A stretch of DNA of 64,000 nt from Salinibacter sp. 10B (GTDB lineage Bacteria; Bacteroidota; Rhodothermia; Rhodothermales; Salinibacteraceae). The number at the start of each line of letters is the position of its first letter. Positions within the stretch are counted from its first letter, which is position 1. The DNA lies in assembly GCF_002954405.1 (NCBI RefSeq), contig NZ_MQWC01000004.1, positions 3,102,668-3,166,667 of the forward strand, read 5' to 3'. Positions 1 to 64,000 of the stretch are shown piece after piece. A program made the position numbers and the translations under genes. The notes under the pieces are model-generated. The model did not search any database. It was not told where the DNA came from and saw only the letters and a program-made list of their open reading frames with translations.

Positions 1-606
1 CTCGACCTCGATCCCTCCCTCGTGAGCTCGGTCATGGTGGAAGCCGGACACACGGCCCCGCCGGACGGATCCGACGTGCGGGCCCTTGACGTGAACCCCT
101 TGAGTGACTCTCTTCTCGACGCCGCCGTCCGCCTCGTTCGCCTTCTAGAAGAACCAGAAGACGCCCCAGTCCTCAAACCGATGATCACCCGAGAAATCAT
201 CTACCGGCTGCTCCAGGGGGAGCAGGGCGAGCGGCTGCGGCACATCGCCGTGCTGAACGGGCAGGAGCACCGCATTGCCGAAGCCGTTCGGCGCCTCCGG
301 CAAGACTTCGACCAGTCGATCCAGGTCGAAGATCTCGCGGCGGAGTTCGGCATGAGCCAGTCGAGCTTCTACCAGCACTTCAAGGACTTCACCGGGATGA
401 GCCCTCTCCAATTCCAGAAGCAGATTCGCCTCCAGGAGGCACGCCGATTGATGTTGGGGGAAGACCTGAACGCCTCGACGGCCGGGTACCGGGTGGGCTA
501 CGACAACCCCTCCCACTTCAGCCGGGAATACAAGCGCGAGTTCGGCCGCCCGCCGATGCAGGAAGTGGAGCGGATCAAAGAAACGAAGACGGTCCCAATC
601 GAATGA
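1..606 (+). CDS. AraC-family transcriptional regulator, C-terminal part (5' end outside window)
   Basis: This reading frame is open from the first base, so the gene is cut by the window edge; 201 residues are visible. The GTG at 22 is probably an internal valine, because the same residues occur internally in the paralogue at 4079-5041. The last ~100 residues form a double helix-turn-helix AraC DNA-binding domain (FGMSQSSFYQHF, then AGYRVGYDNPSHFSREYKREFG). The preceding region matches the AraC_N type N-terminal domain seen in YqhC-like regulators. Such regulators often control neighbouring oxidoreductases; here cupins and an SDR lie 1-3 kb downstream. The effector is unknown. Confidence 0.9.
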   Translation, partial: LDLDPSLVSSVMVEAGHTAPPDGSDVRALDVNPLSDSLLDAAVRLVRLLEEPEDAPVLKPMITREIIYRLLQGEQGERLRHIAVLNGQEHRIAEAVRRLRQDFDQSIQVEDLAAEFGMSQSSFYQHFKDFTGMSPLQFQKQIRLQEARRLMLGEDLNASTAGYRVGYDNPSHFSREYKREFGRPPMQEVERIKETKTVPIE

Positions 607-712
607 AGGAGAACTGCCGGCAGTCCCGACATGACGGCCGGGGCTGTCCACACGGTACGACCCTTTTTCATTCCTCCCCGACAAGACCGTCTTCGCAGCC
701 CTACCGCGTATC

Positions 713-1876
713 GTGACTGACCCATCAACACAACAAATTTCCCCTTCGCCTGCAGTTGAAGGCGGGCGCACCGGCCGACGACTGTGGATCGAGACCGGCG
801 TGGTCGTCGCGTTCTGGGCCTGCGTGTTTCTCTTGACCATCGGGGAGCGGGCGACCGGCCCCCACGCGCCCTCGTCCTGGTGGTCTCTGGGACTGGTCCA
901 CACGGCGTTCGAGAATATACTCTGGCTTTTCGCGACCCCGGGATTCTTCTGGCTCACGCACCGCTTCAATCTTGAACGGGAGACGTGGCTGTGGTCTATC
1001 CCGTTGCATCTCGGGGTGGTGTTCGTGGCGGCGGTTGCGATTGACTACACAAGTCACATTCTCTTTCCTGTTTTTTCCCAGCCCTACACGCTCGCACGCA
1101 GCCTGTCGGGGTTCGGCTTCATCGAAGAGTTCAGCATTGCTATGGTCGTCGTCATTGCCGGAGTGGCACGGGCCTACATCCTCCGGTTTCAGGAGCGCAG
1201 GGATGCGGCCCTTCGTTACAAGGCAGAGGCCGGGGCGCTGCAGGCCCAGCTCTCCGATGCGCGGCTGGAAGCCCTCCGCATGCAGATCAATCCGCACTTT
1301 CTTTTCAACACGCTCCATAGCATCAGCACCCTCGCCGGACGGGATCCGAAGGGCGTCCAGCGCATGATCGCTCGACTGAGCTCCCTCCTCCGCCGTGTGC
1401 TCGAAGGAGAGGCCACGCAGGAGGTGCCCCTCGAAAAGGAGCTCTCGTTCATCCGGGATTACCTTGAGATCCAGTGCATTCGGTTCGAGGGTCGGTTGGA
1501 GGTCTCTGAGGATATCGAGGCCGGGCTCCAAGACGCGCTCGTCCCCGACCTGATTCTACAACCCCTCGTGGAAAATGCCATCAAACACGGGTCGGACGAC
1601 GCCCCCCTCCACATCACCCTGCGGGCGCGGCGCGGTCCGGAGAATGGTCAGCTCGTGTTGGATGTCTGCGACAATGGGCCGGGGATCGACGCGGACGACG
1701 TGGAGCCCTCCGCACAGGACGGGGGCGTGGGGTTGGCTAACATCCGAAAACGACTGGACTCCCTCTACGGCCCGGACGCGACCCTCGACCTGTCGAATGC
1801 CTCCGACGGAGGCCTCGTAGCGACCATCCGGCTTCCCTACCATACAGCGGCCGAGCTTCGGGCCGAGGCTCCGTGA
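713..1876 (+). CDS. LytS-type sensor histidine kinase (orphan)
   Basis: The 387-aa protein has about four hydrophobic segments in the first ~150 residues and then a His_kinase domain with the phospho-acceptor motif QINPHFLFNTLHS. The ATPase domain has an N-box (LVENAIKHG) and a G-box (DNGPGIDADD; GVGLANIRKRL). It is an inner-membrane sensor kinase of the LytS/YehU family. The only plausible start is GTG at 713, since no in-frame ATG precedes the membrane segments. No response regulator is adjacent, because the next genes are on the other strand. It could signal to the LytTR regulator at 11787, but that is speculation. Confidence 0.9.
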   Translation: MTDPSTQQISPSPAVEGGRTGRRLWIETGVVVAFWACVFLLTIGERATGPHAPSSWWSLGLVHTAFENILWLFATPGFFWLTHRFNLERETWLWSIPLHLGVVFVAAVAIDYTSHILFPVFSQPYTLARSLSGFGFIEEFSIAMVVVIAGVARAYILRFQERRDAALRYKAEAGALQAQLSDARLEALRMQINPHFLFNTLHSISTLAGRDPKGVQRMIARLSSLLRRVLEGEATQEVPLEKELSFIRDYLEIQCIRFEGRLEVSEDIEAGLQDALVPDLILQPLVENAIKHGSDDAPLHITLRARRGPENGQLVLDVCDNGPGIDADDVEPSAQDGGVGLANIRKRLDSLYGPDATLDLSNASDGGLVATIRLPYHTAAELRAEAP

Positions 1877-1903
1877 GTGGGGCCGTCGGCCCGATTCTAC
1901 CGC

Positions 1904-2374
1904 CTATTCGGGCTGATACTCTTCGTCCGTGACCTTGTCCCTCCAGTTGACCACGGAGCTGTCCCGCTCTTCCTGGATGGCGATGTGGCTCATGGAGTGG
2001 CTTGTGGTCGCGCCGTGCCAGTGCACCACCCCCTCCGGGGTCCAGACGACGTCGCCCGCCTCGACCGCCCGTCGCTCTGCGTTGCGCCGCTGGACCCAGC
2101 CGTGGCCGGACGTGATGACCAGCCGCTGGCCACGCGGATGGCTGTGCCACGCACTGCGTGCGCCGGGGGCAAACATGACCTTCGCGGCGCCTGCGCGCGT
2201 CGGCCCGCGCGGGTCGAACAACGGCTCGATAATGGCCGTCCCGGTGAAATAGTCAGACGGCCCCATGACGGTCGGACGCGAGTCGAGGTCCGAAATCTCA
2301 TGGTCCTGCGCCTGCGCAAGAGGCGCCGCAGCGAAAATGGCGAAGGGGATGATGAATGCGATCAATCGGTTCAT
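1904..2374 (-). CDS. Exported cupin-domain protein
   Basis: The 156-aa protein begins with a cleavable signal peptide (LAQAQ cleavage region near residue 22), so it is probably periplasmic. A single cupin follows. Motif 1 has the metal-binding histidines in AWHSHPRGQ, and motif 2 is VEAGDVVWTPEGVVHWHGA. The family (small cupins often annotated as mandelonitrile-lyase-like or carboxymuconolactone-decarboxylase-associated) commonly sits beside AraC regulators and SDR or aldo-keto reductases, as here. The substrate cannot be told from sequence. It is a tandem paralogue of the shortened cupin just upstream at 2428-2640. Confidence 0.88.
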   Translation of the reverse strand: MNRLIAFIIPFAIFAAAPLAQAQDHEISDLDSRPTVMGPSDYFTGTAIIEPLFDPRGPTRAGAAKVMFAPGARSAWHSHPRGQRLVITSGHGWVQRRNAERRAVEAGDVVWTPEGVVHWHGATTSHSMSHIAIQEERDSSVVNWRDKVTDEEYQPE

Positions 2375-2427
2375 AGGCTTCTGTTGATTCTTTTATTGGG
2401 AAGACAAATCGGACTGAGCGGCTCACG

Positions 2428-2640
2428 CTATTGGGCTGAATACTCTTCGTCGCTGACCTTCTCCCCCCACTCGACCATCTCGCCGTCCTTTGCTTCCTGA
2501 ATGGCGATGTGCGTCATCGACTGCTCGGGGGTGGCACCGTGCCAGTGGTTCTCGCCTGGAGGGAACCAGACGACGTCGCCGGTGAAGGTCTTTTCCGGGC
2601 CGTCGATCGTTGGTCGCGTGTTGGCTCTGGTAATGTCCAT
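2428..2640 (-). pseudogene. Internally deleted cupin (N-terminal tip joined in frame to motif 2)
   Basis: Only 70 aa long. The first ~21 residues ([21 protein letters not shown]) match the start of a normal small cupin and the remainder ([15 protein letters not shown] onward) matches cupin motif 2 and the C-terminus. Against the full-length neighbour at 1904-2374, about 68 residues are missing between FTG and GDVVW, including motif 1 with the metal-binding His-x-His. The frame is preserved. It lacks a signal peptide, unlike its neighbour. It is probably non-functional as a metal cupin; a trimmed but expressed protein cannot be excluded. Confidence 0.75.
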
Positions 2641-2764
2641 GGGATTGGCAAACGTATTGAAAATCGATCGTGACGGGTCTGAGAACGGCCTGTGCCATAG
2701 TGCAAAGTATGCACAAACCTTCAGAGATAACCTTATTTTGAGAAAACAGCACCTTGTCGCTCTA

Positions 2765-2780
2765 GGACATCTAGATGTCC
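2765..2780. promoter_or_regulatory. Perfect 16-bp palindrome, possible operator
   Basis: GGACATCTAGATGTCC is its own reverse complement and lies 125 bp upstream of the shortened cupin and ~280 bp beyond the SDR stop. A perfect 16-mer is compatible with a dimeric regulator site, but no regulator can be assigned. Confidence 0.35.
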
Positions 2781-2791
2781 AAGCTTGACTG

Positions 2792-2858
2792 AGAGCCTAT
2801 CCGATGGACGGACGAGGCCTCCTCACTCTCTTGGATAGGCTCCAGATCAAGTCTGGAG
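2792..2858. repeat. Short inverted repeats resembling an IS terminus remnant
   Basis: The arms GAGCCTATCC (2793-2802) and GGATAGGCTC (2833-2842) are perfect 10-bp inverted repeats. They are followed at once by a second stem, CTCCAGA (2840-2846) with TCTGGAG (2852-2858). No transposase is present. The CCTATCC core also occurs at 7677-7692 and, as CCTATC, at the arms of the element at 26328-26460. The rest of the 2641-3058 gap shows no convincing gene. Confidence 0.45.
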
Positions 2859-3058
2859 CGACGGGAGGAGCCATTTCTGGCGTCTGGGGCCCCTACATGC
2901 TGCCCACATATAGCACAACACGTTCTGAGACGCTAGGCACTTGGCCTCACTCGGGCAGTCTCTTATGGATGTGGAAGGAGGGCTAGCTGGACGAATGGGC
3001 ACGAAAACCACTCCGTACCTTCACACCTCCACACCCAGCGGCGCTTGCAAAGTTGGTA

Positions 3059-3808
3059 TTACCACGGCTGCGTGGTGGGCCCGACCGTAAATTCGTTCAC
3101 GTTCGTGTCGTCGGGCTGGTCGATCGCAAAGGCCACGACGTTCGCGATCCGCTCGGGTGAGATGCCGTGCTGCTCGTACAGGCCTTCCATCGCCTCCGCC
3201 GAGCCTTCGTGGCTGATCGAATTCAGAAGCTCGGTGTTCACCGCCGCCGGATAGATCGTCGCCGTGCGGATGTTCGTCCCTTCCTGGGCCGACTCCATGC
3301 GCAGAACCTCCATGAAGTTGCGCACGAACCACTTCGATCCGCCATACACCGCATTGCCCGGATAGGCCTTCAGCCCAGCCACCGACGAGGTCGCGATGAC
3401 GTGGCCGGACTCCTGCTCGGTGAAGGTTGGCAGCACAGCGGCGACCCCGTTCAGAACGCCCTTGACGTTCACGTCGACCGTCTGGTGCCACTCGTCCGTC
3501 TTCATCGCCGAAAGCGGGGCGGTTGGCATGATGCCGGCGTTCAGGAAGATGGCGTCGACGCCGCCGAACGTGCTCTTGGCCAACTCGACGATCGCGTCGT
3601 TCTCTTCTTGGACAGTAACGTCCAGCTTCTGGTAGGCGGCCGTTCCCCCGTCCGCCTCGATCTCATTGGCAATCTGCTCCAGCTTCTCCTCGCGGCGTGC
3701 GCCCAAGACGACCTTGGCGCCGTCGTCCGCAAGCCGCTTCGCGGTCGCCTCCCCAATGCCCGAGGACGCGCCGGTGATGATAACGACCTTTCCTTCAATG
3801 TTGCTCAT
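3059..3808 (-). CDS. SDR-family NAD(P)-dependent oxidoreductase
   Basis: The 249-aa classical short-chain dehydrogenase has the Rossmann cofactor motif TGASSGIG (residues 12-19), the NAG motif (90-92), the catalytic serine near 141-142, and the YxxxK pair as Tyr155 and Lys159. ARR at residues 37-39 after beta-strand 2 suggests NADP(H) preference. It is a cytosolic oxidoreductase of the YdfG-like group; the substrate is unknown. It is divergent from the AraC regulator at 4079, which makes it that regulator's most likely target. Confidence 0.92.
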   Translation of the reverse strand: MSNIEGKVVIITGASSGIGEATAKRLADDGAKVVLGARREEKLEQIANEIEADGGTAAYQKLDVTVQEENDAIVELAKSTFGGVDAIFLNAGIMPTAPLSAMKTDEWHQTVDVNVKGVLNGVAAVLPTFTEQESGHVIATSSVAGLKAYPGNAVYGGSKWFVRNFMEVLRMESAQEGTNIRTATIYPAAVNTELLNSISHEGSAEAMEGLYEQHGISPERIANVVAFAIDQPDDTNVNEFTVGPTTQPW

Positions 3809-4078
3809 CGCTTCGACTCTTTATTTGCAGGGAGTATTCTCGCGCGAAAGCCCCTCGGTCCAGAGGCTCCGAGGCGTTCTCTTTCGTTCGCTGATTATGA
3901 TACTCAACACATGAGCCCTGCGTCTTGGAGGATTTTCCAGGATCATTGGATCATCCTCCGGAAATGCGTGCCATAGGCCCCGAACCATTGAAATATTCTT
4001 TAGCGTTGTCGTATTGTGCTGGAGCTGGAAGGCAACAAGGGACGACCAAATACACGAACTCAGAAGAGAGCCGCTGCC

Positions 4079-5041
4079 ATGAATGACTCAACAGATTCGC
4101 CCCGCGGCCATAATGAAAGTGTCAATCAGATCGACAAGCGCGAGGAGTTGCAGATGCAGGCCCACCGGGCCGAACTCGTCGACCGCATCTCCCGGGCCGT
4201 GCCTGAAGACGACAGGGTTGAGGTGCTTGACGGCCTTACCCTTCACCGCCGCTCCCAGGCCACCGAGCCGCTCCACAACGTTGCCCAACCGGCGCTCTGC
4301 GTGATGGCGCAGGGGGCCAAGGTGGTCCAGTTGGGCGACAATCACTACCGGTACGACCCCTACCACTATCTTCTGATCACCTCGAAATTGCCGATGGCGG
4401 GCGAGATCGTCGAGGCGTCGGAAGAGGAGCCGTACCTGTGCATGATTCTCTCCCTCGACGCTGATCTCGTTAGCTCGGTGATGGTCGAGGGAGGCTACGG
4501 GGCCCCGGCAGAGGGCGACAGCGTGCGAGCACTCGACATTAGCCCGCTCGGACCGCGTCTCTTGGACGCCGCCGTGCGGCTCGTTCGGCTCCTGGACCAT
4601 CCGGAAGAGGTGGACGTCTTGAAGCCGCTCATCCTGCGGGAGATCGTCTTCCGCCTCCTCCAGGGAGAGCAGGGCCACCGGCTTCGACACTTCGCTATGA
4701 TGGAGGGAGGCGACCACCGCATTGCCCAGGCCATTCAGCGATTCCACCAGGACTTCGACCAGTCGATTAAGATCGAACGCCTGGCGGAAGAGGTTGGAAT
4801 GAGTGAGTCGAGCTTCTATCAGCACTTCAAGGCCGTCACTGGCATGACGCCCCTGAAATTCCAGAAGCAGCTCCGCCTTCAGGAGGCGCGCCGGCTGATG
4901 CTCAGCGAAGACCTGAACGCCTCCACGGCGGGCTACCGTGTTGGCTACAATGACGTTCCGCACTTCAGTCGGGAATACAAACGTCTCTTTGGCGATCCGC
5001 CGAAGCGCGACGTTGAACAGTTGCAACAGACCACAGGGTAA
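4079..5041 (+). CDS. AraC-family transcriptional regulator, YqhC-like
   Basis: The protein is 320 aa from ATG 4079. An upstream GTG at 4016 adds 21 residues but has no visible ribosome site, so the ATG is preferred. The AraC_N domain occupies roughly residues 25-180 and the two-HTH AraC domain the last ~105 residues (VGMSESSFYQHFKAVTGM; AGYRVGYNDVPHFSREYKR). It is a close paralogue of the truncated regulator at 1-606. The divergent SDR gene starts at 3808, and the shared 270-bp intergenic region is the likely operator region. Confidence 0.92.
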   Translation: MNDSTDSPRGHNESVNQIDKREELQMQAHRAELVDRISRAVPEDDRVEVLDGLTLHRRSQATEPLHNVAQPALCVMAQGAKVVQLGDNHYRYDPYHYLLITSKLPMAGEIVEASEEEPYLCMILSLDADLVSSVMVEGGYGAPAEGDSVRALDISPLGPRLLDAAVRLVRLLDHPEEVDVLKPLILREIVFRLLQGEQGHRLRHFAMMEGGDHRIAQAIQRFHQDFDQSIKIERLAEEVGMSESSFYQHFKAVTGMTPLKFQKQLRLQEARRLMLSEDLNASTAGYRVGYNDVPHFSREYKRLFGDPPKRDVEQLQQTTG

Positions 5042-5068
5042 CAAGTCGCACAACGATGAGCATCCGGG

Positions 5069-7312
5069 CTATCCGTTAAACGGATTGCCCCACTCGACGT
5101 CGTCCCAGTCCTCGTCGGCTGAATCGTCGGGCTCACGGGAACGCTCGGGAGAGGTCTCCGGGGCGGTAGAGTCATCGTACTCCGTTGCCGCGGCGATGTC
5201 CGCGAGCACCGAATCCCGCACGTCGCTAACGTTCGCCTTTGCTTCTTTCAGCACCGCGAGCGGCCACTCGTTGCGTCCTTTGGTATCGTCATCGCAGTCG
5301 ACGGTGGCGTTCACCCGACGGTTGAGCATGCGGATGACGACTTCGATGTTGCTTTGCTCCTCGCCCTTCCCGACGACGTCTACGAGGTCGGTCCCCTCCG
5401 GAATGTCGAGGCGGTGCAGGATGGTGCCCGCAGCGCGGCGAACGGCGTGATCCAGAATTTTCCGATAGGCGTGCCGCTCGCGGGCCGGACGGTTGGGGGG
5501 AGGCGGCAATTCCTCGTCCCCCAACGGCTGATTGAGCGCCGCGATCTCCTGCCTGAACGCGTCGGCGTCCGGGACGTCGAGACCCTTCTCCTTGAGCGCA
5601 TCGAGCGCGTTTTCTACGTCCTGGAGGTGCTCCTTCGCCTCCTTTGCGTCCTCGCCCTCCACCGGCAGGTACGCGTCCACGTCGAACCCCTCGATCTCCT
5701 CGCGCGTCACCTCCGCCGGATCGTTGGATCCACGGGGCTCTGACGATGATTTGCGATCGTCGGCGGCAGTCGTTTCCTCGTTCTGAGCGGCGGCCCACGC
5801 ATCGAGGTCGGCCAGCACCTGCGCCTCCTCGGTCTCATTTTTGAAGTACTGCCAATGCGCCTCCTGATTGAGTCCGGCGTGCGCCACGACGTGCGCGAGG
5901 TTATCGGTGTCGTTGCCGTTGGGAAGCGCGCGGAGGGCCCGGCCCACAAACTGGGTGTAGGGGGCCACGGAGCGGAAGGGGCGGAAGAGGGCGGCGATGG
6001 AGATGTTTTTATTGTCGTACCCCTCGCCCAGGATGCCGACGTGCACCATCGCGTCGATGTCGCCGTGCTCGTAGGCGCGGAGGCGCCGCTCCCGCTCCTC
6101 CTCCGTCATGCCCTCGCTCGCCACGAACGCCGCCTCGACGCCGCGCCCCCGGTAGAGGGCCGCCACCTGCTCGGCGTGCCGGATCGAACAGGCGGCGCCC
6201 AGAATCTGGTGCCGCTCGGTCCCGCGCCGATTTTTGGCCTGCAGAAGCTGCACGCTACGGTCCACGATCGTCTCATTGCACACGTCCGACAACGCCACGC
6301 CCCGCGAGAACCACGTTTCCTCCCGAAGGTCCATGATCTCCTCGCGGGTGTAGGACTGTTCCTTGCCCTCCACCGTGAACGTCATCTCCGAAGCCACGGC
6401 GTCGACGCGGACGATGTTTTTGACGTATCCAGCCGCGATGGCGTCGGCGAGGCGGTAGCTGTAGACGGGCTCGGCGCGGATCGGCTTTTCGTCGCTCCGG
6501 AAGGGCGTGGCCGTCAGGTAAATCTTCTTCGCGTCGGGAAAGGCCGCGTTCACGTTCTGCCACGAGTCGGCAGGGGCGTGGTGCGCCTCGTCTACGATGA
6601 TGAGGTCGAAGAAGTCGGACGGGAAGAGAGGGAGCCAGCCCTGCATCTGCTGCACGTTCGTCACGATCACGTCGGCTCGGCGGCAGTCCTCTTCGTTCAC
6701 GCGGCCCCGCTCCAGCGCCACCACGCGGGGCAGGCGGACCGATTCCGGCAGAATGTCGCAAAAGTGGTAGAAGTTGCCAGTGCCGCTGAGGGTACCTTCG
6801 GTCAGCCCGTCCTTGATCGTGAGGTTGGGTGCCACGACCAGCACGCGCCCGTCCGCGATGCCGAACGGGGCACATGCGATGAGACCGGACTTTCCGCAGC
6901 CGGTGGGCAGCGTGACGATGGCGGGCAGTGAGGTTGGGCGCTCTTCCGCAAAATAATCGCGCAGCGCCACGTAGCCTTCCTCCTGCGGTACGCGCAGCTG
7001 GTTATTGCCGACGATTTTCGCGTCGGTCTCCTGAAAGTAGAGGCGGATGTCGTTGTCCTGCCGCTCATGCCGTGCCGTCATCTGCTCGGTGCGGGCGGTG
7101 TCGCCGGCCCCCTTCGCCTGATTGCACTCGTGGCAGAGCGGATCGAGGTTGAAGACGGCGTGCTCGCCGCCCTCGGAAAATGCTTCTCTATGATCGAGGT
7201 GGCGGAGCAGTTTCTCCCCATCAATCGGACGGCCGCACTCCTCGCACGTCTGCCCGTCGAAGTACTCAACGCGGCGGCGGACGGCCTCAGGGATGTGGCG
7301 GCTGCGGGACAT
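5069..7312 (-). CDS. HNH endonuclease / superfamily II helicase fusion protein
   Basis: A 747-aa cytosolic protein. Residues 20-66 are an HNH domain with two zinc-knuckle CxxC pairs (C23/C26 and C60/C63) and the HLDH metal motif at 38-41. Residues ~110-500 are an SF2 helicase core: Walker A LPTGCGKS (135-142), DEAH box (241-244), TAT motif (267-269), and motif VI QFVGRALRA (~450-460), as in type III restriction Res subunits. The C-terminal ~220 residues are charged, partly helical and unrecognised, ending in an acidic tail. No methyltransferase or partner gene is adjacent. It could be a stand-alone anti-phage nuclease-helicase or a DNA-repair enzyme. Confidence 0.88.
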   Translation of the reverse strand: MSRSRHIPEAVRRRVEYFDGQTCEECGRPIDGEKLLRHLDHREAFSEGGEHAVFNLDPLCHECNQAKGAGDTARTEQMTARHERQDNDIRLYFQETDAKIVGNNQLRVPQEEGYVALRDYFAEERPTSLPAIVTLPTGCGKSGLIACAPFGIADGRVLVVAPNLTIKDGLTEGTLSGTGNFYHFCDILPESVRLPRVVALERGRVNEEDCRRADVIVTNVQQMQGWLPLFPSDFFDLIIVDEAHHAPADSWQNVNAAFPDAKKIYLTATPFRSDEKPIRAEPVYSYRLADAIAAGYVKNIVRVDAVASEMTFTVEGKEQSYTREEIMDLREETWFSRGVALSDVCNETIVDRSVQLLQAKNRRGTERHQILGAACSIRHAEQVAALYRGRGVEAAFVASEGMTEEERERRLRAYEHGDIDAMVHVGILGEGYDNKNISIAALFRPFRSVAPYTQFVGRALRALPNGNDTDNLAHVVAHAGLNQEAHWQYFKNETEEAQVLADLDAWAAAQNEETTAADDRKSSSEPRGSNDPAEVTREEIEGFDVDAYLPVEGEDAKEAKEHLQDVENALDALKEKGLDVPDADAFRQEIAALNQPLGDEELPPPPNRPARERHAYRKILDHAVRRAAGTILHRLDIPEGTDLVDVVGKGEEQSNIEVVIRMLNRRVNATVDCDDDTKGRNEWPLAVLKEAKANVSDVRDSVLADIAAATEYDDSTAPETSPERSREPDDSADEDWDDVEWGNPFNG

Positions 7313-7709
7313 GCCTTCGTTGTGCGTTTGGGGGTTGAGGGTTGGAGGGGGGTTGTGCGTTGGGCGTGTCGAATTGTTTGGCGTACGCTCTCGACTCCCG
7401 TTCTACTGTTCATGCGAACGCATCTAGCCATTTTCGCACGTGAGCAGGGAGATTCAGAATCTCCGGAATCGTCCCCCTTTTGAGAAAAAACAGTTGCCAA
7501 GCCCTTCCTCACAGATCGGTATGCCGCATCCTAGGGTGTGGTCCGAGTGCTCGCGGAGACGGGTGCCGGTCCGCACCGCTCACCTCTCGCTCGCGCCCGT
7601 TCATTCTCGACACTGACCGTTCGGCGCGAGTTCGTTGCGACCGGGGCGCTCACATTGCACGTTACCCGGTGAGCCTGAGACCTATCCAAAACTCGCATGC
7701 CGGTCGGCC
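7313..7709. other. Intergenic region without a recognised gene
   Basis: This is a 397-bp gap upstream of the HNH-helicase gene (minus) and of the receptor remnant (plus), so it should hold both promoters. The only structured element seen is GAGACCTATCCAAAAC at 7677-7692, which resembles the ends of the inverted-repeat element at 26328-26460. No tRNA fold or convincing small ORF was found. Confidence 0.4.
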
Positions 7710-8381
7710 ATGTTGTATCTCATTTCTCCATTCCGGATGTCCTTCGGTTTCGTTCTGACGATCCTCCTGAGTGTGTTCGTCGGCGTCGGCCCGGTTGCGG
7801 CCGTTCCCGTGGGGACGGACACGTCGGACGCTCCGCGCGGCGCCCTCACGGGACGGGTGGTGGACCAGACCACCAAGCAACCCCTTCCCGGCGCCAACGT
7901 CTACATTGAACGTCTGGATCGAGGCACCGCGACCCGCAACGACGGCCGGTTCACTCTCGACGGTCTCCCGACCGGAACCTACACCGTACGGGTATCGATG
8001 GTGGGATACGAGACCGTCGTCCGCGGACCGGTGCCCGTGACTAACGGGCGGCCCCATCAACTCTCCGTAACGCTCCAGCCCACGGTCGTCCAGACGGACG
8101 GAGTCGAGGTGACGGCTAATTACTACGAGACCGCCGCCGACGCCCCCACGTCTCTGCGCACGCTGGGGACCGAAGAGATTCGGCGGGCGCCCGGCGCGGC
8201 TGTGGGCAACGACCGCCGCGACCACTTCGCGTGGGGCACCGTCACCAGCTATGTCGAGGTGCAGAACGTAACCGGGCGCCGCAACGTCGCCACCCGGCTG
8301 TACGACGCCGACACGCACAGCGTGGAGGACGTGACGCACTGGGGCCGCTTCTTCGTCGGGGGCGTGAAGGTGGAGCTCTAA
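7710..8381 (+). pseudogene. TonB-dependent receptor remnant with most of plug and barrel deleted in frame
   Basis: The 223-aa product starts with a signal peptide (either ATG 7710 or ATG 7737 is possible), then a CarboxypepD_reg domain (GRVVDQTTKQPLPGANVYIE through PTGTYTVRVSMVGYETV). Next comes the characteristic run into a receptor plug (SLRTLGTEEIRRAPGAA). Instead of a plug and 22-strand barrel (~600 residues), the frame jumps near 8200-8230 to a segment like the last barrel strands (TSYVEVQNVTGRRNVATRLY; WGRFFVGGVKVEL). A functional receptor is very unlikely. The frame is intact, so a small exported protein could still be made. Confidence 0.7.
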
Positions 8382-8516
8382 CTTCTCACGGGCTCGCCGG
8401 GCTTGGTACCTCCTCCGATGGACGGCCATGGTTCCTTGCTGCGACCGCCGGCCAATGGAAGAGGCAGCGACTCGCACCATTCCGCTCGTTCCCTGCACCA
8501 CAATCCTCGTAGTGTC

Positions 8517-8891
8517 ATGTGCTCGTTTCCCCACGCCCCGTTCCACTCGTCAGACGCACCTCGAAAGGGCTTCCTGGCCCACCTCGTCACCTACCTCACG
8601 GTGAACATCGGACTTCTACTGATCAATCTGCTGACGACCCCCGACGTGATCTGGGCCATCTGGCCCCTGTTCGGGTGGGGCCTCGGCGTCCTTTCGCACG
8701 GCCTTCGTCTGTTGGCCAATGACACGTTCCCCTCGGTGTCGCCGTCCGGGCAGACGACCTCGACGGACACCCCCGACTGGACCCGCGTCGAGAAGCGGCT
8801 GCAAAACCTCGAAGCGATCGCGGCAGAGGAGGATCTGGAGGCCCCGCAGTCGTCGTCCGCCGCCTCCACGAGGACTGGAACCGCTCACTGA
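8517..8891 (+). CDS. 2TM-domain protein
   Basis: 124 aa from ATG 8517. The N-terminal half carries the 2TM domain pattern: a basic/aromatic start (KGFLAHLVTYLTVNIGLLLINLL), a short loop, then a second helix containing WAIWPLFGWGLGVLSHGL. The C-terminal half is polar with a short predicted coiled coil (RVEKRLQNLEAIAAEE). In Bacteroidota/Rhodothermota this module is often fused to or located near LytS-type kinases, and one lies 1.7 kb downstream. It is an inner-membrane protein of unknown role. The longer frame from 8403 lacks support. Confidence 0.75.
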   Translation: MCSFPHAPFHSSDAPRKGFLAHLVTYLTVNIGLLLINLLTTPDVIWAIWPLFGWGLGVLSHGLRLLANDTFPSVSPSGQTTSTDTPDWTRVEKRLQNLEAIAAEEDLEAPQSSSAASTRTGTAH

Positions 8892-9006
8892 ATGAAGGCC
8901 GCCGCTCACTGTTGGTCGCTCCGTTCACCGCGAGGTCCGTCCCCGCAGAATCCGTTTTTCTATAGCCTGCGAGTGATTGATCGCACACGCCACACCCCCC
9001 GATCCC

Positions 9007-10497
9007 ATGCAATCCTTCTTCGATGGACGCCGCTTCTCTCGTTCGTTCCTTTGTCTGATTCTTGCCGTCCCGCTCCTGTTCGTCGCAACCGGGCAGCGGA
9101 TCGTTCCCGTGGCGGCGTGGATCGCACCTGTTCTCCTGCTCCGCTTCGTACGCCAACAACCGGTTGCCCGGGGCTCCGCGCTGGTGGCCGTGGTGGCGAC
9201 CGGCGTCGTGTCCGTGACCTGGGCCGACATGGTGCCGTTCAGCGGCGCGTCGTTCTATGCTTTCACGGCGGGGCAAGGCCTTCTCTTCGCCCTTCCGTAT
9301 CTTGCCGACCGTTTCCTGGCGTCTCGTCTGTCGGGCTTGTGGGCGACACTCGTCTTTCCGGCGGCCGCCGTGACGGTGGAGTACGCCGCCTCGTTCGGCC
9401 CTTTTGGGACCTGGGGGAGCGCGGCATACACCCAACAGAACTTGGCGCTCCTCCAACTGACGTCCGTCACTGGCATCTGGGGGATTACCTTCCTCCTGCA
9501 CTGGACGGCCAGTGTGGGCAACGCGGTCTGGGAGGAGGGCATAGCGTCTCCGTCCGTGCAATGGGCGACCGGCCTGTGGGGCAGTCTGGTCGCCGCCACG
9601 CTCCTGTTCGGGGGCGCTCGACTCGCCTGGACTGCTCCCGCCCAAACCGTTCCTGTGGCGACGGTGGTGGGGCAGCACGATACCCGGTCCTTCTGGGCGA
9701 TCCGTCGGCAGGCACAGAGTCGTGCGACTGTGCGGGACTCGGCGCATGCCGTGCAACGAGACTACCTGCGTCGGGCTCGGCGGGCGGCCCGGATCGGCGC
9801 TGACCTCGTCACGTGGCCCGAATCCGCTGTGCCAGTGCCCCTCGAAGACACGTCTGCCTTCTTGGATCGCGCCCGCACGCTGGCCGCCGACCACGAGGTG
9901 TACCTCGCGATGGGCGTCAACGTGTTTCCCCGATCTGGGTCGGACCGCCGGCTTCGAAACAAGGTCGTCTGGATTGGGCCGGACGGGACCGTACGGGCGG
10001 AAGGCCTCAAGACGCACCTCGTGCCGGGCGAGCCCGGGCGGGCCGGAACCGGCACGCTTCCGATCGTCTCGGCGGCAGGAACGTGGTCAAGCGTCGTGTG
10101 CTTTGATCTCGACTTCCCGTCCCTCATCCGGCAGGCCGGTCGGAAGGACGTGGACCTCCTCGTGGCGCCCTCCAACGACTGGTCGGCCGTTGCCGAGCGG
10201 CACGCGCACATGGCCCGCATTCGGGCGATCGAGAACGGCACCGCGCTTCTCCGCCCCACGTCCAATGGCCTCACCCTCGCGACCGGTCCGTGGGGGCGAA
10301 CCCATGCCCGAGCGAACCACTTTACCACCAAGGAGCACGTGCAAATGGCGCACCTCCCCGCGGAGGGGACATCGACGGTGTACGCAGCCCTCGGGGACAT
10401 CTTCGCCTGGGGCTCCGGGTTGGGGCTGATTTTGCTGGCCGGCGGCGCGTACGTGCGATCCGGACGGTGCCGAGGGGCGTCGCCCGCCGCCTCCTGA
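9007..10497 (+). CDS. lnt: Apolipoprotein N-acyltransferase
   Basis: 496 aa from ATG 9007. The first ~215 residues hold several transmembrane helices and the second half is a carbon-nitrogen hydrolase domain. The catalytic triad is visible as Glu272 (TWPES), Lys335 (GLKTHLVPGE) and Cys365 (VVCFD). A final membrane helix (WGSGLGLILLAGGAYV) closes the protein. This is the Lnt architecture, which N-acylates the lipoprotein N-terminal cysteine at the periplasmic face of the inner membrane. The segment around the cysteine departs from the textbook CYE, so function as Lnt is likely but not certain. The window encodes several lipoproteins that would need it. Confidence 0.82.
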   Translation: MQSFFDGRRFSRSFLCLILAVPLLFVATGQRIVPVAAWIAPVLLLRFVRQQPVARGSALVAVVATGVVSVTWADMVPFSGASFYAFTAGQGLLFALPYLADRFLASRLSGLWATLVFPAAAVTVEYAASFGPFGTWGSAAYTQQNLALLQLTSVTGIWGITFLLHWTASVGNAVWEEGIASPSVQWATGLWGSLVAATLLFGGARLAWTAPAQTVPVATVVGQHDTRSFWAIRRQAQSRATVRDSAHAVQRDYLRRARRAARIGADLVTWPESAVPVPLEDTSAFLDRARTLAADHEVYLAMGVNVFPRSGSDRRLRNKVVWIGPDGTVRAEGLKTHLVPGEPGRAGTGTLPIVSAAGTWSSVVCFDLDFPSLIRQAGRKDVDLLVAPSNDWSAVAERHAHMARIRAIENGTALLRPTSNGLTLATGPWGRTHARANHFTTKEHVQMAHLPAEGTSTVYAALGDIFAWGSGLGLILLAGGAYVRSGRCRGASPAAS

Positions 10498-10601
10498 TCA
10501 CGCCCGGTGTTTCCCGGCCCTCTCCCTCGGGCGTGCGTGAACGGGGAGGGGCGCGCGAGCACAGCGCATTTTGGTCTTTTCTCGGTTTGACCCCTCCATC
10601 C

Positions 10602-11696
10602 ATGTTCACCGACATCCGCAATACCCTTCCAGGTGTCCGACGCCTCGGCCAGCAGATCGGGCTCATGCTCGGGGTGGCCCTCCTCATCGGGACGTTCCTC
10701 TTTCACGTCTGGACGGGACTGGGGGAGCTGCCGGAGCGCTGGCCCACTCTGCTCTGGAACGTGTACTTCTCGCTCGTCTACACGGTGATCATTTTTACCA
10801 GTGTGCGGGTTGCGATCGCCGTGCTCCGGGCCCACGTGCCCCTTCGGTCGCGGCGGGACGTCGCCCTGCATGTGGGCGGTCTCTCAGTGACGACGGTCGG
10901 CGCGTACGGGCTTGCCACGGCGTTCTGCCGGGTGCTCCATCCTGCCTTCAGCGTGCGGTGGCAGGTGCTGGTGATCACGGCCACCATCACCTTCATGGTG
11001 TCCCTCATCTGGAGCGCCTTCTCGTACATGGGGGCGTTTTACCGACAGCTCCGCAAGGCGGAGGCCGCCCGCTACGAGGCCCGGCTGGAGGCGCTCCGTG
11101 CCCAAATTAATCCACACTTTCTGTTCAACGCCTTCAACTCGATTGCGGCCCTCGTTCGCACCCGGCCCGACGAGGCCGAGATGGTCGTGGAGGACCTGTC
11201 CGACCTCTTCCGGTACACGCTGCGCGCCTCGAAGGACGACGCCGCTACACTGGCGCAGGAGGTGGAGGCGGCCCGGCGCTACCTCGCCGTTGAGAAGGCG
11301 CGCTTCCGGGACCGGCTCACGGTGACGATTGACGTGCCCGACCGCCTCCGGTCCGTCTCGATGCCCAGCATGACCCTCCAGCCGCTCGTCGAGAACGCGG
11401 TAAAGCACGGCGTAGGAGGAACCGCCGACGCGTGCACCGTGACGGTCATGGCTGAAGAGATCGACGATATGCTCGTGCTTCGCGTGCAGGACACCGGCCC
11501 CGGCTTCAGTACTGTCGACCTCGACGACGTGCTCGACGAGGGCACCGGCCTCGCAAACGTGCGCGAGCGACTGCGTCTCTTCTTCGGCGACGCGGCCCGG
11601 ATGCGTCTCCAAGCCCAGGGTGTGGAGCTCCGCCTGCCCCTGCACGACGAGGAGGCCTCCCCCGGTGGCAGAGGTGCCGTGGTCGAAGCCGGGTAG
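10602..11696 (+). CDS. LytS-type sensor histidine kinase
   Basis: 364 aa from ATG 10602; the longer upstream frame has no support. Four hydrophobic segments (residues ~15-150) are followed by the His_kinase motif QINPHFLFNAFNSI and an HATPase domain with N-box LVENAVKHGV and G-box DTGPGF / GTGLANVRERL. It is an inner-membrane kinase. The next gene, 90 bp on, is its LytTR response regulator, so the two form a YehU/YehT-like pair. The spacer between them contains a 14-bp tandem repeat. Confidence 0.92.
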   Translation: MFTDIRNTLPGVRRLGQQIGLMLGVALLIGTFLFHVWTGLGELPERWPTLLWNVYFSLVYTVIIFTSVRVAIAVLRAHVPLRSRRDVALHVGGLSVTTVGAYGLATAFCRVLHPAFSVRWQVLVITATITFMVSLIWSAFSYMGAFYRQLRKAEAARYEARLEALRAQINPHFLFNAFNSIAALVRTRPDEAEMVVEDLSDLFRYTLRASKDDAATLAQEVEAARRYLAVEKARFRDRLTVTIDVPDRLRSVSMPSMTLQPLVENAVKHGVGGTADACTVTVMAEEIDDMLVLRVQDTGPGFSTVDLDDVLDEGTGLANVRERLRLFFGDAARMRLQAQGVELRLPLHDEEASPGGRGAVVEAG

Positions 11697-11710
11697 CCTG
11701 CTGTATGGTG

Positions 11711-11755
11711 TTGCGTATTTCGTATTGCGTATTTCGTATTGCGTATCGAGTATTG
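11711..11755. repeat. 14-bp tandem repeat (3.2 copies)
   Basis: The unit TTGCGTATTTCGTA occurs at 11711-11724 and 11725-11738 and, with two changes, at 11739-11752, followed by a partial TTG. It lies entirely in the spacer between the kinase and response-regulator genes. A related run (CGTATTGCGTAATGCGT) occurs at 36064-36080, so it is probably a dispersed low-complexity intergenic repeat rather than a gene-specific operator. Confidence 0.8.
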
Positions 11756-11786
11756 TACGTCCATTGACATCTCTCCGAGAAACGAC

Positions 11787-12536
11787 ATGCCCCTGCGCTG
11801 CTTGCTCGTCGACGACGAACCACTGGCCCGCGACCGCCTGCGCGATCTGCTCAATGAAGCTGAGGCCGACGTTGCGGTGGAGGCCGAGGCCGGTGGGGGG
11901 AAGGAGGCCGTGTCCCTGATCCACGAGCACGAGCCCGACGTCGTCTTTCTCGACGTGCAGATGCCGGTGCTCGACGGGTTCGACGTGGTCGACCTGCTTC
12001 CGGAGGCGCGGCCTCACATCGTCTTTGTGACGGCCTACGACGAGTACGCCCTTGAGGCCTTCGAGGTGCACGCGCTGGACTACGTCACCAAGCCGGTGCG
12101 GCTCGACCGACTCAACAAGACCCTGAACCGCCTGACGGACGCGTTGGCGGATCAGCAGCGCGCGGAGCAGGAGAAGCTCGAGAACCTCCGCGATGCTCGG
12201 CACGATCAGGCCCTGAAACGACTCACGGTGCACGTCGGGCGGCGCCTCCGCGTGGTGCCGCTCGAAAATGTCCGATGGATTGAGGCCGACGATGGGTTCG
12301 TCTTTGCGCATACCGAGGACGGGCGGTACCGAACGGACTTCACCCTCGGCGAGCTCGACGATAGGCTTCCCGCCGACGACTTCGTTCGGACCCACCGCTC
12401 CTCGATCGTCAACCTTGCGGCGGTGTACGAGCTGGTGCCCGAGCCCGCCGGCACGGCGACGCTTCGGCTTGAGGACGGGACGGAGGTGAAGGTGGCGCGG
12501 CGGCGGACCGAGGACGTGAAGGACGCGCTGACCTGA
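11787..12536 (+). CDS. LytTR-family response regulator
   Basis: 249 aa from ATG 11787. The receiver domain (residues 1-120) has the acidic pocket (LLVDDEPLARDRL), the phospho-acceptor aspartate in VVFLDVQMPV, and the conserved Thr and Lys (FVTAYDEYALEAF; DYVTKPV). A LytTR DNA-binding domain fills residues ~150-249 (VENVRWIEADDGFVFAH; FVRTHRSSIVNLAAV). It is the cognate partner of the kinase ending 90 bp upstream. Targets are unknown; LytTR proteins bind direct repeats in promoters. Confidence 0.93.
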   Translation: MPLRCLLVDDEPLARDRLRDLLNEAEADVAVEAEAGGGKEAVSLIHEHEPDVVFLDVQMPVLDGFDVVDLLPEARPHIVFVTAYDEYALEAFEVHALDYVTKPVRLDRLNKTLNRLTDALADQQRAEQEKLENLRDARHDQALKRLTVHVGRRLRVVPLENVRWIEADDGFVFAHTEDGRYRTDFTLGELDDRLPADDFVRTHRSSIVNLAAVYELVPEPAGTATLRLEDGTEVKVARRRTEDVKDALT

Positions 12537-12688
12537 GTGCCCGTGGAGGGAGAGCGACGGTCTTATCCTCCTCAGGTTCTCCGTCCCCCCTTGGCTCTCC
12601 TTTAAGGGCCGCCACCGTATCCGCGGCCTCCCTGACTGCGCCCGCTCGATCCCTGCGAGCGCTGTGAGGCCTGCGCGTTGATCGAGAG

Positions 12689-14368
12689 TTAGGCCTCGCA
12701 GCTGCGGCACGCCAGCAGGTCGCGCGAGAAGCTCTGCGCTGCGTTCACGCCGTTCTGGTAATAGAGCGACTTCACGCCCTTCTGCCACGCTTCCACGTAG
12801 AGCCGGTTGATGTCTTTCACGGGCGTGGACTTCGGGTCGATGGCGAGGTTGAGGCTCTGCGACTGGTCGATGTGCTTCTGGCGACCGGCTGCCTGATCGA
12901 TAATCGCCATCTGGCTGATCTCGCTGAACGTCTTGAACACGTCCTTTTCCCGATCGGACAGGAAATCAAGGTGCTGCACCGAGCCGTCGCGCAGGGCAAT
13001 CTGCTCCCAGACGTCGGCCGTGTCCTCGCCCTTCTTTGCCAGCAGGTCCTTCAGATACGGGTTTTTGTAGGTCACCTTCATCTTGGCCCGGTCCTGCACG
13101 AAGTAGTTGCTCTTAATCGGCTCAATGGACGGCGAGACCTGCCCGAGGATGAAGCTGGACGATTTCGTGGGGGCCACGGCCATTGTGGTGGCGTTGCGGC
13201 GCCCGTAGCCCTCCAGCACCTCGGGTTCGCCAAAGCGGTCGGCCAGCTCGCCAGAGGCGGCGTAGGACCGGTCCTTGATCGTCTTGGCGATCTCGGCTCC
13301 TTTCAGGCTCGCCTCCGTGGACTCAAACGGAATCATGTTCGACTGCAGGTACGAGTGCCAGCCCAGGATGCCGATGCCAATGGCGCGGTGCCGCTTCGCA
13401 AAGCGCACCGTTCGCTCCATGTGCTCCATTCCCTCGGCCCCCTCGATAAACTCCTGCATCACCGCGTCGAGAAAGTAGGTCAGCGTCTCCACGGCCTCGG
13501 TATTCTTCCACTCGTCGTAGTGCAGCGCATTCATGGACGAGAGGCAGCAGACGAAGCTCTCGTCGGGTCCGGCGGGCAGGGCGATCTCACTGCACAGGTT
13601 CGAGGCCTTCACGTCGTAGCCCTTGTCCTTGTAGACCTGCGGTCGTCCCCGCTGGATGTTGTCGCGGAAGAGGATGTACGGAATGCCGAGGTTCATACGA
13701 CTCTCCACCACCTGCGCCCACCGCTCGCGCTTCTCCGGGTCCCCGTCGATCATGGCCTGCATCCAGTCGTCACCCACGACAATGCCGTACATCATCGTCT
13801 GGATGGCGTCACCCTCCGTCTGGATGTTGAGCCACTCCTCCACGTCCGGATGCTCAATGTCGATGTACCCGGCAAAGTGGCCGCGTCGCGTCTCGCCCTG
13901 GCTTACGACATTGATGATCTTGTCGAAAAGCTGGGCGAACGGGTAGGTGCCGTTCGACGTGCCGTTGTTGCTGATGGGGGCGCCGCGCGGGCGGAGATCG
14001 CCAAAGTAGCCGCTCGTGCCGCCGCCGACCTTCGTCATCATCCCCACCTCGGCGTGCGTGTCGAGGATTGATTCCATCGTGTCGCCGATGTAGGAGCCGA
14101 AGCACGAGATCGGCAGGCCGCGGTCGAGGCCGAGGTTGGCCCACACGGGCGAGGCCAGCGAGTAGTAGCCGCGCGCCATGTACTCGTAGAACCGGTCCGC
14201 AAAACCGTCCATCTTAAGGATCGACTCGGCGTGCTCAGCGATCTCGCGGACGCGCTCTTCCGGCCCGGTATCGTCCAGCAGATAGCCGCGATGAAGGAAG
14301 GTGCGAGCCTCGTCGTTGAGCCAGGAAAAGTCGGGCGAGGTGGTGGGGCGAGACAGGGTTTTAGGCAT
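12689..14368 (-). CDS. nrdA: Class I ribonucleotide reductase, alpha subunit (short, no ATP cone)
   Basis: 559 aa from ATG 14368. It reduces ribonucleoside diphosphates together with NrdB. Visible catalytic elements are Cys89 (LPISCFGSY), the NLCSEIALP cysteine/glutamate pair, the following cysteine in FVCCLSSMNAL, the radical-relay tyrosines in SLYYQNGVNAA, and the C-terminal thiol pair CRSCEA. It is about 200 residues shorter than E. coli NrdA because the N-terminal ATP-cone is absent, which implies no ordinary dATP feedback inhibition through that domain. It lies 130 bp downstream of nrdB in the same direction, under the cobalamin riboswitch. Confidence 0.93.
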   Translation of the reverse strand: MPKTLSRPTTSPDFSWLNDEARTFLHRGYLLDDTGPEERVREIAEHAESILKMDGFADRFYEYMARGYYSLASPVWANLGLDRGLPISCFGSYIGDTMESILDTHAEVGMMTKVGGGTSGYFGDLRPRGAPISNNGTSNGTYPFAQLFDKIINVVSQGETRRGHFAGYIDIEHPDVEEWLNIQTEGDAIQTMMYGIVVGDDWMQAMIDGDPEKRERWAQVVESRMNLGIPYILFRDNIQRGRPQVYKDKGYDVKASNLCSEIALPAGPDESFVCCLSSMNALHYDEWKNTEAVETLTYFLDAVMQEFIEGAEGMEHMERTVRFAKRHRAIGIGILGWHSYLQSNMIPFESTEASLKGAEIAKTIKDRSYAASGELADRFGEPEVLEGYGRRNATTMAVAPTKSSSFILGQVSPSIEPIKSNYFVQDRAKMKVTYKNPYLKDLLAKKGEDTADVWEQIALRDGSVQHLDFLSDREKDVFKTFSEISQMAIIDQAAGRQKHIDQSQSLNLAIDPKSTPVKDINRLYVEAWQKGVKSLYYQNGVNAAQSFSRDLLACRSCEA

Positions 14369-14498
14369 AAACGGAGGAGCGAGAAAGGTTGAGCAAGCAT
14401 GTGGAAGACGTAGGAACGACCGGCACTGAGGCAGCATGACCTCGTTTCACTCGGCCCCCGGTCTCGTCCCTACGAGAGGAAAAATGCAATGCGCTAGA

Positions 14499-15473
14499 TC
14501 AGAATAGATCGTCCCCGCTCACGCTCTGCGTCATCTTGGAGTAGCTGGTGGAGCGTTTTGAGAAGAAGTCGTTGCCCTTCGTGAGCAGAATCTCCTCGTA
14601 GAACCAGCGGGTTTCGTCGAGCCGCTCCGGGTCGACCTCGAAGATCGGATTCACGTCTACATTCTTCAGCGAGCGGTTAAACTTGTCGCGCAGGAAGGCG
14701 TCCACGACCGGACGGGGCAGAAAGTCCAGCTCGCCCTCCGCAAAGATCCAGTCGAGGACCCGCTGCTCCGCGTCGTGGGCGCGCCGACAGGCGTCCTGCA
14801 CTTCGCGCTCAAACGCGGGCCCAAACCACTCGGGGTGCTCCTCGCGGATGACGTCGATCAGCTCCACCCCGAAGAGGCCGTGGATCTGCTCCTCCTTGGA
14901 GGTGGCCTCGACCGCATTGGCCACGCCCTTAAACCGCTTCTCGTACTTGTCGAACGAGAGCATGATGAGGAACTGGCTGAACAGGCTCACGTGCTCGATG
15001 AAGATCGAGAAGAGCAGGATGGCCTGGGCGAAGTCGCGGTCGTTTCCGGTCTCGATGCCCTCCAGCGCGGCGTTGAGGTACTGCACCCGGTCGTGCAGGG
15101 CCGGGATGTCTTCGATCTGCTCGAAGCGATCGCTCAGGCCCAGCAACTCCAACAGATGCGAATAGGCATCCAGGTGGCGCACCTCGCTCTCGGCGAAGGT
15201 CATGCCGACGGCCCCGACCTCCGGTACCGGCAGCCGGTCGTAGAGGTCGGCCCAGAAGGTTTTCACCGCGACCTCCACCTGCGCGATCGCGAGCATCGTC
15301 TTTGTGATGACGCTGCGCTCGGCGTCGGTACAGTTGACGCGGAAGTCCTGCACGTCGCCCTCAAAGTTGAACTCGTCGTGCACCCAGTACGACTGCCGGA
15401 TGGCCGTCTTGAATTCCAGCAGATGCGGATACTCGTAGGGCTTGAGGTTAACGCGCTCGTCGAAGATGGACAT
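14499..15473 (-). CDS. nrdB: Class I ribonucleotide reductase, beta subunit
   Basis: 324 aa from ATG 15473. Upstream in-frame codons run through the riboswitch and are rejected as coding. Ferritin-like helices carry probable dimetal ligands: a Glu in IAQVEVAVKTF, the ESEVRHLDAY segment with Glu, His and the radical tyrosine equivalent to E. coli Tyr122, IEHVSLFSQF, and SKEEQIHGLFG. The first ligand looks like Glu rather than Asp. The C-terminal tail (SVSGDDLF) fits the alpha-docking peptide. It supplies the radical for NrdA, and the pair is oxygen-dependent and B12-independent. Confidence 0.93.
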   Translation of the reverse strand: MSIFDERVNLKPYEYPHLLEFKTAIRQSYWVHDEFNFEGDVQDFRVNCTDAERSVITKTMLAIAQVEVAVKTFWADLYDRLPVPEVGAVGMTFAESEVRHLDAYSHLLELLGLSDRFEQIEDIPALHDRVQYLNAALEGIETGNDRDFAQAILLFSIFIEHVSLFSQFLIMLSFDKYEKRFKGVANAVEATSKEEQIHGLFGVELIDVIREEHPEWFGPAFEREVQDACRRAHDAEQRVLDWIFAEGELDFLPRPVVDAFLRDKFNRSLKNVDVNPIFEVDPERLDETRWFYEEILLTKGNDFFSKRSTSYSKMTQSVSGDDLF

Positions 15474-15643
15474 AGGGCTGCGCTCGTGACATAGAAAAAG
15501 CCTTCGGACGCCGGACGCGTCACGAAGGCAGCAGAGCGCAGAAGAAGTGTAGGAAGCCAGATGGGCTGTCGAAAACCATCGTTCGGGAACGACGGGGGCT
15601 CCGGACAGCCACACCAGCAATACACTCCACGTCGCGGACCGCA

Positions 15644-15694
15644 GCCCTATGACGCGTAGGGCGGATTGAGCTCTCTGCTCGGGCAGAGAGGCTC
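15644..15694 (-). promoter_or_regulatory. Two hairpins between B12 aptamer and nrdB (possible expression platform)
   Basis: Going 5' to 3' on the minus strand, a strong stem pairs plus-strand 15668-15678 with 15683-15694 (GAGC..TCTCTGC type arms). A second stem pairs GCCCTA with TAGGGC (15644-15662). Neither is followed by a clear T run, so whether regulation is transcriptional or acts at translation is unresolved. Confidence 0.45.
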
Positions 15695-15717
15695 GAGGAT
15701 GGGTCGCTCTCCAAGCG

Positions 15718-15802
15718 GGCATTCGGACTGTGACCGTTGCGCGACAGTGCCGGACTTTCACCGGGCTTTCCCCGAGACGCACCCGATAGTGATCGGAATG
15801 CC
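15718..15802 (-). ncRNA. Cobalamin (AdoCbl) riboswitch upstream of nrdBA
   Basis: Read on the minus strand, the region contains the hallmark cobalamin-riboswitch core in order: GGTGC, GGGGAAA, CCGGTGAAAGTCCGG, CACTGTCGCGCAACGGT, and a B12-box-like GTCCGAATGCCCGC. The closing helix is visible: plus-strand GGCATTC (15718-15724) is complementary to GAATGCC (15796-15802). It sits 245 bp upstream of nrdB. In Streptomyces an AdoCbl riboswitch represses the B12-independent class I reductase when B12 allows the class II enzyme to work; the same logic is inferred here. Confidence 0.9.
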
Positions 15803-16025
15803 GCCGCGCCACGACAGCGCGGCCTCGAAGAGGACGGGATGTTGCTAGAATGTGCCCGTCACGGTAGGACTCGACGCCGGAAATGTCAAGCTTCCACCCA
15901 TCGGCCTCTGTTATTGCGCCCGGGGAAAACGGTTGTCGAGTCGGGCGTACGGCGATTTCTACGAGGAATTCCCGTTTTTGTGAAGATCTGGAATCGACAC
16001 AAAACGGGCAGAGCGGGAGCTGCGC

Positions 16026-17531
16026 TTATGTCTCCATGGGGGCGGCCGTGTGTGGGTACATGTTGGAAATCGGAGGAGCGAAGAGGCCAACCTCATTGAA
16101 CGGCGCAATCGCGTCCTGCACGAATGAAGCGTAGTCCGTTTCCGCATCCGGTGCCCCTGCATTTCTGGGGAGATGTTGATGCGCTTGACGGGCAGCAGTT
16201 TGCAGGGCCTCCTCGTGGGCACAGAGGAACGTGGGCGGATCGTCGGGCACGCCGTCCGTATCCGCCCGACGGCGCTCGTAGGTGGTGGCGGCGGCAAAGT
16301 AGAGCATCGTACTAGCCGTCCACGCCTCGAATGACGGGAGCGCATCGTAGCAGAGGCGCACCAGATCGTCGACGAAGCGAAGCTCTTGCCGAACGGCCCT
16401 GCTGTAGTGCTGAAGAGCGGAAGCAGGCGGGGCCGGGCCATGTTGCTCGAAGAGACGAGCCAGCCGCTCGATCCCGCTCAGCGTGTGGGCGATACCGGTG
16501 CTGTGCAGCGGGTCGACGAATCCGGCCGTGAAGGGCAGCAGCGCCCACCCCGGCCCGGCCGCCTGATCCACGAGGCGCTGCAGCCGCCCGGTGCGGACGA
16601 TCTGGCTCGGGGGATCGATGATCTGGGCAGTCGCAAATCGATCAGCGAGCGTCGGATAGTCGTGCAGGTGCGCTCGCCACTCCTCTGGTGGAGACGCATC
16701 AGACGGAAACGGATGCGCTTTGGCGTCCAGAACGAGCCCTGCGCTCACCCGACCGTCGTCGAACCGCAGTTCCCAAAGCCATCCGTCGTCGAGAATGTGG
16801 TGGAGGGCCGCCTCGTCCGCCGGAAACGGATGGTCCGACGTCCGACCGCCGCGCTCGGCAAGCCACTCGTTCCAGCGGGGTAAATCTTGAAAGTGGGCGT
16901 AGAGCGCTCGGGAGTGCGTGTGTAGTGCCTCGTCTTTCTCGGCAAATCCGAGGGACGGAAGCAATTGGCCCCCACCCGTCGCGTCAATCACAACATCTGC
17001 CGTGCACTCTACCGGCTCCTCCTTGTGTTGTCCCTGCACGCGCCATCGTTCATTCCGCTCCACATCGGTCACGGTCGTGTTCTCCCACAGCGGAATGCCC
17101 GCCGATCGCACCTCGTCGGCCAGGAACGCATCGACGTCGGCCCGGAGCCACTGCGTATCCGCGTGGTACGGGTCGCTGCTCGCGGCCACCAGCAGCTCGT
17201 TGGCGTGTGTAGGGTCGGGGGCAAACGGCTCCCCGCGCCGGTGGCGGAAATAGCTGAACCCGCGCTTCCGCCCGCCGGTGACGTCCGGGTACGTTTCGCG
17301 CCAGGGGCCGTGCGCCGACAGCGGCTCTAAGCGGGGCAAGTCATAGCGGGTGGCCAGAGCGCGCAGGATCATGTTGGCCGTCGGCGTCGACGATTCTCCG
17401 ATCGCAAATCGCGGATGCTCGGCCCGGTCCAACACGACCGGCGCTAGGCCGATGCGGTCGAGCACCAGCGCCATGATGCAGCCCCCGAAGCCGGAGCCGA
17501 GAATCGCTACGTCGGCGTCGAGCCTTTCCAT
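16026..17531 (-). CDS. Flavin-dependent halogenase-like FAD monooxygenase
   Basis: 501 aa from ATG 17531; a longer start at 17597 overlaps the upstream stop codon. The N-terminal FAD-binding motif is GSGFGG (12-17). The family-typical PRFAIGESSTP (40-50) follows, a lysine at 89 sits where the catalytic Lys of tryptophan halogenases is found, and FVDPLHSTGIAHTL resembles the conserved FVDPLxSxG of the fold. The diagnostic WxWxIP is present only as GWLWEL (250-255), so halogenation itself is uncertain. It could be a hydroxylase or oxidase of the same fold. It is the last gene of a three-gene minus-strand cluster with the radical SAM and Asn-synthase-like genes. Confidence 0.78.
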   Translation of the reverse strand: MERLDADVAILGSGFGGCIMALVLDRIGLAPVVLDRAEHPRFAIGESSTPTANMILRALATRYDLPRLEPLSAHGPWRETYPDVTGGRKRGFSYFRHRRGEPFAPDPTHANELLVAASSDPYHADTQWLRADVDAFLADEVRSAGIPLWENTTVTDVERNERWRVQGQHKEEPVECTADVVIDATGGGQLLPSLGFAEKDEALHTHSRALYAHFQDLPRWNEWLAERGGRTSDHPFPADEAALHHILDDGWLWELRFDDGRVSAGLVLDAKAHPFPSDASPPEEWRAHLHDYPTLADRFATAQIIDPPSQIVRTGRLQRLVDQAAGPGWALLPFTAGFVDPLHSTGIAHTLSGIERLARLFEQHGPAPPASALQHYSRAVRQELRFVDDLVRLCYDALPSFEAWTASTMLYFAAATTYERRRADTDGVPDDPPTFLCAHEEALQTAARQAHQHLPRNAGAPDAETDYASFVQDAIAPFNEVGLFAPPISNMYPHTAAPMET

Positions 17532-17593
17532 GATGTGGGTGCTCTCATTCAAGGAATCTGCTATCCGCCTGGACGGTCGACGGCGGTCTGCGG

Positions 17594-18541
17594 TCACCTC
17601 TGCCGATCAGAGCAAGTACATTGCACCGGTGGTTGCACCGTCTGAGTTAGATTCATCCGCCGCAGGCGCTCCCGTCGCTTCGGGCCGCACGTTTCGCACT
17701 CATAGAAGCGCTCCAGGTCCCAGAGGTCCATGAAGACGCGGCTGCGATTCATGCGGAGGCCCTCCTCCAACACGGTTTCGATCGAGGGCATCGACGGCGG
17801 CTCGAAGTGGTCGTCCTTCTCCAGTTGCTGCATGATGCCGTTGCCGCTGCGGGTGGGCACGACGGACACGCACTGCACCCCGGCGTCGAACGCAAACTCG
17901 ATGGACCGCAGCGCCCACACCACGCCCTCGTCCTCGCTCAGAAATGGCGGGCGCAACAGGATGAAGGTCCGCACGTCAATGTCATTTTCGCGCAGGAAGC
18001 CGACGGCCCGGCGGAAGTCGTCGCGCGTCATGCGCTTGTTGAGGCGGTCGAGCACCGTGGGGTGCGCCGTTTCCAGTCCCAGCGCGATTTCGAGGCGGCC
18101 GCCGAGCCGGTCCCGAAACTCGACGCACACGTCGCGGCACAGCTTCGGGTGATTCTCGACGATCACCGTGTCGAAGTCTTGCACCCGCTCGGCAATCGCG
18201 GGCCGGTCGGACGGGGGGAAGGCTTTGCGGTCAAAAAAGTTGCCGCTGTTGTAAAGCTTGACGTGCCGGGCGTCGGGGAGCCGGTCCAGCGCATAATCGA
18301 TCTGTGCGGGCACGGCGCCCTCCGGCACCGTCTCGTCGGTCGTGTTCGTCCAGAGGTCGCACATGAGGCACCGGAATGGGCACTCCCGGTTCGTCAGGAA
18401 GAGCGTGGCCACATCGTCGACCGTGCCTGCTGCCGACCGCTCCTCTTCCACATGGTAGGCGTAGGGTTCCCACGGGTCGACATCGGCCTTCTCGGGCCGG
18501 GCGGCAACGATCTCCTCGTCAGTGTACTCTGGCAGTTCCAT
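17594..18541 (-). CDS. Radical SAM protein, Elp3/RaSEA-like
   Basis: 315 aa from ATG 18541. The [4Fe-4S]-SAM motif is C54-x3-C58-x2-C61 in CPFRCLMCDLW. The TIM-barrel core shows Elp3-like features (IALGLETAHPTVLDRLNKRMT). A C-terminal cysteine cluster (YECETCGPKRRE; QCTCSDRQR) could hold a second metal site. It resembles the TIGR01210/archaeosine-associated radical SAM group, but assignment is tentative. The halogenase-like start follows 60 bp after its stop, and the Asn-synthase-like gene ends 158 bp upstream, suggesting one transcript. A tRNA- or protein-modifying role is the alternative to small-molecule biosynthesis. Confidence 0.82.
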   Translation of the reverse strand: MELPEYTDEEIVAARPEKADVDPWEPYAYHVEEERSAAGTVDDVATLFLTNRECPFRCLMCDLWTNTTDETVPEGAVPAQIDYALDRLPDARHVKLYNSGNFFDRKAFPPSDRPAIAERVQDFDTVIVENHPKLCRDVCVEFRDRLGGRLEIALGLETAHPTVLDRLNKRMTRDDFRRAVGFLRENDIDVRTFILLRPPFLSEDEGVVWALRSIEFAFDAGVQCVSVVPTRSGNGIMQQLEKDDHFEPPSMPSIETVLEEGLRMNRSRVFMDLWDLERFYECETCGPKRRERLRRMNLTQTVQPPVQCTCSDRQR

Positions 18542-18699
18542 GAGGGGAAAAGCAATCTTGGAACGGAGCTGTCCCCCTTTCTCCGGTGGTGCCAACTTCT
18601 TGCGTTGAACGTTTAACGTTCCACGTCGACCCAATTATGGGTAGCAGGACCTCCGGAGGCAGCGAGGGCCTTAACGAATAGCAGTCCCGATTGTGGAAG

Positions 18700-20025
18700 C
18701 TACTCGTGAATCTCCGCAAAGGCCTGTCGGTACGCCCGCTCGGACTCAGGGAAGAGCTCGTCGAACCCGCCGTCATCCACGGCCCCGTGTTGAAAGCGCG
18801 TCTTTTCGAAAATCGGCATCTCCTGGCCGGTGATTGCCTCCACGCCGCGTTTCACGATCTCTCCCTTGAGCTCGTAGAGCTTGTCCGGCTCCCAGTCCGT
18901 GAGCTCGATGAACGGGATGTTTTCGGCCACCTCGATCACGTTCGGTAGCGTGTAGGGGCTGAACGGCTGGAAGTTGAGCGCCCGTGCGGGCGCGTAGCTT
19001 CGGACGTGACCCCGGCTCTGTCCCCCGGAGTAGGTAGCGGAATGCTTGAGCGCATCGACGCCCCAGCCCTCCTGGTAGAGCATCTGGTTGTTGAGCACAC
19101 TCCGGATGGTGAGCTCCGGATTCTCGTCGATCGGGTAGTCCTTCAGGTTCTCGTCGCCGCCGTCGCCGTCCACGAGATAGGTCCAGTCCGGGTAGCGCTC
19201 GCGGATGCCGCGGCAGAGGGCGAGCGTCATCGTGGCCGCCTGCACGTCGAGCGGCTTGTAATCCTCCGTCACGCGGATCGCCTCGCGAAAGTCCACCTGC
19301 TCCTTCTCGGTCTCCACGACCTCCAAGAACATCGACAGGTCCAGTGCATCGAGGAAGGCGTGGGCCTGCTCCACGTCCGAGCCGCCGCCCACCGACAGCG
19401 TGAACGCCTTGAGGCGCGTCGGCGCCTCGCCTCGCTCCAGCAGCAGATGGCGCAGCACGAGGAAGATCGAGCCGCTGTCGATGCCACCGGAGAAGAGCAC
19501 GCCGATCGGAGCCTCGTCGTCGATCCGATCGAGCCACTTGTTGCACTCGTCGGCCAGTGCGCCGATGTACGCTTCGCCGATGGCGTCGAGGTCGGCCGGG
19601 AGCGTACCCTGGTCGGGATCGAAGTAGCGGGTATAGCTCGGCTTCGGGTCGGGGCAGCCCACGAGCTGGAGCTCGGTGACGTGGTGGGCCGGCACCATGC
19701 GCGTGTACGACGGGTGGAACTGATCTCCAAGGCCCTCGCTCTCCAGAAACTCCTGGATCTCGTCCATCCGCTCGGCGACCACGAGGCACGGCCCCTCGCG
19801 CCGCTTCGCCAGGAAGTACCGCATGGGGCGCCCGATGGAACGGGCCATGCGGACCGTCTGGCCCTCCTTGTGCACGAGGGCGAACTGCCCGTCGATCGAC
19901 CGGATGCGCTCGGGATCGCCGGAGGCCATGGCCTCTGCGGCATCCTCCGCTGTACCATTCAGGAAAACGTTCTGCTCAGGATCGAGGAGATTGACAAGGC
20001 GCTCGACGTAGGCGTCCGTAGCCAT
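18700..20025 (-). CDS. Asparagine-synthase-like ATP-dependent amide ligase without glutaminase Cys
   Basis: 441 aa from ATG 20025; ATG 20052 would add nine residues. The N-terminal ~140 residues look like a degenerate Ntn/glutaminase domain (RSIDGQFALVHKEG; GRPMRYFLAKR). There is no N-terminal Met-Cys, so glutamine hydrolysis is unlikely. The synthase domain has the PP-loop LFSGGIDSGS (177-186) and the second nucleotide motif VDGDGGDE. Such proteins adenylate a carboxylate and pass it to an amine, as in beta-lactam synthetase and lasso-peptide cyclases. True asparagine synthesis from ammonia is possible but less likely. First gene of the cluster. Confidence 0.8.
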   Translation of the reverse strand: MATDAYVERLVNLLDPEQNVFLNGTAEDAAEAMASGDPERIRSIDGQFALVHKEGQTVRMARSIGRPMRYFLAKRREGPCLVVAERMDEIQEFLESEGLGDQFHPSYTRMVPAHHVTELQLVGCPDPKPSYTRYFDPDQGTLPADLDAIGEAYIGALADECNKWLDRIDDEAPIGVLFSGGIDSGSIFLVLRHLLLERGEAPTRLKAFTLSVGGGSDVEQAHAFLDALDLSMFLEVVETEKEQVDFREAIRVTEDYKPLDVQAATMTLALCRGIRERYPDWTYLVDGDGGDENLKDYPIDENPELTIRSVLNNQMLYQEGWGVDALKHSATYSGGQSRGHVRSYAPARALNFQPFSPYTLPNVIEVAENIPFIELTDWEPDKLYELKGEIVKRGVEAITGQEMPIFEKTRFQHGAVDDGGFDELFPESERAYRQAFAEIHE

Positions 20026-20309
20026 ACTTCGGTAGAAGAGATGAAAGAGCATTCGTCCGAAATATATCCTACAGGACTGGGGTCCTTCGGGTTTTCCAGT
20101 CGTGGATATATCGAGAATGATGCAGATTCCTCCTCCGTCTGATCTATGACGATCGTATCCGAATTCGAGGCGGGACCCCTGGCGGGAGATTGGAATCGGT
20201 CTCGTGGCGGCGCCGGTCTTCGGGATCGCATTCGTGGGGCTCGGGGACAGGTTGGTTTACTACGTTCTGTAGGCTAACGACCTCACGGCACCCACAGGAA
20301 ACGGTTCGT

Positions 20310-23300
20310 CTATGTGCGGTACTCCTCCGGATCGATGCCCAGCCGGTCCATCCGAGAGAGAAGGGTGGTCCGCTTTACGTCGAGCAGTTGCGCCGCTCCG
20401 TCTTCGCCCCCGACGACCCCGTCGGTCCGCTTGAGGGCTCGTTCGATGTGCCGGCGCTGGGCGTCCGCCAGTGTGTCGAAAGAAGCGGGGCCGTCGCGTC
20501 CGGTCGGGCCCGAGATGGACAGGTGTTCGGCCCGGATGCGAGGCTCTCGGGTGAGGATAACGGCCCGTTCGATGATGTTGGCCAGCTCGCGCACGTTGCC
20601 GGGCCAGTCGTAGTCTTCCAGCACGGCCATCGCCGTCGAGGTGATGCCCTCGATGGCCTTGCCGGTGCGCTGGGCGAACGTCTCCCGAAAATGCTCCGCC
20701 AACAGCGGAATGTCACCCGGACGGTCGCGGAGGGGCGGAAGCTCGATGGGAAAAATGTTGAGTCGGTAGTAGAGATCGTCGCGGAACTGTCCGGCGTCCA
20801 CTTCTGCCGTCAGGTCTCGATTGGTCGCGGCGAGGATGCGGGTGTCCACCTCGATGGTGGTACTGCCGCCCACCCGTTCGAACTCCTGGTGCTGCAGGAC
20901 GCGAAGGAGCTTGGCCTGCGTACCGAGCGGCAGCTCGCCGATCTCGTCGAGGAGGAGAGTGCCGCCGTCCGCCAGCTCGAAGCGCCCCTCACGTTGCTCA
21001 GTGGCTCCCGTGAACGCCCCGCGCTCGTGCCCGAATAGCTCGCTTTCGATGAGGTCGCTGGAGAGCGCCGCACAGTTGACCTTCACGAAGACCTCATCGG
21101 CTCGTGCGCTGCGGTCGTGAAGGGCCCGGGCCACGAGCTCTTTGCCCGTGCCGGTCTCGCCGGTGATGAGGACGGTCGTCTCGGTGTCGGCCACCCGCTC
21201 GATGGCATCGAACACCGTTTGCATGGGGGCGGAGGTGCCCACGATCTCGTCGAAGTTGTACTCGCTCTTCAGCTCCTCCTGCAGATACGATTTTTCAGAC
21301 TGGAGCTGGTCGACTTCTGCCTCGGCCTGCTTCAGGTCGTCGAGGTCGCGGAGGATGAGGAGGTACCGATCCTCGTCCGGCAACTGGACGGGGCAGAGCG
21401 TGGCCTCGACTGGAAAGGCGTCGCCGTCGGCCCGCCGGGCCTCCAGCCCGTTCGGGGCCGTGAGGTACCGCCCCTCCGGCACGACGTCGTCGTCGCTCTT
21501 TTGATACGCCTCAATGTGGCGTCGGACCAGGGCCTCGAACGACTCGCTGAGGAACGCGTCCATCGTCGTGCACTCTGCCTCGGTGGAGGCGCACCGGAAG
21601 ATCTCCTCTGCGGCCTCGTTGAACAACGTGATGTTCAGGTCGGCGTCGACGCTGATGATGGCATCGATCGCCGAGTCGATGATGCGGGTCAGGCGTTCCC
21701 GGCTCTCGCGGAGGGCCTGCTCGACGCGCCGCCGTTCCACATTCTCCTCCGTGAGCGCCGCGTTGGCGTCCTGGAGCTCGGCGGTGCGGGCCGCGACGCG
21801 CTCCTCCAGCCGGGCGCGCTGCTCCTGCACGGCCTCCAGCAGGCGCGCCTGTCGCAGGGCAATGGCCAGATGGTCGGCCAGCTCCCGCCCGATGCGGCGT
21901 TCCGCCTCACAGAACGCCTGTGCCTCCGTGGAGCCCAGATTGACGGTCCCGATCAGGTCGTCCTCGACCATCATCGGAACCGTGATGGCCGACTGGATGC
22001 CTGCTGCCCGGAGGCGCTCCGTTATGGCCGTGGAGGGCGCCGTGTCGAAGTCCGGCATGTCGTCGACCTCCCCCGCCCGCAGCCGGTCGTTGAGCGTAAA
22101 CTCGTCGATCGGGAAGGTCGTGCCACTCTCCAGCACCGGGTCCTCCTGATGGGCCGTGAGGACGCGGACCTGCTCCTCGTCCCAGTCGAAGAGGGACACG
22201 CTTACGCGCTCGCAAGGGACGATGTCCTGTGCCCGTCGGGCCGCGACGCTCGCAATTTCGGCAGGCGACTCGGCCGCCAGGATGGCCCGGTCCACGTCGC
22301 GCAGGGCTTCCAGGCGCTTGGCCTGCTGCTTCAGCTGCTCGTTGGCCTCGCGAAGCTCGGCGGTTCGCTCGTCCACCCGGGCCTCCAGGTCGTCCCGGGC
22401 CTCGCGCAGGGCCGTCTCCATGTGTTTGCGCTCGGTGATGTCGATCATCATCACCAGCCGCTCGGCATCGTCGGTGGCCGCAATGGGGCGCATCGTGAGG
22501 CTTACCCACACCCGCTCCCCGTCGGCGCGGCAAAGCTCCACTTCCGCGTCATGCATGGGCCCCCCGTCCTCCAGATGACGCTGAAGGTGCTGCACAGCGG
22601 ACTCGGTGTGCTGCACAGCGGATTCGCCGCGCTTTGCGGCCGCCTCGTCGTCGGTGGAGCGGATGCAGAGGTGCGGCATCTTCCGACCGATGAGGGCGTC
22701 CTTCGGGGCGCCCAAGAGCTCGGTCGCGCGCTGGTTGACCATCCGAATCTCACCCTCGGGGGTGACGGAGGCGTAGGCGACCGGTGCGCTTTCGTAGAGT
22801 GTGCGGTAGCGGGCCTCACTTTCTTCCAGGGCTGCCGCCTTGGCCCGCCGCTGCCGGTTGAGCTGGATGCGGTGGAGGGCCATTGAGACCTGTGCCGCCA
22901 GCATCTGGAGCACAGAGCGGTCCATGGACGTGACGGCGTCCGGGGCCACGTGGCCCGCCACAACAATGCCAAAGTCGCGGTCGATGGTGCCCAGGCGGAC
23001 GAGCGAAAGGCCCTCAATGCCAATGTCCGCAAGCGTTGGGTACATCTCCGGGTCCACAGCGAGGTCACGGTGGGACAGCCCACCAATGCCTTCGGAGGTG
23101 CGGAGGCCGACAGTGTTTTCCACCGTCCGGAGTTCCTGGAGGGCCGAATCGGATAGGGCCTTCGTGCCGGCACTGCCCACGACCAAGGGACCGTCGTCGA
23201 GTGTCTCGTTCAGCACCACGGCCTGCAGGTCGGCCAGCCCCATGGATCGGAGCGCGCCCGTGAGTAAGCGCCCGACCTCGTCGGACGAGTCCAGCAGGGC

Positions 23301-23366
23301 CAGCGCCGACCCAAACCCGAGAACCGATGAGGGATCCAAGTCCGAAGAGTAGTGCGACGGTTCCAT
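20310..23366 (-). CDS. Sigma-54-dependent activator with GAF-PAS-GAF-PAS sensory array
   Basis: 1018 aa. Order: GAF (~20-170), PAS (~180-310, [15 protein letters not shown]), coiled coil (~325-370), GAF (~370-525), coiled coil, PAS (~565-690, [14 protein letters not shown]), AAA+ domain (~715-945), and a Fis-type HTH at the C-terminus ([18 protein letters not shown]). The AAA+ part has Walker A GETGTGKE, the sigma-54 contact loop GAFTGA, and the DEIGELP Walker B region. It is unusually rich in sensory domains for a bacterial enhancer-binding protein. The MEDS sensor gene ends 40 bp upstream on the same strand. Targets are unknown. Confidence 0.93.
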
Positions 23367-23405
23367 GACGGGGGGAAACGGTCAGTCGGGACGATGGACG
23401 GTCAA

Positions 23406-24053
23406 CTACGGATCGACGGTGCGGTCCGTCTCCGAGAGGTCCTTCCGCACCGCCTCGGGCGACTCGTGGAACGGATTGGGGACGACTACCTCTCCCATCA
23501 CGCAGTAGGGATGGGTGCGAAGGGCATCCATCATCACGTCGCTGTGGAAGGCCGAGAGGTTGAACTGACAGAGGGCGAGCATGCGGAGGTCGGCGGCGGT
23601 CCGGTCGTAGAGCGCTTCCCAGCGCAGCATCTCGTGGACGGACAGCTCGCGGTCCAACACCCATTCGCCGTCGCCGGCCCACCGCACCACGGGCTCATTC
23701 TCGTCCCGCGCCGACTGATCGATCCGGTGTACCATCGCCTCCATGTCCTCCTCCGTGTCCCGTCCCGGATGGAGAACCAGTCGATCGGTTTGCCGGGCCG
23801 TCTCGATGTCCACGTCCCGTTCCGTAAGCCAGTCGCACAGCGCCTCTCCGGTTCCCGGCCGGGCCACACACACGCACCGGTCGCCCCGCTGGAGGCCCGT
23901 CTGCAGGTAGGGGTCCAGCACCGAAAAGCGCTCCTCCTCGCCTCGAAAAAAGTGAGCGATATGATCGCCCACGGAGGCCGTGACGTCCCCGATGCCGAGC
24001 GGCACCGAGGCGGAGCGAGCAGGACGGGACGACGAGGACGGAGACGGCGGCAT
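23406..24053 (-). CDS. MEDS-domain sensory protein
   Basis: 215 aa from ATG 24053. It matches the MEDS (DcmR-type) sensory domain. IAHFFRGEEERFSVLDPYLQTGLQRGDRCVCVARP is the typical opening, described here by position (~30-65), and the domain continues to ALCQFNLSAF and an HPYCVMGEVVVPNPF ending. No DNA-binding or kinase domain is attached. Its stop is 40 bp before the sigma-54 activator, so the two are probably co-transcribed and this protein may feed a signal to the activator. The sensed compound is unknown. Confidence 0.8.
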   Translation of the reverse strand: MPPSPSSSSRPARSASVPLGIGDVTASVGDHIAHFFRGEEERFSVLDPYLQTGLQRGDRCVCVARPGTGEALCDWLTERDVDIETARQTDRLVLHPGRDTEEDMEAMVHRIDQSARDENEPVVRWAGDGEWVLDRELSVHEMLRWEALYDRTAADLRMLALCQFNLSAFHSDVMMDALRTHPYCVMGEVVVPNPFHESPEAVRKDLSETDRTVDP

Positions 24054-24439
24054 GGCGGCAGGGACGGCAGCGGTCCATCGCGGAGGGCATTTCGATTGCA
24101 AAATAACAGCGATCGAGCGACAATCTCCATTCGGCGCGCCGGTCGCGCTCAATTTCGTGAGACGGTCGGCCTTCGGCAAACCCATCATGGCTGAATACTG
24201 GGTCCCACAGTGCGGCCCGACGTTACAGTCCGGGGTGTAGTCGTGACGATATATCGACGCGGTGTCGACATCTCGTCAGTTTGGTCTGATGCTCTTTGGG
24301 AGAGTCCTTCGTCTATCTATATGCATTTCAGTTACTTGCACGAAAAATAATCTTCCGATCGGCGCTGGCACGGTCTTATCACTATGTAGGGAGGCAGACG
24401 CAGTCCATCGATTCTACTCGTGAGCTCCCCCCGTTTCCC
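24054..24439. other. Divergent promoter region, no gene recognised
   Basis: 386 bp between the MEDS gene (minus) and the ECF sigma gene (plus). A small palindrome CGATATATCG lies at 24247-24256. Frames crossing the region lack start-site support. Confidence 0.35.
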
Positions 24440-25120
24440 ATGCCCGATTCGATGTCATCTTCGCCCCCGGATGCTCGTTCGTCCACTTCACACGACGATG
24501 CAGACACCTCCCCCGACGGTCGCCTCTCCGATGCGGAACTGGAGGCCCTCCGCAACCGGGACCCGCGCGCCGTCCGCCGTCACGTCTACGGCCGCCGGGA
24601 CTTCATCAAGAGCGTGCTTCGCCGCTTCACCGAGACGGAGGAAACGGCCGAGGATCTGCTTCAGGAAACTTTTTTCCAGGCCCTGCGCAGCCTGCCGGAG
24701 TTTCGGGGGGAGTCGAAGCTTTCGACCTGGTTGTACAGCATTGCCAAGAATGTGGCTCTGGCCCGCTACCGGAAAGATAAGCGCCGCAGTTCGCTAAAAG
24801 ACGAGACCCTGACGCACGTGGCGGCTCACCAGGCGGAGCGGTCCGCGGATCCGACCGGCGAGCCCCCAACCTGGGATCCCGCTGAGGCGGCCGTCCGCAA
24901 GGAGGAGGCAACCGTTCTGCAGGATGCCCTGACGGAATTGTCGGCGAACTACCGAGAGGTGATTGAGTTGCGCGATCTGCAGGAGTTGACCACCGAGGAA
25001 ACGGCCGAGCGGTTGGGGATTACCCGGGTGAACGTCCGCGTGCGGCTTCACCGGGCACGTACGAAGCTGAAGGGTGTCCTCGACGAGCGCCTCGACGCGG
25101 AATATCAGCTGGCGGACTAA
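24440..25120 (+). CDS. ECF sigma factor
   Basis: 226 aa from ATG 24440 (ATG 24452 also possible). Region 2 contains EETAEDLLQETFFQALRSLPEF and STWLYSIAKNVALARYRKDKRR. Region 4 contains YREVIELRDLQELTTEETAERLGITRVNVRVRLHRARTKL, cited by position (~175-215). The N-terminal ~35 residues are Ser/Asp-rich and poorly conserved. No anti-sigma gene follows in the same direction; the next gene is convergent after 16 bp. Regulation and regulon are not visible. Confidence 0.92.
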   Translation: MPDSMSSSPPDARSSTSHDDADTSPDGRLSDAELEALRNRDPRAVRRHVYGRRDFIKSVLRRFTETEETAEDLLQETFFQALRSLPEFRGESKLSTWLYSIAKNVALARYRKDKRRSSLKDETLTHVAAHQAERSADPTGEPPTWDPAEAAVRKEEATVLQDALTELSANYREVIELRDLQELTTEETAERLGITRVNVRVRLHRARTKLKGVLDERLDAEYQLAD

Positions 25121-25136
25121 CCGACAGACAGCAAAG

Positions 25137-25718
25137 TTATGAGTCCTCGAGTTGATGGAGCAGTTGGGTCAGCTTCTGTTGACGGGGGCGAAGGTCCTGT
25201 CGTACGGTTCGCTGGTTGAAGTAGTAGATGCCCACGCAGAGGCCCGCGACGACGATCCCGTAGCCGAGCGCAAACCAGGACAGACCCGATCCTCCGATCA
25301 CAATGAGCCCCAGCCCGGAGGCTGTGGGGGCAATGTACCACCACAGGATCGACTCCAACAGCCGAATCTGCCGTCTCACCTTTCGCCGTTCCGCCCGAAT
25401 GACCTCTGCTACGGGCTGCTCGGAGGCCGGCGACTCGGACGAACGGGCACGTTGGAGTGTCCACACAATCAGCGCGCTACTGGCCATTACGACGAGGGCC
25501 CCGGTCCGGACCCACCAGGACGGGTCGAAGAGCATCACCGAGAACCCCAGAAAAACCACGGCTGCAGCAATCCGCTCGCGCCGATCGCGCCGCCGAATTT
25601 TCTCGTCGAAGGCGTCGGCCTCCGTTTTGACCAGAGATAGAAGGGCATCGTCCGAGAGCACGTCCCCGGAAGACGCGTCGGCGTCTTGCCAGGCATCTTT
25701 GGCGTCGTCCAATCTCAT
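25137..25718 (-). CDS. Membrane protein co-translated with ECF sigma factor (candidate anti-sigma)
   Basis: 193 aa from ATG 25718. A cytosolic acidic N-terminus of ~60 residues precedes two hydrophobic helices, a charged linker, two more helices (~130-175) and a basic tail. Its ATG overlaps the stop of the upstream sigma gene as ATGA (25715-25718), a sign of translational coupling. That arrangement is typical of an ECF sigma factor with its membrane-bound regulator. No zinc-binding anti-sigma motif (HxxxCxxC) is present, so anti-sigma function is inferred from context only. Confidence 0.75.
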   Translation of the reverse strand: MRLDDAKDAWQDADASSGDVLSDDALLSLVKTEADAFDEKIRRRDRRERIAAAVVFLGFSVMLFDPSWWVRTGALVVMASSALIVWTLQRARSSESPASEQPVAEVIRAERRKVRRQIRLLESILWWYIAPTASGLGLIVIGGSGLSWFALGYGIVVAGLCVGIYYFNQRTVRQDLRPRQQKLTQLLHQLEDS

Positions 25719-26224
25719 GACGGATCGTCCTCCAGCCACTCGGCCAGTTTTTGTTTGATGCGGTGCAGCTTCACGCCGACGTGGTTGGGCGTGATGCCGA
25801 GCACGTCGGCCATTTCGTCGTAGCTCTTCTCGTCCAGGTACATCGTCACGAGTGCCTTATCAATGTCGTCCAGTCGGTCAATGGCGGCGTAGAGCCGATC
25901 CAGGGTGTCCTGCTCCTCGAGTGCGGCCCCGGGGGCGGAAAAGCCATCGTCCCAGAGCGGGTGATCATCGTCGAGGGTGGCCTCGGTCCGAACGGACTGC
26001 TTCCGGTCACGGCTCAGGGCCGTGTTGAGGGCCACTCGGTAGAGCCACGTGCTCGGTTGGGCCTCGTCCTCGAAGGAGGGAAGCGAGCGCCAGAGTTCGA
26101 CCAGAATGTCTTGGTACAGGTCGCGCTGCGCTGCCGTCCCGTCGGCGTAGACCCGGCAAATTTTGCGCAGTCGCCCCTCGTTGTCCCGCACGAGCTCCAG
26201 AAAGTCCTCCTCACGGCTCACCAC
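25715..26224 (-). CDS. ECF sigma factor
   Basis: 169 aa. Region 2 shows AAQRDLYQDILVELWRSLPSF and STWLYRVALNTALSRDRK. Region 4 shows LDDIDKALVTMYLDEKSYDEMADVLGITPNHVGVKLHR (positions ~118-155). It overlaps the downstream membrane protein by an ATGA. This resembles the Bacteroidota ECF group paired with small multi-spanning membrane proteins. It is convergent with the other ECF gene, an unusual back-to-back pair of sigma operons. Confidence 0.92.
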   Translation of the reverse strand: MVSREEDFLELVRDNEGRLRKICRVYADGTAAQRDLYQDILVELWRSLPSFEDEAQPSTWLYRVALNTALSRDRKQSVRTEATLDDDHPLWDDGFSAPGAALEEQDTLDRLYAAIDRLDDIDKALVTMYLDEKSYDEMADVLGITPNHVGVKLHRIKQKLAEWLEDDPS

Positions 26225-26327
26225 AGTTGGAACGTAGCCCCTATATTGAAGGATGCGCTCGACCTTGGCTTATTGCACTGTCCGACTCCATCGGGCGGGC
26301 ACATCCCCATGAGGATCGCGTCCACTT

Positions 26328-26460
26328 AGAGTCCCTATCAAAACCGGGCACGTCCTCCTGACCATCGTGGAAGGAGCTCCCTAAACGTGGCTGCCCGCAC
26401 CAAGAAGCTTCTTCGACAGGCTCAGAAGGACCTGCTAATCGTTGTTTTGATAGGGACTCT
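26328..26460. mobile_element. 133-bp MITE-like element with 17-bp perfect terminal inverted repeats
   Basis: The left end AGAGTCCCTATCAAAAC (26328-26344) is the exact reverse complement of the right end GTTTTGATAGGGACTCT (26444-26460). The 99-bp interior has no ORF but contains the palindrome AAGAAGCTTCTT. Size, perfect ends and lack of a transposase fit a miniature inverted-repeat element or IS remnant. Its right end supplies the last 13 codons and the stop of the M23 peptidase gene. Confidence 0.7.
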
Positions 26461-27498
26461 TAGCCCTGATGCGGAAGAGCGGTCCAGGCCCTCGTTGCGA
26501 CGCGGCCGCATGCGGTCGAGGGAGACATGTGCAGGCACGTCCGAGCGGGAGGTGCTCTCCGTGGAGGAACGCACATGCGAGAAGCGGTTGTTTCGAGTCG
26601 GAAACCGGCCGTTGAACGCGAGGGGCACCGGGGTTCCGTTTCGGTGTAGCGTGTCGGGGCTGGACGTGTGTCCGTCGTAGGTAAGGGCGTGTACATGGAG
26701 GTGCGGCTCCGACGTGTTGCCGGTGTTGCCGACAGCCCCAATGGGCTGGCCGGCCGCTACCCGATCTCCCGGCGAGACGCGGATGCTCCCGTGCTGAAGA
26801 TGGGCAAGTACCACGTAGAGGCTATCCTGGCGCACCCACACGTGATTGCCGGACGGATGCTCGGGCTGGCGATTCCCGGGCGTCAGGTCTGCAAATCGGT
26901 CCACGGCTCGCACGACGGTTCCGCCCACCGGACTGTAGACGGGGGCTCCGTAGATGTTGTATTGCTTCAGCTCCTCCGGGTAGAGGCCCGACGCCCGCAT
27001 GCCCCACTCGTTCAGTTGCGTAATGTCGACGGCGTACGTTTGCGAAGACGCAAAGAGGCCGTGGTAGTTGAGGGGGTAGGTGCCGCCGCCGTGTACCACG
27101 TAGTACTGCTCGCCGTGGAGGGGCAGCTCCACATTCGTAGGAGATTGGGCCGGCCAGTATCCCACGAGTGTCCACCCGACCAGGCCCAGCATGACCGCGA
27201 CGTCTGCGAGCGCACTCCAGGAGACGTGCCACCGATCGTCGGCAAACACGGGGCGGTTGGACACGCGTGACCAGGAGGCGATCATGGCCAGTGCGTACAG
27301 GCCATACAGCCCGTATCGCAGAGAGACCCCAGCGAGGTCCCAGCGTCCGACAACAAGCATCAATCCAAGAAAGGTGAATCCGGTTGCTGCGTTCACGCCC
27401 CACGCCGAAACGGTTGGGAAGGAGGTCGTCCAGAGGTGATATATAAAGTACAACGGAAACAGCACGGCAACGACCAGAGAGAGCACAGTGATAACCAT
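26422..27498 (-). CDS. Membrane-anchored M23-family peptidase
   Basis: 358 aa. Four hydrophobic helices in the first ~120 residues are followed by an LytM/M23 domain. Metal-site candidates are the YAVDIT aspartate, the histidine in VVLAHLQHGS, and the HLHVH motif in EPHLHVHAL. The His of the first HxxxD motif is not evident (QTYAVD), a variation seen in some M23 branches. It probably cleaves or binds peptidoglycan at the inner-membrane outer face. The final residues (VPIKTTISRSF) are encoded inside the inverted-repeat element at 26328-26460, so the native C-terminus has apparently been replaced. Confidence 0.82.
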   Translation of the reverse strand: MVITVLSLVVAVLFPLYFIYHLWTTSFPTVSAWGVNAATGFTFLGLMLVVGRWDLAGVSLRYGLYGLYALAMIASWSRVSNRPVFADDRWHVSWSALADVAVMLGLVGWTLVGYWPAQSPTNVELPLHGEQYYVVHGGGTYPLNYHGLFASSQTYAVDITQLNEWGMRASGLYPEELKQYNIYGAPVYSPVGGTVVRAVDRFADLTPGNRQPEHPSGNHVWVRQDSLYVVLAHLQHGSIRVSPGDRVAAGQPIGAVGNTGNTSEPHLHVHALTYDGHTSSPDTLHRNGTPVPLAFNGRFPTRNNRFSHVRSSTESTSRSDVPAHVSLDRMRPRRNEGLDRSSASGLRVPIKTTISRSF

Positions 27499-27650
27499 AA
27501 CACACGAAATACGGTGAACGAGGGAGGCGAATGAACGAGCGCATCATTTCTGCTCGTCGATCCACCCTCATTCGTCGTGTGCCGGGCAGATCGTCTTACA
27601 GGTCCGTGCTGTCTTTCCTCTATCTTCACCCACGTAAGGGCGAGTCGTGG

Positions 27651-27691
27651 AAAAACGAAAAACGGGGACAACGGATTGCTCCGTTGCCCCC
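27651..27691 (-). terminator. Rho-independent terminator of the porin gene
   Basis: On the minus strand a stem of GGGGCAACGG and CCGTTGTCCC arms with a 6-nt loop (27664-27690) is followed by GTTTTTCGTTTTT. It lies 58 bp beyond the porin stop. Confidence 0.85.
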
Positions 27692-27748
27692 GCTGATCTC
27701 TTCGCTCTCCCGATAGAACGGGTGGTGCTACGTGATCGTGACCGCGGC

Positions 27749-29143
27749 TTAGAAGTAGAGGCCGATGTTCATGTTGAAGGCCACGTTCCAGTTGTCGTTG
27801 GTCCGCTCAGCCATCACACTCGAGAACCCGTCGAAGGGATGGTTGAAGGGGTGGCCTTTGCTGACATTCAGGTCCGTGTAGACGTACAGCGGACCGGCGG
27901 ACGTGAGCACGCCAATGTCGTGGGTAACGTTGTCATTCCAGCCATCGACCTCCTTCGTGACCATACTGAAGTCATAGTACGGCTTGAACTCCGAGATCGG
28001 GCCCAACTCCACCGGAATGTGGTAAGCCAGGCTGGACGAGTAGACGCTGTGCTCGCTCGCCACCCGCTGGGGAAACCCGTAGGCGCCCATGACCACGAAG
28101 TCTTCAGCATCGTAGTCTACTCCGGACTGGTTGTCGAACGCCTGCTTTTCGGCGTCGGTGAGGGGCGGATTGAACTCCTGCTTCGAGTACTGAAGCTTCG
28201 CGTCGAAACCGCTGTACTGCCCGTGCAGGTGCACCGCCACGGCGCCGTGCCCGTCGGTGTCCCCGGTGTTCCGGTTGAGAAGCTGGCCCCGCTGCGCAGA
28301 GACGCCCAGCTTTGTAGAGCCGAGGTCGCCGTGGTTGAAGGTGTAGGCCACCTTCGCGTTGAACTGATGCTCCTCGCTGAGGTCGGAGCGCAGGCCATTG
28401 CCACCCGGAACGACCTGATAGGCCGCTGCACTCACCGGCGCCACGTCGTAAGAGTACCGCGAAAAGTCGTTGCCGGCAAAGAAGTCGGTCTGCTCCGAGT
28501 TCATGTAGTAGGCGCCCTTCAGCTCCCAGTTGCCGGGCGTGAAGATGGCCTTGATGCCGGCGTCGTAGTCGTCCTCCAGCCCCACGTAATACGCGCTGTT
28601 GAAGAACCAGCTGCTGGAGGCGTACGGCTGAATGCCGAACGGCACCTGACTCACACCAACCTGAAACTGGCGGGTGTCGCTAAACTCATAGCCGACCCAT
28701 CCATGATGGATGAAGAGTCCGCCGAAGGACTCCGGATAGATGGCGTATTCGGTGTCGAAGATCAGGCCGCCGTACGATCCACTGGCATTGATGCGGAAGG
28801 TGTCGAACGTAAAGCCGCCATCGGACAACACCCGGTTGATGGGCTCGTCGCTCGCCGGAATCTGACTTTCGTAATTCCGGAAGAGGGCGTTGAAGCGAAG
28901 CGATCCGCCGACGCTGACCTCAAGGGACGGTTCCTCCTGGGCCGGGGCGGAGGCCGACTCCGTTTCTTCGGCATTCTCCTTCGTGTCGTCGTCCTCGTCA
29001 TTCACGAGAAGAATGCCGTCCGTGGAATGGGACGACGGAGCCGCGCGGCTGTCGGATTGCAACGCCTGTCCGGTGACCGGGGCCGGCAGGAGGAGGCCGG
29101 CAATGAGGAGAAGGGATGAGCAGAGAGTGAAAAAACGATTCAT
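27749..29143 (-). CDS. Outer-membrane porin-like beta-barrel protein
   Basis: 464 aa from ATG 29143. A signal peptide (MNRFFTLCSSLLLIAGLLL, cleavage after VTGQA) is followed by an acidic low-complexity stretch (~45-70) and then alternating amphipathic strands throughout. It ends in NIGLYF, a C-terminal aromatic expected for BAM recognition. It resembles phosphate-selective-porin-like OprO/P barrels but no specificity motif is recognised. It lies directly downstream of the glycine-betaine importer genes in the same direction, so an outer-membrane channel for osmolytes is a reasonable inference. A hairpin at 29297-29327 separates it from opuAC. Confidence 0.75.
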   Translation of the reverse strand: MNRFFTLCSSLLLIAGLLLPAPVTGQALQSDSRAAPSSHSTDGILLVNDEDDDTKENAEETESASAPAQEEPSLEVSVGGSLRFNALFRNYESQIPASDEPINRVLSDGGFTFDTFRINASGSYGGLIFDTEYAIYPESFGGLFIHHGWVGYEFSDTRQFQVGVSQVPFGIQPYASSSWFFNSAYYVGLEDDYDAGIKAIFTPGNWELKGAYYMNSEQTDFFAGNDFSRYSYDVAPVSAAAYQVVPGGNGLRSDLSEEHQFNAKVAYTFNHGDLGSTKLGVSAQRGQLLNRNTGDTDGHGAVAVHLHGQYSGFDAKLQYSKQEFNPPLTDAEKQAFDNQSGVDYDAEDFVVMGAYGFPQRVASEHSVYSSSLAYHIPVELGPISEFKPYYDFSMVTKEVDGWNDNVTHDIGVLTSAGPLYVYTDLNVSKGHPFNHPFDGFSSVMAERTNDNWNVAFNMNIGLYF

Positions 29144-29296
29144 GTGGGTGGTGTACAGTTGTAAACGGAGTACGTATGAGGGTGGCATTCAGGGGATGAC
29201 ACACAGTCTCCACTCTAGTGCCCTCCGAGGGAGGGCCGAGTCGTGTAAACAGGAGAATCCAGAGGCAGAGATCCTGTCATCGGGTCCCCATTAAAC

Positions 29297-29327
29297 GCCC
29301 CCGACCGCCACGTGGGCGACCGGGGGC
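29297..29327 (-). terminator. Hairpin between opuAC and the porin gene
   Basis: GCCCCCG (29297-29303) pairs with CGGGGGC (29321-29327) around an internal partly paired stretch. On the minus strand it is followed by GTTTAATGG, a short T run. It could terminate the opu transcript or attenuate read-through into the porin gene. Confidence 0.6.
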
Positions 29328-29355
29328 AGGAATGGTCAGGGACCAGTGTCAGTGG

Positions 29356-30339
29356 TTAGCTACGCGAAAAGGTCGCGTCGTCCGGAAGCGTCTCCACCGG
29401 TCCTTCGGATGCCGCGCACTCTTCAGCTTGATTCATCCACTGGGCCACATCCTCCGGATGATTCTGAATCCACTGTGCAGCGGCTTCTTCCTTGCTCATG
29501 CCTTCGCGATTGCGATAGGTATCCATGAGGCTTTCGATCTGCTGGTCGTTGACCTCCATGTGCTTGAGGAGGCACACTACCTTCTTTGGAAACTCGTCGA
29601 CAAACTGATTGTCAACGATCTTGAAGATGTCCTCCGGCTCTCCGAAGACGGGCGACTGTCCCGTCTGGGCGCCTTCAAGATACTTCAGGTCGTAGGAGCC
29701 CCATTTCCAGTGCGGATACCACCCGGTAACCACGATGGGCTCCTTGTTGCTAATCGCGTTTTCGAGCGCCTGCCATGTGGCTGGACCACTGGAGGCAACC
29801 ACCTTAAAGCCTTCGATGTTGTTGTTTTTCAGGATTTGGCGGGTCTGATCGTTGACGGCCGCCCCTGACTCGATTCCATTGATTTCACCGTTGAGCTGAT
29901 CGCGGAACTTCGGCAGTTCCGTGACGCTGGTGATGTCCATGTAGGCGGGAACCGTCAGTCCCACGGACGTCCCCTTGTAGGTATAGCCCAGCTTCTGAGC
30001 GTTGGCCTTCGTGCTATCCCACGGCTGTTGATGAGTGGTGGGAAGCCATGCCTCGTTGAAGTAGTCCCGGTCGCCGCTTGCGACCGACTTGAAGGCAATG
30101 CCGCCGCCCGACACTTCGCGCACGTCGACCTCCATGTCCAAGCTATCTTCGAGGAGTCGTTCCTGGAGGTAAGTGAAGGCCATGCCTTCAATCCAGTTCA
30201 CGGTCACCATATTCATTTCGCGGGAGGGACCGTCGTCCCCACCGGAGCCGCCGCCACATCCGGCGAGTCCAGTGGCGAGAAGTCCTACCGCCACAACAAC
30301 GGCGAGCAGGGATCGAAAAGGAGTGGTGGAGTTGTTCAT
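29356..30339 (-). CDS. opuAC: Glycine betaine/proline-type ABC transporter substrate-binding lipoprotein
   Basis: 327 aa from ATG 30339. The lipobox LAGC sits near residue 27 after a hydrophobic signal, then a Gly/Asp-rich linker. The OpuAC fold follows, with aromatic residues expected for the trimethylammonium cage (VNWIEGMAFTYLQERLL; YFNEAWLPTTH; VVTGWYPHWKWG). It is lipid-anchored in the periplasm, with Lnt encoded at 9007-10497. Third gene of opuAA-AB-AC. It probably takes up glycine betaine or related compatible solutes for osmoprotection; exact ligand range is not determinable. Confidence 0.92.
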   Translation of the reverse strand: MNNSTTPFRSLLAVVVAVGLLATGLAGCGGGSGGDDGPSREMNMVTVNWIEGMAFTYLQERLLEDSLDMEVDVREVSGGGIAFKSVASGDRDYFNEAWLPTTHQQPWDSTKANAQKLGYTYKGTSVGLTVPAYMDITSVTELPKFRDQLNGEINGIESGAAVNDQTRQILKNNNIEGFKVVASSGPATWQALENAISNKEPIVVTGWYPHWKWGSYDLKYLEGAQTGQSPVFGEPEDIFKIVDNQFVDEFPKKVVCLLKHMEVNDQQIESLMDTYRNREGMSKEEAAAQWIQNHPEDVAQWMNQAEECAASEGPVETLPDDATFSRS

Positions 30340-30410
30340 AATGGTCGGTGTAGAGTGGTTATGTGGAGAAAGCAAACAGAAGTCGTCGGAATTCAAGAGT
30401 GTCGTGCTAG

Positions 30411-31298
30411 TTACGCAGCCTGTCCTGCTTCGGCCGTACTGCCGGCCTTTTCGCCGACCGCTTGGGTGATGCGGTCCAGGAAAATGGCAAGGATAACGAT
30501 GCCAAGTCCGCCCTCGAACCCACGCCCAATCTGCAACTGGGTGAGGCCTTGTACCACCGGCTGGCCGAGGCCGCTGGAGCCGATCAGCGCGGCGACCACA
30601 ACCATCGACAGGGCCAGAAGAACCGTTTGGTTTACTCCGGCGAGAATGGTGGGAAGCGCCATCGGGAGCTCCACTTTGAAGAGCAGCTGCGTCGGGGTCG
30701 ACCCGAAGGATTTGGCCGCCTCAATGGTTTCCTCCGAAACCTGTCGGATGCCAAGGTTCGTGAGCCGCACACAGGGGGGCGTCGCAAAGATAAAGGTGGC
30801 AATGACGCCTGGCACTGTCCCCAGACCGAAGAGGACGACAGCGGGAATGAGGTATACAAACGAAGGCATCGTTTGCATAAAATCGAGGATGGGCCGAACG
30901 ATTTGGTCAACCGTCTCCGTTTTGGCCGCCCAGATGCCCAGTGGGATGCCAACGAGAAGGGAGAACAGGGACGCTGTGAGGATGAGCGTGAGGGTTTGCA
31001 TTGTTGCCTCCCAGTACCCCATCCCAAGGGCGAACTCCATCCCGAAGAGGGCGAACTCGGCCTCGGTGAGCAGGCCCATCCCGAAGAACGTAAAGAGTGC
31101 GACGCCCCGCGAGGCAATCCACCAGGCCAGGGCTGTCAGTAGAAGCACCATTGCCCACGGGGGAAGGAAGAGAAGCACCTCTTCAAGCCCGTCGGTAGTC
31201 GTACTGATAACTGTCGTAATGAAATCAAAGAGCGGTCCCAGGTTGTTCTGCAACCATTCGATGAGGGACGCAAATGCACCGCCGATATTCAACTCCAT
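30411..31298 (-). CDS. opuAB: Glycine betaine ABC transporter permease
   Basis: 295 aa from ATG 31298; a TTG at 31319 would add seven residues and neither has a clear ribosome site. Six or more membrane helices and the permease EAA-type loop are present (EETIEAAKSFGSTPTQLLFKVELPMALPTILAGVNQT region, ~195-235). It is similar to ProW/OpuAB. It lies between the ATPase (stop at 31355) and the binding lipoprotein (start 30339), spacing that fits one operon. Confidence 0.93.
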   Translation of the reverse strand: MELNIGGAFASLIEWLQNNLGPLFDFITTVISTTTDGLEEVLLFLPPWAMVLLLTALAWWIASRGVALFTFFGMGLLTEAEFALFGMEFALGMGYWEATMQTLTLILTASLFSLLVGIPLGIWAAKTETVDQIVRPILDFMQTMPSFVYLIPAVVLFGLGTVPGVIATFIFATPPCVRLTNLGIRQVSEETIEAAKSFGSTPTQLLFKVELPMALPTILAGVNQTVLLALSMVVVAALIGSSGLGQPVVQGLTQLQIGRGFEGGLGIVILAIFLDRITQAVGEKAGSTAEAGQAA

Positions 31299-31354
31299 AA
31301 GAAACCGTGGCTCGTTCAAGATTCGAGAGACGACCGGAAGGAGAGCCGACCCGT

Positions 31355-32452
31355 TTATGCCGTTTCCATCTTTTCGGCGTGGCGGGAGGCCTCACGGGTC
31401 TTCGACACGTTGCTGGCGTTGCGGGTGATTTCTGCCATTACGTCCTTCTGGCTGACAATGCCCTTCAGGGTGCCGGCGCTATCCCGAACGGCCACTGGGC
31501 CGTCCGTCTCAAGGACGCGCGGAAGAACCTCAGCGATTGACGTGTGAAGGGAGACCGACGGGTCCTCTTCGGTCAGGCGCTCAGCTTCCTCGTCCGTGGG
31601 AGCGCGCATCACCGTCCGGACCGGAATGACCTTCGTCCGGTCCACATTTTGAACGAAAGACTCCACGTAATCGTCGGCCGGATTCGTGAGAATCTCCGTC
31701 GGCGTGCCGATTTGGGCGATCTCTCCATCCTTCATGATGGCGATACGGTCGCCCATCTTCAGCGCCTCGTCCAGGTCGTGCGTGATGAAGAGAATCGTGG
31801 CGGCCGGATCCCACATGTCCTGTAGGTCCAGAAGCTCGTTTTGCATCTCCTCTCGAATGAGGGGGTCGAGCGCACTGAAGGCCTCGTCCATCAGCAGAAT
31901 TTCGGGGTCGTTCACGAGGGCCCGTGCCAGTCCCACACGCTGTTGCATCCCTCCACTCAACTCCCCGGGATTGCTGTCCTCGTAGCCTTCCAGTCCTACC
32001 AGTTCGAGGGTGCGTCGGGCCTTGGCCTGTCGTTTTTCCTTGTCGGCTCCGCTCACTTCCAGCCCGTACTCGACATTGCCGAGCACGGTGCGGTGCGGGA
32101 ACAGCCCAAAGTTTTGGAACACCATCGACATCTTCGTGCGCCGAATTTGCCGCAGCTGCTCCTGATCGTAGGCCGTCACGTCTTCTCCGTGGACGCGAAC
32201 CGTGCCGAAGGTGGGCTCAACCAGCCGATTGACGCACCGGAGAAGTGTGGATTTTCCACTTCCCGATAGGCCCATCACGACGAAGATTTCCTGCTCCTGT
32301 ACGTCGAAGTTGGCATCGTTCACCGCGATGACGGAATCCGTCTCCTCCTTCACCTCTGCCTTCGAAAGTCCTTCGTCCTGAGCAAGCGTGCGGGCCCGTT
32401 CGGGGTCGCCGCCAAAAATTTTCCAGAGTCCCTCCACCTCAATAACCGCCAT
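31355..32452 (-). CDS. opuAA: Glycine betaine ABC transporter ATP-binding protein with C-terminal CBS region
   Basis: 365 aa. Walker [10 protein letters not shown] (~67-75), signature LSGGM, Walker [13 protein letters not shown], and switch His in [12 protein letters not shown] are all present. The N-terminal ~50 residues ([18 protein letters not shown]) are typical of ProV/OpuAA. The last ~80 residues carry a CBS-type module ([41 protein letters not shown]), which in OpuA senses internal ionic strength. First gene of the operon. Confidence 0.94.
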
Positions 32453-32962
32453 AACATTGTATTCCTTGAATGAGAATCGAACATTAAGCGGAAAATAAGA
32501 TCCGCCCTTCAGCTATATGGGGGGCGAACATCCCTCCATTCCGATCTCGACGAATGCACGGGGTCAGACCGTACGATGGAGTGCAGGATTGCCCCCCTAA
32601 GACTGCCTCCTTGCTTGATTCATGCGTCGGTTCTCTTTCGAGTCCAGACCCAATGTTTCTATTAACCCCCCAGGAGAAACATGTTTAGAAATACGAGCCC
32701 TATTGGCCCAATTCCTCTCACTTTCATGTAACCTGTTAGGAAAAGTAACCTGCCTGAGAACAGATGCCCTCTAATCGGGCACGTCGTCTTTCTCTTGTGG
32801 GGCTTTTCAGGCCGGGCGTTTGCGTGGGAGGAGCACCCACACCCCCTCCCGCCAATTCCCTACGAAAGGAGGACATTTTCGCTTTAACACGTGCCTTCCG
32901 TTTCCTATATTCTCAGATGCGTGAGTAATCACGAGCTCTCCCATGAACCACACGACTGACTT
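32453..32962. other. 510-bp divergent regulatory region (opuA / HiPIP)
   Basis: No gene is recognised. It separates the opuA operon (minus) from the HiPIP-oxidase genes (plus) and should contain both promoters. Inverted GGGGGGC/GCCCCCC tracts lie near 32519-32525 and 32591-32597. Just before HiPIP is a 7-codon ORF (32943-32966, MNHTTDL) whose TGA overlaps the HiPIP ATG as ATGA. Confidence 0.4.
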
Positions 32963-33367
32963 ATGAACTCCAAAGACAACGACCGCGTCACACGGCGCCG
33001 CTTCCTCCAGTCCATTGGCATTGCCGGCGTGGTGGGGGCCGGTGGGTCCCTCCTGACGGCCTGTGGCGGGTCCGACGATTCGGGGGGGGATGGGGGCGAC
33101 GGAGGCAGCAGTGCATCCGGCGGAGAAACGACGGCCTCGGCCGACTGCTCCGACCTCTCCAGCCTGTCCGACGCGCAGAAGAAGCAGCGGAAACAGATGG
33201 TGAGTTCGTTGCAATACGTCGAAGAAACGCCCGAAGACAAAAAGAACTGCGCGAACTGCCAGCTCTACATCAAGAGCGAGTACGGAGAGGGGTGTGGCGG
33301 ATGCCAGCTGTTCCCGGGTCCTGTGGCGGCGAATGGGTACTGCAACTCCTGGGCGCCTGCCAGTTAA
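32963..33367 (+). CDS. High-potential iron-sulfur protein (HiPIP), Tat-exported
   Basis: 134 aa. A twin-arginine signal (TRRRFLQ, residues 10-16) is followed by a hydrophobic stretch and a possible lipobox LTAC (Cys34). A Gly/Ser/Asp-rich linker (~35-60) leads to the cluster domain. Cysteines 96, 99, 114 and 127 fit the HiPIP C-x2-C...C...C pattern, with an extra Cys111. It is a periplasmic one-electron carrier. In Rhodothermus a HiPIP donates electrons to a haem-copper oxidase, and here the oxidase genes follow directly, supporting the same role. Confidence 0.92.
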   Translation: MNSKDNDRVTRRRFLQSIGIAGVVGAGGSLLTACGGSDDSGGDGGDGGSSASGGETTASADCSDLSSLSDAQKKQRKQMVSSLQYVEETPEDKKNCANCQLYIKSEYGEGCGGCQLFPGPVAANGYCNSWAPAS

Positions 33368-33433
33368 TGCCCACGTTGGGCCGGACGCAGGGCCGGCCCC
33401 ATCGTGTTCTGTCTCACTATAGCCCACTGATTC

Positions 33434-33634
33434 ATGTCCGCCGACGCTTCTGCCTCTGAAGCCGCCGATGCATCCATGGAGGGCGATGAGATCGTCAAAG
33501 AAATCTCGCTGGAGGAGTTTGATCCAGTGGGGACTTTGGCCGTGACGGGAGGCTACTTCCTTTTGCTTCTTGTCCTCTACGCGCTGCTGTACTTCGTTGA
33601 GTTTGCCGGCCGCAGTCCTTCGATTATTGAGTAG
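33434..33634 (+). CDS. cbaD: ba3-type cytochrome oxidase small subunit IIa-like
   Basis: 66 aa with an acidic N-terminus and one transmembrane helix (GGYFLLLLVLYALLYFVEF, ~39-57). It lies 66 bp after HiPIP and 119 bp before the CuA subunit gene. The position and single-helix design match subunit IIa (CbaD) of ba3 oxidases. Sequence similarity alone would be too weak; the name rests mainly on context. Confidence 0.7.
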   Translation: MSADASASEAADASMEGDEIVKEISLEEFDPVGTLAVTGGYFLLLLVLYALLYFVEFAGRSPSIIE

Positions 33635-33753
33635 CGCCGTTCGAGTCGATCACGGTTCGTCCGGTCGAACATGTCGTTTGTCCAGGAGGGTATGTTGGAC
33701 GAAAGCCGGCGCTCGGTCTCTGTTCTATTTCCCCACGATGATCCGCTGACGAT

Positions 33754-34287
33754 ATGCACATACACCGATTCGAAAAACTCTGGATCGGCCTTTCGCTCTT
33801 CCTCATCGCGTGCTTCATCGGCATCGTGATGTTCGGCTTCACCGTTCTGGACCTGAAAGTTCCAGGGTCCAGTCAGACGGGTGAGCAGGTCAATCCCATG
33901 ACGGTCCTTTCGGAGGGGCCGTTCTCTACTCCTGGCGTGCGTAAGGTGGAGGAGGATCACTACGAGGTGTACATGGTGGCGCAGAAATTTCTCTTTCGCC
34001 CGGGGTCGGGGCAGCCGCTGGTGCTTCCGGCTGATACCCGGGTCACCTTCCACGTGACGAGTCCGGACGTCATCCACGGCTTCGAGGTGGTGGGCACCAA
34101 CATCAATTCCATGGCGATTCCCGGCCAAATTGCGACCTTTGGAACGATTTTTCCGGAGCCGGGCACCTATGGCGTCATCTGTCATGAGTACTGTGGTGCT
34201 GCTCATCACACGATGCAGGGACAGATTAAGGTCGTCCCCAAGTCGGAGTACGATGAAAGCAATCTCGTGACCGCCAGTGCGCAATAG
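33754..34287 (+). CDS. cbaB: Cytochrome c oxidase subunit II, ba3-type (CuA subunit)
   Basis: 177 aa. One N-terminal membrane helix (~10-30) anchors a periplasmic cupredoxin domain. The full CuA ligand set is visible: His108 (DVIHGF), Cys143, Glu145, Cys147, His151 and Met154 in CHEYCGAAHHTM. A single membrane helix and short length are typical of B-family (ba3) oxidases. It receives electrons, probably from the HiPIP encoded upstream, and passes them to subunit I. Confidence 0.94.
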   Translation: MHIHRFEKLWIGLSLFLIACFIGIVMFGFTVLDLKVPGSSQTGEQVNPMTVLSEGPFSTPGVRKVEEDHYEVYMVAQKFLFRPGSGQPLVLPADTRVTFHVTSPDVIHGFEVVGTNINSMAIPGQIATFGTIFPEPGTYGVICHEYCGAAHHTMQGQIKVVPKSEYDESNLVTASAQ

Positions 34288-34383
34288 CGCATTGCGCGCA
34301 ATCCGTCTTCCCCGCTTCGCTGGTTGGCGCTGGCGATTGATTTCGATTTTCTACGATCACCCGATTCGGACCCGGCATCCTCT

Positions 34384-36054
34384 ATGACGTTTGTTGACCG
34401 CTACCCCGACGCGACCCGCATCGTCAAGGCCTCCTTCATCGTCGCCTTCACCGCGCTCGGCATTGGGGGCTTCTTTGGGCTCGTACAGGCCCTGCATCGC
34501 ACCGGGACCTTCCGCGGCATCGTGTCGTCGGTGCAGTACTACGATGTGCTCACGGGCCACGGCGTCCTGCTTGCCCTCGTCTTCACCACCTTCTTCATCG
34601 TGGGGCTCTATCAATGGGGCATTTCCCGGAGCCTTGAGCGGGAGCCTGAGAACATGACGTTTACCTGGACCTGGTTCTGGGTGATGACGGTGGGTACGGT
34701 GCTCACGGCGACGGCCATTCTCGGTGGTCTCGTGCCCGGCAGTGGCATGAGTGCGGCGGTGCTCTACACGTTCTATCCCCCGCTTCAGGCTCATCCGCTC
34801 TTTTACATCGGAGCGGCCCTCCTGGTGGTTGGGTCGTGGCTGACCGGGGTTGACTGGTTTATTTCGTTCCGCCGCTGGCGCGAAGAGCATCCGGACGATT
34901 CCATTCCCCTGCAGACCTACATGGTTCTCTTTACGTGGCTCATGTGGTACATCTGCTCGATTGGGGTGGCGCTCGAAGTGGTGGTGCTCCTCATCCCGTG
35001 GTCGCTCGGGTTTGTGACCAACATTGACCCGCTGCTGCCACGGACCCTGTTCTGGTACTTCGGCCACGCGGTGGTGTACTTCTGGCTACTCCCGGCCTAC
35101 TTTGTCTGGTACTCCATCCTGCCGAAACTGTCGGGCGGACGGCTCTTCAGCGATTCGCTCACGCGCATTGTGTTCGTCTTCTTCCTGCTTCTGTCCACCC
35201 CGATCGGGTTCCACCACCAGTACGCCGATCCGGGCATTAGCCTCGGCTACAAGATGTGGGCGGTCATTTCGACGCTCCTGATTCTCCTGCCGAGCCTCAT
35301 GACAGCCTTCACCGTCATCTCTAGCATGGAGCACGGGGCGCGCCAGCGGGGCGGCTCCGGGTACTTTGCGTGGATGGGGGCGCTTCCCTGGAACCGGCCG
35401 GCGTTTGCGGGTTGTGCCCTGGCCGGCATCATGTTCGCCGCGGGAGGGTTCAGCGGCATGATCAATGCGTCGCTCAACATTGACATGCTCGTCCACAACA
35501 CGGCCTGGATCCCGGGCCACTTCCATCTCACGGTGGGCACGGCCTCGGCGCTCACGTTTATGGCCATAACGTACTGGATCCTGCCGCAGCTCACGGGGCG
35601 AACCCTCAAGTTTAAAAAGCTAGCGCTCGCCCAGCCCTACACCTGGTTCGTCGGGATGACGCTCATGTCGAATGCCCTCCACCGTGCGGGGCTCGCTGGT
35701 ATTCCGCGCCGGACGGCCGAGCCGGAGTATCGGAGCGTGACGTACGATCCTCCCTTTGGCACGGTAAGCGAGATGCAGTGGCAAACGGCCCTCGGCGGAA
35801 CCATCCTGTTTATCTCGTTGGTCTTCTTCCTCGTGGTTGTCATTGCCAGTTGGCGTGGGGGACAAGAGGGCCCGATTGATGATACGATTCCGGAGCCCTT
35901 GAGCGGCGCAGAACACACGCCGAAGATTCTGGACAACATGAAGCTGTGGATTGCGATTGCGATTGTGCTCGTTCTTCTCGCCTACTCGCTGCCGTTGGCC
36001 GATATGGTGATGGATGGACTCTTCTCACCGGGGGCACCGCCCACGCCGGTGTAA
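34384..36054 (+). CDS. cbaA: Cytochrome c oxidase subunit I, ba3-type
   Basis: 556 aa from ATG 34384 (an upstream TTG at 34324 adds 20 residues). About 13 membrane helices. The low-spin haem ligand is His59 (LTGHGVLL). The CuB site shows the His228-x3-Tyr232 cross-link pair (GHAVVY) and the FHHQYADPG histidines. The haem a3/low-spin pair is in WIPGHFHLTVG. This fits a B-type oxidase, a proton-pumping terminal oxidase with high oxygen affinity, which suits low oxygen solubility in brine. It follows cbaB by ~100 bp in the HiPIP-cbaD-cbaB-cbaA order. Confidence 0.94.
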   Translation: MTFVDRYPDATRIVKASFIVAFTALGIGGFFGLVQALHRTGTFRGIVSSVQYYDVLTGHGVLLALVFTTFFIVGLYQWGISRSLEREPENMTFTWTWFWVMTVGTVLTATAILGGLVPGSGMSAAVLYTFYPPLQAHPLFYIGAALLVVGSWLTGVDWFISFRRWREEHPDDSIPLQTYMVLFTWLMWYICSIGVALEVVVLLIPWSLGFVTNIDPLLPRTLFWYFGHAVVYFWLLPAYFVWYSILPKLSGGRLFSDSLTRIVFVFFLLLSTPIGFHHQYADPGISLGYKMWAVISTLLILLPSLMTAFTVISSMEHGARQRGGSGYFAWMGALPWNRPAFAGCALAGIMFAAGGFSGMINASLNIDMLVHNTAWIPGHFHLTVGTASALTFMAITYWILPQLTGRTLKFKKLALAQPYTWFVGMTLMSNALHRAGLAGIPRRTAEPEYRSVTYDPPFGTVSEMQWQTALGGTILFISLVFFLVVVIASWRGGQEGPIDDTIPEPLSGAEHTPKILDNMKLWIAIAIVLVLLAYSLPLADMVMDGLFSPGAPPTPV

Positions 36055-36261
36055 CGGATGGGGCGTATTGCGTAATGCGTTGAAGGGGGGACCCGAAACA
36101 GGAGAGCGGAGTCTTTTCAAAGATGGAGACTCCAGTGTGACTCGTTTCTCCTGGACCAATTCCGAGAGTGGACTGCATTCTCGGCGAGGGTCCCCCAGTA
36201 CGCAATCCGTCGGGCGGACAGCTTCAGTACAAAATGATTTTCCACCAACGGCTTCCCTCTC

Positions 36262-36849
36262 TTGGGCACCGTCAACCCTTCTTCGAAACCGGATTCCTCA
36301 TCGGACGCACCAACTGGGTCCTCCTCTTCGAATGAGTCGGACATCTACGAGAAGTGGCTGGTGCGCATTCTATTGACGCTGGCCTTTGGGCTGGCCTTTG
36401 GGATTGAGGGGATGACGCTGCTCCGCTCGTATCTGTTCTACGGCGACGAGGCGAAAACGTCGACTGAGACGCAGCGGCCCGTGCTGGAGGAGGGCGGCAG
36501 GCTTGTACCGTCGCTGGCACCGGATATTCGGGTGTGGCGTCTCCGCGTCCGTGCCACCGATGAGGCGTGGACCTTCATGCTCACGGCCCGGCCCGACACG
36601 GCGCTGGAGCGACGCACGACGCTCACATTCGACCGCCTCACGGCGACCAACGGAGCGGAGCGCACCACGGCCCCGAGCTACACGTGGGCGCCGTCCGACA
36701 CGACCTCGTTCACGGCGTCCTGGACCCTCCCGGTCGGGCAGCGCCCCGATGCCCTCACGATCACGGCGACGGCGACGAGTGCCCCCGACTCCACTGTGTC
36801 AGCAACCCGCACGATGGATGTGGGACACGTGCCCGTGCGGATGCAGTGA
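36262..36849 (+). CDS. Hypothetical single-pass membrane protein downstream of ba3 oxidase
   Basis: 195 aa using the only available in-frame start, TTG 36262; upstream the frame is closed by TGA at 36235. A Ser/Asp-rich cytosolic N-terminus precedes one helix (LVRILLTLAFGLAFGIEGM, ~33-51). A beta-rich external domain with many Thr/Ala/Asp residues follows. No family is recognised. It lies 208 bp after subunit I in the same direction and could be an oxidase accessory, but that is only positional. It is convergent with tenA. Confidence 0.6.
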   Translation: MGTVNPSSKPDSSSDAPTGSSSSNESDIYEKWLVRILLTLAFGLAFGIEGMTLLRSYLFYGDEAKTSTETQRPVLEEGGRLVPSLAPDIRVWRLRVRATDEAWTFMLTARPDTALERRTTLTFDRLTATNGAERTTAPSYTWAPSDTTSFTASWTLPVGQRPDALTITATATSAPDSTVSATRTMDVGHVPVRMQ

Positions 36850-36931
36850 CGCTCCCTTCCCGGATCGCACGAGCTTCGTTCGAGGGCAAAACGAAATCTG
36901 TCTTCCGTAGCGTCCCCAAACAGGACGTGAT

Positions 36932-37047
36932 GCGTGAATCGTGAGTCGTGACGTCCGGGGTTGTCTTCACGTATCACGCCTCACGCTTCACGGATCAGCC
37001 ATCATCGGCGCCCCAACTCGTCATTCGCTACTCGCAATTCGCCACTG
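36932..37047. repeat. Imperfect inverted and heptameric repeats between convergent genes
   Basis: The arm at 36932-36951 and the reverse complement of 36967-36986 agree at 16 of 20 positions. Both are built from CGTGANN-type heptamers. A second run with 7-bp periodicity (ATTCGCTACTCGCAATTCGC) lies at ~37023-37042. It occupies the gap between two convergent stops and could act as a bidirectional terminator or be a dispersed intergenic repeat. Confidence 0.6.
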
Positions 37048-37048
37048 C

Positions 37049-37768
37049 CTAGACTGGCCATTCCTGCTGCGTCCAGGCCTGATTCCAGAACATCCACTCG
37101 TACCGAACGCTGGTGGTAAAGGCCGTGCGGGCGCCTTCGCGGGCAGACTCATCCGCCGCCTCCGCAAAGCGCTGTAGCCGCGCCAGGAGGTTGTCCATGT
37201 ATTCGTGAAAGTCCGGATCGCGGTACATCTCCAACCACTCCGCATACGGATGATCGTCGGGCACGGCCCCCATTTCCCGCTCCAGCCGTTGGCCTAACTC
37301 GATGTAGAGCCACGGACACGGCGTGAGGGCGGCCACCGCCTCCACGAGCGTGCCCCGCTGCGCCCGCTCCAGCATGTGATTCTGGTAGGCGCGATTGTTC
37401 GGTGTCAGCGTGAGGTCGCGAATGTCGTCAGGCCCATACCCCAGCTCTTCTCCATATCCTTCATGGAGTTCGCCCTCTACGACAACAGCGAGGCGGGCGG
37501 CGTCGATGAACCAGAGCTTATCGTCCGGGTCCGGACAGCGGGTAGAGACGAGGGACGCGGCATCGGCAAAGGCCTCCAGGTAGCGCGCGTCCTGCATCTG
37601 GTAGAATTTAAATCGCTCCGGGTCGAGCGAGCCGTCGGCCAGGGCGTGCACGAACGGGTGATCGACAGCTTCGTCCCAGGCCTTGCGGACGTGCTCCAGG
37701 CACGACTGGGCAAACGGCGGGACGGTGTACGGGCGAGTGTCGATGGGGGCAGCAAGCGTTTCAGGCAT
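37049..37768 (-). CDS. tenA: TenA-family thiaminase II / aminopyrimidine aminohydrolase
   Basis: 239 aa from ATG 37768. All-helical TenA features are visible: FKFYQMQDARYLEAFADA (~57-74), VVEGELHEGYGEELG with the conserved Glu, ALTPCPWLYIELGQ containing the active-site Cys region, and a C-terminal SVRYEWMFWNQAW with the conserved Glu and aromatic residues. It salvages thiamine degradation products by releasing hydroxymethylpyrimidine. A TPP riboswitch lies 82 bp upstream. The start at 37837 is rejected because it would begin at the riboswitch edge. Confidence 0.92.
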   Translation of the reverse strand: MPETLAAPIDTRPYTVPPFAQSCLEHVRKAWDEAVDHPFVHALADGSLDPERFKFYQMQDARYLEAFADAASLVSTRCPDPDDKLWFIDAARLAVVVEGELHEGYGEELGYGPDDIRDLTLTPNNRAYQNHMLERAQRGTLVEAVAALTPCPWLYIELGQRLEREMGAVPDDHPYAEWLEMYRDPDFHEYMDNLLARLQRFAEAADESAREGARTAFTTSVRYEWMFWNQAWTQQEWPV

Positions 37769-37838
37769 GGCGTCGTAGTAGAATGGCTTCGCAAAACGGA
37801 TGCGATGTGAAAAGGCGAAGCCAGAGATGATACGCACG

Positions 37839-37853
37839 CCTGGTGGCCCCAGG
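37839..37853 (-). promoter_or_regulatory. Hairpin after the TPP aptamer
   Basis: CCTGG and CCAGG arms with a 5-nt loop immediately follow the aptamer and are a candidate expression-platform stem. No T tract follows. Confidence 0.35.
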
Positions 37854-37940
37854 TCTTGCTTTCCTTCGCCGGTGTGAACCGGATCAGGTTCGAAGGGACT
37901 CTCTCAGCCCGGTCGCCGTACGGCGCCGCACACCCCTAGC
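37851..37940 (-). ncRNA. TPP (THI-box) riboswitch upstream of tenA
   Basis: On the minus strand the conserved THI blocks appear in order: AGGGGTG, GGGCTGAGAGAGTCCCTT, CGAACCTGATCCGGTT and ACCGGCGAAGGAAAGC. These are the P1 start, the pyrimidine-sensing CUGAGA bulge and the pyrophosphate-sensing helix-junction consensus. It precedes tenA by 82 bp, matching known regulation of thiamine salvage by TPP. Confidence 0.95.
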
Positions 37941-38145
37941 TTCGTTTTCAAACGTACTGACAGCGTGGGTCAGGATCAAGGTGGAGCAATCGTGCCAGAG
38001 CGATTGCGTCTTGATATTGGCGTCTGAATTTGATGGCTGACAGACCGGGCGGGTTCTCGCCCACTCGTCCCAGGTACAGCCGAATAACAGAAGGGCAAAG
38101 ATGATTTTATCACATACACGCCTCTGAGGATTGGAGCCCCACGCA

Positions 38146-39546
38146 TCAGGCTGGCACGGGCACCACGCGTTTCTGCAAAGCCGTGACCTCTTCCTCAATG
38201 GCCCTCGCGATGATCGAAGGCTCCGCCACCACCCCGCCATCCGTCATCACGCCCACCGTGAGGCCTCCGTCGTAGCTGAGAATGCTGATACCGAGGCCAA
38301 GGTGCACGGGATGGGGCACCCAGAACACGAGACCTTCGAGTGTTCGTCCGGCGAAGGCGTGCCGGTGCGTTGGCCCGGTGACATTGGTGAGGACCGCCGT
38401 GGCCTTGCTTGCAAACAGGTCGGCGGCAGCGTCCTCGATCCACGCCGGGAGCTGGCCAAACAGGCCCAGAATACCCAGAAAAACGTGTGCTTCCGGCGAG
38501 TGCTTGATGGCATCCATCCCGCTTTTGGCTGCCCGAAGCCGGGCCGCGGGATCGGTCTCATTCACGGGGAGGGGGAGAAAGGTGAGGCCGAAGGCATTGC
38601 CGAGCTCCAGGGCCCGTCCCTCGGGGCGCAGGTCGACGGGCACAATCGCTCGGAGAGACGGGAGGGCCTCCGTTGTGTCGTGGTCGAGCAGGTAGTGGCG
38701 CAGAGCGCCCGCCACGGCGGCCACCAGCACGTCGTTGACGGTGGCGTCGGCCCCGCGTCCGATTGCTTTTACGTCGGCCAAGGGAAAGGGCTTGGTGTGG
38801 GCCAAGCGTCGGGTTCCGTTCAGCGCTCCATGGAGCGGCGTCGGCGGGTCGGCCGGCTCAAGCACCGATCCCGCGGCGATGCCGACGCCCTCGACCACCG
38901 TTGGCAGATGCTGGAGGGTGTCGACGGGATGGCAAAATCGTTCGATGCCCACTCGGAGTCCGGTCCAAAGCCCACGCCTTGTACGGTCGAAGAGAGAGGT
39001 GGCCCTCGGCAGGCTGGGTTGTGCGGGAGTGGACGGAATGGAGGCCGAGGCGTCGACCGGATCCAGCAGGTGCCGGGCAAGCGCGACCGATCCGGTGCCG
39101 TCGGCCATGCAGTGGTGAAATCGAATCACGAGAGCACTGGTCTCGCCCCGATCAATGACGTAAGCCTGCCACAGCGGGCGATCCGGCGGAAGCGGCCTCG
39201 AGGCAAGATCCCCGACGAGGTCAAGGAGGTCCGACTCGTCCCCCGAGCCGGGTCCTCTCAGTGCCTGTACGTGGGGGGCGATGTCGAAGTGCGGGTCCGT
39301 TTCCCAGTAGGGTAGCGACCAAAGAAGGCCTCGCTCCACGACCCGGGACCGGAAGCGATCAACGTCGAGCAGGCGCTCGGCAAACACCAAGCGTGCCGTT
39401 TCGAGGTCGACCGGAGCATCGAGATACAAGAGGCCGGTAATGACGGCCGGATTATTGGGCCAGTCCATGCGATACCAGGCCGCATCGACGGGGGAGAGAG
39501 GGCGACGGGACGGAGCAGCCACGACCGGAAAAGGGATTCGGTGCAA
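38146..39546 (-). CDS. Wax ester synthase / diacylglycerol acyltransferase (WS/DGAT)
   Basis: 466 aa. The catalytic HHxxxDG motif is present as HHCMADG (~145-151). The family C-terminal domain shows NAFGLTFLPLPV, the NVTGP segment near AVLTNVTGP, and a terminal LSYDGGLTVGVMTD. It transfers acyl groups from acyl-CoA to long-chain alcohols or diacylglycerol, giving neutral storage lipid at the membrane face. ATG 39546 is used; ATG 39468 is an alternative. No lipid-metabolism partner is adjacent. Confidence 0.88.
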   Translation of the reverse strand: MHRIPFPVVAAPSRRPLSPVDAAWYRMDWPNNPAVITGLLYLDAPVDLETARLVFAERLLDVDRFRSRVVERGLLWSLPYWETDPHFDIAPHVQALRGPGSGDESDLLDLVGDLASRPLPPDRPLWQAYVIDRGETSALVIRFHHCMADGTGSVALARHLLDPVDASASIPSTPAQPSLPRATSLFDRTRRGLWTGLRVGIERFCHPVDTLQHLPTVVEGVGIAAGSVLEPADPPTPLHGALNGTRRLAHTKPFPLADVKAIGRGADATVNDVLVAAVAGALRHYLLDHDTTEALPSLRAIVPVDLRPEGRALELGNAFGLTFLPLPVNETDPAARLRAAKSGMDAIKHSPEAHVFLGILGLFGQLPAWIEDAAADLFASKATAVLTNVTGPTHRHAFAGRTLEGLVFWVPHPVHLGLGISILSYDGGLTVGVMTDGGVVAEPSIIARAIEEEVTALQKRVVPVPA

Positions 39547-40133
39547 AAGAACAACATCCCCAATCTACGCCAGTCGACGACGGCACGTCCCATCCAACTT
39601 GACAATGACAGAGGGGGAAGGTGGCGAAATGCGCCGTAAGCGCCTTTTCCTGGCCGAGCCAGGACAATCCAATCGTACGCAATAGGTGGTTAAGGGGCGA
39701 GGAGATGCCTCGTGAACAGACCGACGGAGTGCGATCTCAAAAGCGACCCTCGTTGATTGCCGTACCGAGATCGAGTCCGGGACGCAGAACAACCGAACGC
39801 GGGCTGTCGGGGAGGGCGAGTGCAGAGAGCCTCTCCTCCAGAAACGTCAAGACGCAGTCGCCCTGACAATCGTATAGGAAAGCCCTAGTTGGAGCAGGAC
39901 GGTTCCATGTTTGTGACGCTATTGATTGTACATTTCGTCAGTGTGCGTGAGCGCTTGTCGTCGAACCGTAATGTCGTAACCGACATCAGGCTTCGGAGAC
40001 AGAGTACGATTCGACACTCGACGTCCTCAGCTTGACGGAGCAATAGACCCTTTATACAGACACTGCTCTCCCTTCTCGTATACTGGGAATCATCCTGACA
40101 ATGAGGCACGCGCAGATGGGAGCGTACGACGAC
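39547..40133. other. 587-bp gap without a recognised gene
   Basis: Several short frames cross it but none has a start-site context, family resemblance or length that supports coding. No tRNA-like fold was seen. It should contain the WS/DGAT promoter (minus) and the terminator region of the P-type ATPase. Confidence 0.35.
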
Positions 40134-42530
40134 TCATCCATCTAACCGTCGTGCCGAATTCCCCACCACCAACAGACTGCTCGACGCCATGGCGAGGGCG
40201 GCGGCCAGCGGATTGAGCCAGCCGAGAATGGCCAGCGGAATGGCAATGGCGTTGTAGCCGAATGCCCAACCCAGATTCTGACGGATGCGTCGACGGGTGG
40301 TGCGGGCCAGGTTCAAAAGGTCCGGAAGACGCGTAAGGTCGTCGTCCAACAGCACGACATCGGCAGAGTCGGCGGCGAGGGCCGTGGGACCGAAGGCCAC
40401 TCCGAGGTCCGCGTCGGCGAGGGCCGGGGCGTCGTTACTGCCGTCGCCCACCATGGCTACTCCGTTGTGATCTGTGCGCCATGTGCGGAGGAGGGCGCGC
40501 TTGGCTTCGGGCCGCACTTCGGCAAACACCTCATCGATACGAGAGTCGGCGCGGAGGGGGGCTACGGCGGCCTTATGGTCGCCCGTACACACAGCAACGC
40601 GGACAGATTCGCCGAGCTGGTCGAGGACGGCGTCGGCTTCGTCGCGGAGCGAGTCGCCTACCACAAAGAGGCCTTGTGCTTCATCTTCGTCTCCCCCCAC
40701 CACCACGGGCACCCGCGCGTTCTCGATCGCAGCCTTCGCCTTCGCGGATAGCGAAGCCGAGATCGTTCCGCCCCGTGTCCGGTACGCCTCCGGGTGGCCT
40801 ACAAAGACGCGATCCCCGTTGATCGTCGCCCCGATGCCGCGCGGATGGGTCTTCACGTCGCGTACCTCGGCGTCGGTGCTCCTTCCCGAACCAGCGACCG
40901 CCCGGCCGACGGGATGTGACGACCACTGTTCAATGGCGCGGGCCTGTGCGAGCGTCTCGGGGTCGCCCGTCGCGTCGACGACCTGCATTTGGCCCGTGGT
41001 GAGCGTTCCGGTCTTGTCGAAGACCACCAGGTCGAGGTCGGCAGCCTGCTCGAAGGCACCGGGGTGCTTGATGACGATGCGGCGCCGGAGGCCGGCCTGC
41101 GTGCCGGCGGCCACGGCCAATGGCGTCGCGAGGCCGAGCGCGCAGGGGCACGATACGATGAGAACCGTCAGGCCACTGAGCAGCGCGTACGGAAGCGTAG
41201 CTCCCATCGTGAGTTGAATGCCAACGGCCCCAACGCCAAGTACCAACACAAGCGGGACAAAGATGGAGGCCAGCCGGTCGGCCACCTGCTGCACACCCGG
41301 CGTAGAGGCCTGGATCTCCCACATCAGGCGTACGAGTCGGTCGAGTGTGCTTTGCGCCTCCTCTCCCACCCGCACGTCGAGCACGTTCGTTTGTACTACG
41401 CTTCCGCCGATCACGTCGTCGCCCGGGGTCTTGGAGACGGGGCGGGCCTCCCCCGTCAGGAGCGATTCGTCAACCGTCGCTCGTCCCTCGGCAACCGTAC
41501 CGTCGATCGGGACGCGTTCACCCTGGCGTACTCGTACCACGTCGCCGGAGCAGAGGGCGCTAAGGGCAACAGACTCGGTAGTGCCATCGGCCCCGACGCG
41601 CTGAGCAGCGTCTACCTGCTCGCGGGTGAGTTCGGACAACAGCCCGACGGCTCGCGCTTTTACCCGGTCCGCGAACCAGCGACCGAGGGTGACGACGAAG
41701 ATGATAACGACGGCTACGTCGAAGTAGACCTCCATTTCTCCCAACAGCAGGGCACCGGTGCTGTAGAGGTAGGCACTGCCCGCTGCGATCACGATCAACA
41801 AATCCATGTTGGGCTTCAGGACACGGAGGCTGACCCCGGCACTGCGGATCAACGGCCAGCCGGTAATGCCGAGGACCACCGTGGTCGCGAGCCATACGTT
41901 GCCGAGCGCGTAGCGGGCAAACTCCCCTTCCAGAGGGACGAGGCCATTCCCTCCGACGTATACCGGGTACAGAAACACGATGTACCACACCATCACCATC
42001 ATGGTGAAGAAGCCACCGAAAATGAGCCGGACGGCGGTGCTGGAGTCATCGTCCGCCTCCGATCGGTCTCGGGCAGCGGTATATCCACTCCGGGTGAGAT
42101 GGGAGGCCAGAGCGTCCCCCGACTGCTGGTCCTCGTCGTAATGAAGACGCATCATCTCGGAGGCATAGCTGGCCTCTGCCCGGTAGACCCCGTCCGCCTG
42201 CTCGGCCACTGCTTCGAGAAAGGCCTCGCACGCCGTGCAGTGCATGCCCTGTACGTGCAAGAACGTTTCGGCCGCGTCGTCGGGGACGGGGGAAGCGGCA
42301 CCGGAGCCGTCCAAGCGCTCACGGACCGCCGCTTTGTCCTCGTCATCGAGGGTGTCGAGCGTGCGGTAGACGTCCCGGCAGCCCGGACAGCAGAAGGTGC
42401 CGTTGACGTCCGTGCCGGTCACGGGGGGATCCGGGGTCGGCAGATCGCAGAGCGTGCACCGCTCAGAAGACGCGTCGGCTGGATCAGAGGCGCTCGTCGT
42501 GGGGGACGGAGAGGTCGGGGCTGTACTCAT
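40134..42530 (-). CDS. Copper-transporting P1B-type ATPase, CcoI/FixI-like
   Basis: 798 aa from ATG 42530. An N-terminal cysteine-rich metal-binding region (CTLCDLP ... FCCPGCRDVY, ~25-55) precedes an HMA domain with MHCTACEAF. The transport helix has the CPC motif (VSCPCALGLA). Phosphorylation site DKTGTLT, the TGEARPVS actuator, the SSHPVGRAV nucleotide motif and GDGSNDAPAL are all present. The extra N-terminal zinc-finger-like block is typical of the FixI/CcoI branch, which delivers Cu to haem-copper oxidases. A role in maturing the ba3 oxidase encoded 4 kb away is inferred. A general Cu exporter is the alternative. Confidence 0.9.
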   Translation of the reverse strand: MSTAPTSPSPTTSASDPADASSERCTLCDLPTPDPPVTGTDVNGTFCCPGCRDVYRTLDTLDDEDKAAVRERLDGSGAASPVPDDAAETFLHVQGMHCTACEAFLEAVAEQADGVYRAEASYASEMMRLHYDEDQQSGDALASHLTRSGYTAARDRSEADDDSSTAVRLIFGGFFTMMVMVWYIVFLYPVYVGGNGLVPLEGEFARYALGNVWLATTVVLGITGWPLIRSAGVSLRVLKPNMDLLIVIAAGSAYLYSTGALLLGEMEVYFDVAVVIIFVVTLGRWFADRVKARAVGLLSELTREQVDAAQRVGADGTTESVALSALCSGDVVRVRQGERVPIDGTVAEGRATVDESLLTGEARPVSKTPGDDVIGGSVVQTNVLDVRVGEEAQSTLDRLVRLMWEIQASTPGVQQVADRLASIFVPLVLVLGVGAVGIQLTMGATLPYALLSGLTVLIVSCPCALGLATPLAVAAGTQAGLRRRIVIKHPGAFEQAADLDLVVFDKTGTLTTGQMQVVDATGDPETLAQARAIEQWSSHPVGRAVAGSGRSTDAEVRDVKTHPRGIGATINGDRVFVGHPEAYRTRGGTISASLSAKAKAAIENARVPVVVGGDEDEAQGLFVVGDSLRDEADAVLDQLGESVRVAVCTGDHKAAVAPLRADSRIDEVFAEVRPEAKRALLRTWRTDHNGVAMVGDGSNDAPALADADLGVAFGPTALAADSADVVLLDDDLTRLPDLLNLARTTRRRIRQNLGWAFGYNAIAIPLAILGWLNPLAAALAMASSSLLVVGNSARRLDG

Positions 42531-42799
42531 CGAGACGGGAGGAAAACATAGGACGATTCTCAGAACGGCAAACGCAGCACTTCCCGATGGTGTCCGCCGT
42601 TGATCTGCGATCGTATGTGGGGAGGGGCCCGACAGGATTGTGCCCTGTGGGGGATTCGGAACTATGCGAGGTCCGCTGCGGACACGGTCACTTGCACCAA
42701 CGGTGCAGCCCCACCCCCTCCATACTGATACGGGGTTCCCGGGGCGATCCCGCATAGATTGGGGCACTCCTCTCTCGGTGTGCAACAGATCCCTTCAAA

Positions 42800-43549
42800 A
42801 TGATGACACCATCAACCCGTCGTTCGTTACCCGATACGAGCAGATCTCCTCTCCCCAGGACCGCTCGTTCCGATCCGTCCCGGATCACGTCTGTGTACAT
42901 GGTGGATGACCATCCGGTCATCTGCCAGGCGGTGGCCGATGCGCTACACCATACGATCGGAGTCGACCTTCTCGGGTATGCAACCGGGTTTCGGGAAGGA
43001 CTCTCTGAGATTCAACAACAGCCCCCCGATGTCGCCATCGTGGACATCTCGCTTCCGGATGGGCACGGTCTCGATCTGGTACGGACCATCAACAGACAGA
43101 ATCCGGACGTCGGGATTCTCATCTTTTCGATGTACGATGAGAAAATATACGCGGAGCGGGCCCTGCGAACAGGGGCGTCCGGCTATCTGATGAAAACCGA
43201 ACCCGTAGAGTGGATCGTGGAGGCGATTCGCTGTATCGAACGCGGAGAAACGTTTCTCAGCGACCGAATGACCAATCGCATCGTCCGCCGGATGAGACAG
43301 AATGGATCAGCAGAGGCTCGATTTTCCGTTGACGAACTGACGGATCGAGAGCGAGAGGTTTTCCGCATGATCGGTCGAGGATACAGCGTCGAGAAGGTTC
43401 AAGACGAACTAGGCCTTAGCCGCAAGACAGTGGAGACTCATCGGCGCCGAGCACGAGAAAAACTAGGGCTTGACAGCATCTCGGCCCTTCTGCAGTATGC
43501 TATGCAGTGGATGTACTGTGAGAGCAAGGGCCTGAACGGGGAGCGGTAG
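42800..43549 (+). CDS. NarL/FixJ-type response regulator (orphan)
   Basis: 249 aa from ATG 42800. A ~30-residue Ser/Arg-rich N-terminal extension precedes the receiver (VYMVDDHPVICQAV; phospho-Asp in VAIVDISLPDGHG; conserved Lys in GYLMKTEP). A LuxR-type HTH follows (LTDREREVFRMIGRGYSVEKV; LSRKTVETHRRRAREKLGL, ~180-230). No kinase gene adjoins it. It is divergent from the copper ATPase, with ~270 bp between starts. Target genes are unknown. Confidence 0.92.
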   Translation: MMTPSTRRSLPDTSRSPLPRTARSDPSRITSVYMVDDHPVICQAVADALHHTIGVDLLGYATGFREGLSEIQQQPPDVAIVDISLPDGHGLDLVRTINRQNPDVGILIFSMYDEKIYAERALRTGASGYLMKTEPVEWIVEAIRCIERGETFLSDRMTNRIVRRMRQNGSAEARFSVDELTDREREVFRMIGRGYSVEKVQDELGLSRKTVETHRRRAREKLGLDSISALLQYAMQWMYCESKGLNGER

Positions 43550-43659
43550 TCGGAGACGGAATGGGCATCAGGACACGGTCTTGTCGGTACATGGGGCGAG
43601 ATCCATGTTTCAAACGAAGGCGCTGGGGGGAGAGTCTCAGCGTCCCGACTGAGCCTGCA

Positions 43660-45285
43660 CTACGGGGTGGGGGGAGGCGACTCGGAGGCGGCCGCCGTTA
43701 GACTCGTCTCCAGCGACTCGCCGGTGCCGATGGAGCGGATGGTGCGGCGGCCGTAGCGTACGCGAATTGGGGTGGCGTCTGCGCTTTCGGCAATGCGGGT
43801 ATTTCCTGCGTACTCCGTTTCCGGAATTGTGAGGGGCTGTCCTACGTGCATGGAAATCGGATAGCCATTGGTGTTGGCCTCCACGAGACGGTCGCGCTCC
43901 ACGTGGTACCGCTCGGCGACCTGTCCCATCGTTTCCCCGGATTGCAGAATATGCTTCAGCGAGGGAGCTCGTTCTTCGGCTGGGAGGGCGGCGTAGTTCT
44001 TGGCAAATGTGTGGTACGTGCCGTAGGGCAGGCGCACATAGTACGGCTCTTCCGAGGGCGGGAGACGGTTGCTCCGCAGCTCCGGATTTAATACCTGAAC
44101 CTTTGTTTTCTTTACTTCCGCCAGGGTGGCCACCTGCTCGATGGTGAGAGCGGCCTCCACGGGCACGTAGTCGAAGGCATAGCGCGGACCGGCCTCCACG
44201 CGCTTGAGGTCAAAGTCCGTGGGATTCGAGAGAATGACGGCCGTGGCGGTAAAGAGGGGGACGTAGTTGCGCGTCTCCTCCGGCAGCTTCTGGTAGATGT
44301 CCCAGAATGAGGGCGTCTCCCCCGTGCGCTGTCGGTACTTGTAGACGTGATACTGCACCACGCCCGGATCGCAGTTGTACCCCGCCAGGGCCAATTGCCA
44401 GTCTCCGAAGCGAGCATACAAGTCTTTCAAATGGCGCGCCGCGGCTCGCGTCGATTTTTCCGGATCGAGGCGTTCATCCACCCAGGGGTCGACCGATAGG
44501 CCGTAACGACGGCCCGTTCGGGCCACGAATTGCCAGATGCCAGCGGCCTGAGCCCGGCTTTGGGCGTGGGGGTTGAGCCCACTCTCAGCAATTGCGAGAT
44601 ACTTCAGTTCGTCCGGCACGCCCTCTTCTGCAAGGATCTGCTCGATCATAGGGAAGTAGGTGGAGGCCCGCCGCAGCCACGGATACAGGTACTGCTGCTT
44701 GTGGTCCAGCAGAAAAGCCATGCTCTCCTTAACAGGACGATTCAGGGTGAGAGGGATTGGCAGATCCTGCTCGCGCAGATCGGAGGGCAGTTCGTCCACG
44801 AGCGAGGCCGGCGCATCGTCGTTGAGGGTTGCAAAGAGGCCGCCGCGCATCGTGTGAATGTCCCCTTCGGGAAGTCGGAGCGTGTCGGGGATGCCATAGC
44901 GCTTCTCGTATTCCGAGGTGAGGGCATGAAAGACCCGGCGGAAGCGTGGGCGATCCGCGAGACTGCGATGATTGAGGAGCGTTCCCAACTCGTCGATGGC
45001 CGTGTGTAAAATTCCCTCGACCCGTTTGGCGTCGTGGGCGGCTTGCGCCTGCATGAGGTCGGCCTGGAGGCGATAGAGTCGCTCGATGCGACGCAAGGCG
45101 TCGGCCTCGGACAGGGTGTCCTGTGAGGCTGGGGGATTGGCGTGAGCGATCGGGCCCGTGCGGGCGAGGGAGTGCGTCCAGGAGGTCTCGGACGTGGGGG
45201 CCGATGGATGTACCGAGTGGTGCCAGAGTGCGGCGAGAACCACCCCACCGATGGCAACGACAAGGAGAAACGTACGCTTCTGCAT
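43660..45285 (-). CDS. MltD-like lytic transglycosylase with LysM domain
   Basis: 541 aa. An N-terminal signal or anchor (MQKRTFLLVVAIGGVVLAAL) is followed by a helical region and the SLT domain (~220-345). The catalytic Glu lies in LAIAESGLNPHAQSRAQAAGIWQF, and the domain also has GYNCDPG and ETRNYVPLF. A LysM domain lies at ~445-490 (HILQSGETMGQVAERYHV; IPETE). It cleaves peptidoglycan glycan strands to 1,6-anhydro products in the periplasm. The C-terminus is a Ser/Pro-rich tail. Confidence 0.92.
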   Translation of the reverse strand: MQKRTFLLVVAIGGVVLAALWHHSVHPSAPTSETSWTHSLARTGPIAHANPPASQDTLSEADALRRIERLYRLQADLMQAQAAHDAKRVEGILHTAIDELGTLLNHRSLADRPRFRRVFHALTSEYEKRYGIPDTLRLPEGDIHTMRGGLFATLNDDAPASLVDELPSDLREQDLPIPLTLNRPVKESMAFLLDHKQQYLYPWLRRASTYFPMIEQILAEEGVPDELKYLAIAESGLNPHAQSRAQAAGIWQFVARTGRRYGLSVDPWVDERLDPEKSTRAAARHLKDLYARFGDWQLALAGYNCDPGVVQYHVYKYRQRTGETPSFWDIYQKLPEETRNYVPLFTATAVILSNPTDFDLKRVEAGPRYAFDYVPVEAALTIEQVATLAEVKKTKVQVLNPELRSNRLPPSEEPYYVRLPYGTYHTFAKNYAALPAEERAPSLKHILQSGETMGQVAERYHVERDRLVEANTNGYPISMHVGQPLTIPETEYAGNTRIAESADATPIRVRYGRRTIRSIGTGESLETSLTAAASESPPPTP

Positions 45286-45687
45286 GGCACCTCCCGCTCC
45301 GTGCGGAGCATCGGTGACGGAATTGCGACGCGGGGTCCAAAAGAGATGACTCCCCTATTTCGAAGTGGAATGAAACGTCGGCGTCCCTTTCATTCCGTAT
45401 GCGCCGCGAAGATTCGACGCAGGTCACAGTAGACCCTTCAGGCACAACGCGTGAATCTGTGACCGGGTTGTAAATCTACCAATTCATGACGCATAAACCG
45501 ATCCAGCGATCCGTGGACGGTCCGTTTCGGAAGAGAGGTTTCTCAAATCTTGGGATTCTGGTTCCCTCTGCGTGTTGATTTGAAGAGAGACTGTTTTGGC
45601 TCTCTCCCCATCCTGTGACCGCAAAACAGTTTCTAAGACGGTCGAGGCGATTGTCCGCTACCTCCGTGTGTCCGGAATCCGCGGCTG
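45286..45687. other. 402-bp gap, no gene recognised
   Basis: This lies between the carboxyltransferase stop and the MltD start, both minus. It should hold the mltD promoter. No convincing small ORF, structured RNA or repeat was seen. Confidence 0.35.
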
Positions 45688-47274
45688 TTACAGGGGCATA
45701 TTGCCGTGTTTTTTGGGCGGATTGTTAACGACCTTGTTCTCCAGCATATCGAAGCCACGGAGGAGACGCCTCCGAGTTTCGCTCGGCTTGATGACATCGT
45801 CCACGTAGCCGTATTCCGCCGCCACGTAGGGAGTCGCAAACGCCTCCCGGTACTGTTCAACAAACTCGTCTTTTGCGGCCTCCGGGTCGTCGGCCTCTTG
45901 AAGCTCATCACGGTAGATAATCTCGACGGCACTTTTGGGCCCCATTACGGCCACCTCGGCGGTGGGCCAGGCAAAGTTGAGGTCACCCCCGATGTGTTTT
46001 GAATTCATGACGTCGTAGGCCCCCCCGTATGCCTTGCGGGTGATGACGGTAATGCGGGGCACGGTGGCCTCGCAAAAGGCGTAGAGCAACTTGGCCCCTT
46101 CCTTGATGATGCCGTTCCACTCCTGGTCGGTGCCGGGCAGAAAGCCGGGCACGTCTTCGAAGACCAGTAGCGGAATGTTGAAGGCGTCGCAGAACCGAAC
46201 AAACCGAGCGCCCTTCACGGAAGCGTCGATGTTGAGCGTGCCCGAGAGTACGGCGGGCTGGTTGGCCACGATGCCGATGGGGCGTCCGCCGAGCCGCGAA
46301 AAGCCGGTGATCAGATTCTCGCCGAAGTCGGGCTGGATCTCGAAGAAGTCGTCTTTGTCGACGATGTGCCGGATCACGTCGCGCATGTCGTAGGGCTTGT
46401 TCGGCTCCTCCGGCACCAGTGCGTCCAGTTCCTCTCCGTCGAGTGCGCTGGAGACCTCATCGCGCGACTGCCGGGGCGGGTCTTCCTCGCAATTCTGCGG
46501 GAGGTAGCTCATGAGGTCCCGAATGCGACGGAGGCAGTCCACGTCGTTCTTGCACGTCACGTGGCTCACGCCGCTCTTGGTCGCGTGGGTGCGTGCCCCG
46601 CCCAGCTCTCCTGCCGTCACGTCTTCCTGCGTCACCGTCTTCACCACGTGCGGCCCCGTCACGAACATGTAGCTGGTGTCCTCCACCATGAACGTGAAGT
46701 CGGTGATGGCCGGGCTGTAAACCGCGCCTCCGGCGCACGGCCCCATGATGGCGGAGATCTGCGGAATGACGCCGGACGCGTCGGTGTTGAGCTTGAAGAT
46801 GTCGGCGTAGCCGCCGAGGCTCTTCACGCCCTCCTGGATGCGCGCACCGCCACTGTCGTTGAGGCCGATGAGGGGCGCCCCATTCTCCAGCGCCTTCTCC
46901 ATCACGTTCACGATCTTGTCCGCGTGTGCCCGGCCGAGCGAGCCGCCGTAGACGGTAAAGTCCTGGCTGAAGACGTAGACGAGCCGCCCGTGGATGGTGC
47001 CGTAGCCCGTCACGACGCCGTCGCCGTACGGCCGGTTCTCGTCAAGGTCGAAGTTGGTCTCCTGGTGTCGAACGAACGTGCCCAGCTCTTCGAACGACCC
47101 GTCGTCGAGCAGAATGTCGAGGCGCTCGCGGGCGGTGAGCTTGTCCTTTTCGTGTTGCCGTTCGATGCGTGCGTCTCCGCCTCCCTTGGCGGCCTCTTCG
47201 CGGCGGTGCTGGAGATCCTCGTACAGCTCTCGGTGGGTCTGGGCATCAGTGGTGGAGGAGGTGGGGGCGCTCAT
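45688..47274 (-). CDS. Acyl-CoA carboxylase carboxyltransferase (propionyl-CoA carboxylase beta-like)
   Basis: 528 aa from ATG 47274; a longer start at 47346 adds a non-conserved leader. Two crotonase-fold halves are visible: [17 protein letters not shown] and [19 protein letters not shown] in the first, and [15 protein letters not shown] with [18 protein letters not shown] in the second. It transfers carboxyl from carboxybiotin to propionyl- or acetyl-CoA. The biotin carboxylase/BCCP (alpha) partner is not in the window. The acyl specificity is not proven. Confidence 0.93.
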
Positions 47275-47609
47275 AAGAGAAGAGGACGATCGTGAACGAG
47301 AGAAGACAGAAAGGAGGGTGAGGGATGAAAGTAAGAGCCACGGCATCCTTCCTCAACGAATCCCTGCTGAGCATGTCCGTCCCGCTCCCGCTTTTCTTGC
47401 GAAGAGGGCCATGCTCGGGGGGACTCCGATTGGAGGGACGGTGTGGTCCAAGCCGTTTTCCCGCGGTACTGTCCCGCCGATAGGCACCCAATACGGTATT
47501 ACGCCCCCGTTGCACTTAGGAATGGGTACTGGAGAGGGGCTCCGTGTCGTCGCGACGCAAACAAAGCATCGTTAAGTACACAATCCTTTCTGAAAACCTC
47601 TTCACTCCC
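47275..47609. other. Divergent promoter region, no gene recognised
   Basis: 335 bp between the carboxyltransferase (minus) and the FAS1/CHRD lipoprotein (plus). A small dyad AATAC-G-GTATT lies at 47490-47500. Confidence 0.3.
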
Positions 47610-49373
47610 ATGAGATCATACTCAAACACAGCCCTTCTCCCCCACCGGCGCCTATGGGCCGGGCTGCAGGTTCTCCTGCTTGCCTTCGCCCTCGTCATCG
47701 TAGGCTGCGACAGCAACGGGGACATGGATGACGATAACGGCGATGATTCCGAACCCGCAACGACCCTCACCGATGCGGTAACGGGCAGCGATAACCTTAG
47801 TACTCTTGCCACGGCGTTGCAGGCCACCGATCGGGCCAGCGTCCTGGACGACACGGCCGAAACCTTTACGGTGTTTGCGCCCTCCAACGCGGCCTTTGAG
47901 TCGTACGACGTTGACTTCCTAACAAGCAACGCGGATCTGCTCGGGTCTGTGTTGGACTATCACGTCGTGCAAGGGGCTGCTGTCCTGTCCGGCGACCTCG
48001 AAGATGGGGACACCTTCACGACCGTCACCGAAGAAGAGATTGAGGTCAGCATCGATGACGACGGCAACGTCTTCGTCGAGGGGGCTCCGGTAACGAGTGC
48101 CGACATCGAAACTGACAACGGCGTGGCCCATGTGATCGGCGACGTTCTGCTGACCAACCGCACCGCCGCTGAGCGGCTGCAGGTGACGACTGCGACCGAG
48201 CAGCTCTACCAGGCCCTGCAGAACGCCGAATTGGTGCAGGCCTTCGAGAGTGCGGACAACACCTGGACCACGTTTGCGCCCAACAACGCCGCGTTCGAAA
48301 ACGCGGACCTCAGTGGCTTTAGCGACAACGAGGTCCAGCAGATTCTCCAGTACCACGTGCTCGACGGCATCACCGACGCCGAGTCCCTCGTCCAGATGCT
48401 GTCGCAGAGCGACAACGGCGAGATCTCCGTCCCCACCCTGCAGGGGGAAGAGGTGACGATCACGCAGCGAGAAGACGGCACCATCGTGTTCAACGGCGGC
48501 GAGGCCACACTGAATCTCGACCGCGTGGATCAGCGGGCGAGCAACGGCATTATCCACCTCATTGACGGAATTCTCGTGCCGCCCAGCTTTACGAAGAGCG
48601 TGAGCTACGAATTGGCGGCTCAGTCCAACGAGGGCGCTATTTCCGAGGGAGTGAATGGGACCGTCACCTTCTGGGAGGTCAGTGAGAGCCAGACGGCGGT
48701 AACGCTGGAGCTTGAGAACGGGGCAACGAATACTCAGGTCGCTCACCCAGCACACATTCACGCCAATTCGGTCTCTGAGGGCGGCGGGATCGAGATTTAC
48801 CTGACCCCGATTGACGGCAGCGGCGGCGGAGGAACCAGCGCTCGCCTCGTGAACCGCCCGTTCGAGGAGCTTGCCAACTTCAACGGATACGTCAACATCC
48901 ACGAGAGCACGTCGAGTCTGGGCACGGTGGTCTCGCAGGGCAACATCGGCGCCAACGCCGAAGGAACCCTCGCAGCCGGCCTGGACCTCGTGGACAACGG
49001 ACGGTCGACGACCTTTTCGCTGTCGGCCAACAGTAACAATGGCAACCTGGCCCCGAACGGCATCCCGGGCGAGGTGACGCTCATTGAGCTGACCGACGGC
49101 ATGACGTACGCACAGGTGTCCCTGCAGCCCGGCGGCGATGGCTCAACGGGCGCCGACGTCTCGCATCCGGCCCACATCCACAATAATTCGGACGGCAACA
49201 TTGCGTACTACCTCAGTCCGATCGATGGGAAAGACACGGAGGCTCGGAGCGGTAAGCTCATCGGGGAATCGTATGACACGCTCGTTGGGTTCGACGGGTA
49301 CGTCAACGTGCACGAGAGCATTCCGAACATCCAGTACATCGTCTCACAGGGCAACGTGAGTACTGGTAGCTAA
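47610..49373 (+). CDS. Lipoprotein with two fasciclin (FAS1) and two CHRD domains
   Basis: 587 aa from ATG 47610. A lipobox (VIVGCDS, Cys near 33) ends the signal peptide, then an acidic linker. FAS1 domains lie at about 50-190 and 195-330 (FTVFAPSNAAFESYD with VLDYHVVQG; TTFAPNNAAFENAD with ILQYHVLDG). Two CHRD domains follow at ~335-460 and ~465-585, each with an HPAHIH motif and a GYVNIHES/GYVNVHES end. Both modules are adhesion or matrix-type, so a surface or outer-membrane-linked adhesive role is inferred. Strongly acidic. A good terminator follows. Confidence 0.9.
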   Translation: MRSYSNTALLPHRRLWAGLQVLLLAFALVIVGCDSNGDMDDDNGDDSEPATTLTDAVTGSDNLSTLATALQATDRASVLDDTAETFTVFAPSNAAFESYDVDFLTSNADLLGSVLDYHVVQGAAVLSGDLEDGDTFTTVTEEEIEVSIDDDGNVFVEGAPVTSADIETDNGVAHVIGDVLLTNRTAAERLQVTTATEQLYQALQNAELVQAFESADNTWTTFAPNNAAFENADLSGFSDNEVQQILQYHVLDGITDAESLVQMLSQSDNGEISVPTLQGEEVTITQREDGTIVFNGGEATLNLDRVDQRASNGIIHLIDGILVPPSFTKSVSYELAAQSNEGAISEGVNGTVTFWEVSESQTAVTLELENGATNTQVAHPAHIHANSVSEGGGIEIYLTPIDGSGGGGTSARLVNRPFEELANFNGYVNIHESTSSLGTVVSQGNIGANAEGTLAAGLDLVDNGRSTTFSLSANSNNGNLAPNGIPGEVTLIELTDGMTYAQVSLQPGGDGSTGADVSHPAHIHNNSDGNIAYYLSPIDGKDTEARSGKLIGESYDTLVGFDGYVNVHESIPNIQYIVSQGNVSTGS

Positions 49374-49401
49374 GGACAAAGTCCTCAGTCGAGAGGGTCT
49401 T

Positions 49402-49444
49402 GCCCGCCCACCGTTCCGTCCGGAATGGAGGGCGGGCTTTTTTT
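49402..49444 (+). terminator. Rho-independent terminator after the FAS1/CHRD gene
   Basis: GCCCGCCC at 49402-49409 pairs with GGGCGGGC, with further pairing of GTTCC/GGAAT inside, followed by TTTTTTT (from ~49438). Confidence 0.92.
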
Positions 49445-49527
49445 GTGGGGGAGGCGCAGGCCACGTCCAGACGACGGCATTTTTGATTGTGAGTACTTCA
49501 GATGGGAGCCGGAGGCATCTCTCTCCA

Positions 49528-50010
49528 TTACCCGCGCTGGTAGGTGCCCACGTGCTCCGCTTTTGTGGAGACGTGCCCGTCGAGGACGGTCATCACCTTG
49601 GCCCGATCGGCGCCGGCAGAAAGGTCGAGAGGCGAGGGGAGGGCGTACAGGGTGAAGACATACCGGTGCGTTTCGCCGATCGGAGGACAGGGGCCACCGT
49701 AGCCCACGTCCCCAAAGTCGTTCATGCCTTCTCGGGGCGTCAGGGACTCGGTGTCCACCCGAGGGTCTCCAGCACCATACGCTCGGGGCAAGGAGGTGAC
49801 GCTCGGCGGGAGGTTGAAAAGAATCCAGTGTGTGAATGCACCGGTTCCCGGAGCATCGGGGTCGTCAACAACCAGGGCAAGGCTCTCGGTCGCCTTGGGA
49901 GGAGGACGCCACGACAAGGGAGGGGAGACGTCTTCCCCGTCGCAGGTATACTCTGCTGGAATGGAGGCAGCGGGGGCGAACGGAACGGAGGTAAACTGAA
50001 AATCGGACAT
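49528..50010 (-). CDS. YbhB/YbcL-family PEBP (Raf-kinase-inhibitor-like) protein
   Basis: 160 aa. PEBP motifs are visible: CDGEDVSPPLSW (~23-34), LALVVDDPDAP with FTHWILFNLPP (~45-70), and YGGPCPPIGETHRYVFTLYAL (~104-124), which form the anion-binding pocket. No signal peptide, so cytosolic. Function of bacterial PEBPs is mostly undefined. It is transcribed away from the large FG-GAP protein and ends 150 bp from the terminator of the FAS1 gene. Confidence 0.92.
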   Translation of the reverse strand: MSDFQFTSVPFAPAASIPAEYTCDGEDVSPPLSWRPPPKATESLALVVDDPDAPGTGAFTHWILFNLPPSVTSLPRAYGAGDPRVDTESLTPREGMNDFGDVGYGGPCPPIGETHRYVFTLYALPSPLDLSAGADRAKVMTVLDGHVSTKAEHVGTYQRG

Positions 50011-50462
50011 GACGACTCAGCAGATTGGGCAAAAGAACCGATGAGAATCCGTCGCCAGACGCAACACCGTCTTGCTAGTGAAGAGGTCTGGAACGTCTCT
50101 TCATGGAAACTACATGTCCGCTCCAGCCAGTGTTTTTCGTTTTCAGTACCTCCGCCCGTTTTTCGGAAACGTTCAGAGATGGGATCGACCGCAGGGGCCG
50201 GTCCGACCCCGGAGGGCGTCGGCTCTCCTTGTTCGCGTAGGGAGGTCTTGCCGCTCGGTCGCTGAGAATGTTCAGTTCGGGACGCGCTTTCTCCGGGTGG
50301 TGGGAGAGATCGGCTCGCGGATCGACGCCCCGGTCGTACGTCATGCTCCGATTTGGGGCGTCCAGGTCGTCGTGCTTGGTCACCTCTTGTTGTCGACGAT
50401 CCTCGCGAGAACGGAAATCGGTTCCTTTTCGTCTCTTTTCCGTCAGCGCACCTCTCGGGATC
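50011..50462. other. 452-bp divergent region, no gene recognised
   Basis: This lies between the PEBP gene (minus) and the FG-GAP protein (plus). The frame of the large protein stays open upstream to an ATG at 50268, but the signal peptide begins at 50463, so the upstream part is treated as untranslated. Confidence 0.4.
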
Positions 50463-53400
50463 ATGGATTGTTTTTCGTTGCGCGATCTGCTCGGCTCACC
50501 AGCCTATTCGCGTGCAGGAATTATTGCGGCCGTGCTTCTGCTGTTGGGAGGGACGAGCCTTCTTCGGGCTCAGACCATTACCGCCCTACATCCGGAAAGT
50601 GGGACGTCCGGCACGTCGGTGCGCATCTACGGAAGCGGCTTTGGGGCGACCCCGAGCGAGAACACTGTCCGATTTGCGGATGTCACGGCGCCAGTGGACA
50701 GTGTGGGGGATGGGGTTCTCTACGCCCGGGTTCCCAGCGGAATTAGTGGAGTCGTGTCGGTATCGGTCACGGTCGGGGGGAGCACGGGGGCCGCTGCACA
50801 GCGATTCTCGGTGGTAGCGGGCGGAGGGGGGCGCTTTGCGCCATTTGGAGCAGGCATCGCCGGGGTCCAGTACGGCGACGCTGATCTCGGAGACGTGAAT
50901 GGCGATGGGCGCTTGGACCTCGTTGTGGTTGGCAGCGATGGGTCGGCTCCGTCGACTACTCTCTACCTCAATCAAGGAGGGGGCGACTTTACGGTGGCCG
51001 ATGCGGGGCTCGTCGACGTGACAGGGCGCGACGGGACGGGGGCGTCAGTGGGGTTCGGGGACGTTGACAACGATGGCGCCCTTGATCTGCTCGTGGTTGG
51101 ATCCGACGGAAGCATTCCGACCGCAACGCTCTATCTCAACGATGGAGCCGGGAATTTTTCGCCTGCAGGAGTCGGAATTGGAGGGGTGACGAACAGCTCG
51201 GCCGACATGGGGGATGTCGACAACGATGGGGATCTCGATCTTGTGGTTACGGGAGTGACGAGTGACAATATTCGGACCACCATGCTCTACATAAATCAAG
51301 GGGGAGGCGACCTCATCCAATCCGATGTGCAACTCCAGGGGGTGTCTGCAGGCACGTCTACGTTCGGAGACGTTGACAATGACGGCGATCTTGATCTGCT
51401 CGTGACGGGGCGCTCCGCTGAGGACAGCTACTCGACCACCCTCTACAAAAACGACGGCTCGGGGAACTTTACGGTTGCTGAGACGGGCCTGCCGGCCGTC
51501 GCACGTGGATCTGCCGACTTCGGGGACGTGGATGCGGACGGGGACCTCGACCTCGTCCTTACGGGGGAGCAAGCAGAGCAGTCGGGGTCCGCAATGCTTT
51601 TTGAGAATGACGGAACGGGCACCTTCACGCCGGCGAGCGAGCTACCTGCAGGTGTGGCGCTCGGCTCCTCCACCTTCGGCGATTTTGACGGGGATGGGGC
51701 GGCAGATCTAGTCCTCACGGGACGTGATGGGACGTCTACCCCAACGACACTTCTGTACAGAAATGCGGGGAAGGGAAGCTTTTCGCTTCATACCGATAGC
51801 CTCACGGCCGTTGAATACAGCACGTCGGATTGGGGGGATCTTGACGGGGATGGGACCCTGGATCTCGTGGTAACGGGCGACACGACAGGAGATGGAGGGC
51901 CAACGGCGACCCTCTACCAGAATGGGGGCGAATTCATCCCGCCCGCGATAGGGGTGGACTCATCGGCGTTGACCGACACCGTGGCCGCCGGCGAGTCGAG
52001 GACGCAGTCCATTCAGATTGAGAACATTGCTTCTGACTCGGCGGCCGCGGCCTTACAGTTCAATGCATTCGTGACGGCCTCCGATGGGGATAGCACGTCC
52101 AAGCTGCTCCGGGCAACGAGAAGAGTAGACGAGTGGCCGCTGCCGGTTGAGACGAGCGGTGAACCCGTTTCTTTCTCCCCGCCTGGACCCAAGTCGCACA
52201 GCGACGAGCCCCCGCTTTTTCTCGATGACCCCGTCGCGACTGACACCGCAACCGTCAATCTCGACCAGGTTCGAATGGGCATCTCCGGAGAGCAGATCAA
52301 TGTGGTGTTGGAGCACGCTCAGCCGGTGGATACGAGCAACTACGCCTTCAGTCTGTCGTTTGACGTCGATCAGGATACCTCTACCGGTGTTGAGTATCAG
52401 GTCGTGGGGGCCGACCTTGGATCGGGGGGCATTTTCCTTTCTGAAACCACATCTGACGGGACCGTCACCGAGCTGCCGGTGGCAGTCGATAGCTCAGCCG
52501 TACACTTCTCGGTCCCGTTGTCCTTCATTGAAGGAACGCTGCCGATGAACGTAAGCGGTGCTGTCGGCACCTCCGATTATCCGAGTGACTGGTTTCCCAA
52601 TCAGGGGAGTGCCCCGCTTGGAAGTGTGGAGTGGTTATCGCTGTCTCCCACCTCCGGGTCGTTGGATCCCGGCGTATCCGTGGAAATGGAGGCCACCATG
52701 ACCACGGATGTGCTTCCTCCTGACACCACCGTTTACGGCGCAGTTCACATTTTGAGCAATGATCCTCTCCAGGAGAGTGTGGAGATTCCGGTTACCCTGC
52801 GGGTGAAGGGAGAGGCTGTTTTATCGGCTCGTCGCGACTCCGTGGCGATTGGGCGGGGGCAGGTCGGGACGAATGCATCGGAGGTGCGTCTCGTTTTTGA
52901 GAATACGGGAAGTGGGGAGGCTACCGGATTGACACTGACCCTCGACAATCGAGCGGACTACACAATTCTTGACGACACTGGGGAAGAAACGCTCCCCCCA
53001 GGAAGCACCCGTACGGCCCGGGTCGCCTTTCATCCTGATGAGGCAGGGACCGGACAGACCGCGGCGGTTACGCTGACATCGCCGGTGGGCACTCAGGCAA
53101 CGACGGTGCTAACCGGGACGGGGGTCGATGCCCAGGTAACGACGCAGACCGATCGGGAGGCAGCTCCACGAGGAGAGCCGATCGGAATCTCCGTCACCCC
53201 GCAAGGTCCGTTCGAGCCCACGAGGCGTCGCCTCTACGCCCGTCAGGGGGGAGGGCAAGAGTATCAAGTGCAGACGGATTCGTCTCAGATTGCCGAGGCG
53301 CTCGTGACGAGGCAGGGAGTGGACTACTACGTGGTTCTCCAGGAGGGCGATTTTTCGGTTGTGGTGCCGGGAGGAACGGAGGCGGCCGCTCAGGACGATC

Positions 53401-54992
53401 CGTTTCACATGCCCGTCTCCTTCACGGAGTGGGCAGCCCCCTTTCAGATGCAGCCGCAGGCCTACCGGATGGTATCGGTGCCGGCGCGTCCGGCAGAGGG
53501 GATTCGGTCGGCTTTAGAGGCGGCCTACGGGGCCTACAACCCTGCCGAATGGCGACTGATGCGATGGGCACCGAGTGGTCGTGGGGAGGGGGCGGAGGGA
53601 GGGTACCGCGAGTATCCGCAGCTCGACTCCCTGCGGCCGGGGCAGGGCCTGTGGTTGATTACGTCGGGCGCCGACAGCCTTGCGGTAGGCGAGGGACGGA
53701 CGGTCGATGCGTCGAAGCCACAGACGATCGTGCTGGCGCCGGGGTGGACGCAGATTGGGAATCCCTTCGGGTTTGCGGTGCCGTGGTCGGCGGTGCGGGC
53801 GGCGTCGGGGATCGACTCGACCCAGGTGGGAGCGCCGGTAGGGTATCGGACGGGGGAGGGCTACCGCTATGGGGAGCCGGTGCTGTCGGCGTGGGAGGGG
53901 TACTTTTTGCACAACCGGGGATCTCAACCGGACACGCTGGTTGTGCCGCCAGTGGGGGCCACCACGACCGAGGGCGGCATGCAGCAGACGCGCGGACGGT
54001 CGGTGGGCCCGGAGGCGCTGGCGGGCACCGGTCGGCTCGGGGCTCCGGCGCGGCGTCCTTCGCATCAAGGCACTGCCGGACAGGAGGTGTCGAAGCGCGG
54101 CACTGGACAACAGGCGTCGGCCAGTGGGTCGCCCTCCGAAGAGGCCTCTACCGGACGGGGGACCGAAGGCAGCGTGTCGCCGAGCGGGCAGGGGGCGTCC
54201 GAGCGCGCGGCTCAACGGCCGGGCTATACCCTCCGGATTGGGGCGTGGCCCAGTGGTTCTGGCGGGGGCCGTCCGCATCGGGTATGGCTTGGGCTACGTC
54301 CGGAGGCACGGGAAGGCGCGGATGCACTGGATTTTGCGCAGGCCCCGCCGGTCGGACGGTCGGTGCGGCTGAGCGTTAGGGGAGACGAGAGGGACGCCAG
54401 TGGGGCGGGGCGGTGGGCCGGGAGCTTCAAGCCGCCGGTAGAGGGAGGCGTCCCGTCGGCCCAGGGGCGGAGCTGGCCTCTGGTTGTAAGCAACCAGGAC
54501 GAGGAGGCCGCGCAGACGGTTCAGCTCCGAGTGAAGGCCCAAGGCCACTTGCCGGAGGGACAGCGCCGCTACCTGCTGGATCTGGACCGGAAGCGCCGGA
54601 TGGTGGCTGGCCGAAAGCTAGTGTTGGAGCCAGGGGCGGTGCGGCGTTTGAAGGTGGTGGTCGGGACGGAGGCCTACGCGAGGGACAATAGCGAAGGGAT
54701 ATCGGTGGAGGCGTTCAGCAACGAACTGCGGGGGAACTATCCGAATCCATTTAGGGGAGAGACAACCATCGAGTACGTGTTGGCCGACCCGCAGGAGGTG
54801 ACGGTTCAGGTGTACAACGTGCTGGGGCAGCGGGTGCGCACGCTGGTCGATGGAAAAAAGAAGGCGGGACGGCACGCGATCCGGTGGGAGGGGAAAAGCC
54901 GGTATGGCCATCCGGTCGGGAGCGGGGTGTATTTCTATCGGATCGAGGCGACCGACTTCACCGAGACACGCAAAATGGTGCTGGTCCGGTAA
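50463..54992 (+). CDS. Large secreted FG-GAP/VCBS-repeat protein with T9SS-like C-terminal sorting domain
   Basis: 1509 aa from ATG 50463, chosen because the signal peptide starts there (AGIIAAVLLLLGGTSLLRAQ, ~19-38). Order: IPT/TIG domain (~40-120), at least seven FG-GAP/VCBS repeats (~135-485) with DVDNDGDLDLLVTG-type calcium-binding loops, a beta region, and ASPM/choice-of-anchor-like modules (~760-930). A Gly/Ser/Gln-rich linker (~1160-1270) and a ~70-residue C-terminal domain follow (GNYPNPFRGETTIEYVL ... GSGVYFYRIEATDF ... RKMVLVR) of the T9SS type A sorting kind. A secreted or cell-surface protein is inferred. Base composition turns markedly GC-rich and basic after ~53.5 kb. Confidence 0.88.
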   Translation: MDCFSLRDLLGSPAYSRAGIIAAVLLLLGGTSLLRAQTITALHPESGTSGTSVRIYGSGFGATPSENTVRFADVTAPVDSVGDGVLYARVPSGISGVVSVSVTVGGSTGAAAQRFSVVAGGGGRFAPFGAGIAGVQYGDADLGDVNGDGRLDLVVVGSDGSAPSTTLYLNQGGGDFTVADAGLVDVTGRDGTGASVGFGDVDNDGALDLLVVGSDGSIPTATLYLNDGAGNFSPAGVGIGGVTNSSADMGDVDNDGDLDLVVTGVTSDNIRTTMLYINQGGGDLIQSDVQLQGVSAGTSTFGDVDNDGDLDLLVTGRSAEDSYSTTLYKNDGSGNFTVAETGLPAVARGSADFGDVDADGDLDLVLTGEQAEQSGSAMLFENDGTGTFTPASELPAGVALGSSTFGDFDGDGAADLVLTGRDGTSTPTTLLYRNAGKGSFSLHTDSLTAVEYSTSDWGDLDGDGTLDLVVTGDTTGDGGPTATLYQNGGEFIPPAIGVDSSALTDTVAAGESRTQSIQIENIASDSAAAALQFNAFVTASDGDSTSKLLRATRRVDEWPLPVETSGEPVSFSPPGPKSHSDEPPLFLDDPVATDTATVNLDQVRMGISGEQINVVLEHAQPVDTSNYAFSLSFDVDQDTSTGVEYQVVGADLGSGGIFLSETTSDGTVTELPVAVDSSAVHFSVPLSFIEGTLPMNVSGAVGTSDYPSDWFPNQGSAPLGSVEWLSLSPTSGSLDPGVSVEMEATMTTDVLPPDTTVYGAVHILSNDPLQESVEIPVTLRVKGEAVLSARRDSVAIGRGQVGTNASEVRLVFENTGSGEATGLTLTLDNRADYTILDDTGEETLPPGSTRTARVAFHPDEAGTGQTAAVTLTSPVGTQATTVLTGTGVDAQVTTQTDREAAPRGEPIGISVTPQGPFEPTRRRLYARQGGGQEYQVQTDSSQIAEALVTRQGVDYYVVLQEGDFSVVVPGGTEAAAQDDPFHMPVSFTEWAAPFQMQPQAYRMVSVPARPAEGIRSALEAAYGAYNPAEWRLMRWAPSGRGEGAEGGYREYPQLDSLRPGQGLWLITSGADSLAVGEGRTVDASKPQTIVLAPGWTQIGNPFGFAVPWSAVRAASGIDSTQVGAPVGYRTGEGYRYGEPVLSAWEGYFLHNRGSQPDTLVVPPVGATTTEGGMQQTRGRSVGPEALAGTGRLGAPARRPSHQGTAGQEVSKRGTGQQASASGSPSEEASTGRGTEGSVSPSGQGASERAAQRPGYTLRIGAWPSGSGGGRPHRVWLGLRPEAREGADALDFAQAPPVGRSVRLSVRGDERDASGAGRWAGSFKPPVEGGVPSAQGRSWPLVVSNQDEEAAQTVQLRVKAQGHLPEGQRRYLLDLDRKRRMVAGRKLVLEPGAVRRLKVVVGTEAYARDNSEGISVEAFSNELRGNYPNPFRGETTIEYVLADPQEVTVQVYNVLGQRVRTLVDGKKKAGRHAIRWEGKSRYGHPVGSGVYFYRIEATDFTETRKMVLVR

Positions 54993-55183
54993 GCACGTTC
55001 AGGGCGTGCAGGCGTTCGGGCCGGCACGAGTGGCGTTGCGATCCTGGAGTGCAGCGAGTATCATGAGACGACCTTACCGTGTCTCCCGAACGGACCGGCT
55101 GCGGAGGGGCAATGAGGCGCGTTTCGTTCGGGACAGATTGAGTGCCACCACGTCAACTCTCTCAAACCCCATCTTCGATCTCT

Positions 55184-56422
55184 ATGTCCGGAAGCGCCTA
55201 CGAGACAACCAACAAGTATCTCCAAGATGGCTTTGACACCCTCGGGCTCGATCCGAAGACCGAGCACATGCTGAAGACACCGGCTCGGGAGGTTCGCGTC
55301 GAGCTCGTGATCAGGATGGATGACGACTCCGTCGGAAACTTTATTGGCTATCGGGTGCAGCACGACAATGCGCGCGGTCCGTTCAAGGGGGGGCTTCGTT
55401 ATGCTTCCAGCGTGAACCGAAACGAGGTGCAGTCCCTGGCCAGCCTTATGACCTGGAAGACGGCATTGATTGGGGTGCCGTACGGAGGAGCGAAGGGGGG
55501 CATTCAGGTCGATCCGCAGGAACTGAGCACTGGCGAGACTGAACGCCTCACGCGGTGTTTTGTGGAAACGACCCACGAATTTATCGGGCCGACGACGGAC
55601 ATTCCGGCGCCGGATATGAATACGGATGGACAGGTAATGGCGTGGCTCTTTGATGAGTACTCTAATTTCCACGGGTTCGAACCGGCAGTCGTCACGGGAA
55701 AACCGGTCGATGTGCATGGCTCGGTTGGGCGCGAGGCGGCCACTGGGCGGGGGTGTATGTTTGCGCTTCGTGAAGTGCTCAACCACGAAGGAAAAAGCAT
55801 AGAAGGCACAGAGATCGCCATTCAGGGCTTCGGCAACGTGGGAAGCTGGGCCGCGCGACTACTGCACGAGAAGGGGGCCAAGATCACAGCGGTGAGCGAC
55901 ATTACAGGGGGCTACCACGACCCGACGGGGCTCGACATTCCATCTGTTTGGGAGCACGTGGCGGCAGAGGGAACCCTGGAGCGTTTTGACGACGCCCCCT
56001 CGATCACGAATGAGGAGCTGATGACTCTCGACTGCGACGTGCTAATGCCGGCGGCGATTGGTGGCGTGCTTACCGAAGAGAACGCCGACGACGTGCAGGC
56101 CGATTACGTACTGGAGGCGGCCAACGGCCCAACCACCTATGCGGCCAATCAGATTCTGGAAAATCGGGGCATTACCTGCATTCCTGACATCTTCGCAAAC
56201 GCAGGTGGAGTGACGGTGAGCTACTTTGAGTGGGCCCAGAACATCCAGCACTTTAGCTGGACCGAGTCGGAGATCAACGAGCAGCTGGAGGAGCGCTTCG
56301 TCGATGCACATGCGGCTCTGCGCGACACGATGACGGAGTACGACGTGTCGATGCGGACCGCTGCATTCGTCAACGCCATCGATCAGGTCTGTCACGCCAC
56401 CGAGATGCGAGGCTTGCAGTAA
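55184..56422 (+). CDS. gdhA: Glutamate dehydrogenase (Glu/Leu/Phe/Val dehydrogenase family)
   Basis: 412 aa from ATG 55184 (an upstream ATG at 55142 lacks conserved residues). Substrate-domain motifs are GPFKGGLRY and the catalytic-lysine segment VPYGGAKGGI (near residue 105), with PAPDMNT. The NAD(P) domain has IQGFGNVGSWAA (~222-233). Interconverts glutamate and 2-oxoglutarate plus ammonia. At ~412 aa it is the short, hexameric catabolic-type enzyme. Glutamate is also an osmolyte in halophiles. Confidence 0.93.
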   Translation: MSGSAYETTNKYLQDGFDTLGLDPKTEHMLKTPAREVRVELVIRMDDDSVGNFIGYRVQHDNARGPFKGGLRYASSVNRNEVQSLASLMTWKTALIGVPYGGAKGGIQVDPQELSTGETERLTRCFVETTHEFIGPTTDIPAPDMNTDGQVMAWLFDEYSNFHGFEPAVVTGKPVDVHGSVGREAATGRGCMFALREVLNHEGKSIEGTEIAIQGFGNVGSWAARLLHEKGAKITAVSDITGGYHDPTGLDIPSVWEHVAAEGTLERFDDAPSITNEELMTLDCDVLMPAAIGGVLTEENADDVQADYVLEAANGPTTYAANQILENRGITCIPDIFANAGGVTVSYFEWAQNIQHFSWTESEINEQLEERFVDAHAALRDTMTEYDVSMRTAAFVNAIDQVCHATEMRGLQ

Positions 56423-56434
56423 TGAAAGGGAGGA

Positions 56435-56869
56435 TTACGACTGGGCTCTGTGGGCTCGTGCGGATGAGGGGTACGGCCGGTCGTTTTCAACAATCGCGAC
56501 GGCTTCGATTTCCACCAGCAGTGCCGGCTCGATCAGGCGATTGACTTCTACCATGCTGGTTGCCGGGCGAATGTCCCCAAACACCTCGCCGTGGGCCCTC
56601 CCAATCGCGTTCCACTGATCGATATTCACGACGAAGAGTCGGGTGCGCACTACATTTTCAAGTGCTGCCCCAGCTTCTTGAAGGGCCGCGTCGATATTGT
56701 TCAGGGCCTGTTTGGTTTGACGGTACGGATCACCGACGCCCACAATATTGCCCTCTTCGTTCGTTGCCGTCGTGCCGGCCACATGCACATGCGATCCGGC
56801 GCGTACGGCCCGGGAGTAGCCGACCTGGGCTTCCCACTCGGTGTCACTGGAGATACGTTGGTGCTTCAT
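56435..56869 (-). CDS. ridA: RidA-family (YjgF/YER057c/UK114) enamine/imine deaminase
   Basis: 144 aa. Family motifs present: [20 protein letters not shown] (~17-36), [33 protein letters not shown], and [23 protein letters not shown] with the conserved arginine position replaced by a leucine-rich strand typical of Rid subgroups. RidA proteins hydrolyse reactive 2-aminoacrylate-type intermediates from PLP enzymes. It lies 38 bp downstream of a PLP decarboxylase in the same direction, consistent with that role. It may belong to a Rid subfamily other than the archetype. Confidence 0.85.
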
Positions 56870-56907
56870 GATGGGAGACAGTTGTGCTGGAAACGAGCGG
56901 AGGGGAC

Positions 56908-58323
56908 CTACACCTGGACGCTGTGCCGGAGTTCGTCGAGCCGGTCCAGGGCCATCTGAATGTCTCGGGCGGCTGTGCGTGGATTAATCGGACAGAGGCG
57001 GAGCACCGGACGCCCGTTGAGTGTCGTTTTCGTGAGGAAGATCTGGTCTTCCTCATTAATCGCTGGGGCCAGCCGGCGGTTGAGGGCATCAATTCGAGAT
57101 TTGTCCCACCCGTCCGGTGCGCACCGAAACGTCACGACGCCCATCTGCGCGGGCGTGACCACCCTCCATTCGGACTGATTGCGGAGAAGTCGTTCGGCCT
57201 GCTCGGCCCGTTCGAATCCTTGCTCTACCGCTGCTGCAACGTGTTCACGGCCAAAGACTTTGAGGGTCATCCACAGCTTGAGGGCACGAAAGCTGCGGGT
57301 CAGTTGGATGCCGTACGCCGAGAAGTTTACCTCCTCGTCGGCGCCCATCGCATCTTCGAGGTATTCGCCTTCGAGCCGAAAGGCACGGCGCAGGTGAGTC
57401 GTGTCCCGTACCAGCACCCCGCCAATCTCGAAGGGTTGAAAGAGCCACTTGTGAGGATCAAGAGTGATCGAGTCCGCGCGATCGAGACCGTTGAGGCGAT
57501 CCGTCCCGCGCTCGCAGATGGCGGTAGGCGCCCCATACGCCCCGTCCACGTGCAGCCAGAGGTCCTCCGCTTCGGCCCGCTCGGCCAGGGCCGGCAGCGG
57601 ATCCACGGCGCCCGTGTTGGTGGTCCCTGCGTTGGCGATCACACAGAAAGGGCGGCGGCCGTCGGCGCGGTCGGTCGCAATAGCCTCCGTTAGGGCCTCC
57701 ACGTCGAGGCGAAACTGGTCGTCGGAGGGGAGGCGGCGCAGTTGCTGAGGCTGAAATCCAAGAAGGCGGAACGCCCGGTCTACCGACGTGTGCGTTTGGT
57801 CGGAGCAGTACGCCACCGCATCGTCCAGTACGTCGTCTAGTTGGGCGTGGCGGGCAGCGGCAAGGGCCGTCACGTTTGCCATGGATCCGCCGCTGGTGAA
57901 CAGCCCGCCTGCGTCGTCCGGTAGGCCGCACATCGACCGGAGCCAGTCGATGGTTATCAGCTCCACCTGAGCCGCCGCAGCCCCCGAGATCCAAGTCCCG
58001 GAGAAGATGTTGAAGCCCGATGCTAGGGCATCGGCCATTGTCCCGATGAAGTTGTTTGGGCCCGGCACGAAGCCGAAGAAGCGTGCGTGATCGATTCGTC
58101 TCGTGTTGGGCAGGATGTCCTCCTCCACCTGATCGAGCACGGCGTGCGGATCCGCGCCTGTTTCTGGAAGGTCCTCCCGAAGCGCCTCCTCCAGCGCCGC
58201 CCGAGAAGGGGAGCGGCCTGTGTTTTCGTCTGTTTCCGCAAAATGATCAACCAGGAGGTCGACGATGCGATAGCCCAGCGACCGCATCTGCTCGCGTGAG
58301 AGCTGAAGGCCGTCTCGATCCAT
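56908..58323 (-). CDS. PLP-dependent group II decarboxylase (aromatic-L-amino-acid decarboxylase-like)
   Basis: 471 aa from ATG 58323. Fold-type I PLP motifs: [15 protein letters not shown] (phosphate loop), [35 protein letters not shown] with the PLP-nitrogen Asp, and the Schiff-base lysine in DPHKWLFQP. It decarboxylates an amino acid to an amine; aromatic, glutamate or diaminobutyrate substrates all occur in the family and cannot be told apart here. It lies just after uxuA (73 bp) and before ridA, and may or may not be part of the uronate transcript. Confidence 0.9.
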
Positions 58324-58395
58324 GAGTGGAAATGTTTTTGGGAAAAACAGGCGGGCCTGAAACGTACCTGTTTTCCCCAACGGGATCAAGAGGCG

Positions 58396-59424
58396 TTAGT
58401 CCAGCGCGTCCCAGAGTCCGTGCAGATAGCTGGCCCCGAGGGCCCGGTCGTGGAGGCCGTAGCCGGGGCGTCCCGTTTCTCCCCAGATCATGCGGCCGTG
58501 GTCGGGGCGGAGCGGCCCGTCGAAGCCAATATCTTTGAGGGCACGCAGAACGGCATGAAAGTCGACGTCGCCTTCCGGATGCGCCGTTTCGTGGAATTGC
58601 TTCGGTCCCGTGACCGCCACGTTGCGGGCGTGGACGAAGTGGATACGGTCGTTCAGTCGACGGACGATGGTTGGGAGGTCCTGCGAGGGATCCGCTCCGA
58701 GGGAGCCCGTGCAGAGGGTCACGCCGTTTGCGGGGCTGTCCACGAGCTCCGTAAGTCGCTGAAGGGCGTCCCCGCTCGTGACGATGCGGGGCAGGCCGAA
58801 GAGGGACCAGGGGGGATCGTCCGGGTGGATGGCGAGCGGGACGCCCACACGCTCGGCCACCGGCACCACCCGCTCCAAGAAGTAGGCAAGGTTCACCCAC
58901 AAGTCCTCGGCCGACACATCGTCGTAGGCGTCCATGAGGGCCCGCAGGTCGGCGGGGTCGTAGGCGGTGGCCCAGCCGGGCAGGCCCGACAGCTCGTCGA
59001 TGTCGTCGAGTTGCTGGAGCGTGTTGTGATCGTAGCTGAGTGTGGTGGAGCCGTCGGGGAGTGGCGTGTCGGTTGAGGTGCGCGTCCAGTCCACCACCGG
59101 CATAAAGTTGTAGCAGACCACGTCGGCCCCGACCGCGGCCACGTGTTCGAGCGACTGACGGAAGGCATCGATGTGGCGGTCGCGTCCCGACCGTCCCAGT
59201 TTGATGTCTTCGTGGACGGGGATGCTCTCGATCACAGACAGCTGAAGGTTGGCTGCTTCCACCTGGTCGCGGAGCTGTTTGAGCCGGTCGAGCGGCCACG
59301 CGGTGCCCACCGGCACGTCGTAGAGCGCACTGACGATGTTCGTCATGCCAGGGATCTGGCGGATCTTCGTCAGCGACACCGGGTCGTCGGGGCCGTACCA
59401 GCGGAACGAGAGGTGCATCGGCAA
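58396..59424 (-). CDS. uxuA: Mannonate dehydratase
   Basis: 342 aa. UxuA TIM-barrel features: MHLSFRWYGPDDPVSLTKIRQIPGM at the start (positions 3-27), NFMPVVDWTRT, PLAIHPDDPPWSLFGLPRI, GVTLCTGSLGADPSQDL, and FVHARNVA with metal-binding Cys/His/Asp residues. It converts D-mannonate to 2-keto-3-deoxygluconate. It lies downstream of eda and uxaC in the same operon. It is somewhat shorter than E. coli UxuA (~394 aa), as in many non-enteric homologues. Confidence 0.95.
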   Translation of the reverse strand: MPMHLSFRWYGPDDPVSLTKIRQIPGMTNIVSALYDVPVGTAWPLDRLKQLRDQVEAANLQLSVIESIPVHEDIKLGRSGRDRHIDAFRQSLEHVAAVGADVVCYNFMPVVDWTRTSTDTPLPDGSTTLSYDHNTLQQLDDIDELSGLPGWATAYDPADLRALMDAYDDVSAEDLWVNLAYFLERVVPVAERVGVPLAIHPDDPPWSLFGLPRIVTSGDALQRLTELVDSPANGVTLCTGSLGADPSQDLPTIVRRLNDRIHFVHARNVAVTGPKQFHETAHPEGDVDFHAVLRALKDIGFDGPLRPDHGRMIWGETGRPGYGLHDRALGASYLHGLWDALD

Positions 59425-59469
59425 AGGGAAGGGGCGAGGAGAAGGAACGGGAGGGGAAGGGTCGGCCCA

Positions 59470-60120
59470 CTACCCGCGGACCTCGTCAATGGTGCGGCGG
59501 AGGGTGCGGGCATTTTCGGTGAGCTGATCGAAATCTCCCTCGGCAATCGCGTCGTCGTCGAGCAGGGCGCTGCCGATGCCCACCATCGACGCGCCGGCGT
59601 TTAGCCATCGATCCACATCCGTGAGGCCTACGCCGCCGGTCGGCATCAGCGTGAGGTGCGGCATCGGGGCTTTGAGGGCACTGACGAACCCTGGCCCGAC
59701 GGAACTTGCCGGAAAGACCTTCACCACGTCCGCGCCGAGCTCATGGGCACGCTGCACCTCGGTAGGGGTAAACGCGCCGGGAATCGCGGGCACGTCGTAG
59801 CGGTGGCACGTCTCAATCATCTCGGCCTTGAGCACCGGACTCACCACGTACTGCGCCCCCGCGCTGATGGCTCGTCGGGCCGTGGGGCCGTCGAGGACGG
59901 AGCCTACGCCGATGAGGACGTCCTCATCGGCCGCGTAGGCCGAGGTCGCCTCCTCGATAACGCGCAAGGCGTTCGGCGTCGTCATGGTAATCTCGATGGC
60001 TGGAATGCCCCCCGCCCGAATGGCGTCGATGACTCGCATGAGCTTCTGCGCGTCCGCCATGCGGATAATGGCCACGGCGCCCGTATTGCCGAGGGTGTGC
60101 ACGAGGTCATGTCGGGTCAT
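59470..60120 (-). CDS. eda: KDPG (2-keto-3-deoxy-6-phosphogluconate) aldolase
   Basis: 216 aa. Class I aldolase barrel with AVAIIRM, the catalytic Glu region AIEITMTTPNA, LIGVGSVLD, AQYVVSPVL, the Schiff-base lysine in DVVKVFPASS, and LMPTGGV. It splits KDPG to pyruvate and glyceraldehyde 3-phosphate, ending uronate degradation. A KDG kinase (kdgK), needed to make the substrate, is not seen in the window. Located 45 bp upstream of uxuA. Confidence 0.94.
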   Translation of the reverse strand: MTRHDLVHTLGNTGAVAIIRMADAQKLMRVIDAIRAGGIPAIEITMTTPNALRVIEEATSAYAADEDVLIGVGSVLDGPTARRAISAGAQYVVSPVLKAEMIETCHRYDVPAIPGAFTPTEVQRAHELGADVVKVFPASSVGPGFVSALKAPMPHLTLMPTGGVGLTDVDRWLNAGASMVGIGSALLDDDAIAEGDFDQLTENARTLRRTIDEVRG

Positions 60121-60249
60121 GGGAGGGTCGGTACAGTTGAGGTCAGTGGGGCCAGATGATTCGTTGCACAGGAGCGTCGCGTACCCCGACGGCTGCCGGT
60201 GGACCGTTGTCGATTATCGGAGGGCATCCGGATTCCTGGAAGCCGGACG

Positions 60250-61671
60250 TCACTCTGTCCCCAGGTTGTAGGTGTCACGCACCAGGCCGATCGCGAGGTC
60301 CTCCATGATGTCGTGGGCCTCATCCAATTCGATTTGATGACGGGCGACGAGCGTGGCCACGTAATTGGCGTCGAGGCGGCGGGCGAGGTCGTGCCGGGCG
60401 GGGATGGAGAGGAACGCACGGGTATCGTCGTTGAATCCGGCGGTGTTGTAGAAGCCGGCCGTTTCCGTAATTTGGCGACGATAGCGCTTCATGCCCTCGA
60501 TGCTGTCGAAGAACCACCAGGGGGGACCGATCCGCATCGCCGGGTAATGGCCGGCCAGGGGCGCCAGCTCGCGTCCGTACGACGTCTCGTCGAGGGTAAA
60601 GACGACCAGGGAGAAGTCTGGATTGGTGCCGTACGCATTGAGCAGGGCCTTCAGGTTGCGTGTGTATTCGGTGCGCACCGGAATATCGCCCCCGACGTCG
60701 GCGCCGAAGCGCTGATACAAGGCCTCGTTGTGGTTGCGGTACGAGCCCGGATGGATCTGCATCACGAGGCCGTCATCCACGCTCATGCGCGCCATTTCCA
60801 TGAGCATGTGGGCCTCGAACTGGGCCTGGTCGTCCTCGGTGGCCTCTCCCGCCAGCGCCCGCTGGAAGATGCGCTCGGCCGCCCCGTCGGACAGGCGCTC
60901 TGTGTGAGGGTTGTAGACGCCGTGGTCCGTGGAGGTGGCCCCCATTTCTTTGAAGTAGGCGCGCCGGTCTTCGAGGGCCTGCACAAACGCCTCATACGAG
61001 TCGATGGTCGTGTCGGCGGCGTCGGCGAGGCGATGGAGTTCCTTCTTCCACCCGTCCGCCGCAATCTGGAGGGCGGCGTCGGGGCGGAAGCAGGGCACCA
61101 CGCGCCCGTCCCAGTCCGACGCACGGAGCGCCTGGTGGTGCTCCAGGGAATCGGACGCGGCGTCCGTGGTCGTGAGAACGTCGATGTCGAACTGGTCGAA
61201 GAGCGCCCGCGGGCGAAACTCGGGTTGCTGCAGCTTGGACTGAATCTGGTCGTAGATGTCCATTGCCGTGTCGCCATCCAGCCGTTGACGCACGTCGAAG
61301 ACGGTGTAGAGCTCGTAGTCGAGCCAGGCGCGGGTCGGGGTGCCGCGGAAGAGGTAGTAGTGTTCGCCAAACGTCTGCCAGATGGTGCGGGGGTTGTCTT
61401 CCACCGGCGTGCCGTCCACTGTCGGAATGCCCAGATCCTCCAGCCGAAGGCCCTGCGAGTACAGCATCCGAAAAATGTAGTGGTCCGGCGTGAAGATGAG
61501 GGAGGTCGGTTCCGGGAACGGCTCGTTTTCGGCCAGGAGCGCCGGCGGCACGTGGCCATGCGGACACACGAGGGGCAGATCGCGCACCTCGCTGTACAGC
61601 ATCCGCGCGATGCGGCGAATGGCGGGGTTCGGATCGAAGAAGCGGTCGTCGTGGAGGGTGAGACGAGCCAT
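60250..61671 (-). CDS. uxaC: Glucuronate/galacturonate isomerase
   Basis: 473 aa. UxaC features: N-terminal metal-binding CPHGHVPP (His-x-His, ~37-42), DHYIFRMLYSQG, DQFDIDVLTTTDAA, MQIHPGSYRNHN, and a C-terminal AGHYPAMRIGPPWWFFDS with ETAGFYNTAGFNDDTRAF. Isomerises D-glucuronate to fructuronate (or galacturonate to tagaturonate). It lies 130 bp upstream of eda and 70 bp downstream of dctM. The fructuronate reductase (uxuB) that should link it to UxuA is not seen here. Confidence 0.95.
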   Translation of the reverse strand: MARLTLHDDRFFDPNPAIRRIARMLYSEVRDLPLVCPHGHVPPALLAENEPFPEPTSLIFTPDHYIFRMLYSQGLRLEDLGIPTVDGTPVEDNPRTIWQTFGEHYYLFRGTPTRAWLDYELYTVFDVRQRLDGDTAMDIYDQIQSKLQQPEFRPRALFDQFDIDVLTTTDAASDSLEHHQALRASDWDGRVVPCFRPDAALQIAADGWKKELHRLADAADTTIDSYEAFVQALEDRRAYFKEMGATSTDHGVYNPHTERLSDGAAERIFQRALAGEATEDDQAQFEAHMLMEMARMSVDDGLVMQIHPGSYRNHNEALYQRFGADVGGDIPVRTEYTRNLKALLNAYGTNPDFSLVVFTLDETSYGRELAPLAGHYPAMRIGPPWWFFDSIEGMKRYRRQITETAGFYNTAGFNDDTRAFLSIPARHDLARRLDANYVATLVARHQIELDEAHDIMEDLAIGLVRDTYNLGTE

Positions 61672-61740
61672 TGCGGAGGGGGTTGAGCAGAGAGCGGCGA
61701 ATCCGCGGGCGAGGGACTGTGGCGACCGGACGCCGGGAGG

Positions 61741-63036
61741 TTAGAAGCCGAAGAGCGACGGGAGCCAGAGACTGATCCAAGGGGCGTAGGTCACGAGGAG
61801 TAGCGACACCACCATGGCCGCATACAGGGGAAGCATGGGCCGAATCATTCGGGAGATGGAGGTATTGCCCACGGCGGCGCCCACGAACAGGACGGTCCCG
61901 ACCGGTGGCGTGCAGAGCCCCACGCACAGGTTGAGCACCAGAATCATCCCGAAGTGGACGGGATCGATGCCGAGGTTGGTGGCGATCGGCAGGAAGAGCG
62001 GGGTGAAGATGAGCACCGCAGGCGTCATGTCCATGAACGTCCCCACCACCAGCAGGATGAGGTTCATCAGGAGCAGGATCAGAATCTTGCTCTCGGTGAG
62101 GCCCAGGATGCCTTCAGAGATGAGTTGGGGAATATTTTCGAAGGACATCATCCACGAGAGGGCGATCGAGGTCGCGATCAGCAGCATCACGATCGCCGTC
62201 GTGTTCACCGTATTGATGAGAATGTCGGGCAGGTCGTCGATTCCGATGGCCCGGTACACGAAGGCGAGGACGAGGGCATAGAGCACGGCCACGGCGGCGG
62301 CCTCTGTGGCCGTAAAGATGCCGGCCACAATTCCGCCAATGACGACAACAAGCATGAGCAGGCTGGGCACGGCCTCCAGAAATCGCCAGAAGACCGTCGA
62401 CAGCGGGAGCCGCTCGGAGGTGGGGTAGTTGGCACGAAACGACCAGTATCCGGCCACGGCCATCAGGCTCAGGCCGACCAGGAGGCCGGGAAGGTAGCCC
62501 GCGAGGAAGAGAGCAGCGATGGAGACACCCCCACTCGCGAGCGAGTAGACGATGAGGATGTTGCTGGGGGGGATGAGGAGGCCGGTTGTGGCGGCCGTGG
62601 AGTTGACGGCCGCACTGAAGTTTTTGTCGTAGCCCTCGGCTTCCATCTGCGGCGCCATGAAGCCGCCAACTGCCGATGCAGCCGCGGCGGCAGAGCCCGA
62701 GATGGCCCCGAAGAGCATGGCAGCCACCACGTTTACGTAGGCGAGCCCCCCGGGAAGCATGCCCACGAGCCCCTTCGCAAAGTCCACGAGGCGGCGCGCC
62801 ATCCCGCCCTGATTCATGAGCTCCCCCGCGAGGATGAAAAACGGAATGGCCAGCAGTGGGAATGAGTTGAGGCTTGCCGCCATGCGCTGAGCCACGGTGG
62901 TGATAACCGGCAGCGGATCAATCCCGACGAGGAGCGCTGCCGTGGTGCTCAGGCCGAGACAAAACGCGACGGGCACCCCAATCGCCAGCGTCACCACGAA
63001 GACCAGAAGGAGAATGAGAACCGGAAGAACCTCCAT
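61741..63036 (-). CDS. dctM: TRAP transporter large permease, DctM family
   Basis: 431 aa with about 12 membrane helices. DctM hallmarks: VPVAFCLGLSTTAALL, AIPFFILAGELMNQGGMARRL (~62-82), AISGSAAAAASAVGGFM, LIPPSNILIVYSL, and FTPLFLPIATNLGIDPVHFGMI. It uses the sodium gradient with the DctQ and DctP partners to import a carboxylate, here most likely a hexuronate given uxaC-eda-uxuA downstream. A sodium-driven importer suits a halophile. Its start lies 42 bp after dctQ. Confidence 0.95.
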   Translation of the reverse strand: MEVLPVLILLLVFVVTLAIGVPVAFCLGLSTTAALLVGIDPLPVITTVAQRMAASLNSFPLLAIPFFILAGELMNQGGMARRLVDFAKGLVGMLPGGLAYVNVVAAMLFGAISGSAAAAASAVGGFMAPQMEAEGYDKNFSAAVNSTAATTGLLIPPSNILIVYSLASGGVSIAALFLAGYLPGLLVGLSLMAVAGYWSFRANYPTSERLPLSTVFWRFLEAVPSLLMLVVVIGGIVAGIFTATEAAAVAVLYALVLAFVYRAIGIDDLPDILINTVNTTAIVMLLIATSIALSWMMSFENIPQLISEGILGLTESKILILLLMNLILLVVGTFMDMTPAVLIFTPLFLPIATNLGIDPVHFGMILVLNLCVGLCTPPVGTVLFVGAAVGNTSISRMIRPMLPLYAAMVVSLLLVTYAPWISLWLPSLFGF

Positions 63037-63078
63037 GAGATCAGCCGAGTCGATTGAGCAGGTCGGAGCAAAGGCGGG

Positions 63079-63609
63079 CTACGCGTTTGGAGGAGTGACC
63101 TCTGGGTCGGGATTTTCGCCAGGCAGCGCACGCAGTGCTCGTGCCTCCTCGATTATGTGCACGACACTGTAAAACGCAATGACGAGGCCGGAGAGTGGCA
63201 CCGCCGCGTAGACGTAGCCGACCAGAATGTTGAGGGACGAGGAGGTCTGTCCCGAAAGAAGCAGGAGGTACACGAGACGAACCCCGCCGGCCCCCATCAC
63301 GACGACAGCAAAGGTGAAAATGCACACCTCAATGACGATCTGAAGCCGATGGTGCCGGCGTCCCTCCAGCTTTTCGGGTAGAAGTTCAAGGGCAAGGTGG
63401 CTGCGCTTCCCCGCAGCGTAACCAGACCCGAGAATGCCAACCCAGATCAAAAGATACCGGGCCAGTTCCTCGGTGAAGCCACTGGGGGCACTAATCACGA
63501 AGCGGGTAAAGACCTGCCAGAGAACATTCAGGACGGCCATGCTCATCAACACGACGAGGAGGCCCCTCAGTCCTTGGTCGACCACGTTCGTCACCTGTTC
63601 AAGAGTCAT
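63079..63609 (-). CDS. dctQ: TRAP transporter small permease, DctQ family
   Basis: 176 aa from ATG 63609; a longer frame from 63729 overlaps dctP and is rejected. Four membrane helices with the DctQ signature FTEELARYLLIWVGILGSGYAAGKRSHLALELL (~45-77). Partner of DctM. Its start overlaps the end of dctP by 11 bp, indicating coupling. Confidence 0.92.
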   Translation of the reverse strand: MTLEQVTNVVDQGLRGLLVVLMSMAVLNVLWQVFTRFVISAPSGFTEELARYLLIWVGILGSGYAAGKRSHLALELLPEKLEGRRHHRLQIVIEVCIFTFAVVVMGAGGVRLVYLLLLSGQTSSSLNILVGYVYAAVPLSGLVIAFYSVVHIIEEARALRALPGENPDPEVTPPNA

Positions 63610-64000
63610 CGGACGAGTGTAGATTTCGAATGCGCTGGAAGAGCTCGTAGACGCGGGGCTGATTTTTGCGGTACTGTTCGTAAAGAGGCTGCACGGCCTC
63701 GACGAACTTCGACTTGTCCGGGCGGACAATCTCGACCCCTGCTTCCTTCACCACCTTCATTGCCTCCCTTTCGGCCTGGGCCCAGTACGCTTTCTGCTTC
63801 TGCAGGGAGGCGTCGGCGGCGGTCTGCACCCACGAGCGTTGCTGTTCGGTGAGATCCTCCCAGGTGTGGGTGCTGATGAGCAGCACGTCCGGGGGAGAGG
63901 TGTGTTGGTCGAGAGAGTAATAGTCGACCAGCTCGTAGTGGCGAGTCGAGTGCAAGCTCGGGGGATTGTTCTCGGCCCCTTCCACAACCCCCTGCTGCAG
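63599..64000 (-). CDS. dctP: TRAP transporter substrate-binding protein, DctP family (5' part outside window)
   Basis: 134 C-terminal residues are visible; the frame is open to base 64000, so the gene starts beyond the window. The conserved VVEGAENNPPSLH near the visible start, YYSLDQHTSPPDVLLIST, and WVQTAADASLQKQKAYW with EAVQPLYEQYRK match DctP hexuronate-type binding proteins. A periplasmic protein that hands substrate to DctQM. First visible gene of the dctPQM-uxaC-eda-uxuA operon. Confidence 0.92.
   Translation of the reverse strand: MQQGVVEGAENNPPSLHSTRHYELVDYYSLDQHTSPPDVLLISTHTWEDLTEQQRSWVQTAADASLQKQKAYWAQAEREAMKVVKEAGVEIVRPDKSKFVEAVQPLYEQYRKNQPRVYELFQRIRNLHSSDDS

Follow-up and report, generated by a model that had tools for sequence, protein, structure and literature searches.

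Three adjacent genes in the 64,000-nucleotide window (the whole stretch of DNA that was analysed) encode an asparagine synthetase-like ligase (P0003), a radical SAM enzyme (P0002) and a flavoenzyme of the halogenase family (P0001). Do these genes act as a unit? What reactions might the enzymes catalyse? What could the product be for? We found no described system in the literature that matches the trio.

Gene organization

All three open reading frames lie on the minus strand. The features of the locus are as follows.

18700-20025, minus strand: P0003, a predicted asparagine synthetase-like ATP-dependent amide ligase without the glutaminase nucleophile (441 residues; PF00733, 53 bits)
19474-19491, minus strand: PP-loop SGGIDS of P0003 (sequence and family alignment)
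17594-18541, minus strand: P0002, a RaSEA-like radical SAM enzyme (315 residues; TIGR01210, 127 bits)
18359-18382, minus strand: CxxxCxxC [4Fe-4S]-SAM motif of P0002, Cys54, Cys58 and Cys61 (sequence and family alignment)
17612-17698, minus strand: C-terminal cysteine cluster CxxC...CxC of P0002 (family alignment)
16026-17531, minus strand: P0001, a putative flavin-dependent halogenase-family enzyme of the PltM/tetracycline 7-halogenase branch (PF04820; similarity to CtcP-type halogenases and PltM)
17265-17267, minus strand: Lys111 codon of P0001, numbered from a GTG start (alignment with PltM)
16767-16781, minus strand: WLWEL of P0001, a variant of the halogenase WxWxIP (alignment)

An earlier, sequence-only reading of this DNA reported three same-strand genes with spacings of 158 bp and 62 bp, which is correct for ATG starts, and the motifs that it described (SGGIDS, a ligase lacking the cysteine, C54-x3-C58-x2-C61, the C-terminal cysteines and an altered WxWxIP) hold across the family alignments. 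Other start codons are available. P0003 has an alternative in-frame ATG at 20052, with homology starting near 20025; P0002 has an upstream in-frame TTG at 18634, with homology starting after the ATG at 18541. The alternative GTG start of P0001 gives a gene at 17597-16026 and a 4-bp overlap with the P0002 stop.

The ligase

The 44 P0003 family sequences collected show 57-91% identity. In the SGGIDS motif, compared over 58 sequences, the first and last serines, the second glycine and the aspartate are invariant, whilst the first glycine is replaced by alanine in 13 and the isoleucine by valine in 14. The PF00733 match lies above its cut-off. A glutamine-hydrolysing asparagine synthetase (AsnB) was considered and rejected; the nucleophilic cysteine is missing and the score against TIGR01536 is 47.5 bits, below the curated 267. 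There is no conserved Cys, Ser or Thr at the N terminus in the family alignment.

Structural comparisons using an AF2 model (pLDDT 88) give matches to beta-lactam synthetase (Z 25.1), AsnB (Z 24.4) and carbapenam synthetase (Z 22), so that the earlier likening of the ligase to beta-lactam synthetase is borne out. The three structures align with the model only from their residue 30-40 or so onward, the AsnB/ASNS match beginning near residue 37-39. Judged by the model, the entire opening part of the glutaminase domain is missing from P0003, which therefore should not use glutamine. The PP-loop domain and the fold together predict an adenylating amide ligase of the AsnB superfamily, to which P0003 would add a truncated, glutaminase-less branch. 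In common with the beta-lactam and carbapenam synthetases it displays a two-domain AsnB architecture, the PP-loop, a conserved C-terminal K-x-R and no glutaminase cysteine. Unlike them it is without the first 35 or so residues of the Ntn domain, shares an identity of only about 11-16%, carries conserved motifs of its own (GCPDP, ELTIRSVLNN and QEGWGV) and has no beta-lactam pathway genes nearby. A plasmid search gave no match to P0003 relatives.

The radical SAM enzyme

Sequence comparison places P0002 closest, among named families, to RaSEA. TIGR01210 is matched by all 37 family members, although the P0002 score is below the cut-off of 212 bits. The CxxxCxxC motif is kept in 87 of 87 family rows covering that region and the C-terminal CxxC...CxC in about 77-80 of 89; the latter is a possible auxiliary Fe-S or Zn site. 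A PDB sequence search revealed no relative, with matches at the level of CxxxCxxC only, and neither a SPASM nor an RRE model was matched. The archaeosine pathway provides an instructive comparison. There ArcS joins lysine first and RaSEA then releases the rest, a two-enzyme 'attach then cut' logic in which the partner joins on an amine (PMC11298593). P0002 differs in being bacterial and below the cut-off, in having an AsnS-type ligase as partner and in not requiring the preQ0 pathway. ArcS and RaSEA form a complex, and P0002 and P0003 may do likewise.

The flavoenzyme

P0001 matches PF04820 (Trp_halogenase) at 58.9 bits, with a cut-off of 21, and CtcP-type and PltM halogenases with E about 1e-37. 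The similarity to PltM and CtcP is long and includes the FAD motif, a GES motif, a D-P-L-x-S-x-G motif and the position of the catalytic lysine. Lys111 aligns with the catalytic lysine of PltM, which we take to be K87, and is kept in all 42 family members. The enzymes differ in that W-x-W-x-L replaces WxWxIP in 40 of the 42 and in the linkage of P0001 to a radical SAM gene. Besides halogenases, its best NCBIfam matches are the maturases QhpG and GoxB, with a score against the QhpG model of 75.4 bits, below the curated 240. We assign P0001 from these alignments to the flavin-dependent halogenase family, with the catalytic lysine kept and a possible halogenating activity.

Co-occurrence and linkage

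We compared 60 genomes from the order. The three genes are found in the same 12 of them and are adjacent there (one set is split by contigs). The sharing of these 12 genomes by the ligase and radical SAM genes has a hypergeometric probability of 7e-13, and P0001 is found in the same 12 plus one other (G055). Of 80 radical SAM loci for which the surrounding stretch was examined, 51 carry the ligase and 42 carry P0001. Routine separation in relatives, named by the sequence-only reading as an observation that would count against a joint role, is seen in form only: the Planctomycetota often have the pair unlinked, yet 24 of 25 such genomes still hold a ligase orthologue elsewhere. P0001 is kept in 14 of 15 planctomycete genomes and accompanies the pair in four phyla; in 14 genomes that have the pair, mostly Bacteroidota, the search did not find it. 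Roseithermus sacchariphilus (L016) is a culturable carrier of the pair.

The ligase and the radical SAM enzyme are an obligate pair and the core of the module, with P0001 outside that core. The proposal that the genes act as a set stands, given linkage or genome-level co-occurrence in several phyla, except that the flavoenzyme is not a core member. The trio is very probably one functional unit. The neighbourhood comparison revealed no conserved gene for a carrier protein, an exporter or a regulator accompanying the trio, and no conserved precursor near the genes, in agreement with the earlier failure to see a precursor, carrier or exporter. The DUF1501 clusters (7 and 16) and others in planctomycete neighbourhoods were set aside as genes present throughout that lineage rather than conserved alongside the trio.

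Association with CRTAC1/UnbV_ASPIC proteins

Many bacteria have UnbV_ASPIC/CRTAC1 proteins in abundance, and relatives exist in humans; we found no established bacterial role for them in the literature. A tie to this family was missed in the first reading of the neighbourhood. At 29 loci with the ligase and without a linked P0001, an FG-GAP/UnbV_ASPIC (CRTAC1) gene lies within 8 kb in 15 (P about 9e-10). UnbV_ASPIC (PF07593) proteins are encoded in all 29 sampled carrier genomes, from several phyla, and in all 12 trio genomes. Each of the 12 trio genomes has CRTAC1 of the linked type, compared with 11 of the 48 that lack the trio (Fisher 1e-6; permutation within families 1.5e-4), and its occurrence in those 11 indicates that CRTAC1 does not depend on the trio. 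We caution that genome size and life style could be a partial cause of this genome-level correlation; the abundance of CRTAC1 genes ranges from 1 to 31 per genome.

The arrangements are varied. One CRTAC1 gene clade lies upstream of the ligase in Bacteroidota, and a Gemmatimonadota MAG (L072) displays the full order CRTAC1-ligase-radical SAM-flavoenzyme-CRTAC1. At seven planctomycete loci the ligase and a long CRTAC1 gene are divergent; these come from a single lineage, and when it is counted once the subset is not significant. Where all three genes are present CRTAC1 is nearby in only 4 of 33 loci, and in the window's own genome it is elsewhere on the chromosome, away from the trio. Overall, the pair is probably tied to secreted CRTAC1/UnbV_ASPIC proteins. 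We found no paper describing the ligase-radical SAM pair with CRTAC1, and nothing on enediyne UnbV/UnbU.

The CRTAC1 genes beside the pair accompany multihaem cytochromes and HZS-like and MauG-like proteins. Clusters in which a CRTAC1 protein occurs with homologues of periplasmic haem proteins and with ABC solute-binding proteins have been described (PMC12758564) and the same kinds of gene flank the pair at four loci (L042, L058, L075 and L090), although Asn-synthase-like and radical SAM genes are unmentioned in the text of that paper. In the window's genome, and likewise at L087, CRTAC1 genes have an RnfD/NQR2-like membrane protein gene as a neighbour. A c554-type multihaem cytochrome was considered as the true partner of the trio and rejected; it turns up whether or not a genome carries the trio, frequently next to CRTAC1, and therefore belongs to CRTAC1, not to the trio.

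Possible function

Our tentative explanation is that the pair, joined by P0001 in some phyla, forms a conserved biosynthetic or maturation module with a product serving CRTAC1 proteins. P0003 would adenylate a carboxylate using ATP and the PP-loop and couple it to an amine not derived from glutamine, as loss of the glutaminase strand suggests. P0002 would then use a 5'-deoxyadenosyl radical to cleave or rearrange the ligated product and, by analogy with ArcS and RaSEA, a primary amide could remain; C-N cleavage is here borrowed from the chemistry of a remote relative (127 bits against a cut-off of 212). P0001, with reduced FAD, O2 and the conserved lysine, may halogenate or hydroxylate an electron-rich ring. 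The product might finally provide a ligand, cofactor or attached group for the secreted CRTAC1/UnbV_ASPIC beta-propeller proteins, whose genes are associated with the pair. This three-step chemistry, built on analogy, is more doubtful than the general explanation. It is less likely again that the pair, with the flavoenzyme where present, yields a new redox cofactor or protein-derived cofactor, PQQ-like though of new chemistry and spread over several phyla, for CRTAC1/UnbV proteins working alongside multihaem cytochromes or membrane proteins of the RnfD type. An obligate pair tied to CRTAC1 would give a genetic handle on the role of CRTAC1 and a concrete search for the substrate, whilst the P0002 reaction would reveal how far the 'attach amine, then radical cut' strategy reaches beyond archaeosine.

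Is the product independent of CRTAC1? The earlier suggestions of a modified RNA base and a modified peptide are both disfavoured, whilst an undescribed small molecule, suggested with them, may still be the product. QueC is needed for de novo preQ0. An archaeosine-like base, produced by a bacterial form of RaSEA together with the ligase instead of ArcS, would fit the nearest named family of P0002 and is extremely improbable because 6 of the 12 trio genomes, including the nearly complete G033, G034, G046 and G054, have either no QueC or one that scores under the cut-off, so that half of the carriers are without the usual preQ0 route; moreover P0003 is a member of the AsnB superfamily and not an ArcS, and P0002 falls under the TIGR01210 cut-off. 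AsnS relatives form lasso macrolactams. Others make C-terminal amides or nitriles (PMC13060819), and a ribosomal peptide pathway, lasso-like or another RiPP, with an overlooked precursor might be imagined. It is very unlikely because no short ORF (18-110 residues, intergenic and flanking) is conserved within 2.5 kb of the genes, the search giving only near-identical planctomycete matches and antisense frames of other genes; neither a leader-peptidase nor an RRE partner was seen. A precursor may lie farther than 2.5 kb away. The trio might instead make an independent, diffusible secondary metabolite (possibly a halogenated amide), and the CRTAC1 link would then reflect a shared life style or genome plasticity; this reading has more in its favour and is still doubtful. 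Natural-product pathways typically use enzymes of these kinds, the trio is patchy in the genus (2 of 13 genomes), CRTAC1 is scarce near full trio loci, and distant radical SAM relatives (only 26%, in two Streptomyces plasmids) sit in plasmid gene clusters. Against this, carrier, exporter and regulator are not conserved; the planctomycete carriers tested nearly all retain the pair although it is unlinked, a pattern that sets it apart from typical metabolite clusters; the radical SAM tree tracks phyla for the most part, which suggests old and chiefly vertical inheritance; and the local CRTAC1 excess has P about 1e-9.

Alternatively, the enzymes could modify the CRTAC1 polypeptide itself, by cross-link, amide or ring hydroxylation, and so create a protein-derived cofactor used by a redox system in the periplasm. 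The precedent is quinohemoprotein amine dehydrogenase, matured by QhpD (radical SAM) and QhpG, a halogenase-fold flavin monooxygenase (PMC7876137), a case in which the same two enzyme types serve a protein of the periplasm. The QhpG and GoxB matches of P0001, the haem-protein and RnfD/NQR2-like neighbours of CRTAC1, the clade upstream of the ligase in Bacteroidota and an invariant GSC in the C-terminal domain of long CRTAC1 proteins all point this way. We nevertheless consider it unlikely. P0001 falls short of the QhpG score (75 against 240 bits) and was not found in genomes with the tightest CRTAC1 linkage, P0002 gives no SPASM-type or RRE match, QHNDH subunits were not seen, and CRTAC1 proteins exist without the trio and in humans (structure 9etn). 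Few columns separate trio-linked from trio-less CRTAC1 (N290-F291, D327, E397 and L462), with no obvious modification site in that search. The GSC-bearing domain is unnamed, and its low-confidence model (pLDDT 65) gives jelly-roll matches of Z 7-8, for example to CBM32.

The three genes and their flanks

The ligase, radical SAM and flavoenzyme genes lie together on the minus strand; the names of the flanking genes derive from sequence.

20310-23366, sigma-54-type regulator
20025-16026, minus strand, Asn-synthetase-like ligase P0003, RaSEA-like radical SAM enzyme P0002 and halogenase-like flavoenzyme P0001
15709-15788, minus strand, AdoCbl-II (cobalamin) riboswitch (41.6 bits), between the trio and the ribonucleotide reductase genes
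12689-15812, ribonucleotide reductase genes

The riboswitch probably controls nrdAB rather than the trio. Coordinates, spacings and motifs assigned to the trio by a sequence-only reading were borne out by a check of ORFs and motifs. P0003 carries SGGIDS and lacks an N-terminal nucleophile, P0002 has C54-x3-C58-x2-C61 with a C-terminal CxxC...CxC, and GWLWEL is found in P0001.

Asn_synthase is the sole family match of P0003. P0003 was modelled with AlphaFold2 from 44 sequences (mean pLDDT 88). Structural alignment of this model gave Z 25.1 with beta-lactam synthetase (364 residues, rmsd 3.7), Z 24.4-24.5 with human ASNS and AsnB, Z 22.3 with carbapenam synthetase and Z 20.0 with the hydroxyamidotransferase TsnB9. 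Since the structural match begins near residue 29-40 of each known enzyme, the strand bearing the glutaminase cysteine is, in the model, missing and not merely mutated. This makes direct use of glutamine very unlikely, and the amine must come from another source. Membership of AsnB was rejected by the tests done; P0003 may still work like parts of that enzyme.

P0002 scores 127 bits against TIGR01210, the archaeosine enzyme RaSEA, below the cut-off of 212, and is thus rejected as a member although it may still work like parts of RaSEA. The C-terminal cysteine cluster, its motif present in nearly 90% of members, is a possible second metal site. No relative of P0002 occurs among the solved structures searched. 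A distant relative (26%) is encoded on the Streptomyces plasmids pFRL3 and pFRL5 (L108, L109), with P450, serine hydroxymethyltransferase, glycosyltransferase and carbamoyltransferase genes as neighbours, perhaps a natural-product cluster.

P0001 matches the family Trp_halogenase and, in the PDB, tetracycline 7-halogenase and PltM (E ~1e-37). The lysine aligned with the catalytic lysine of PltM is kept in 42/42 P0001 rows, and WxWxIP is replaced by WxWxL. At the sequence level P0001 could be a halogenase or a hydroxylase; the two cannot be told apart. Membership of QhpG was rejected by the tests done, and P0001 may still work like parts of it.

An obligate pair and a lineage-dependent flavoenzyme

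Among 60 genomes of the same genus, family and order, strong matches to P0002 occur in 12 and strong matches to P0003 in the identical 12 (hypergeometric 7e-13). P0001 is found in these and in G055, where it sits at a contig edge. The genes are neighbours in all 12 trio genomes of the order; the ligase and radical SAM genes of G048 lie at the edges of two separate contigs, and those of G008 are about 3 kb apart. At genus level only 2 of 13 genomes have the trio.

A scan of genome contigs gave 220 relatives of P0002, and the best 80, ranked by identity to P0002 and so representing near relatives and not the whole family, were retained. These are mainly from Planctomycetota, with Bacteroidota, Acidobacteriota, Gemmatimonadota, Nitrospinota, Marinimicrobia and others. 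The fetched stretches around these best 80 of 220 hold the ligase in 51 loci and the flavoenzyme in 42. Where the ligase is not near P0002, an orthologue (E < 1e-100) lies elsewhere in 24 of 25 genomes. Of the 15 planctomycete genomes tested, 14 carry P0001 and the fifteenth gives a weak partial match only; in 14 other genomes tested, mostly Bacteroidota, P0001 was not found. The co-occurrence, linkage and census together mark the ligase and radical SAM enzyme as an obligate pair, with the flavoenzyme depending on lineage. The pair is the core of the three-gene unit proposed earlier; the flavoenzyme is not part of that core. The radical SAM tree has 7 changes between phyla, close to the minimum of 6, which favours ancient and largely vertical inheritance. 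In one MAG (G071, contig C511; L185, L186) the ligase gene appears split into two parts, covering model positions 2-216 and 215-439, perhaps through an insertion or assembly error.

Association with CRTAC1

Clustering of neighbouring genes, and an HMM made from the one that recurred, linked the pair to an FG-GAP/UnbV_ASPIC protein, annotated elsewhere as CRTAC1 and confirmed by a Pfam check. Of the 29 loci with the ligase and no linked flavoenzyme, 15 have such a gene no more than 8 kb from P0002; taking 8% per locus as the upper bound on chance, a value derived from genome-wide densities, gives a binomial tail of 9e-10. An alternative count of 17/23 (2e-21) is biased because part of the list was picked for having CRTAC1. 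The CRTAC1 gene is upstream of the ligase in about a dozen genomes, and ten of these proteins form one clade. A Gemmatimonadota MAG (L072) has the full order CRTAC1, ligase, radical SAM, flavoenzyme and long TPR-CRTAC1. Among planctomycetes whose genes are unlinked, one lineage supplies seven loci in which the ligase gene and a long TPR-CRTAC1 gene are arranged head to head. The Bacteroidota loci L050, L071, L077 and L092 read CRTAC1, ligase, radical SAM, c554-like multihaem cytochrome, CRTAC1, TPR, CRTAC1, the left end being lost at a contig end in L092.

Linked-type CRTAC1, defined by E < 1e-100 to the L072 protein, is present in 12/12 trio genomes versus 11/48 others (Fisher 1e-6; within-family shuffling 1.5e-4). 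The long form, identified through its unnamed C-terminal domain, is in 11/12 versus 12/48; the twelfth trio genome, G046, has a CRTAC1 gene close to the trio that is truncated by the contig end. UnbV_ASPIC proteins occur in all 29 sampled genomes with the pair. The association runs one way: where the trio occurs CRTAC1 is found, but CRTAC1 is often without the trio. Gene association suggests that the product is intended for CRTAC1, which it may serve as ligand, cofactor or covalent modification.

A possible reaction sequence

The module is real and conserved, and apparently undescribed: its enzyme superfamilies are known, and what is new is their combination and their partner. The suggestion of a modified peptide, taken as a RiPP with a linked precursor, is disfavoured because no conserved short ORF was found near the trio genes. 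That of an RNA base, if derived from preQ0, is likewise disfavoured because 6 of the 12 trio genomes either lack QueC or have only a match below cut-off. The most economical reading of the trio is attachment followed by processing: the ligase would couple an amine with a carboxylate, the product would be acted on by the radical SAM enzyme and the flavoenzyme would decorate a ring. The nearest precedent is archaeal, where ArcS adds lysine and RaSEA, which forms a complex with ArcS, converts the adduct to archaeosine (PMC11298593). By remote homology, a similar logic may apply to the pair.

Surroundings of CRTAC1

Multihaem cytochromes with TPR or membrane parts occur near the pair or these CRTAC1 genes. 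Together with the other neighbours named below, they form a context which suggests electron transfer outside the cytoplasm. Because a cytochrome adjoins CRTAC1 in genomes without the trio also, this context belongs to CRTAC1 generally and not to the trio. Bacteroidota and Marinimicrobia loci have, near the pair, a hydrazine-synthase-alpha-like protein (L042), a YNCE/MauG-like haem protein, that is a propeller with a MauG/RoxA-like haem domain (L075), RidA (L058) and solute-binding proteins (L058, L090). Clusters of HZS-like genes with CRTAC1 appear in a paper on anammox enzymes, the text of which lacks the terms 'asparagine' and 'radical SAM' (PMC12758564).

The C-terminal domain of long CRTAC1 (L141 9505-10887, alignment A4) has about 450 residues, includes an invariant GSC motif and matches no Pfam family; its model is weak, with weak jelly-roll matches only. 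The genome of Salinibacter sp. 10B has a same-strand run of long TPR-CRTAC1, UnbV-type CRTAC1 and an RnfD/NQR2-like membrane protein (L141 6638-12984; contig C4, about 2118600-2125000), which presumably resembles UnbV/UnbU of enediyne clusters. The same run occurs in G008, G013 and G032, and in L087 an RnfD-like gene and CRTAC1 lie beside the pair.
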